From IMG/VR virus record IMGVR_UViG_3300001814_000052, positions 1 through 26,703 of that record: a stretch of 26,703 nucleotides of DNA; one strand, written 5' to 3'. Origin of the DNA: a virus. Below, piece after piece: positions 1 to 26,703 of the stretch. Position numbers and translations under genes: made by a program. Each line of letters opens with the position of its first letter. Position 1 is the first letter of the stretch. The notes under the pieces were generated by a model. It saw only the letters and a program-made list of their open reading frames with translations. It was not told where the DNA came from and did no database searches.

Positions 1-192
1 TTATTGGACACTTCTTCCTTCCCGGTAAGCTTTCCTTGCTTGATTCAAACTCATTTCATTTGCACCCCCGGGAAAATCAGGATCATCCTTTTGGATTGGA
101 TCGTCTTCCCATCCGCAGTTACTACACACTTCATACAGCGATTCTGCGTCAAGCGTAATTTTTTCACAACATGGACACTTTTTCAAACTCAT
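1..192 (-). CDS. Cysteine-rich CPCC-family small protein
   Basis: This is a complete 63-residue protein; its TAA stop is at the very edge of the window. The N-terminus carries Cys-Pro-Cys-Cys at residues 6-9 and a second pair (Cys23, Cys26), a likely zinc-binding knuckle, followed by an acidic Trp-Glu-Asp-Asp stretch and an N-x-A-R-x-x-Y motif near the end. That pattern matches the Pfam Cys_rich_CPCC family, which has no established biochemical function. The ATG at 192 is preceded by GGAGATGG. This ribosome binding site lies inside the last codons of an upstream reading frame that stops only 3 nt before the ATG, so the two were probably coupled. The gene probably lies outside the prophage, since the recombinase genes end at 404. 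An immunity-type role is conceivable from the coupling but is only inference. Confidence 0.8.
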   Translation of the reverse strand: MSLKKCPCCEKITLDAESLYEVCSNCGWEDDPIQKDDPDFPGGANEMSLNQARKAYREGRSVQ

Positions 193-195
193 TAT

Positions 196-291
196 TTACC
201 ATCTCCATACTTCATCAATCTGCTTTCTCCAATACGCTTTAACCCAGTTCGGTCCGTCAGAGAAAAACCTTATCGTGCCGCTTCCAATTAC
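196..291 (-). pseudogene. 3' remnant of a gene upstream of the CPCC gene
   Basis: In the frame ending with TAA at 196-198, 31 sense codons can be read with no start codon. They end in an aromatic-rich tail (N-W-V-K-A-Y-W-R-K-Q, then W-R-W). Codons just beyond 291 run into a stop (292-294). The composition looks like a genuine protein C-terminus and the frame couples to the CPCC gene 3 nt further on. The simplest reading is that the body of this gene was lost or displaced when the element on its right was inserted or rearranged. The protein family is not recognisable from so short a tail. Confidence 0.45.
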
Positions 292-403
292 TTACTATAT
301 TATTATACTTCATTTTTTGAAGACCTGCGAGGGTTTTCGAACTGTGGGGACCTGATGCGTCGCATAGCCAGCAAACCGAAAAAACCGTTTACAGGCTGTG
401 TTA
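292..403. other. Intergenic junction, possible attachment region
   Basis: This stretch of about 110 bp separates the last recombinase gene from the truncated upstream frame. It changes from AT-rich (around 292-322, including a TATAAT-like hexamer at 302-307 and a small inverted repeat CTTCA...TGAAG at 308-322) to mixed sequence. No gene is visible. Large serine integrases usually act at a short site next to their own gene, so the core of an attachment site could be here. The matching site at the other end of the element is outside the window, so this cannot be shown. Confidence 0.35.
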
Positions 404-1981
404 CTATCCCTCAATTTCCGCTCCATCCTTAAATCTATAAACCAGTTTGCCTTTTATCGTTATGGTAAGCTTCGCAACCGCCACCGCCCACAGTTTATCG
501 TCAAATTCATCTAAGACCATTGGGCATGATTCAATACCCTTAATGAAGGTTTCGAGCATCAGGAACTTGTTCTGGTGCTCCCGGCGTTGCTCATCCAGTT
601 CAGCAAGCCGCTCGGAGGCTTTGCGGTACCGCTCCATGTATCCGGTGTGCCGCCCATTGAATTCTTCCTGACTGACCGCGACTCTTGCGTTCTCAGAGAT
701 TGCTTTTTTTGTTAGTTCAGTAACAATCTCAATCTCACGGCGTACTTCTGCTAACTCCGCCTCAATAGCCGAGCAATCGCATAAAGTCTCCTGCGCAAAG
801 CGGCAGTTGGCTAATAATTCCTCGCGTCCGCCCATCAATGTGTTGAACGCTACCAGGAATCGCTGTTTAATATCATCTTCCGTGACATGGGGCGTTTGGC
901 AATGCTTATCGTTTTTGTACTTCTCATTGCACCGCCAGATTACCCGGCGGTATTTGCTGTTTGAACCCCAGACCTTGGAGCCGTAAAACCCTCCGCAATC
1001 GCCACAGACTATTTTCGCCGAAAACGGGCTGCCGCAGCCACATGGCCTGCCGAGACCCTTGCGCCGCTCGATTTCCGCCTGCAACGCGTCGAACTCATCC
1101 GGCTCGATAATGGCGGGGTGGCTGTTTTGAACATAGTATTGCGGAACCTCGCCCTCGTTGTTTTTCCGCTTTTTAGTCAGGAAGTCCACTGTAAAGCCTT
1201 TTTGCAAAAGGGCATCGCCCTTGTATTTCTCATTTCCAAGCATGCTCTTTACCGTGGCGACCTGCCATCTCTTTTTCCCTGCCGGCGATGGAATGCCTTG
1301 GCTAGCGAGCTGCTTGGCAATCGCCGATGGTGTTTTGCCTTCCATGAACAGCCGGAATATCATCCGTACAATCTCGGCTTCGGATTCAACAATCCTCGGC
1401 AGGCCGTCCTCACCCTTTTCATAACCGAGAAATTGGCCGTATGGCAGGCTGACCTTGCCGTCCGCCATGCGCTTGCGCTGCCCCCAAGTGACATTCTCGG
1501 AGATGGAACGGCTTTCCTCCTGCGCAAGGCTGGACATTATCGTGATGAGAAGCTCACCCTTGCTGTCCAGCGTATAAATGTTCTCTTTCTCGAAGTAGAT
1601 CTCCACTCCTTTTTCCTTTAGCTGGCGCACTGTCACAAGGCTGTCCACCGTGTTCCTCGCGAAGCGGGATACGCTTTTGGTGATGATGAGGTCAATCTTG
1701 CCGTCAAGAGCATCGGCAATCATCTGCTTAAAGCCGTCACGTTTCTTTGTATTCGTGGCGCTAATCCCCTCATCGGTGTAGACCCGTACAAACTCCCAGT
1801 CCGCGCGATCCTTGATGTACTTTGTATAGTAGTCCACCTGCGCCTCGTAGCTGGTTAGCTGCTCTTCGCTATCAGTGGAAACCCTGGCATATGCCGCAGT
1901 CCTTCGTTTAGTGTTCAGATGTGTACCATTGGCGGAGTTTTGGCGAATGGTTGCCGGTATTATCCTTACGCTTGAAGCCAT
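404..1981 (-). CDS. Large serine recombinase (second of a tandem pair)
   Basis: This 525-residue site-specific recombinase would cut and rejoin DNA through a phosphoserine link to integrate or excise the element. The resolvase-type catalytic domain is at about residues 28-165, with the nucleophile in Y-A-R-V-S (Ser35) and the S-R-F-A-R-N segment near 105-110. A recombinase DNA-binding domain follows (about 190-300). Next come a zinc ribbon with Cys326, Cys329, Cys350 and Cys361, and a coiled-coil (about 405-475) of the kind that controls integration versus excision in this family. The ATG at 1981 has AAGGGGGG about 6 nt upstream, in the last codons of the preceding recombinase, whose stop is 1 nt before this ATG. 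The open frame extends further upstream, but that part only overlaps the preceding gene. It is probably the integrase, alone or with its partner. Confidence 0.93.
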   Translation of the reverse strand: MASSVRIIPATIRQNSANGTHLNTKRRTAAYARVSTDSEEQLTSYEAQVDYYTKYIKDRADWEFVRVYTDEGISATNTKKRDGFKQMIADALDGKIDLIITKSVSRFARNTVDSLVTVRQLKEKGVEIYFEKENIYTLDSKGELLITIMSSLAQEESRSISENVTWGQRKRMADGKVSLPYGQFLGYEKGEDGLPRIVESEAEIVRMIFRLFMEGKTPSAIAKQLASQGIPSPAGKKRWQVATVKSMLGNEKYKGDALLQKGFTVDFLTKKRKNNEGEVPQYYVQNSHPAIIEPDEFDALQAEIERRKGLGRPCGCGSPFSAKIVCGDCGGFYGSKVWGSNSKYRRVIWRCNEKYKNDKHCQTPHVTEDDIKQRFLVAFNTLMGGREELLANCRFAQETLCDCSAIEAELAEVRREIEIVTELTKKAISENARVAVSQEEFNGRHTGYMERYRKASERLAELDEQRREHQNKFLMLETFIKGIESCPMVLDEFDDKLWAVAVAKLTITIKGKLVYRFKDGAEIEG

Positions 1982-1982
1982 T

Positions 1983-3278
1983 TTATCGCCCCCCTTTCGC
2001 TCTTTGGCTGGCCGCATGGCGCATCTCGTCCGTCCAGCTTTCGCGGCGCGACCTGTCCTGCCAGGCCTTTTCGGTTGTCCTGCCATCGCGGAACACAAAG
2101 ACAAGCATGTTGAACTCAGGTACCCGGATTTCAGAAATTTCTCTTATGAAGATTCCAGCATCAAATTCTTCCTGACCGAGAACCTCGGCGCTGGTTGTAT
2201 AAAGAACCCGTTCCGGTATCTGCTTGGCGTGACAGGCGGCTTTGCCTTCCTTTAAGAAAGTGGAACACTGCCAGGCTGCCCTCCCGGCGGTAACCTTCCG
2301 CTTGTACTTCTTGCCGCAGTTTTCGCACCGGATGATGCCGCTGAAGGGGTATCGGCTACCGGTATCGCCCTTTGCGCCGCAGCTCCTGCGCCGCTCTTCC
2401 ATGACCGCCTGTACTCTCTCAAAGGTTGCCGTATCAATGATAGCCGGGTGAGTGCCCTCTGCCAAATACTGCGGCAGCTGGCCTTTGTTCCAGACCAGCT
2501 TTTTTGTCAAATGGTCGGCGACATACTTTTTCTGTAACAACGCTTTTCCGGTGTATTTTTCATTCTTAAGGATGGCGATCACGCGCTCACTATTCCAATC
2601 TCCGCCGCGAACCGTGGCTACGCCCATTTCCCTTAGCTTCTGTGCAATCTTGCCGCCGCTCATGCCGCCGCTATAGTCCTCAAAAATCATGTAAACGACG
2701 GATGCTTGCTCGGGATCGATCTTCACCTCGCCCTTGACGATGTGGTAGCCAAACATGAACCGCAGGCTGGCCAGTTCACCTTTTTCAAACTGTTTGCGGA
2801 TACGCCATTTACAGTTCTCACTTGCCGATAGACTTTCTTCTTGTGCGTAGGATGCGAGGATGGTCAGCATAAGCTCCCCGTCTCCGCTGATGGAGTGGAT
2901 GTTTTGCTCCTCAAAATATACATCCACGTCGAGCAGTTTTAACTCCCGCACAGTCTCAAGAAGTGTAACGGTATTCCTAGCAAAACGGGAAATGGACTTG
3001 GTGATGATCATGTCAATTTTGCCGTCCCTGCAGTCGGCGAGCATGCGCCGGAACTCAGGCCTGTTGTCTATCGTCCCCGTCAGCGCTTCATCGGCATATA
3101 CTCCGGCATATTCCCAGTCCGGTCGTCCTTGAATCAACGTGCTGTAATAGCTTACCTGGGCGGCGAGGGATTGAAGCATCGCGTCCTTGCCGCTTGATAC
3201 CCGCGCATAGGCGGCTACCTTTAGCCTTTTGGGGAATGATGGAACCGATGGAGCTGTTCGTGTGATGATTCGTTCCAT
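1983..3278 (-). CDS. Large serine recombinase (first of a tandem pair)
   Basis: This 431-residue recombinase has a catalytic domain at about residues 20-160, Ser28 in Y-A-R-V-S, and the S-R-F-A-R-N segment near 97-102. A recombinase domain follows (about 170-290), then a zinc ribbon with Cys318, Cys321, Cys338 and Cys349. It is shorter than its downstream neighbour and lacks an obvious long coiled-coil after the ribbon. The ATG at 3278 is preceded by GGAGG. The two recombinases are in one operon and clearly paralogous. Such pairs occur in clostridial elements and, in a different lineage, as CcrA/CcrB of SCCmec. Whether both are needed for one reaction, or act separately in integration and excision, cannot be read from sequence. 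Confidence 0.92.
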   Translation of the reverse strand: MERIITRTAPSVPSFPKRLKVAAYARVSSGKDAMLQSLAAQVSYYSTLIQGRPDWEYAGVYADEALTGTIDNRPEFRRMLADCRDGKIDMIITKSISRFARNTVTLLETVRELKLLDVDVYFEEQNIHSISGDGELMLTILASYAQEESLSASENCKWRIRKQFEKGELASLRFMFGYHIVKGEVKIDPEQASVVYMIFEDYSGGMSGGKIAQKLREMGVATVRGGDWNSERVIAILKNEKYTGKALLQKKYVADHLTKKLVWNKGQLPQYLAEGTHPAIIDTATFERVQAVMEERRRSCGAKGDTGSRYPFSGIIRCENCGKKYKRKVTAGRAAWQCSTFLKEGKAACHAKQIPERVLYTTSAEVLGQEEFDAGIFIREISEIRVPEFNMLVFVFRDGRTTEKAWQDRSRRESWTDEMRHAASQRAKGGR

Positions 3279-3335
3279 AAAAGGCCTCCTTCCGTTTAGG
3301 ACATATTCGCTCTAGTTGCCGGTAATATCAAGCAT

Positions 3336-3491
3336 TTAGCGATATATACTGTGCGGAGAAAGGCCGTATTTCTGCGCTATGAGCGCCCCAATTGTTGTCA
3401 GTTCTTCCTCGGTGATGATACCCTTGGCAAGCCAAATTCTAAAAACCGCCATTGCCGTCTTGTAATGGATGATGGCCCGTTCCTTACTCAT
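3336..3491 (-). CDS. Small SHOCT-like protein
   Basis: This 51-residue protein begins Met-Ser-Lys-Glu-Arg-Ala. It contains the short pattern of a tryptophan-containing helix, then G-I-I-T-E-E-E-L, then a Lys-Tyr-Gly-Leu segment, which resembles SHOCT-type oligomerisation motifs (W-L-x-x-G-x-I-T-x-E-E). The ATG at 3491 overlaps the stop of the upstream zinc-ribbon gene by 8 bp, indicating coupled translation. The ribosome binding site (AAAGGCGG) is modest, consistent with coupling. Small proteins of this kind are commonly found just before serine recombinases in Firmicute elements. A role as a recombination accessory factor is plausible but unproven. Confidence 0.7.
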   Translation of the reverse strand: MSKERAIIHYKTAMAVFRIWLAKGIITEEELTTIGALIAQKYGLSPHSIYR

Positions 3492-3891
3492 GGCACACCG
3501 CCTTTGACTTGCCGTAGCAGGCGCGGGAGCAGTATTTGCGTGTCTTGTTGCCATAGCTTTCGAATTCCCTGCCGCAAAAGGCGCAAGTCAGCTTGTATAT
3601 AGCCTTACGCCTAACAGCTTCAGGATGGGCGTTCCACCAGGCCATGCGGCAGTGATCCGAACAGAAACGCTTCGTTTTCAATTGAGATGAAGGTGAGAGA
3701 ACCTTCCCGCACTGGCGGCAGCAACGTCCGTCCTGTTTGTCAGGGTTTGCGGCGGCAATACCGCCAAGGTTGTTCCTGCGGCAGAATGATTTCACCGTAT
3801 TTTCCGATATAGAGATCGCCGCCGCAATCTTTGAATAGCTCAAGCCTTCGCTTCGCAATTGGGTAATTTTTTCCTTTGGTGTTCGCGTCAT
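3484..3891 (-). CDS. HTH plus zinc-ribbon putative DNA-binding protein
   Basis: This 135-residue protein has an N-terminal helix-turn-helix like those of sigma-factor region 4 or resolvases (about residues 8-40: E-G-L-S-Y-S-K-I-A, then S-E-N-T-V-K). Two cysteine-rich zinc modules follow: the first with Cys58, Cys61, Cys77 and Cys81, the second with Cys103, Cys106, Cys121 and Cys125. The second ATG (3891) is chosen over the one 6 nt upstream because GGGAGG then sits 8 nt away. The gene heads the recombination operon, and similar proteins are often annotated as sigma-70-like near clostridial recombinase genes. It probably binds DNA, as an operon regulator or a recombination directionality factor; the choice is inference. 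Confidence 0.75.
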   Translation of the reverse strand: MTRTPKEKITQLRSEGLSYSKIAAAISISENTVKSFCRRNNLGGIAAANPDKQDGRCCRQCGKVLSPSSQLKTKRFCSDHCRMAWWNAHPEAVRRKAIYKLTCAFCGREFESYGNKTRKYCSRACYGKSKAVCHE

Positions 3892-3925
3892 AGACATTAC
3901 CTCCCACCGATATGCAGAAAATCGG

Positions 3926-3940
3926 AGGGATTCGAACCCT
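3926..3940 (-). other. tRNA T-arm-like motif
   Basis: On the minus strand this reads AGGGTTCGAATCCCT, the form of a tRNA T-stem and T-loop: a 4-bp stem around TTCGAAT. No anticodon arm or D arm precedes it, and the fifth stem pair is a mismatch. At best it is a remnant of a tRNA 3' end, such as is often left at integration sites. It lies exactly between the late terminator and the recombination operon. A chance palindrome is possible. Confidence 0.25.
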
Positions 3941-3942
3941 AT

Positions 3943-3989
3943 AAAAAGAGAAAATCGCCCGTGGAGCATATTGCCCCGCAGGCGATTTT
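3943..3989 (-). terminator. Intrinsic terminator of the late operon
   Basis: A perfect 9-bp inverted repeat (AAAATCGCC at 3951-3959 and GGCGATTTT at 3981-3989) has a 21-nt loop. On the minus strand it is followed by CTCTTTTT. It begins just after the amidase stop codon at 3995, as expected for the end of the late (structural and lysis) transcript. It would also separate that transcript from the recombinase operon. Confidence 0.75.
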
Positions 3990-3994
3990 TTCAT

Positions 3995-4921
3995 CTATTT
4001 GGGGATTTTAAGTTTCTGCCCCGGAATAATCACCCCCGAGGTCAGCCCATTAAGCGCCTTGATTTCTCGATACCTTGCACCGCTACCCAGCTTCGCCGCC
4101 GCAATCTCCCAGAGGGAATCGCCCTTTACTACCGTGTAGATTTCGTAGGCGGCACCGCTTGCGCTGCCATAGATGATCGTTCCTGTGCTGTCGAAGACAA
4201 AGTAGCTGGGGTTTTCGTCAGCACAGCGTTTGGCATTCTCCAGCGCCCTGAACGCGCCTATCTGGGATTTGGCGTCACCCCAACTTTTGCGGACACGGTA
4301 GATGGTTTCACTCGGCGCGGAAGGCAGAATGGATGCGGGAACCGCATTTATCGCCAACCCTTTCCTCACAGCGGCACGGAAAGAATCCATGCTCTCACCG
4401 TGCTTCGGAAACCAGTGCATCACGTCGGCATGGTTACTGGCGATGCCCAGCTGGTGGCCTTCCGAGTGGCAGATAATGCCCCGCTCATTTAGCCCATAAA
4501 GTTTGCATAGATACACACATAGCTCCACCGCCTCGTTGTAGACTTTACGAAAATAGGCAGCGCCGGTCAGGTTATCCTCGCAGATCTCAAAGGAAATGTG
4601 CGTGTCGTTGCCGGAGCCTCTCGCGCCTCTGCCGCAGTGCCAGCCGCGATGGTTCCAGGGCAAAGTCTGGTAAGTGGCAATCGAGCCGTCGGCAAGCCTC
4701 CCGATAAAAGCATGTACGCAGACACTTCTTCCATCCGGCCTGTCCTGGTTCCAGTGGTTGTTATGCCTATTTCTCCCCAGCAGACCGTCGTCCGGGCCAA
4801 CATAACGCCGCAGCCACGGGTTGTTCGCGCCGGTGGAATGAACCATGATGCCTCTTGGTGTAATCGTCCTGCCCGCTTTGTAGCACGCGTTGTTCGTGAA
4901 AATTAATTTGCGCAGGTTCAT
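3995..4921 (-). CDS. N-acetylmuramoyl-L-alanine amidase endolysin with LysM
   Basis: This 308-residue endolysin would cleave the amide bond between N-acetylmuramic acid and L-alanine in host peptidoglycan at the end of the lytic cycle. The Amidase_2 domain covers about residues 20-175. Likely zinc ligands include His28 in M-V-H-S-T and His164 in the S-N-H-A-D-V-M-H-W segment, with F-E-I-C-E near 111-115. A linker module (about 208-252) is followed by one LysM repeat (about 261-307, from V-V-K-G-D-S-L-W to P-G-Q-K-L-K-I-P) that binds the glycan. There is no signal peptide, so release depends on the holin. Its ATG overlaps the holin stop codon (ATGA), so the two form a lysis cassette. Confidence 0.93.
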   Translation of the reverse strand: MNLRKLIFTNNACYKAGRTITPRGIMVHSTGANNPWLRRYVGPDDGLLGRNRHNNHWNQDRPDGRSVCVHAFIGRLADGSIATYQTLPWNHRGWHCGRGARGSGNDTHISFEICEDNLTGAAYFRKVYNEAVELCVYLCKLYGLNERGIICHSEGHQLGIASNHADVMHWFPKHGESMDSFRAAVRKGLAINAVPASILPSAPSETIYRVRKSWGDAKSQIGAFRALENAKRCADENPSYFVFDSTGTIIYGSASGAAYEIYTVVKGDSLWEIAAAKLGSGARYREIKALNGLTSGVIIPGQKLKIPK

Positions 4922-5334
4922 TTGTCTGCCCCCTCGTCATCGCTGGAGCCCAGCTGTCCCAAAATCGTCCTGAGTTTCTCGGGGATGGGCAGCCCCACGC
5001 GCGCGGCGTTCTCCAGGATGGAAATGCCTTCATTGCTCAAATAAAAAAAAATTACCGCCGTCCGGATCGCGCCGCCGTCGCCAAACACCTGACTGTCGAC
5101 GATATGCCCCACGCCCACCAGCACAAAGATGAGCACCTTTTTAAAGATGCCCCTGGCGCCGATCTCGCTGGATAGTTTCTTCTCCATGATGGCACGCATC
5201 ACGCCGGTCAGATAGTCAATTACCACAAAGGCAATCAGGGCATAGAGAAACCCGTCCAGCCCGCCTAAAAACCAGCCGAGAAAACCGCCGATGGCGGTAA
5301 AAGCTGCCTGTACCCAATTCCAGAATACTTTCAT
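4918..5334 (-). CDS. Phage holin (toxin-secretion/lysis holin family)
   Basis: This 138-residue membrane protein resembles the Firmicute phage_holin_4 family that includes TcdE-like holins. Hydrophobic segments lie near residues 10-28, 30-48, 67-82 and 92-106. The D-Y-L-T-G motif between the second and third segments, and the later N-E-G-I-S-I-L-E-N segment, are typical of this family. The C-terminus is charged and cytoplasmic-looking. The ATG at 5334 is chosen because AAGGGGGC lies about 8 nt upstream; the open frame extends further but the added residues overlap the glycosidase gene and look unlike protein. It would form the membrane lesion that lets the amidase reach the cell wall. Confidence 0.92.
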   Translation of the reverse strand: MKVFWNWVQAAFTAIGGFLGWFLGGLDGFLYALIAFVVIDYLTGVMRAIMEKKLSSEIGARGIFKKVLIFVLVGVGHIVDSQVFGDGGAIRTAVIFFYLSNEGISILENAARVGLPIPEKLRTILGQLGSSDDEGADK

Positions 5335-5384
5335 TGAAAATTGCCCCCTTCCCCCGTATCCGGGGTTTAGCTTCGTAAGAGCGC

Positions 5385-7895
5385 CTAAACGACTCCTGAA
5401 CGCAATCGAAATACCAGCGGGTCCTGGTGCCCGAGCGCCCACAACCCAACTCCTTTTAACCTCCATCTGTGCTTCGCCAGGTTAGCCAGCATATCGAAAT
5501 GCTCGGCGTCGGAGTAGTGGGCGATGGAGAAGCCCCTTGCGTCTCCCAGGAAAAACTGGGTAAGCCACAGTCCCCGGTCGCGCAGCCGGAAGGTAACAGC
5601 CCTGTCGTTGTCAAAAGCCGCGAAAGAATCAGTGTGCAGATAGTCGAAATCTGTCGAAATGCTTTCCTGCCTGGTCGCCGGTTCTTCCCCGGGGCCTTCA
5701 AAGCGGAAGTAGTCCCACGGTTCAAGCCATGTCACGCCGCTGCGCTGAATACGCCCCAGTGTCTGGATTTGCCCATCCGGCAGAGCCACGTCAAGGGCCT
5801 CCTGCGGTACATAAACATAAGGATCGCCCGCGTCCAGCAGGCCGCACTCACAGGCGGCGCCGCTGGTGCGCAGCCCGAAGCCGCCCAGTGTCGGCAGGGA
5901 TGCGGACAGGGCAAAGACCCGCGTGGTACCCACCCAGCAGTGCAATTCACTCCCGCGTGTTCTTACCCGCAGCGTATACCAAGTGTTTAAACTCACGCCC
6001 TGCGCCACGTCCGGCTGCAGCCTTGTCCATATCCCGCCTTGCCTTTGCCAAAGCTCCGCCGTCTGCGTGCCGCGCCGCAGCAGGAATAAATACAGATCGT
6101 TTACCCCCTGGGCTTTGAAAACCACGCCCATGGTGCCGTTCCCCGCCGTCATGCGCAGCCTGGCCCGGATGTTCAGGTCGCCAAACCCGTCGTGGGAGAG
6201 GTGCGCCTGGGCGTCCGCGCTTGCCTGGTCGGACTGGATTAACACCCGCCTTGCCGGGTCTGTATCCATGCTCCAGGCCCCGCCGCTGCGGTTGTAGAAG
6301 GCGAGCGTGTCGTCCCTAAAGTCGTCATACCAGACCCAGGCGTGCTCCGGGACGCTTCGCAGCACTTCGGGGGTGAGGATAAACTGCTCCGGCAGCACGA
6401 GGGTGCCGTTTACGTCTTTTAGCCTCCTCGGGGTGAAGGTAAATTCCGCCTCGCCGCCGGTCATGCTAAAATTAAACTGCGAACAGACCCTAAAGCCCCA
6501 AAACTGTGTTCCGTACTGACTGCCCGCACCGTGTACCTCTAAGGTGTGGCTTCCGGCGGACAAGTGGAACCGTCCGGCCTTCAGCCAGTGGGTGCGACGG
6601 TGGAGGGGGTACCAGTCGGGAAACGGACCGATTTGCAGCGGTGTCCCGTTTAGCCGCAGCTGCAAAACCTGACGGTCCCACCAGGGGCAATTCACCCTTG
6701 CCGCCAGGTCATATTCCCCCGCCTGGGGGACGGCAAAAGAAAAAAGGGCCAGGCCCTCTTCTTCCAGCACCGGTTGAGTCCCGGGAGGCGAACCCGGCGG
6801 GACGGGGAGAAGCTGGGGCGCCCTGGGGGAAATCCAGCCGCTGCCCACCGTCATAGCGCCGGAAACCTCGTCAAAGCTGCTGCCTGTCCTGTCCGCGACC
6901 TGCCCGGCAAACTCATAGCGCGGCTCTTTTTCATAGGCGACCAGGTAATTCCGCCTGACCCGGCCTGCCTGGCCGGAAACCTTAAAGACGGGGCTTGTAA
7001 CCCGCGCCGCGTCCATCCCTTCCTGGTAATCGTAGATATGCGGGAGAAGGTATGGGCTTTGGCTGTCCTCGTCCAGAAAACCGGCAAAGGAAAGACGCGG
7101 CTGCAGCTCGTGAAATGTAAAATCCCCCTGCTGCCAGCCAAGCCAGGCAAGGAAGGTGCCGCCGCTGCCCCGGTAAGCGCCCGGAACGGGCCGCCTATCA
7201 ATGCGCCAGTTGAAGCCGAAGCCGGGGATGCCGAGAAAGATTTTCTCCTTCGGTATCCGCGTTACCGCGTAGTCATATATCTCCTCCATCCACCACACCG
7301 GGCTGATGGGCCCGGGAGCGCTGCCCGCCCAGGCAAAGGCGTAGCTCATGATCACACAGGTATCAAAATAAGGCTCCATCCGGCGGTAATCGCACCAGCG
7401 CTCCCAGGATGGCGCGCCGTCCCCGGTCATGGGAGGCAAGTCCCAATGCACATAGTGTTGAATCGGGCGGCTCTTGATGCTATCGTAGATCCTCTTCGCC
7501 AGGGCCACCACGCCGTCCGGATTGTCGTTCGGCCCTTTTTCCAGGTCGATATCCACCCCGGTGGCGAAAGGGTACATATCCAGAATGCGGTGCAGCTCGC
7601 TGATAAACATGTCCTGCGCCCCGTTGGTGTTCTCTACGATGGCCCGAAAGCGGGAAAGGATGCCGTCGTTTCTGACCGTCAGCAGGTGGGTGATATGCGG
7701 CCAGCGCGCTACCCTTTCCAAATCGGCGGCGGGGATAACGCCGGTAATCCGCCCGGTGTTGTCGGGCACCAGAAAATCAAACAGCCCCATATGGGTTAGC
7801 CTGTCGCCGTAATCCCGCCACTCCTGCCTGGCCCGGGTGGTCTTTAAGAAAGACCAGGTCATAAACCCCCGGCCTTCTTGCCGCATACCGCTCAT
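5385..7895 (-). CDS. GH18-domain phage tail protein
   Basis: This 836-residue protein starts with a glycoside hydrolase family 18 barrel (about residues 30-330). The D-I-D-L-E segment at 115-119 supplies the catalytic acid Glu119, although the first Asp of the classical DxxDxDxE is Thr112. I-M-S-Y-A-F at 182-187 matches a second conserved GH18 strand. A galactose-binding-like region (about 380-475) and a LamG/concanavalin-like beta-sandwich (about 522-695) follow, with an unassigned C-terminal region. The ATG at 7895 forms ATGA with the upstream stop and has AAGGGGGG 8 nt away. There is no signal peptide. Its place between tail-tip genes and lysis genes suggests a virion-borne tail glycosidase that degrades or binds cell-surface glycan during adsorption, rather than a secreted chitinase. 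The actual substrate is unknown. Confidence 0.85.
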   Translation of the reverse strand: MSGMRQEGRGFMTWSFLKTTRARQEWRDYGDRLTHMGLFDFLVPDNTGRITGVIPAADLERVARWPHITHLLTVRNDGILSRFRAIVENTNGAQDMFISELHRILDMYPFATGVDIDLEKGPNDNPDGVVALAKRIYDSIKSRPIQHYVHWDLPPMTGDGAPSWERWCDYRRMEPYFDTCVIMSYAFAWAGSAPGPISPVWWMEEIYDYAVTRIPKEKIFLGIPGFGFNWRIDRRPVPGAYRGSGGTFLAWLGWQQGDFTFHELQPRLSFAGFLDEDSQSPYLLPHIYDYQEGMDAARVTSPVFKVSGQAGRVRRNYLVAYEKEPRYEFAGQVADRTGSSFDEVSGAMTVGSGWISPRAPQLLPVPPGSPPGTQPVLEEEGLALFSFAVPQAGEYDLAARVNCPWWDRQVLQLRLNGTPLQIGPFPDWYPLHRRTHWLKAGRFHLSAGSHTLEVHGAGSQYGTQFWGFRVCSQFNFSMTGGEAEFTFTPRRLKDVNGTLVLPEQFILTPEVLRSVPEHAWVWYDDFRDDTLAFYNRSGGAWSMDTDPARRVLIQSDQASADAQAHLSHDGFGDLNIRARLRMTAGNGTMGVVFKAQGVNDLYLFLLRRGTQTAELWQRQGGIWTRLQPDVAQGVSLNTWYTLRVRTRGSELHCWVGTTRVFALSASLPTLGGFGLRTSGAACECGLLDAGDPYVYVPQEALDVALPDGQIQTLGRIQRSGVTWLEPWDYFRFEGPGEEPATRQESISTDFDYLHTDSFAAFDNDRAVTFRLRDRGLWLTQFFLGDARGFSIAHYSDAEHFDMLANLAKHRWRLKGVGLWALGHQDPLVFRLRSGVV

Positions 7896-8524
7896 ATCCG
7901 TTTCCCCCCTTCCGCCAGCTGCCATTCCTGCAGTGTGACGAGCACCCTGGCCGAAGGCTCCGGCCGCAAAGTTGCCTGTCCCGCGCCCAGCCCCAGCAGA
8001 GTAACAGGGAAGCGGGGATTCCCCCAGGCGGCATAGAGGAACCGCCCTTTAAACTGAACGGGGCTGCCGTTTTGCAATACCCGCCGCTCAGTGCCGATAA
8101 CCGCTAACTCCTGGTTGCTCGCCAGCGCTTGCGGGAAATAAAAAAGCCTGGTCAGCCGGTCCTGCCCCAAGGCGACGCCTTTGCTTAAGTTTTCCTTTGC
8201 CATTATGTGAAAGTCCAGGGCCGTGGGCACGATTACCGCCCCCGGCTCCACCGCCCAGTAGGCGCCGCGGTTGGGGATAATCAAGGTTTTAGCGCCCCGC
8301 ACCACGGCGTTGTAGTGCTTTGGCGGGGACGGGCTGCCGTTCTCCCGCAGTTTTTGCAGCATCTCCTTGGTGTTTTGGGAGTAGCCGGTTAAATGCTTTC
8401 CTTCCTGGAGCATCACGTCGGTAAAGGAAAAAAAGCCAACGGCGTCAGACATTACGGTGTCAACCCTGATACTGGCCACCCGCTTTCCCTCTTCCGGCGC
8501 GAAACGAAACAAATAGCGCTTCAT
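7892..8524 (-). CDS. Putative tail-tip/baseplate protein, unknown function
   Basis: This 210-residue protein has no recognisable domain. It is a soluble, beta-rich-looking sequence without signal peptide or membrane segment; the middle has several hydrophobic strands (A-V-I-V-P-T near 96-101, L-A-V-I-G near 139-144). Its ATG is preceded by AGGTGAG, and its stop overlaps the GH18 tail gene start (ATGA). Position in the tail operon between the Gp37-like protein and the GH18 protein suggests a baseplate or fibre-attachment component. That assignment rests only on gene order. Confidence 0.7.
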   Translation of the reverse strand: MKRYLFRFAPEEGKRVASIRVDTVMSDAVGFFSFTDVMLQEGKHLTGYSQNTKEMLQKLRENGSPSPPKHYNAVVRGAKTLIIPNRGAYWAVEPGAVIVPTALDFHIMAKENLSKGVALGQDRLTRLFYFPQALASNQELAVIGTERRVLQNGSPVQFKGRFLYAAWGNPRFPVTLLGLGAGQATLRPEPSARVLVTLQEWQLAEGGKRI

Positions 8525-8532
8525 CCGCTCAC

Positions 8533-8718
8533 CTACTCAAAGGAGAAGCGAAGCTCCGCGGGGTGGCCGTTCCACAGAGTAGCCAGCCTGCCGCCCTGCA
8601 GCACGATGTCGGCGACGTTGACCTGGCCGCTGGCGTCCTCCAGGCAAAGGCGCACTTCGATTCTCTCAACTTTTTTGCTTGGGGATACAGACTTTAGATA
8701 AGGTTCAAAAAACGCCAT
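8533..8718 (-). CDS. Small tail-module protein, unknown function
   Basis: This 61-residue protein starts Met-Ala-Phe-Phe-Glu-Pro. The ATG at 8718 has a strong AAGGAG site about 10 nt upstream, located across the stop of the preceding gene. It contains a short acidic strand region (R-I-E-V-R-L-C-L-E-D) and ends in L-R-F-S-F-E. No family is recognised. Tight packing (13 nt after the previous stop, 8 nt before the next start) indicates a real gene of the tail operon, perhaps a tail-tip linker. Confidence 0.7.
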   Translation of the reverse strand: MAFFEPYLKSVSPSKKVERIEVRLCLEDASGQVNVADIVLQGGRLATLWNGHPAELRFSFE

Positions 8719-8731
8719 GGCGCACAACTCC

Positions 8732-10195
8732 TTACGCAAGGACCAGGGAAACAAACCGCGTTTCGCTGCTGCCGTCCTCGTAATGGATGACCACTTCAAC
8801 CCCGACCCTGCCGTTTGGCCCCAGCCGGATGTTATCCAAGGCCGCCCGCAGGCTTAACACATAGCTGTCCCGGTGGGCGGGATGCACGGTCTGCGTCAGC
8901 GTTTTGGATACGCCCAGCGCGCCCACAGCTTTAAAAGACGCGCCACCTGAATAGCCTTGCGTGCCGTCCACCGTCCAGCCGTCGTTTATCCAGTAAGCGG
9001 TGCCGCTCTCCGCCCGGGAGTTTAAGAGCAGGTTAAAGACGGAGAGCTGCTCGATGTCTTTTTTGTCCACCATATCCGCCGTATCAAACAAAGCCACGGA
9101 GTGCTTAACCTGGCTGAGCGTCTCCGAGAGGTCTTTGCGGACGGCGGCCAGCTCGATTTCGCTCCGCCAGGGCTCCTCCACGAAATAGCGCATGCGCACG
9201 ACCCTTGTCTTGACATAGATGCCGGAATCCTCATCGTAAACCGTCACCACGTCTCCAAGGCTGACCTTTTCCCCCTCATAACCCGGCAGAGCGGAGAGGT
9301 CGACAATGCCGCACTCATAGCTTACCTGCGCCTGGCTGACGGCGGAGAGAAACGCCTGGGCATATTCTTTCAGTTGGTTGGGGTCGGTGAATTCCTCTGC
9401 GACAAGGACTGCAGAAGGAGGGGGATCGTAGCCGCTCTCCACCTCCAGATAGGGGATGCCGCTGTTCACCGTGGCGATAGTCAGGCCGCCCCTGCCCCGG
9501 GGATAAACCCTGGTCGCCTGCTCGATTACGTTTCTTTCCTCCTGGGCCCGGCGCAGGTTTTTCCCCCTTAAAAAGAAAACGTTGCGTTCTTCCCCCGCGG
9601 CGTCCCGGAGGGACACCGTCTTTTGTTTTGTCTGAAAACCCAGCTCCACTTGAAAGAGGCGCTCCATCTCCCGCAGCGCTTCCAGGCGGTTGCAGCCGCC
9701 CCGGAAAACGAAGGGCCGGACGGAGGAGGCAGGAGCGTCCCCCGCCTGCCAGCCCGTGCCTGATAAAAGGTAGGCAAGCACATCCGCCGCTACGGCGTTT
9801 TCCCATTCCCGCGCGGGCGCGTCCGGAGCTTTCAGCAAATCGTACCACAGCGCCCAGGCTTCAACCTGCCAGTACCTGGCCCCCGAGTCGTCCTCCTCGT
9901 TGGCGAGCACCATCGCCCGGTAAACGCTCCCCGCCAGGTCAAGCATCATACCGGTCTCCAAAGCTTCCGCGCCGGGCTTTACAGGCAGCTTGAACTCCAG
10001 CCGGTCTTCGCTGCCCAGGGTCTGGTGCACGATGATCTCATAGGCGTCGTGCAGGAGGGCGACCGGCTCCAGCTGCTTGTTGACGACGACAGGCACGGCG
10101 AAGCCCAGCCGGTCATACCAGGGAACCGGGTGCCAGGGGAGAAGAATGCGGTTGTAAAGGTGTCCTGTGTTATACCGGCTGCCGCTGTTATACAC
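8732..10195 (-). CDS. Gp37-like tail-tip (tail-associated) protein
   Basis: This 487-residue protein resembles the siphovirus ReqiPepy6 Gp37-like/prophage tail-associated family, which forms the tail-tip hub below the distal tail protein. The N-terminal half has the family's beta-rich hub features (Y-E-I-I-V-H-Q-T-L-G near 52-61, then long strand-rich blocks). A segment near 300-345 reads like the usual G-D-V-V-T-V-Y-D-E hub strand. A helical linker (about 355-385) leads to a C-terminal carbohydrate-binding-like beta-sandwich (about 395-487). The start is a GTG at 10195 with AAGGAGGG about 8 nt upstream; no ATG fits as well. No peptidase motif was recognised, so it is probably structural. Confidence 0.78.
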   Translation of the reverse strand: MYNSGSRYNTGHLYNRILLPWHPVPWYDRLGFAVPVVVNKQLEPVALLHDAYEIIVHQTLGSEDRLEFKLPVKPGAEALETGMMLDLAGSVYRAMVLANEEDDSGARYWQVEAWALWYDLLKAPDAPAREWENAVAADVLAYLLSGTGWQAGDAPASSVRPFVFRGGCNRLEALREMERLFQVELGFQTKQKTVSLRDAAGEERNVFFLRGKNLRRAQEERNVIEQATRVYPRGRGGLTIATVNSGIPYLEVESGYDPPPSAVLVAEEFTDPNQLKEYAQAFLSAVSQAQVSYECGIVDLSALPGYEGEKVSLGDVVTVYDEDSGIYVKTRVVRMRYFVEEPWRSEIELAAVRKDLSETLSQVKHSVALFDTADMVDKKDIEQLSVFNLLLNSRAESGTAYWINDGWTVDGTQGYSGGASFKAVGALGVSKTLTQTVHPAHRDSYVLSLRAALDNIRLGPNGRVGVEVVIHYEDGSSETRFVSLVLA

Positions 10196-10197
10196 TG

Positions 10198-11178
10198 CTA
10201 CGCCCTCCTTAGGAAGACAGCGGGCCTAGCCCCGGTGATCTGCGCCGCGCCGGGCGGAAAGGCGGCGGGGAAGCCGTCAGCGTAGGCCCTAGCCAAGCGG
10301 TAGCCGGTGATCCAGGCCGCCCCCAAATCCTCGCTGCCCAGCGCCAGCATGCCCGTGCCGGCCAGGCCCTGCAGGCTCGGCGTAGCGTCCTGCAGTCGCG
10401 CCAGCCAATAAAGGCCGGGCAGGAGCGTTAAATTCGCCTCCAGCCACCTGATGCCCGTCGTGCCTGTGGTCACTACCCCGGCGTCAAGGATCAGCGCGCC
10501 CGGATAGACCGCGCCGCTGTCGGCGTATACCCCGAGCCGCGCGTTGCCAGCGGCGGCGGTAGTGACGTTGACGGCGACGCGGTCGAAAGACTGGGCGGCC
10601 GGCACATAAAACGGCAGCAGGTCGATGTTGTTGGCCGAAGTGGTCAAGGGGGCCATCCCGGCGGCGGTGATACCGGCGTGGTATAGCCCGAGCCGCCGGT
10701 AACGCAGATAATCCAGCGCGTCCAGCCGCAGCTTGTCGCCCGCCGTCATAAACCCGGCCGTTTCAGCCGTCGCGGAGGCGTGGGCTGTGCCGCCCGCGCC
10801 CACGTGGCCGCTAAAGGGCGAGGTAGAGTGCACATAAGAAAAATCCGCAGCGATAGTGACGCCGGGGGGTTGCTGCTCATGAAAGACGACCATCCCCTGG
10901 GCGGCGTACAGAATATATTCCCCCGCGGGAACGGTTTGGCCGCTACGCCTGACCACAGGCGCGGGGCTTTCCAGCCAGTTGCGCATATCCCCCTCATAAA
11001 TCCGCCGGTGCAGGGCTTCCTCCGGCTGGTCTTCCACAGGGGAAAGCGTATGGTTTTCGATACTGGCCGCGTCCATCTCCAGCACTGTTTCCAGTTTGTT
11101 GACCGCGTCCTGCAGCCCGGAGATGTCCGCTCCGTAGATCTCTCTGCTTGTTACTCTTTTAAATGGCGTCTTAGCCAC
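10198..11178 (-). CDS. Putative tail-tip/fibre protein
   Basis: This 326-residue protein starts at a GTG with AAAGGAGGG 6 nt upstream. The N-terminus (about 1-60) has a short helical region suited to attachment or trimerisation (I-S-G-L-Q-D-A-V-N-K-L-E). The middle is rich in Gly, Ala, Thr and Ser (G-H-V-G-A-G-G-T-A-H-A near 122-132) as in fibre shafts. The C-terminal part is a beta-rich globular domain. No catalytic motif is seen. It lies between the distal tail protein and the tail-associated protein, so a tail-tip or fibre role is inferred from context. Confidence 0.65.
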   Translation of the reverse strand: MAKTPFKRVTSREIYGADISGLQDAVNKLETVLEMDAASIENHTLSPVEDQPEEALHRRIYEGDMRNWLESPAPVVRRSGQTVPAGEYILYAAQGMVVFHEQQPPGVTIAADFSYVHSTSPFSGHVGAGGTAHASATAETAGFMTAGDKLRLDALDYLRYRRLGLYHAGITAAGMAPLTTSANNIDLLPFYVPAAQSFDRVAVNVTTAAAGNARLGVYADSGAVYPGALILDAGVVTTGTTGIRWLEANLTLLPGLYWLARLQDATPSLQGLAGTGMLALGSEDLGAAWITGYRLARAYADGFPAAFPPGAAQITGARPAVFLRRA

Positions 11179-11190
11179 GGTATCCCTCCT

Positions 11191-11952
11191 TTACAGCCAG
11201 CGGTTGCGGCAGCTTATCTCTAAGTTTGACCAGGTCGCGCCACCTGCCGCGACCACTTGAATGGTGTTGGCCCCCGGCGTGAGCTGCGGGAAGCTTGGCC
11301 GCTCCAGCAGGTGCAAGGCTTTCTCCCTGGCTTCCCCCCGCACGATAACGGCCGTCTTTTGCCGGCCATCCACCTCCAGCCGCTCCCCCGCGGAGAGCGC
11401 TCCCCGGTAGGTGAACTGCTCCTCATTGACTTTGACCGTCAGAAACTGGCTGCCGCCGCCCGATATGCCCCGCAGCAGAAAGAGAGGGTCTGACGGCGCC
11501 GTCCCCCTTTGGTAGTGGGTGTATGGGCTTGTCGTCATGAACAGCTCATCCGGCGCGAGGTCGTAGGCGAAGGGGTCATCGCAGGCCATCCGCAGCGTAA
11601 ACAGCCCCTGGCTTGCCGTCACCCTCATCTGCAGATCCGCATCCGTCCAGGTGGCCAGATAGTACCTGTCCGGTGAGTCGTCAAAGACCAGCCGCTGCGC
11701 TCCCCGCATCGGGTTCAGCCAGGAGCGCAGCCGGTCCAGCTGCTGATAGAGATCCTCATATGACGCGATTTTAAGCCAGCAGTCCAAGCTGAGCACGCGG
11801 GCTTCAAAGTCGGGCGGCATCCTGAAGACGCCATGCCTGCCCGGCATGACGATCACTTTTTCCCGCGCCCCCGGAAAAAGGGAGAGAGGGGAGCGCAGGA
11901 GATAAACGGAGTAGCTGCCGCAGTGTTCCCCGGCAAACGAGAAGTGCCCCAT
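11191..11952 (-). CDS. Distal tail protein (Dit)
   Basis: This 253-residue protein has the layout of siphovirus distal tail proteins: an N-terminal Y-S-V-Y-L-L strand, a G-R-H-G-V-F turn near 38-43, the Y-E-D-L-Y-Q-Q-L-D-R-L-R-S-W-L helix near 65-79, and the F-D-D-S-P-D-R-Y-Y-L-A stretch near 90-100. A C-terminal galactose-binding-like half ends in a strand with W-S-N-L-E-I. Dit forms the hexameric ring joining tail tube to tail tip. The ATG overlaps the tape measure stop (TAATG). This fits the usual order tape measure, Dit, tail-associated protein. Confidence 0.88.
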   Translation of the reverse strand: MGHFSFAGEHCGSYSVYLLRSPLSLFPGAREKVIVMPGRHGVFRMPPDFEARVLSLDCWLKIASYEDLYQQLDRLRSWLNPMRGAQRLVFDDSPDRYYLATWTDADLQMRVTASQGLFTLRMACDDPFAYDLAPDELFMTTSPYTHYQRGTAPSDPLFLLRGISGGGSQFLTVKVNEEQFTYRGALSAGERLEVDGRQKTAVIVRGEAREKALHLLERPSFPQLTPGANTIQVVAAGGATWSNLEISCRNRWL

Positions 11953-14009
11953 TACAATCTCCCCCTCCCCCGGTTAGCCGCCTCGATATAACGGTACAGC
12001 CTGCGGCTGATCTCCTCAATATCCGTTTCCGCGCGCACGGTCATATTCTCCACCACCACCAGCGGGCCGCCCTGGCCGTATGCTCCCGCCGCTACCGGCT
12101 GCCCTGGCGGCTCCGGCGGCACCGTCAACGAAGGAAGGCTTACTTCCAGCAGGCTGCCAAGCATCCGCTCCGCCTTGGGGATAGCGTTTTTGATGCTCTC
12201 AATCAGCGGGCCGCTGAAGTCCAACTTGTCCAAATCCTTCAGCGGGCCCTCTTTTGCCGGGGAAAAGGGCAGGAAAGACCTGACCCGGGCCACGACGCTT
12301 TTAACGCTGTCGGCGACCCTGGCGGCGGCGCTGGTGATGCCGCTGGCGATACTGGCGATCAGGCTGCGCCCGGCGTCAAAAAAGCTCTTGCCCAGGCCTG
12401 TGACTATGGAGAGCGCCTGGTTCAGGGCGCTTCGGATATTGCCCGCCAAAGCGCCCAGCGCCCGCGTGATGCCGCCTGCCAGGCTCTCGGCCAAGCGCAC
12501 CCCGCTTGCCACAAGGCCGCTGATCCAGTTTCTGATATTGTCAAAAGCGCTTTTAATCCCGGCGGCCATATTCGCGGCCGCGGTTTTAATGCCGTCCCAT
12601 ACGGCGACCACTGCGTTTCTAAAACCCTCGTTGGTCTTCCACAGATGGATAATGATGGCCACCAGCGCCGCTATGGCCACGATCACAAGCCCGAGGGGGT
12701 TGGCCGCCATCACCGCGTTTAGGACCTTTTGCGCCACCGCCGCTACTTTTTGCGCCGCGGCCAGGGCATGGGTCTTAAGCGCGGCCAGGTTCTTGGCGTC
12801 GGCCAGCCATTTTACCGCCTTAATCGCCGAGCTGACGCCGTTTGCGAGTGTGCCCACCAGCGTCAGCAGCGGCCCGATGGCGGCGGCGATGCCAAGAAAT
12901 GAGAGGATCAGTTTCTGCGAGCCGCCGCTTAAGTTCGCAAACCAGTCCACCAAAGCGCTGAGCTTGCCGATCAGCCCTTCAATGGCGGGCATGGCGGAGT
13001 TGACGGCCTGCATCAAAGAAGTCCCCAGCGGCTCCAGGGCCACGGCCGCTTTGTTCCGCATCACGGCAAGCTGCTCCGCGAAATCCATCGTCTCAAAGGC
13101 CGCGCCGTTAATCGTTTCCCCGCTTGTCTTTAAAGCGGATACCAGCTCTGAGAGCTCAAAGCGGCCTTCTCTGATGGCCGCCGCCATGTCCGGGCCGATG
13201 CGGGCGCCGAACATCTCCAGGGCGATGGCGTTGGCTTCGCCGGTGGAGCCTGCTTCCTTAATCCTTTTAGTGACTTCTTCCAGCGCCGCCTTGGTGTCCG
13301 TAATGCCCGTTTTGGCCATTTTACCCAGCGCGATGCGCAGGCCGCCCAGGACCAGCTCGGTGTTGACCCCTTCTTTTTCAAACTTCCCCAGCATGGCCGC
13401 CGCCGTCTCCAGGTCAAAGCCCATCTGCCGCAGCGGCGCGCCAAACTGCACCAGCTTGGCGTTAAGATCGTTAAAGCCGATGCCGGTGCTCTGGGATACC
13501 TTGAAAAGGTAATCCATCGTGCCCGCGGTATCGTCCGCCGCTATGCTCCAGTCGCCGAACAGGCGGGAGGAGCCGGCGATCATGCCGGAGAGCTCCTCAC
13601 CGGTGATACGGGAGAGGTTGAGCATCTGGGTGGACAGCTCCCGCAGCGGTTTCCCGGCCAGGCCCGTCCTGGTGTTCAGATCGGCGATGGCGGTACTCAC
13701 CTCGGCCATCCCCGCGGGAACAGTGGAGTAGACCGCCCGGAAATCGTCCTGCAAGCCTGCCAGGGCCTCGCCGGTAGCGCCGGTGCCGACGCGGATCTTG
13801 TCGAAAGCTCTGTCAAAATCCATCCCCAGCTTTAAGATTCCTGTTGTCGCGGCCGCGATGGGGAGGGTCAGCCCTTTTGTGAGCGTCCCGCCGATGGAGG
13901 TGAGGGTTTCGCCCGCCTTATCCAGGGTTTTGGACGCCTCGCTTAAGCTTTTTTGCAGCTCGGAGATATCCGCGCCGATTTTAACGACCACATTGCGCAG
14001 TACCGCCAT
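11952..14009 (-). CDS. Tail tape measure protein
   Basis: This 685-residue protein begins with a helical I-S-E-L-Q-K-S-L-S segment and a TP901-type tape measure core (about 60-330). Two hydrophobic stretches (about 367-389 and 439-457) could cross a membrane during DNA injection. A region of amphipathic helices follows, then a proline-rich tail near 640-650. Using the general ratio of about 0.15 nm per residue, the tail would be roughly 100 nm, a short to medium siphovirus tail. The ATG has a strong GGAGGTGATGGG site. It follows directly after the frameshifted tail assembly chaperone, as is standard. Confidence 0.94.
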   Translation of the reverse strand: MAVLRNVVVKIGADISELQKSLSEASKTLDKAGETLTSIGGTLTKGLTLPIAAATTGILKLGMDFDRAFDKIRVGTGATGEALAGLQDDFRAVYSTVPAGMAEVSTAIADLNTRTGLAGKPLRELSTQMLNLSRITGEELSGMIAGSSRLFGDWSIAADDTAGTMDYLFKVSQSTGIGFNDLNAKLVQFGAPLRQMGFDLETAAAMLGKFEKEGVNTELVLGGLRIALGKMAKTGITDTKAALEEVTKRIKEAGSTGEANAIALEMFGARIGPDMAAAIREGRFELSELVSALKTSGETINGAAFETMDFAEQLAVMRNKAAVALEPLGTSLMQAVNSAMPAIEGLIGKLSALVDWFANLSGGSQKLILSFLGIAAAIGPLLTLVGTLANGVSSAIKAVKWLADAKNLAALKTHALAAAQKVAAVAQKVLNAVMAANPLGLVIVAIAALVAIIIHLWKTNEGFRNAVVAVWDGIKTAAANMAAGIKSAFDNIRNWISGLVASGVRLAESLAGGITRALGALAGNIRSALNQALSIVTGLGKSFFDAGRSLIASIASGITSAAARVADSVKSVVARVRSFLPFSPAKEGPLKDLDKLDFSGPLIESIKNAIPKAERMLGSLLEVSLPSLTVPPEPPGQPVAAGAYGQGGPLVVVENMTVRAETDIEEISRRLYRYIEAANRGRGRL

Positions 14010-14013
14010 CCCA

Positions 14014-14645
14014 TCACCTCCATTTCGCCGGGACTTTGAGCCCCTTGCTCCGCGCGATTCCGATCAGCTGCTCCGTGGAAAGGCGGCTTGGGGCGGCCTT
14101 TTTTCTTCCGCTGTCTTTGAGCATTTTCTTTAGGCTGGGCAGCCGCTTCTGCCTGGCGAAGGCTTCGATGTGCCAAGCCAGGTAGATAAGCTCTTGCCTT
14201 CGCTCCGCTTTTTCCTCGGCGTAGCCCTCAAAGAAAAGCCCCAGCTCAAAGGGGGTCAACTCCCAAACTTGGGCCGGGTGCATTTTTAGTCTCTTTACGG
14301 CGGCGGAGAACAGCTCGGCAAAGCTTATTTCCCGGCTGCCTCCACCGCCTGCGGGTTTCCCGGCTGCGCGCCGAAGGCCAGCGTCATCGCTTCGCCCAGT
14401 TTCCCGGCCACCGTGGTAATGTCGCTGTACTCGTCAATTAAGTCCGCGCACTTTTCCGGGGTCAGCTCTTTGTCCTCATGAAAAAGACCGGCGTAGACAA
14501 TTGTCCGCAGGTCTTTCACGGAGATATTGTCGAGGTCAAGCTTTGTCAGGTTCTTGCCCGTCAGCTCCTCGATCTTGATCAGCGCGTTCATGCCGTAACG
14601 GAGCGTCCTCGGTTTGTCCAGCTCTATAGTAATGCCTGGTTTCAC
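14014..14645 (-). CDS. Tail assembly chaperone GT fusion made by -1 frameshift
   Basis: The downstream frame (14014-14355) has no credible start of its own. Homologous-looking sequence (S-F-A-E-L-F-S-A-A-V-K-R-L) runs upstream of its only ATG at 14283 and stays open back into the end of the preceding gene. A -1 slip at GGGAAAC (14361-14355) joins it to the G protein after residue 97, giving a protein of about 210 residues that continues through P-A-G-G-G-S-R-E-I-S-F-A-E-L. This mirrors lambda gpG/gpGT, in which the T extension recruits tail tube subunits to the tape measure. The C-terminal part is helical and basic (K-K-M-L-K-D-S-G-R-K-K). The start is the GTG at 14645. Confidence 0.8.
14299..14361 (-). 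promoter_or_regulatory. Programmed -1 frameshift element
   Basis: A canonical X-XXY-YYZ heptamer, GGGAAAC, is read in the zero frame at 14361-14355. After a 5-nt spacer comes a stem of 10 pairs: GGCGGTGGAG (14349-14340) with CTCCGCCGCC (14308-14299), having one G-U pair and a 31-nt loop. The shifted frame matches the downstream chaperone frame exactly. The same type of signal (GGGAAAG) drives lambda gpG/gpGT synthesis. Confidence 0.85.
14325..14645 (-). CDS. Tail assembly chaperone G (short form)
   Basis: This unshifted product has 106 residues when started at GTG 14645, which has AGGGAG about 10 nt upstream. A TTG seven codons earlier is less likely because it lies in the preceding terminator. 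The protein is a small acidic helical protein (I-E-E-L-T-G, then E-K-C-A-D-L-I-D-E-Y) typical of tail assembly chaperones, coating the tape measure before tube polymerisation. It ends in A-A-G-K just after the slippery site. The gene immediately follows an inserted cargo gene whose terminator abuts its ribosome binding site. Confidence 0.85.
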   Translation of the reverse strand: MKPGITIELDKPRTLRYGMNALIKIEELTGKNLTKLDLDNISVKDLRTIVYAGLFHEDKELTPEKCADLIDEYSDITTVAGKLGEAMTLAFGAQPGNPQAVEAAGK

Positions 14646-14664
14646 AAATATCACTCTCCCTAAC

Positions 14665-14694
14665 AAAAAACGCCCTTTTGAAAGGACGCTTTTT
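14665..14694 (-). terminator. Intrinsic terminator after the glycosylase-like gene
   Basis: On the minus strand, a stem of about 14 pairs (AAAAAGCGTCCTTT with AAAGGGCGTTTTTT, two G-U pairs, 2-nt loop) ends in a run of six T. It closes the inserted AT-rich gene that stops at 14719. Because the late operon must pass through it to reach the tail chaperones, it probably attenuates or needs antitermination. The stem is nearly symmetrical and could act on both strands. Confidence 0.8.
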
Positions 14695-14718
14695 AAGTGT
14701 AAGTATCTAAGCCTATTT

Positions 14719-15291
14719 TCACTTATTTAAGTATTCTTTAAGGTCATTCATACTTCGTTTCGCTGTTTCACTTTTACAAGGTGTCCCCGGCATAGGAAAT
14801 ACAAATACTCTGCTCCCCCCAAAGAATCCTGAGAGTTTATCATTGAAACCATATGAAGCTTTTTCCTTAACGCCAAATTCAAACGCCAAGATTTTGTCCA
14901 AAACACCTTTGTATACGAAAACAACTACCTTTGGCTTAAAGCTATTAATAGCGTTTAATATCCTTTGCATCCCGCTTATATACTCACTTCTTGTTGGTTC
15001 AGATCCATATTCCCTTGGTTTTTTTACTATGTCCATTAGTCCGTATCGGTGCTCAAGAAGTACATCATCTTCTTTTTTACCAAAAGGAACTTTAAGCAAT
15101 CCATGATTTTGAAGAATGTTCCAAAACATTTGGCCTTGCTTCCCCTGAAAATAATGTCCAATATTAACGCTACAAGGTGCAGGAACCTTGGCAATAAACA
15201 GTATGTCAAGATTGATGTTTTCTTTTGGCAAAATATCTTTCAGGGTTTCAAAACTGCCCTCTGGACTACTCATCTTAACCCTGTAACCCAC
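14719..15291 (-). CDS. Mug/TDG-like uracil-DNA glycosylase-fold cargo protein
   Basis: This 190-residue protein follows the pattern of the mismatch-specific (Mug/TDG) branch of the uracil-DNA glycosylase fold: D-I-L-F-I-A then G-H-Y-F-Q-G near 45-50, F-W-N-I-L near 56-60, Y-G-L-M-D-I-V-K-K-P at 83-92, K-P-K-V-V-V-F at 119-125, and a C-terminal F-P-M-P-G-T near 165-170. The catalytic loop differs: where Mug has G-I-N-P-G, this has A-K-V-P-A (34-38), so the key Asn is Val36. Typical base excision may be lost or changed. The gene is visibly AT-rich among GC-rich neighbours and has its own promoter and terminator, making it a moron acquired by transfer. The GTG at 15291 has AGGGAG 8 nt upstream; an ATG six codons later is an alternative. 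Confidence 0.75.
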   Translation of the reverse strand: MGYRVKMSSPEGSFETLKDILPKENINLDILFIAKVPAPCSVNIGHYFQGKQGQMFWNILQNHGLLKVPFGKKEDDVLLEHRYGLMDIVKKPREYGSEPTRSEYISGMQRILNAINSFKPKVVVFVYKGVLDKILAFEFGVKEKASYGFNDKLSGFFGGSRVFVFPMPGTPCKSETAKRSMNDLKEYLNK

Positions 15292-15320
15292 ATCATCATC
15301 TCCCTATATTTTCTATTTTG

Positions 15321-15349
15321 ATTATAATGTAAGGCTTGAGCTAAGTCTA
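15321..15349 (-). promoter_or_regulatory. Sigma-A-type promoter of the glycosylase-like gene
   Basis: A perfect TATAAT (-10, 15326-15321) lies 17 nt from TAGACT (-35, 15349-15344), which matches four of six consensus positions including G-A-C. The start codon is about 30 nt downstream. The promoter lies in an AT-rich gap after the tail tube gene. It would express the cargo gene from the prophage independently of the late operon. Confidence 0.75.
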
Positions 15350-15367
15350 TGTTCAGAGTATTGGGTG

Positions 15368-15982
15368 TTAGTCCTCCCTGTAATACAGATTGCCGCTGCC
15401 CTCAAACTCGATGCTCTCATTGACCACATCGTCGGCGGCTAATTCAATGCTGTCGCCCGCGATTACCGCGTAGCCCTCATAGCGGTTTTTGTTGGTGCCT
15501 GTATCCAAATACAGGGCCACGATGATTTCCCGGCCGAGCCTTTCCGACAAGCGCCCGTCCGCCCAGTAGCTCTCCGCGGAGGCCGTAAACCCCTTCACGG
15601 CGGGCAGGTGTTCCTTCCAGCCCTCACTCGCAAAGGTGGTTATATCCGCCGTGTCTGCCGCCAGCTCGGCGCTCCAGTTAAAGAAGCCGCCCGCCTGGTC
15701 AACGTTTACGCTTTTGCCGCTGACCGTCACCGTGGCTCCTTCAGGCAGCGGCGCTAAAAAGCGGACCACGCCGCCCAAGTGCTCTACGGTAAACCCGCCG
15801 CTCACCGCCACATCGTTGACGTACACCACAACGGGCGTGTTTTTGTCCAGATACCTTAATGTTTCGTTTTCAATGGTATAGGCCGTCCTCTGCGGGTTGC
15901 CCGCGGCGCTTTCCTTGATAAAGGCCACCGGCTCAGCCTCCGTCTGCAGGAACACCGCGCCTACTTTGCCAGCTAAAGGCAT
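15368..15982 (-). CDS. Tail tube-like protein with extra N-terminal domain
   Basis: In this 204-residue protein, the C-terminal 105 residues clearly parallel the whole upstream 127-residue tail protein: shared W-S-A-E-L-A-A-D-T-A-D / W-T-L-E-L-G-A-D-T-L-D, a following W-K segment, A-S-A-E, Y-E-G / Y-S-G, and a final S-I-E-F-E-G-S-G / S-F-E-F-Q-G-T-G pattern. Between the short N-terminal strand and this core is an insert at about residues 33-95 of beta-strand character, possibly Ig-like. A tail tube subunit with a decoration domain is the best reading; one of the two paralogues may be the major tube protein and the other a minor or terminating one. The ATG at 15982 is 14 nt from the upstream stop with AAGGCGG upstream. 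Confidence 0.78.
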   Translation of the reverse strand: MPLAGKVGAVFLQTEAEPVAFIKESAAGNPQRTAYTIENETLRYLDKNTPVVVYVNDVAVSGGFTVEHLGGVVRFLAPLPEGATVTVSGKSVNVDQAGGFFNWSAELAADTADITTFASEGWKEHLPAVKGFTASAESYWADGRLSERLGREIIVALYLDTGTNKNRYEGYAVIAGDSIELAADDVVNESIEFEGSGNLYYRED

Positions 15983-15996
15983 GATTCTTCACCGCC

Positions 15997-16380
15997 TTAG
16001 TTGTATTCCAGCGCGCCGGTGCCCTGGAACTCGAAGGAGATGCTGACCGTATCGTCCACCGGGTCCTCCACGGACAGGCCGGAGATATGGGCGCTGCCGG
16101 AATAATAATTTGCCGCGTTGACATAGAGCCTGAGCGAGACTTCCGCGCCGTTTAAGTACGCTTCCTGCAGCGCCCTCTGGCCAGTGGCGTCCGTATGCAC
16201 CGAGTAGAAGCCTTCGGCCGATGCCGACCATTCCTTTAAACCGGCGATGAATTTCTTCCAGTCGTCGCCGAGGGCCGTTACGTCAAGCGTATCCGCGCCC
16301 AGCTCCAGTGTCCAGCTGCTGATATCCATGACGGCGCTTGCGCCCAGCCCCAATTTGCCGCTTTTACCTGCTATGGCCAT
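15997..16380 (-). CDS. Tail tube protein
   Basis: This 127-residue beta-rich protein has the compact shape of siphovirus tail tube subunits (TP901-1 major tail protein type): strand blocks around W-T-L-E-L near 22-26, S-A-S-A-E near 52-56, and a final F-E-F-Q-G-T-G-A-L-E. The shared core with its downstream neighbour shows tandem duplication. It follows the tail terminator gene by 3 nt and precedes the tail chaperone genes, the usual place for the tube gene. It would polymerise around the tape measure to form the tail tube. Confidence 0.8.
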   Translation of the reverse strand: MAIAGKSGKLGLGASAVMDISSWTLELGADTLDVTALGDDWKKFIAGLKEWSASAEGFYSVHTDATGQRALQEAYLNGAEVSLRLYVNAANYYSGSAHISGLSVEDPVDDTVSISFEFQGTGALEYN

Positions 16381-16383
16381 GGT

Positions 16384-16761
16384 TTAAACCTCCTCAAACT
16401 GAAATTCAAATTCCAGGGATACGGAATAAAGCCCCGTATCCTGTTCATAGTCGGACACTTCATCCAGGAGCAAGACAGCGCCGATGGTCAGGCCATTCAT
16501 CGCTCCGGTGAAGTCCTGCAGCGCCCCTTGGATGGTCTTAGCCGTCTCCGCCGCCTGTTTGTATGACTTGGCAAAGCAGCTAAACTGCAGCCGCTGCTTT
16601 ACAAAGCCAGTGTCCGCTGTCAGGCTGTGCAGCCGCTCTACCGAGACGGGGAAGTAGGCCACGGCCGGAAGATCGCGCTTTTGCGGCAAGAGGAATGGGT
16701 AGAGGACTCCCTTTAGTTTTGGCTGCAGATAGCCGCTGACCGCTTCCTCCAGTCTCATCAT
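16384..16761 (-). CDS. Tail completion/terminator protein
   Basis: This 125-residue protein resembles the gp17/tail-terminator type found between the gp10-like protein and the tube. It has an N-terminal helix (L-E-E-A-V-S-G-Y-L), a P-A-V-A-Y-F strand near 32-37, a helix near 65-82 (Y-K-Q-A-A-E-T-A-K-T-I-Q) and strands ending in S-L-E-F-E-F-Q-F-E. The start overlaps the stop of the upstream gene by 4 bp. Two adjacent ATGs occur, and the second may be used because GGGAGG lies 8 nt away. Tail terminators cap the finished tube and join it to the head. Confidence 0.75.
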   Translation of the reverse strand: MMRLEEAVSGYLQPKLKGVLYPFLLPQKRDLPAVAYFPVSVERLHSLTADTGFVKQRLQFSCFAKSYKQAAETAKTIQGALQDFTGAMNGLTIGAVLLLDEVSDYEQDTGLYSVSLEFEFQFEEV

Positions 16762-17165
16762 CTCACCCTCCCGATGGCTTGTAACAGCTCGTCGTTTACC
16801 GCCTTGGCGACGCTGCTCTTGTTCTCGTCAATAGCCGGGCGGAGAAAGGGCTGGGCCTTCATCTTGGATGTCCCCAGCTCCACCGGGGCGAAATGATCCG
16901 CCCCTTTTCCCCTGGTCACCACATGCTCGCTTTTGATATTGGGCTTACGCACCTTGCTTTTTTTAAGCGTTAAGCTATCCCGCAAAAGCCCGGTATCCAC
17001 CGGCGCTTTTTGCTTGGCTGCCGCCAGCACAATTTCGCCCCCGGCCCCTGAGGCTTTGTCCAGCGCCTCCGCCGCCGCGTCGCCCAGCTGCTCCACAAGT
17101 TTTATGACCTCGTCCAAGCCCTCGATATGCGTTTTCAGCTTCTTTACCCGCAGCCGCTTAGCCAT
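16758..17165 (-). CDS. HK97 gp10-like head-tail joining protein
   Basis: This 135-residue protein has an N-terminal region with I-E-G-L-D-E-V near 14-20, a helix (residues 20-50), and the family core A-P-V-D-T-G-L-L-R-D-S-L near 54-65. The V-E-L-G-T then P-F-L-R-P-A motif near 94-111 is diagnostic of HK97 gp10/minor tail completion proteins. The ATG at 17165 is used because AAGGAG lies upstream; it overlaps the previous gene by 8 bp. The protein helps join head and tail. Confidence 0.87.
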   Translation of the reverse strand: MAKRLRVKKLKTHIEGLDEVIKLVEQLGDAAAEALDKASGAGGEIVLAAAKQKAPVDTGLLRDSLTLKKSKVRKPNIKSEHVVTRGKGADHFAPVELGTSKMKAQPFLRPAIDENKSSVAKAVNDELLQAIGRVR

Positions 17166-17484
17166 CCGGGACACTCTCCTTGCACATGAGGTTGAGCTCG
17201 ACGCCGCGCTCCTCAAAATTCAGCGCGGAGATAATCTCAAAAACACGCGCGCCAAAGACGACGCGCATTTTCGGCGTGATCCCGCTGCGATAGCGCATGG
17301 TGACCTTTGTGGAAACCTCCGCGTTGGTTTGCGCGGAAGCGAAGTACTCCTTGCCCGAAACCGGCGTAATATTGGCCCAGACAGTCGCCACGTCCGTCCA
17401 TATCTGTTCCTCCGCGCCAAAGCTGTCTCTGTCGGCGGTATATGCCTGAATCCTGACCCGGTGCCGCAGTTTCCCGATTTTCAT
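17158..17484 (-). CDS. Head closure (head-tail adaptor) protein
   Basis: This 108-residue protein matches the SPP1 gp16-like head closure family: an N-terminal L-R-H-R-V-R-I-Q strand, W-T-D-V-A-T-V-W-A-N-I near 28-38, S-G-K-E-Y-F-A-S near 43-50, a Y-R-S-G-I near 65-69, and a C-terminal strand with E-R-G-V-E-L-N-L-M-C. Such proteins plug the connector after packaging. The ATG at 17484 forms TGATG with the preceding stop; two GTGs just upstream are less likely because the site GGAG then sits too close. Confidence 0.87.
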   Translation of the reverse strand: MKIGKLRHRVRIQAYTADRDSFGAEEQIWTDVATVWANITPVSGKEYFASAQTNAEVSTKVTMRYRSGITPKMRVVFGARVFEIISALNFEERGVELNLMCKESVPDG

Positions 17485-17762
17485 CACCACTCCGCCTTTC
17501 GGTAGGAGAAGAGCAGGGCCTTGAGCACCTGGGTCAGCTCGTCGTGTTTCAAGTCGTTTCGCTCCTCAAAAAGCTTGGCCACGGCGTAATAGACGGCGTG
17601 CTTGACCGGCTCGGGCACGCTTTGCGCAAACTCGCTCAAGGGGAAGCGCAGGACGCCTTCCACCAGCTCCTCTGCCGCTTCGATCAGGCTTTCGATGAGC
17701 GCGTCCTCAGCCTCACCGTCAACTCTCAGCCAGATTTTCGTATCTTCGAGTGTGACCGCCAC
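17484..17762 (-). CDS. Head-tail connector protein (gp6-like)
   Basis: This 92-residue, strongly acidic helical protein is typical of the HK97 gp6/QLRG connector family: V-T-L-E-D-T-K-I-W-L-R-V-D then a long helix (I-E-S-L-I-E-A-A-E-E-L-V-E) and V-K-H-A-V-Y-Y-A-V-A-K-L near the middle. It forms a ring under the portal. The GTG at 17762 is chosen over an upstream TTG because AAGGGGGG lies about 8 nt away. The gene follows the capsid gene after a gap with a stem-loop. Confidence 0.85.
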   Translation of the reverse strand: MAVTLEDTKIWLRVDGEAEDALIESLIEAAEELVEGVLRFPLSEFAQSVPEPVKHAVYYAVAKLFEERNDLKHDELTQVLKALLFSYRKAEW

Positions 17763-17791
17763 CGCATCCGCCCCCCTTTCCAAAACTGGCA

Positions 17792-17811
17792 GGCAGCCGT
17801 TTAGGGCTGCC
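17792..17811 (-). other. Stem-loop after the major capsid gene
   Basis: A perfect 7-bp inverted repeat (GGCAGCC and GGCTGCC) with a 6-nt loop lies 16 nt after the capsid stop. No run of T follows directly (TGCCAGTTTT), so it is a weak terminator at best. It may instead protect the 3' end of the capsid message, or partly lower expression of the connector genes. Confidence 0.5.
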
Positions 17812-17826
17812 CGCCGTAAGATAAAA

Positions 17827-19020
17827 CTACGCCTTTTGCTGCAATATCTTGATGGCCTCCGGCAGCACCAGCTTGCCGTCCACGCGCTGGGTGGCGATGA
17901 AGCCTACCTGCCCGGTGGGGGCGAACAGTTCGCTTAGCCGCTTGAACACCCGGCCCTGGCGGTCGGCCACCCAGTAGTAGCCGAAGTCGCCGAACACCAC
18001 GGTCTTGGCCCCCGCCTCGATTATCGGCACATAGGCCGAGGTGTACAAGGGACGGTTGAGGATGGTGTCGGGTGTTGCTTCCTTGATGGACGGCTGCCAG
18101 AGGTACTGGCCGGTGCTGTCTTTGAGCTTGCGGATGGCCTTGACCGTGGCGTCGTTCATGACAAAGACGGCTTTTTTGCGGTAAGGGGACTTGAGGCTGT
18201 AGAACAGGTCCAGTATTTCGTCTAAGGTGATAGCTGCCGCGGCGGCTGTGGTCGCGCCAACCTGCCCGCCGCCAGTGGCGGCAAGGATGCCGGTGGGTTT
18301 GCCAAGGCCGTCGCCCACAAAGAAAGCTTCCTCTTCCTTGGCGCCGATACGGCGGGCGAACTCCCGTGCGATGTAGTTCTCCAGATTGAAGACGCTGTCG
18401 TTTAACAGCTCCTCGCTGACCTTAATCATGGTGGCCAGCTTGAAAGCGCCGATGGACACCTGCCCGAAGCTGTCGTCGCTTTCGGGGATCTGCCCCTCCT
18501 CATCCACCCAGGAGGCGGTGCCTTTGCTTGCCACCACGGGGATCTTGCGGTCGCCGCTGGAGGTGGTAATGACATTGGCCAGCTGCCGGAAGATGTTTTC
18601 CTCCTCAAGCGACTTCACCAGAGTGCGCTCAAACTCATCAGGCACCAGGTAGCCGCCCTCGGTATCCTCGCCTACCTGCAGCGCGTTTTGGATATCGGCG
18701 GTGCGCTTGCCGCGCATGGCGTTCCAGAAGGCGCGCTTGTACTCGGCGGCGGCCCGGCCGCTCTTAGCCTCGCCGTAGGCAGACGGCTTGTTGGTGATGG
18801 GGTTATTGGTCGGCTGGGAAAGCTCCGCGTCAAGGGCGGCCTGGCGCTCCAGCCGCTCGATTTCCCTGCCCAGCGCCACCACGTCGCCCTCCATCTTCTC
18901 GTAGGCGGCGGTATCTTCCGCGGACAAAAGCCCGTCGCCGCCCCGCTTGCTGTCAAGGTAGGCCTTGGCCGCTTCCCAGGCCTTGGCGCGCTTTTCGCGC
19001 AGTTCCAGGATTTTGCTCAT
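17827..19020 (-). CDS. Major capsid protein, HK97 fold
   Basis: This 397-residue phage capsid protein has an N-terminal charged, helical delta domain (about residues 1-65, coiled-coil-like) that acts as an internal scaffold. The mature part probably begins near 105-115, just before the Q-V-G-E-D-T-E-G-G-Y-L-V-P motif that usually opens the HK97 core. The core includes A-S-W-V-D-E-E-G near 168-175, E-E-A-F-F-V-G-D-G near 231-239, and A-V-F-V-M-N-D-A-T near 284-292. Cleavage of the delta domain is expected from the neighbouring ClpP-type protease, which has the same gene order as HK97-like phages. The ATG at 19020 has a strong AAGGAGG site. Confidence 0.95.
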   Translation of the reverse strand: MSKILELREKRAKAWEAAKAYLDSKRGGDGLLSAEDTAAYEKMEGDVVALGREIERLERQAALDAELSQPTNNPITNKPSAYGEAKSGRAAAEYKRAFWNAMRGKRTADIQNALQVGEDTEGGYLVPDEFERTLVKSLEEENIFRQLANVITTSSGDRKIPVVASKGTASWVDEEGQIPESDDSFGQVSIGAFKLATMIKVSEELLNDSVFNLENYIAREFARRIGAKEEEAFFVGDGLGKPTGILAATGGGQVGATTAAAAAITLDEILDLFYSLKSPYRKKAVFVMNDATVKAIRKLKDSTGQYLWQPSIKEATPDTILNRPLYTSAYVPIIEAGAKTVVFGDFGYYWVADRQGRVFKRLSELFAPTGQVGFIATQRVDGKLVLPEAIKILQQKA

Positions 19021-19041
19021 TGTGTTTGTCCTCCTTAAAAT

Positions 19042-19398
19042 TTAGTGGGAAATTAATGAGAGCCGCTTATCCAGCGACTCGATGGGGGTACCCGTTTTCG
19101 GTTTGGCCTTGGGGATTTTCCCAAGCAGGGAGTTGGCGACCGCCATGCGGCTGAAGATCAGGCCTTCGCCTGAGTCTTGCGGTTCCTCGCTGGATGTGAA
19201 CATAATCTTGTCCGCAAAGCCGAGTTCCACAGCTTTTTTGGCGTTCATCCAGGTTTCCGCGTCCATCAGGTGGGAGAGTTTCACCCTTGAAAGGCCGGAC
19301 TTTAATTCATAAGCGTTGATGATGCTCTCCTTGACCTCATCAAGCAAGGCCTTAGCGCGTAGCATCTCCTCGCTGTCGCCGATGGCGATGGTGCTGGG
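19042..19398 (-). CDS. ClpP-like head maturation protease, 3' exon
   Basis: This exon codes 118 residues, beginning P-S-T-I-A-I-G-D immediately after the intron 3' end at 19399. It holds the rest of the ClpP fold: the E-M-L-R-A-K-A-L-L helix, Y-E-L-K-S-G-L near 40-46 of the exon, and M-D-A-E-T-W-M-N-A-K-K-A-V-E-L-G-F-A-D, which contains the probable catalytic Asp. Unspliced, an ATG at 19428 and about ten intron codons could open the frame, but these are not part of the protein. Joined to the 5' exon in frame it gives a 229-residue serine protease that cleaves capsid scaffolding. Confidence 0.88.
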   Translation of the reverse strand, partial: PSTIAIGDSEEMLRAKALLDEVKESIINAYELKSGLSRVKLSHLMDAETWMNAKKAVELGFADKIMFTSSEEPQDSGEGLIFSRMAVANSLLGKIPKAKPKTGTPIESLDKRLSLISH

Positions 19399-19459
19399 GT
19401 AGGGTAGGAAAACACCGCCTTGCCGCATCCCTGCGGTAGGTTTGTGCAGTCCCCCCTCC

Positions 19460-19493
19460 GAACCGGACTTACCCCTCTCAAGGTATCCGGCTC
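19460..19493 (-). ncRNA. Group II intron domain V (catalytic hairpin)
   Basis: A 34-nt hairpin on the minus strand starts GAGCCGGATACC and ends in GTCCGGTTC. The arms pair as in standard domain V, with the AGC triad at positions 2-4 and a purine-rich tetraloop (GAGA). It begins 13 nt after the stop codon of the intron-encoded protein, the usual place for domain V. This conservation indicates the ribozyme core is not visibly decayed. Confidence 0.88.
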
Positions 19494-19506
19494 TCCATTT
19501 GCGCTT

Positions 19507-21303
19507 TTACGCATGATAGCTCCTACCATGTATTTCATAATGGCATTTTTGACAGACCACAAGCGTTTTTCTCTTCCTTGAAATCATCACTTTTTCCCAC
19601 ATGGCTTTCCCTTTGAGATTTTTTAGTTTGTTGATATGGTGTATCTCAAATGGGGGGCTTTCTCCGCCGCACAACTCGCATTTGTTTGCTTTCAGGCGTT
19701 TTTCAAGTTCATTGAACCCATAATGCCTTTGGGGGATTGCATCCACATCGTCAGCATATTTCCAGCTTCTTTTCAGGTCTGTAAAGCGGACGATTACCAT
19801 TTGCTTCTGACCGCTTTTTGTTACATAGGGGATGCCCCATGTTTTTCCGAACCTGAATTTTTGGATTATCTGCGACATATTCATCTGATGTTTCCGAGCA
19901 AGTGTTTTCAGGCAGCTATACTCCATAAGGTATACAAAGTATTTTAGCTTGCTGAAATTGCTTGCCATACGATAATAGTTGCATATCCCGCGTGTTTGCG
20001 AGTTGTAGTGGTCTACGATTTCAAGGTCTGTGTTGTGCAGGACAGGGTTACAGTGTTGTGACTGCAATTTCCCATCTCTACCGACTTTCGCTATCTTTTT
20101 GTCTATTACAAACCGTTCGATTTTCTCGCCAAGCGGCACAAGTAATTCCACCGTTCCGTTGAGTGTGCGTTGCACAATTCCATCAGAACGGCGTTTTAGT
20201 TCACCAGTCCGCCGCACATTCACGTCATACCCCAGAAATCTGGCGTATTCTGCGCTGTGAGTGATTTTGGTCTTTTCATCGCTTAGTTCGAGTTTCAAGC
20301 GGTTTGCGAGAAATTCTTTCAAAAGAGTTTTTACCTGTTGGCATTCTTCCTTGGTGCCGTTCACGCCAATGAGAAAATCGTCCGCGTAACGCACATATAC
20401 CAATTTTTTATCAGTAGCGTCTTTCCATGGGATTTTGACAAGTTCCTTATGCAAACGCTTTTTGTCAGCCACGAGCCGTTGAATTTCTTCGGCGTTTTGG
20501 GCGGTTTTAAGCTGTCGGCGAACTTTTTCAATCTCCCATTGCTTGTCCGCATACTCTTTGGTGCAGGTGCGCTGTGGCGGTGCGTCAAACCCCTTTTTCA
20601 GTTCGTCCATCTTTTTGTCAAGTTCATGCAAGTAGATATTTGCGAGGATAGGTGAGATAATACCGCCTTGTGGCGTTCCGCTGTATGTCGCGTTATACTT
20701 CCAGTCCTCCAAATATCCCGCTTTAAGAAACTTTCCTATCAGATTTACAAACCGGGAGTCCTTGATTTTCTCGGACAGCAGCGATAGCAGGACAGAGTGG
20801 TCTATATTATCGAAGCAACCTTTTATGTCGCCCTCAATAAACCACCTTATACCGTTAAAGCCTTTGGTGATTTGTTGTATGGCCGTATGACAGCTTCTAT
20901 TCGGTCTGAATCCATGTGAACGGTCACTGAATATCGGCTCATATATTGCTTCAAGGTACATTCTGATAACATCCTGCACAATTTTATCGCGGAATGACGG
21001 GATTCCAAGCGGACGCATTTTCCCGTTTCGTTTTGGAATGTGCGTCCTGCGCACGGGTTTTGGCTCGTAATTCATATTCGCTAAATCTTGAATAATTTTT
21101 GCGATATATTCCGTACCAAAACCATCCGCCGTATCGCTATCAGTGCCTTTTGTCGCTGCGCCCTTGTTGGCATACAAATTTCTATATGCCGTATAGTAAA
21201 CGTCCTCTCTTAAAAGATAGCGGTAAAGTCGGGTAAACACCCCATCTTTATGGTCTGTTGAGCTTTTTCTGATACGTTCCAAAATCTCTGGCGTTGGTTT
21301 CAT
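19507..21303 (-). CDS. ltrA: Group II intron reverse transcriptase/maturase/endonuclease
   Basis: This 598-residue intron-encoded protein helps splicing and target-primed reverse transcription. The reverse transcriptase domain covers about residues 70-390: I-P-K-R-N-G-K-M-R-P-L-G-I-P near 89-102, H-G-F-R-P-N-R-S near 130-137, G-T-P-Q-G-G near 209-214 and catalytic Y-A-D-D at 306-309. A charged insertion of about 60 residues precedes the Y-A-D-D block. The maturase X domain lies at about 420-520. A C-terminal HNH endonuclease (about 542-598) has Cys542, Cys545, His555-His556, Cys584 and Cys587. The ATG at 21303 is preferred because GGGAGGAG lies about 9 nt upstream; an upstream in-frame ATG at 21366 lacks a good site. 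All motifs are intact, so the intron is probably mobile. Confidence 0.94.
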   Translation of the reverse strand: MKPTPEILERIRKSSTDHKDGVFTRLYRYLLREDVYYTAYRNLYANKGAATKGTDSDTADGFGTEYIAKIIQDLANMNYEPKPVRRTHIPKRNGKMRPLGIPSFRDKIVQDVIRMYLEAIYEPIFSDRSHGFRPNRSCHTAIQQITKGFNGIRWFIEGDIKGCFDNIDHSVLLSLLSEKIKDSRFVNLIGKFLKAGYLEDWKYNATYSGTPQGGIISPILANIYLHELDKKMDELKKGFDAPPQRTCTKEYADKQWEIEKVRRQLKTAQNAEEIQRLVADKKRLHKELVKIPWKDATDKKLVYVRYADDFLIGVNGTKEECQQVKTLLKEFLANRLKLELSDEKTKITHSAEYARFLGYDVNVRRTGELKRRSDGIVQRTLNGTVELLVPLGEKIERFVIDKKIAKVGRDGKLQSQHCNPVLHNTDLEIVDHYNSQTRGICNYYRMASNFSKLKYFVYLMEYSCLKTLARKHQMNMSQIIQKFRFGKTWGIPYVTKSGQKQMVIVRFTDLKRSWKYADDVDAIPQRHYGFNELEKRLKANKCELCGGESPPFEIHHINKLKNLKGKAMWEKVMISRKRKTLVVCQKCHYEIHGRSYHA

Positions 21304-21572
21304 TTGAGGTTTCTCCTCCCTTTCGCCATTGTTCTTGAAGTCGCGCAAACTGCGCCCCTTCGCCATGTAAGGGTCGTTATCCCTCGCGGACTACTATGGG
21401 CGCTCCGTACCCGTGGGTCATATTCAGGCGCAACCGCCATAGCCTTGCGGCATTGATCTTTAGGGTATCTCCAGTTAACATTTTCAACAGGTGTGGGAAT
21501 TGTCGGTTTCGCTTTCGGTTTCTTAACACAAGTTCTCTTGCTCACGGCGCGACGCTGTAATTACACTTTTGA

Positions 21573-21579
21573 CCACAAC
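21573..21579 (-). other. Intron EBS1 (target-recognition) sequence
   Basis: The minus-strand bases GTTGTGG pair perfectly with the seven bases that end the 5' exon (CCACAAC, 21866-21860). This is the main exon-recognition contact (EBS1/IBS1). A full 7-bp match supports that this is the intron's native or retargeted homing site. The second contact (EBS2) was not identified with certainty. Confidence 0.6.
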
Positions 21580-21859
21580 CCTATCAAAAGTCTATCGCGC
21601 ACGGGGTTTCAGGCTAGTTTCCCCGTTCCTATGATAACGGACGTAAAACCTCACGTTCACCAAACACAGGTTAAACCTCATATTCCCTTGTCATTGCGGC
21701 TCAGTCGTACCCTTTAGCCTTTGGATAACTTGCCGCTTTCCTGCCGTGCTTTGTTCCCGTACCAGCTTTCGCCTTTCGGTTAGGCAGGTTGACTTTCCCG
21801 TAATTATGGGAAGCGGGCACCTAAATTCCCGCAGTTGAAAACGCCCTATCTGGACGCAC

Positions 21860-22192
21860 GTTGTGGATCATCAGCATGGAGACGGGGGACATATACACCT
21901 CGCCGCCGGCCATGGCGATGACCGATGCGGCGCTGGCAGCGAGGCCGTCAATTTTGACGGTGACCTGCCCGGCATAGTCCATGAGCATGTTGTAAATCTG
22001 CGCCGCCGCGAAAACATCACCGCCGGGAGAGTTAATCCACACCGTGATGTTGCCCGCGCCCGCCAGCAGCTCGCCTTTAAACAGCTTGGGCGTCACCTCG
22101 TCGCCCCACCATGTTTCTTGCGCGATGGGGCCGTTTAAATAGAGGGTGCGCTCTTCGTCCGAATTGCGCACCCAGTTCCAGAATTTCCTCAT
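21860..22192 (-). CDS. ClpP-like head maturation protease, 5' exon
   Basis: This exon codes 111 residues of a ClpP-family serine protease: Y-L-N-G-P-I near 18-23, N-S-P-G-G-D-V near 54-60, the nucleophile in G-L-A-A-S (Ser87), and M-L-M-I-H-N ending with the probable catalytic His110. The exon stops one codon after that histidine at the group II intron. Read through, translation would add only a short intron-coded tail and stop. The ATG at 22192 overlaps the portal stop (ATGA). With the 3' exon the protein is 229 residues long, normal for phage ClpP-like prohead proteases. Confidence 0.9.
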
Positions 22193-23442
22193 GTGCTGAC
22201 CTCCTTCGGTTGATGGTTGGCAAAGACGCCCGCCTCAGCCAGCTTCGTCATATTGCCGTTGACCAGATACAAGTCCCCACCCTCCTCGGCGGGGATGCGG
22301 TTCATGTCCTCAAGTTCGCGGATATCGTTCGCCGACAGCCAGCCGTTCTGCCGTCCCGTGGCGTAACCGGTCATGCGGCTTTGGTAGTCGCCCCGCAGCA
22401 GCCCGTCCACATTGAACCGCACAAAGTAGCGGGGCTTTTCCGAAGGCAGGAGGAGGGACTGCTGCAAAGCCTGCTCCCAGCGCACCACCCACGGGTCGAG
22501 GGTATACTTGACGAATTCCAGCGACTGCTGCTCGATGTTGGAGAAGCTGGACTTCTCAAGATCGCCGACCATATGGGGCGGGACACGGAAAATGCGGGCG
22601 ATTTCATTGATCTGAAACTTCCGCGTTTCCAGAAACTGCGCCTGCTCCGGCGGGATGCCGATGGCCTGGAATTTCATGCCCTCTTCCAGCACGGCGATGC
22701 GGTGGGCGTTGCCGCTGCCCTGATAGACCGCGTTCCAGCTTTCCCGCACCCTTTTGGGGTCTTTGACCACGCCCGGATGCTCCAGCACGCCGCCCGGATT
22801 GGCTCCGTTGGCGAAGAAGGAAGCGCCATACTCCTCCGTCGCCATGGCCATGCCGATGGCGTTCTTGGCAATGGCGATGGGCGAGTAGCCAATCAGCCCG
22901 TCAAAGCCAAGGCCGGGGATATGCAAAACCTCGTCCCGGCGCAGGGTTACCGTCCCGCTGTCCGGGTTAATCCGGCTTTCCTCGGCGTCGCGGCGGTAGG
23001 TATAGGTCAGTTCGCCGTTTGCGGCTCGCGCCACATCCATCTTGTTCGGCAGCAGGGGGTAGAGAGCCATTACCTGGCCGCGCCCGTCCCTGATCACCTG
23101 CGCGTAGGCGTTGCCCCAAAGCAGAAGATGGCTCATCAGCGTTTCCCTGAACACAAATGATGTCATCTCCGGGTTTGGTTCGCTATGGAGGAGGTGGTAC
23201 AGCCGGTGGCCCACAGCTTTTTCCTTGCCGCCATCGGCTTTGTAGCGGTATATGCGAAGCGGCAGCCCGGCTATAGCTTCGGCCAGTATCCGCACGCAGG
23301 CATACACCGCCGTGGCCTGCATTGCCGTCCGCTCGTTGACCATCTTGCCGCTGGCGGTACCGCCGAACAGGAAGGAGAACCCGCTGCCCACGCGGTTTTG
23401 CGGCCTATCCCGCGTTCGGAACAGCCGGGAGAATATGCTCAT
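22189..23442 (-). CDS. Portal protein, HK97 family
   Basis: This 417-residue portal subunit forms the dodecameric vertex ring through which DNA is packaged. Family features include A-V-Y-A-C-V-R-I-L-A-E near 45-55, the P-L-L-P-N-K-M-D-V segment, H-I-P-G-L-G-F-D-G-L-I-G-Y-S-P near 172-186, the long helical stem region A-R-I-F-R-V-P-P-H-M-V-G-D-L near 283-296, and the N-I-E-Q-Q-S-L-E-F helix near 304-312. Length and order (after terminase, before protease and capsid) are standard. The ATG overlaps the terminase stop, and the downstream protease ATG overlaps this stop. Confidence 0.95.
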   Translation of the reverse strand: MSIFSRLFRTRDRPQNRVGSGFSFLFGGTASGKMVNERTAMQATAVYACVRILAEAIAGLPLRIYRYKADGGKEKAVGHRLYHLLHSEPNPEMTSFVFRETLMSHLLLWGNAYAQVIRDGRGQVMALYPLLPNKMDVARAANGELTYTYRRDAEESRINPDSGTVTLRRDEVLHIPGLGFDGLIGYSPIAIAKNAIGMAMATEEYGASFFANGANPGGVLEHPGVVKDPKRVRESWNAVYQGSGNAHRIAVLEEGMKFQAIGIPPEQAQFLETRKFQINEIARIFRVPPHMVGDLEKSSFSNIEQQSLEFVKYTLDPWVVRWEQALQQSLLLPSEKPRYFVRFNVDGLLRGDYQSRMTGYATGRQNGWLSANDIRELEDMNRIPAEEGGDLYLVNGNMTKLAEAGVFANHQPKEVST

Positions 23443-25043
23443 AGGATCAATAACCCCCTCTCATCGTAGACTGAAGCGCCGCCATCGCCGGAACCGCAGC
23501 GCAGGGCGCGGTCAAGCGCCATAATGGTCGCCACCGCGCCGTCGATTCGTTCCGTGGATTTTTCTTTGTCCGGTTTGATGTTACCGGCGGGATCAGTGCG
23601 AATGTAGATATTATCCATCATCCAGCGCAGGACGGGATGGCCGCCGTGGGCGATTCTTTCCTCTAGCGTCAGCTTCATCAGCTCCTTGGTGGGCGGCGAC
23701 ATATCCTTAAAGCCCTGCCCGAAGGGGACTACGGTAAAGCCCAGCCCCTCAAGGTTCTGTACCATCTGCACCGCGCCCCAGCGGTCAAAGGCGATTTCGC
23801 GGATGTTGTACTTTTCGCCTAAGTTTTCAATGAACCGCTCAATAAAGCCGTAATGCACCACGTTCCCCTCGGTGGTCAGGAGATACCCCTGCTTCTCCCA
23901 GATGTCGTACTGCACATGGTCTCGCCGCACCCGCAGATCTATGTTGTTCTCCGGCATCCAGAAGAACGGGAGGACGCTGTATTTGTCGTCCTCATCTTCC
24001 GGCGGGAACACCAGCACAAAGGCGGTAATGTCGGTGGTGGAGGAGAGGTCAAGCCCGCCGTAGCAGACCCGCCCCGCAAGGCCCTCCGGATCTACTGGGT
24101 AGGCGCAGGCGTCCCACTTCGCCATCGGCATCCAGCGTATGGCCTGTTTGACCCATTGATTCAGGCGCAATTGCCGGAAGCTGTTCTCCTCGGCGGGGTT
24201 CTGTTTCGCGCTTTCACAGGCCGCCTTCACCTTATCGATGCCTACCGTAATGCCCAGGGAAGGGTTAACTTTCTTCCACACCTTGGGGTCAGTCCAGTCA
24301 TCGCCTTCCTTCGCCCCGTAGATCACGGGATAGAAGGTGGGGTCGCGCTTCCTGCCTTCGAGGATATCCTTCGCCTTCTGGTGCGTCTCGTAGCAGATGC
24401 TCTGGTTGTCCGTTCCCGCCGTGGTGATGAGGAAGTACAGCGGCTGCCGCCTTGCGTCGCCGGAGCCTTTGGTCATTACATCAAAGAGCTTTCGGTTAGG
24501 CTGGGTATGCAACTCGTCGAACACCACGCCGTGGATGTTGAAACCATGCTTGGAGTAGGCCTCCGCGCTCAGCACCTGGTAGAAGCTGTTGGTCGGCAGG
24601 TATATCAGCCGCTTGGTGGAAGCGAGTAACTTCACCCGCCTTGAAAGCGCCGGGCACATCCGCACCATATCGGCAGCCACCTCGAACACGATGGAGGCCT
24701 GCTGGCGGTCGGCAGCGCAGCCGTACACCTCGGCGCGCTCCTCGCCGTCGCCGCAGGTCAGCAGCAGGGCGATGGCGGCGGCCAGCTCAGACTTGCCCTG
24801 TTTTTTCGGGATTTCCACATATGCGGTATTGAACTGCCTGCAGCCGTTGGGCTTGAGGATGCCGAAAATATCGCGGACAATCTGCTCCTGCCAGTCGATC
24901 AGTTCAAAGGGCTTCCCCGCCCAGGCGCCTTTGGTGTGGGAGAGGGCCTGGATAAAAGAAACGGCGTAATCGGCGGCGGCCTTCTCGTAGTATGAGCCTT
25001 CCGCCATGAAGGAGGTCGGCCGGTATCTCTTCAGTTTGCGCAT
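23439..25043 (-). CDS. terL: Terminase large subunit
   Basis: This 534-residue packaging motor and nuclease has an N-terminal ATPase with the Walker A-like P-K-K-Q-G-K-S at 79-85 and Walker B V-V-F-D-E at 173-177. A C-terminal nuclease domain follows, with acidic residues in G-L-D-L-S-S-T-T-D, A-F-D-R-W-G and E-R-I-D-G-A-V-A. The sequence matches the Terminase_1 (HK97/P27-type) family. The ATG at 25043 has AAGGAGGC about 7 nt upstream, while an upstream TTG has no such site. The small subunit is not seen next to it in this window; the gene just upstream is a DUF5049 protein. Confidence 0.95.
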   Translation of the reverse strand: MRKLKRYRPTSFMAEGSYYEKAAADYAVSFIQALSHTKGAWAGKPFELIDWQEQIVRDIFGILKPNGCRQFNTAYVEIPKKQGKSELAAAIALLLTCGDGEERAEVYGCAADRQQASIVFEVAADMVRMCPALSRRVKLLASTKRLIYLPTNSFYQVLSAEAYSKHGFNIHGVVFDELHTQPNRKLFDVMTKGSGDARRQPLYFLITTAGTDNQSICYETHQKAKDILEGRKRDPTFYPVIYGAKEGDDWTDPKVWKKVNPSLGITVGIDKVKAACESAKQNPAEENSFRQLRLNQWVKQAIRWMPMAKWDACAYPVDPEGLAGRVCYGGLDLSSTTDITAFVLVFPPEDEDDKYSVLPFFWMPENNIDLRVRRDHVQYDIWEKQGYLLTTEGNVVHYGFIERFIENLGEKYNIREIAFDRWGAVQMVQNLEGLGFTVVPFGQGFKDMSPPTKELMKLTLEERIAHGGHPVLRWMMDNIYIRTDPAGNIKPDKEKSTERIDGAVATIMALDRALRCGSGDGGASVYDERGLLIL

Positions 25044-25059
25044 AGGCCCGCCTCCTTGT

Positions 25060-25095
25060 TTGAGCAAAAGAAAAGAGCCTCACGAAGAAGCCCTT
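25060..25095 (-). terminator. Terminator-like hairpin upstream of the terminase gene
   Basis: On the minus strand a 9-bp stem (AAGGGCTTC with GAGGCTCTT, two G-U pairs) with a 5-nt TTCGT loop is followed by TTCTTTTG. It lies between the DUF5049 gene and the terminase. It could end the upstream amidoligase transcript or act as an antitermination point. No convincing promoter was found between it and the terminase. Confidence 0.6.
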
Positions 25096-25122
25096 GTTTC
25101 CTGTTTATATATTTACTGTCAG

Positions 25123-25311
25123 CTATTTTCTCTCATCCGCATCGCCCGTCAGGATAAAGCGGCTGTATTCGGCCTTGTGTTCCTCCAGGTACAGCACAAG
25201 TTCGTAAAAGCCGCGCACATAGGCTTCGTGCTGGACGCGCGGCAGGTCAAACATATTGGTGACGCCGCTGTCCCGGATGGCGAGGATTTGCTCTTTTATC
25301 GTTTCATTCAT
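25123..25311 (-). CDS. DUF5049-like small protein
   Basis: This 62-residue protein starts Met-Asn-Glu-Thr-Ile-Lys-Glu-Gln. The pattern I-L-A-I-R-D-S-G-V-T-N-M-F-D, then R-G-F-Y-E-L-V-L-Y-L-E-E-H and F-I-L-T-G-D resembles the DUF5049 family, commonly found before terminase in clostridial prophages. No function is known for the family. The ATG at 25311 has GGAGGAAACC upstream and overlaps the stop of the cyclotransferase gene by 8 bp, so the two are coupled. Confidence 0.8.
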   Translation of the reverse strand: MNETIKEQILAIRDSGVTNMFDLPRVQHEAYVRGFYELVLYLEEHKAEYSRFILTGDADERK

Positions 25312-25768
25312 AGGCGGTTTCCTCCGTTTCCGCAGAATCGATGGTCGCCTGGCGCAGGATCTCCACATCGAAGCCAGCGTCCCTGTAGCCGTCAAGGATA
25401 ACCGAGTAGTAATAGCAGCTTGGCTGGCCAAGCGGCCTGCCCTCGTTCATGATATACACCATCGCGCTGACTGTCTTGCCGTTTAGCTCTACTTTCACCG
25501 TTTCCTTGCGGTAAAAGAACGGCCAGCCCTCATAGCGGTCGAGCGCCACTTCGTCAGCCTGGGTGATCTCCCAGACCAGCACAGGGACGCTGCCGCTTGG
25601 GCAAGGCTCCACCGTCGCCACCGCGTTTTCGCGCGCGCCCCGGAACAGGAGCCGCCAGCCATCCATCATGCTTGCCCCCAGCACCCTTGCCGTGGGGCAT
25701 CTGTCCGCCATCTGCTCCCGGTTTAAGTTGGAACCGTAGGCGATGTACAGCTTGTTGCGCTTATCCAT
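25304..25768 (-). CDS. AIG2-like gamma-glutamylcyclotransferase
   Basis: This 154-residue protein of the GGCT/AIG2 fold would release 5-oxoproline from gamma-glutamyl amines or peptides. The nucleotide-like loop Y-G-S-N-L-N is at residues 11-16 and the probable catalytic Glu80 lies in L-D-R-Y-E-G-W-P. F-Y-R-K follows directly, as in the family, and V-Y-I-M-N near 103-107 completes the core strand. The ATG at 25768 has a strong AAGGAGG site. It lies 38 nt after an amidoligase gene. This pairing of an amide-forming and an amide-breaking enzyme has been described in phage and prophage neighbourhoods. The substrate is unknown. Confidence 0.88.
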   Translation of the reverse strand: MDKRNKLYIAYGSNLNREQMADRCPTARVLGASMMDGWRLLFRGARENAVATVEPCPSGSVPVLVWEITQADEVALDRYEGWPFFYRKETVKVELNGKTVSAMVYIMNEGRPLGQPSCYYYSVILDGYRDAGFDVEILRQATIDSAETEETAYE

Positions 25769-25806
25769 TGTCTATGTCCTCCTTGCTCTTTGGCCGCGGG
25801 GGCGGC

Positions 25807-26703
25807 TCAAGCCGCCCGAAACCGCCAGGCCGCCGAGCCGTTTAAGTGTGCGGTCAAGTGCTCCCGGCAGTTGGCGAACTCCTCGCCGATGAAGCCGATG
25901 CGGTTTAGGTAGGTCCGCATGGCGAACTTTTCGTTCTCGGCCTGGGGCTTTTTCGCCGAGGCGCATTTTTGCGTCAGCGCCTGGTGGTTCAAAGCCAGGG
26001 CGAGGACTATGTAACTTCTGATCTTGCCTGCGTGAAGCTCGCTGTTGAAGCCTCTCAGCTCCACCGTGCGGTTGCCGGTGAAAAAGCTGTGCAGGTTGAG
26101 GAAGTGGTAGCGGCTGTGGTGGTAATGCCGGTCGCGGCTTTCACTGTAGCCCTCGTACCAGATCTCCTCAATCGCCCGCAGGGTTTTGGGCTTTCTGCGG
26201 TTCATCTTCTCCACCAGCAGGCTGTCCATCTTCTTGCAGTAGCTCATCCGCTCCGGCGCAATCTGCAGCGCTTTGTAGAAAAGGTCATTCTTGCTGGCGA
26301 TGATGTTCACGAAGTTGCGGATGCTGCGCGGCGTGTGGCTTGCCCCGTCAAGGTGGAGGTGGATGCCGCAGGTGGCGCTCGCGAAGGCTCCGGCCTTGCG
26401 CAGTTTGCGCACCAGCTCCTGCAGGGTGGCGATGTCCTCGCGGTAGGTGAGGATGGGGCTGACCAGCTCCACGCTGTATTCGCGGCTGGCCGGAACCCGC
26501 TGCCGTCCTTGCCTCATTTGGCAGGTGATGCTGCCGTCGCTCATGAACTTCCAGACCCTGCCGTCCGGCGCTGTGACCTTCTTGGTGTCGTAGGTGTCGG
26601 CTGCGCTCGTCACCGTTCCGGCGAGGTGTTCCGCCGCGATGCGCGCCGCCTCGCTTCTGGTGATGCCCGTGAACTCGATCTCAATCCCGAATCTTCCCGT
26701 TAG
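25807..26703 (-). CDS. Amidoligase family protein (5' end beyond window)
   Basis: The frame stays open to the right edge of the window, so the real start lies outside. The 298 residues visible begin inside a typical amidoligase N-terminus (R-F-G-I-E-I-E-F-T-G near 4-13), the glutamine-synthetase-like fold's first conserved acidic strand. Further features are Y-S-V-E-L-V-S-P-I-L (near 76-85, a second acidic strand), C-G-I-H-L-H-L-D near 112-119, and a C-terminal T-V-E-L-R-G-F-N-S near 211-219, all usual for Amidoligase_2. A GTG at 26613 could be mistaken for a start but has conserved sequence upstream. The enzyme would form an ATP-dependent amide or peptide-like bond, possibly modifying a peptide or protein. 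A short GC hairpin spans its stop codon. Confidence 0.88.
   Translation of the reverse strand, partial: LTGRFGIEIEFTGITRSEAARIAAEHLAGTVTSAADTYDTKKVTAPDGRVWKFMSDGSITCQMRQGRQRVPASREYSVELVSPILTYREDIATLQELVRKLRKAGAFASATCGIHLHLDGASHTPRSIRNFVNIIASKNDLFYKALQIAPERMSYCKKMDSLLVEKMNRRKPKTLRAIEEIWYEGYSESRDRHYHHSRYHFLNLHSFFTGNRTVELRGFNSELHAGKIRSYIVLALALNHQALTQKCASAKKPQAENEKFAMRTYLNRIGFIGEEFANCREHLTAHLNGSAAWRFRAA

What the first reader, a model, noticed from the sequence alone, without database searches (positions are those of the whole stretch)
14665..15349. Moron in the tail operon: glycosylase-fold protein with a degenerate catalytic loop
An AT-rich gene with its own TATAAT promoter and strong terminator sits between the tail tube and tail chaperone genes. 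It follows the Mug/TDG layout, but the usual G-I-N-P-G is A-K-V-P-A, losing the key Asn. Such a protein, made from the silent prophage, could bind or process modified DNA for host benefit or phage competition. It may be a member of a little-studied glycosylase-fold branch.
Basis: partly seen in the sequence, partly recalled or inferred. Interest (0 to 1): 0.65.

Follow-up and report, generated by a model that had tools for sequence, protein, structure and literature searches.

The report
Prophage moron encoding unusual DNA-glycosylase-fold protein
A bacterial virus carries, slipped between two of its tail genes, a foreign gene for a protein shaped like the DNA-repair enzyme TDG but lacking its usual catalytic residue; the same rare protein type sits beside antiviral defence genes in some distant bacteria, so it may help infected cells resist rival viruses, though its activity is untested.

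Summary
A 37% GC cassette (about 14646-15367, minus strand) with a promoter-like site, ribosome site, 190-codon gene (14719-15291) and intrinsic terminator lies between tail-tube and tail-chaperone genes of a 57% GC Clostridia (pro)phage. Sixteen related contigs lack it (tail genes at most 44 nt apart); two phage contigs and a Clostridia MAG carry it. It is a moron, not a tail gene. The protein has the uracil-DNA glycosylase fold (Pfam above cut-off; AlphaFold2 pLDDT 96; best PDB match human TDG). The missing Asn is not decay: eight bacterial sequences from five phyla and two phage copies form one clade (support 100/100) with loop [AG]-K-[TV]-P-x-P, while 28 of 30 sisters keep N-P. The clade is rare and patchy. 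Of eight annotated bacterial loci, three lie beside BREX, HaeII R-M plus Vsr, or Mrr/type ISP genes. Best explanation: a lysogen-expressed, Brig-like base-excision protein against phages with modified DNA. Fold, clade and moron anatomy are shown; activity, substrate and defence are inferred. Main rivals: a mismatch-repair companion of DNA methyltransferases, and a catalytically dead binder.

The parts
14646..15367 (-). Inserted moron cassette between tail-tube stop codon and tail-chaperone start
   Evidence: The two flanking genes abut (at most 44 nt apart) in 16 related contigs; 704 nt between aligned gene ends in L002 and L003; GC drop
15321..15349 (-). Promoter-like TAGACT-17-TATAAT
   Evidence: 10/12 consensus match, about 30 nt upstream of the start; number of such matches in the region not above chance
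15300..15305 (-). Shine-Dalgarno-like AGGGAG, 8 nt before GTG
   Evidence: Read directly from sequence
14719..15291 (-). 190-aa UDG-superfamily protein gene (Asn-less TDG/MUG-like clade)
   Evidence: PF03167 above cut-off; AlphaFold2 pLDDT 96.2, pTM 0.92; TDG best structural match; tree clade 100/100
15175..15192 (-). Motif 1, A-K-V-P-A-P (residues 34-39); V36 at the TDG/Mug catalytic Asn position, K35 invariant in the clade
15031..15033 (-). D87 in GLMDIVK, at the base-reading Asn position of TDG (FTNMVER); invariant D in clade, D in 28 of 30 sisters
14776..14799 (-). Motif 2 region F-P-M-P-G-T-P-C (residues 165-172)
14665..14694 (-). Intrinsic terminator hairpin with U tract
   Evidence: -18 kcal/mol, z -2.3
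14655..14659 (-). GGGAG, ribosome site for the downstream chaperone gene supplied by the insert's right end
   Evidence: Read directly from sequence; not at this place in empty sites
15368..15982 (-). Upstream neighbour: tail tube-like protein
   Evidence: PHROG 1407
14325..14645 (-). Downstream neighbour: tail chaperone-position protein (start corrected to GTG 14645)
   Evidence: PHROG 2115; start by comparison with empty sites

Best explanation
The cassette is a moron: a self-contained transcription unit picked up by a temperate Clostridia phage in the gap between two tail genes. Its product is a single-domain protein of a rare TDG/MUG-like clade of the uracil-DNA glycosylase fold in which motif 1 reads [AG]-K-[TV]-P instead of G-x-N-P. 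The most likely mechanism: it is made in the lysogen from its own promoter, scans DNA, flips out a modified base of an incoming phage and removes it, leaving abasic sites that block the competitor, in the manner of Brig1. Water positioning would rest on a residue other than motif-1 Asn, as in UDG families 4-6, and the invariant Asp87 at the base-reading position would favour a cytosine-type base. Shown: anatomy, recent acquisition or exchange, fold, clade. Inferred: expression in the lysogen, catalysis, substrate, defence.
For: Moron: 16 related contigs without the insert and clean junctions; GC 0.373 against 0.57; cassette coding DNA 98% identical (dS 0.045) between two phage types whose flanking tail genes have dS 0.20-0.64, so the cassette moved or was exchanged after the flanks diverged. 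Fold. Functional constraint: 41 invariant columns among nine proteins, the others 44-53% identical to the window's; one clade 100/100; K35, P99, Y104, Y127, Y147, N150, F157, G169 invariant in the clade and mostly not in its sisters. Defence link: BrxA/BrxB/BrxC beside L085; HaeII restriction enzyme, C5 methyltransferase and Vsr beside L078; Mrr-like nuclease, T5orf172 and type ISP beside L043; no R-M or BREX family listed among 82 neighbours of 26 sister-family loci (first 25 of 30 families shown). Patchy spread: no new member in about 1,440 sampled genomes of five groups. Precedent: Brig1 and Brig3 are UDG-superfamily antiphage enzymes, Brig1 relatives often near BREX, relying on acidic pocket residues (Brig1 E147, which stands where Asn is usual; Brig3 D127) (PMC11078745, PMC13160076).
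Against: No enzyme assay; the motif-1 Asn needed by TDG/MUG is missing and no replacement catalytic residue is proven. Five of eight annotated bacterial loci are not beside known defence genes; the sample is small, post hoc, and compares +-3 genes for the clade with +-2 for the sisters. PADLOC has no model for the protein. The nearest fold is TDG/MUG, not Brig1's nearest (family 4, Sulfolobus). D87 is shared with the sister family, so it does not mark the clade. The HaeII-Vsr context equally suits mismatch repair. The promoter match is weak evidence.
Confidence: 0.42

Rival explanations
1. Repair companion: it removes T or U from T:G/U:G mismatches that arise where cytosine methyltransferases act, as TDG-like enzymes and Vsr do, and in the prophage simply lowers mutation or protects phage DNA.
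For: Closest solved structures are TDG and Mug; one relative sits in one operon-like row with HaeII R-M, a C5 methyltransferase and Vsr.
Against: The catalytic Asn of TDG/MUG is absent from the whole clade; BREX and type ISP neighbours do not fit 5mC repair; rare patchy distribution is unlike a repair gene; no C5 methyltransferase was recognised in the window proteins examined.
Confidence: 0.2
2. Catalytically dead glycosylase-fold protein that binds particular DNA (lesion, modified base or mismatch) and acts as a blocker, sensor or regulator.
For: Motif-1 Asn replaced in all members; TDG N140A crystal forms, which still bind DNA, are the top sequence matches; motif 2 also altered.
Against: UDG families 4, 5 and 6 also lack this residue (PMC5387724) and are enzymes; several pocket-type residues (H46, Y47, W57, D87) are invariant, though H46 and Y47 were demanded by the search pattern.
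Confidence: 0.22
3. Counter-defence: the phage uses it against a host base-excision or restriction defence.
For: Phage-borne; lies among late genes.
Against: Its own terminator and probable promoter inside a late operon point to separate expression; bacterial relatives outside phages lie beside defence genes, not phage genes.
Confidence: 0.06
4. Tail or morphogenesis gene, or a decaying passenger of no function.
For: It lies in the tail operon; composition is foreign.
Against: Absent from 16 related phages with the same tail genes; UDG fold; open frame, dN/dS 0.25 against L003 although based on few changes; strong clade-wide constraint.
Confidence: 0.05

Closest known systems
TDG/MUG (UDG superfamily family 2)
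   Same: Best structural match (human TDG, TM 0.73, E 9e-12; E. coli Mug) and layout TL.DI, GH(Y/H)(F/Y).G..G..FW, G..(D/N)..
   Different: Motif-1 catalytic Asn replaced by T/V with a preceding invariant Lys; motif 2 FP(M/L)PGTPC; NCBIfam TDG/Mug scores far below cut-off
Sister bacterial 'uracil-DNA glycosylase family protein' group (N-P-A/S-P-x-S-V-x-x-G-H-Y-Y-Q-G)
   Same: 22-33% identity, same motif frame, Asp at position 87
   Different: 28 of 30 keep motif-1 Asn; no R-M/BREX neighbours found in 26 loci; motif 2 MPGPY/F
Brig1 / Brig3 antiphage DNA glycosylases
   Same: UDG superfamily, patchy, near BREX and R-M, acidic residue in the base-reading pocket (papers)
   Different: Brig1's nearest structure is a family 4 UDG; this one's is TDG. 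Direct sequence comparison not done
Family 6 hypoxanthine-DNA glycosylase
   Same: No motif-1 Asn; weak profile similarity over residues 27-100
   Different: TIGR04274 13.9 bits against cut-off 80; no Asn before FW
Phage morons (own promoter and terminator, foreign composition)
   Same: Anatomical hallmarks, empty sites in relatives
   Different: Cargo type (this glycosylase clade) seen in no phage record of INPHARED and in no other IMG/VR lineage scanned

Membership tests
UDG superfamily (PF03167) | Curated profile score and alpha/beta fold | tested here: met
   38.1 bits > 24.3; all 40 family members match; AlphaFold2 plus Foldseek
TDG/MUG family 2 | Motif 1 G-I-N-P-G with catalytic Asn | tested here: not met
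   A-K-V-P-A; clade [AG]-K-[TV]-P
TDG/MUG family 2 | NCBIfam TIGR00584 / NF007570 cut-offs | tested here: not met
   44.1 vs 402.6 and 37.9 vs 144 bits
TDG/MUG family 2 | Nearest solved structure TDG/MUG | tested here: met
   Top 26 Foldseek hits are TDG/MUG
TDG/MUG family 2 | G:T/G:U base excision | not testable with these tools
   Needs assay
Family 4 UDG | Four Cys of the Fe-S cluster | tested here: not met
   Only two Cys in the protein (C40, C172)
Family 6 HDG | TIGR04274 score | tested here: not met
   13.9 vs 80 bits
Brig-type antiphage glycosylase | Excises a modified phage base and protects cells | not testable with these tools
   Needs assay
Brig-type antiphage glycosylase | Location in defence islands | tested here: inconclusive
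   3 of 8 annotated bacterial loci
Brig-type antiphage glycosylase | Sequence homology to Brig1/Brig3 | not tested
   Brig sequences were not at hand
Moron | Absent from close relatives at the same site | tested here: met
   16 contigs
Moron | Foreign base composition | tested here: met
   0.373 vs 0.567
Moron | Own promoter and terminator | tested here: inconclusive
   Terminator good; promoter match not above chance count
Moron | Expression during lysogeny | not testable with these tools
   No transcript data

The most novel reading that the evidence does not exclude
A previously unnamed, TDG-related clade of DNA glycosylases with a K-[TV]-P catalytic loop is a stand-alone antiphage base-excision system, distinct from Brig1/Brig3, travelling between defence islands and a prophage and attacking a modified base (probably a cytosine derivative) with a new catalytic arrangement.
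Probability: 0.28. Interest if true: 0.78.

Novelty: new variant of a known kind. Interest (0 to 1): 0.52.

Why it matters
Base excision as phage defence was shown only in 2024 (Brig1). A second, TDG-like lineage carried by a prophage and found beside BREX and R-M genes would widen that class, show prophages deploying it against rivals, and offer a glycosylase lacking the textbook catalytic residue whose substrate can be tested directly. Even if it is a dead binder, the clade is a clean natural case of a changed motif 1 kept across five phyla.

Tried and rejected
Essential tail gene: rejected by empty sites. Family 4 and family 6 UDG: rejected by scores and missing Cys. L004/L005 from the first viral scan: short chance matches on the wrong strand of another phage, discarded. 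Homologue in annotated phages: none. More IMG/VR members with profile-derived patterns: none beyond L002/L003. More bacterial members by genome sampling (about 1,440 genomes, five groups): none. PADLOC model for the protein: none. Mapping of the D. radiodurans MUG Asp93 onto the clade could not be settled and is not claimed. A literature search found a UDG domain among DefensePredictor's predicted systems (PMC13092281), but whether it is this clade could not be told.

Full report
OBSERVATION. The ORF at 14719-15291 (minus strand, GTG start, 190 aa) is real. It has GC 0.373 in a 0.567 window, with neighbours at 0.55-0.59. On either side are tail genes: upstream a tube-like protein (15368-15982, PHROG 1407), downstream a PHROG 2115 tail protein in the chaperone position. 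TAGACT-17-TATAAT lies at 15349-15321, but promoter-like matches in the region (2) do not exceed shuffles (1.8). An AGGGAG ribosome site stands 8 nt before the GTG. The 3' hairpin at 14665-14694 folds to -18 kcal/mol, z -2.3.

IT IS A MORON. Viral scans with the two flanking proteins gave 18 distinct contigs with both genes. In 16 of them the two genes overlap or are separated by at most 44 nt; in the closest, the junction reads GAC-TGA-GGGC-ATG-AAA-CC. In two (the contig behind L002/L006/L023, and L003) 704 nt intervene, with the same cassette. The Clostridia MAG contig L058 carries the start of the same gene after the same tube gene, which points to a Clostridia host; the capsid protein is 73% identical to that of a Syntrophomonadaceae phage. 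The right end of the insert brings its own GGGAG ribosome site, so translation of the chaperone can continue. Between the window and L003 the gene is 98% identical (dS 0.045) while the flanking tail genes show dS 0.20 to 0.64. The simplest reading is that the cassette was exchanged between these phages after they diverged.

FOLD. Pfam UDG superfamily, 38.1 bits against a cut-off of 24.3; phmmer matches TDG and Mug chains; a nine-sequence profile improves TDG to 3.5e-14. AlphaFold2 with a 40-row alignment gives pLDDT 96.2, pTM 0.92. Foldseek's first 26 PDB hits are TDG or MUG (TM by query 0.66-0.75), followed by UdgX and family 4/5 enzymes. Viral predicted structures are weaker matches.

THE LOOP IS A CLADE SIGNATURE. 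A DNA pattern for P-x-P-x-S-V-x-x-G-H-Y-[YF]-Q-G was scanned over genomes of 84,980 species: 49 loci, all with an open frame around the motif. Those usable at full length fall into two kinds. Thirty keep the ordinary frame (28 with G/A-x-N-P, two with H in place of N). Ten, counting the window and L003, read [VI]-[AG]-K-[TV]-P-[AST]-P. The ten form one side of a branch in the maximum-likelihood tree, support 100/100, branch length 1.72. The eight bacterial ones come from Bacillota, Chloroflexota, Pseudomonadota, Bacteroidota and Actinomycetota; the nearest to the phage gene is Paenibacillus cymbidii (48% identity, fork 99/87). Forty-one columns are invariant in the clade, among them K35, H46, Y47, Q49, W57, D75, D87, K90, E98-P99, Y104, Y127-K128, Y147, N150, F157; those inside the search pattern were demanded by it and are not independent evidence. 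The change is thus old and kept, not decay. The motif-1 Asp/Asn is also missing in UDG families 4, 5 and 6 (PMC5387724), and D. radiodurans MUG uses a novel catalytic Asp (PMC5128194). Asp87 aligns with the Asn of TDG's FTNMVER, which I take from general knowledge to be the base-reading residue; Brig1 has Glu (E147) where such enzymes usually have Asn, and needs it for immunity (PMC11078745). An acidic residue there would suit a cytosine-type Watson-Crick edge; this is inference, and the sister family has Asp too.

DISTRIBUTION AND NEIGHBOURS. Beyond the seeds no further member was found in 398 genomes of the host MAG's phylum, 296 of the phylum of the Bacteroides member, 249 of the class of the Anaerolineales member, 399 of the order of Paraburkholderia and 104 of the family of Paenibacillus: rare and patchy. 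Neighbours: L085 beside brxA, brxB and brxC (PADLOC E 6e-86, 4e-68, 7e-156); L078 directly downstream of a HaeII-type restriction enzyme, C5 methyltransferase and Vsr; L043 among Mrr_cat, T5orf172, ResIII helicase and type ISP genes. L056 and L088 lie among plasmid- and mobile-element-type genes (my reading of the sequences; RadC and DDE transposase by Pfam). L076, L048 and L087 show no defence gene; L065 was not annotated. Among 82 neighbours of 26 sister loci no R-M or BREX family appears in the listed PADLOC families. Three of eight against none of 26 gives a Fisher probability near 0.01 (hand calculation), but the count is post hoc, the ranges differ (+-3 against +-2 genes), and the third locus relies on weaker matches.

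MECHANISM PROPOSED. (1) The cassette is transcribed from the repressed prophage (inferred). (2) The protein binds DNA and flips a base into the pocket (inferred from fold). (3) It removes a modified base of an invading phage, with water held by a residue other than motif-1 Asn (inferred). (4) Abasic sites stop the competitor, as for Brig1 (by analogy). Fold, clade and moron anatomy are shown; steps 1-4 are not. Confidence 0.42 for the whole reading. Against it stand the dead-binder reading (0.22) and the methyltransferase-linked mismatch-repair reading (0.20), for which the HaeII-Vsr neighbour is as good an argument.

KNOWN OR NEW. The superfamily, morons and antiphage glycosylases are known. 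This clade, with its own loop and its presence in a phage, reaches no curated family cut-off below the superfamily level and no annotated phage. I file it as a new variant of a known kind.

Noticed in passing
window 19399-21820 (-): A group II intron (Rfam RF00029 at 19399-19495; RT/maturase/HNH ORF 19507-21366) splits the ClpP-like prohead protease gene (Clp protease matches at 21821-22192 and 19042-19428); it also sits in the IMG/VR relative L002.
   Followed up: partly
window 404-3278 (-): Two large serine recombinases in tandem (resolvase, recombinase and zinc ribbon domains), overlapping slightly; probably the integration module.
   Followed up: partly
window 15368-16380 (-): Two neighbouring tail-tube-like genes (204 and 127 aa, both PHROG 1407); the longer has an extra N-terminal part of about 90 aa that varies most between relatives (69-78% DNA identity at 15700-15999 against L003).
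   Followed up: partly
window 25304-26613 (-): Putative amidoligase (PF12224) next to a gamma-glutamylcyclotransferase-like protein (GGACT), just beyond the terminase gene.
   Followed up: no
window 5385-7925 (-): Tail-region protein with a glycosyl hydrolase family 18 domain.
   Followed up: no
L038:2998-5383 and L039: Arthrobacter-type conjugative plasmids carry an Asn-keeping sister gene in a conserved block with a DUF1643 protein and a DNA methyltransferase.
   Followed up: no
L047 and L079 (Nocardioides): Sister-family members with His in place of motif-1 Asn (V-G-L-H-P-V-P): a second change of the catalytic loop.
   Followed up: no
L062 and L074 (Micrococcaceae): Sister-family members with a C-terminal extension of about 60 aa after the glycosylase domain.
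   Followed up: no
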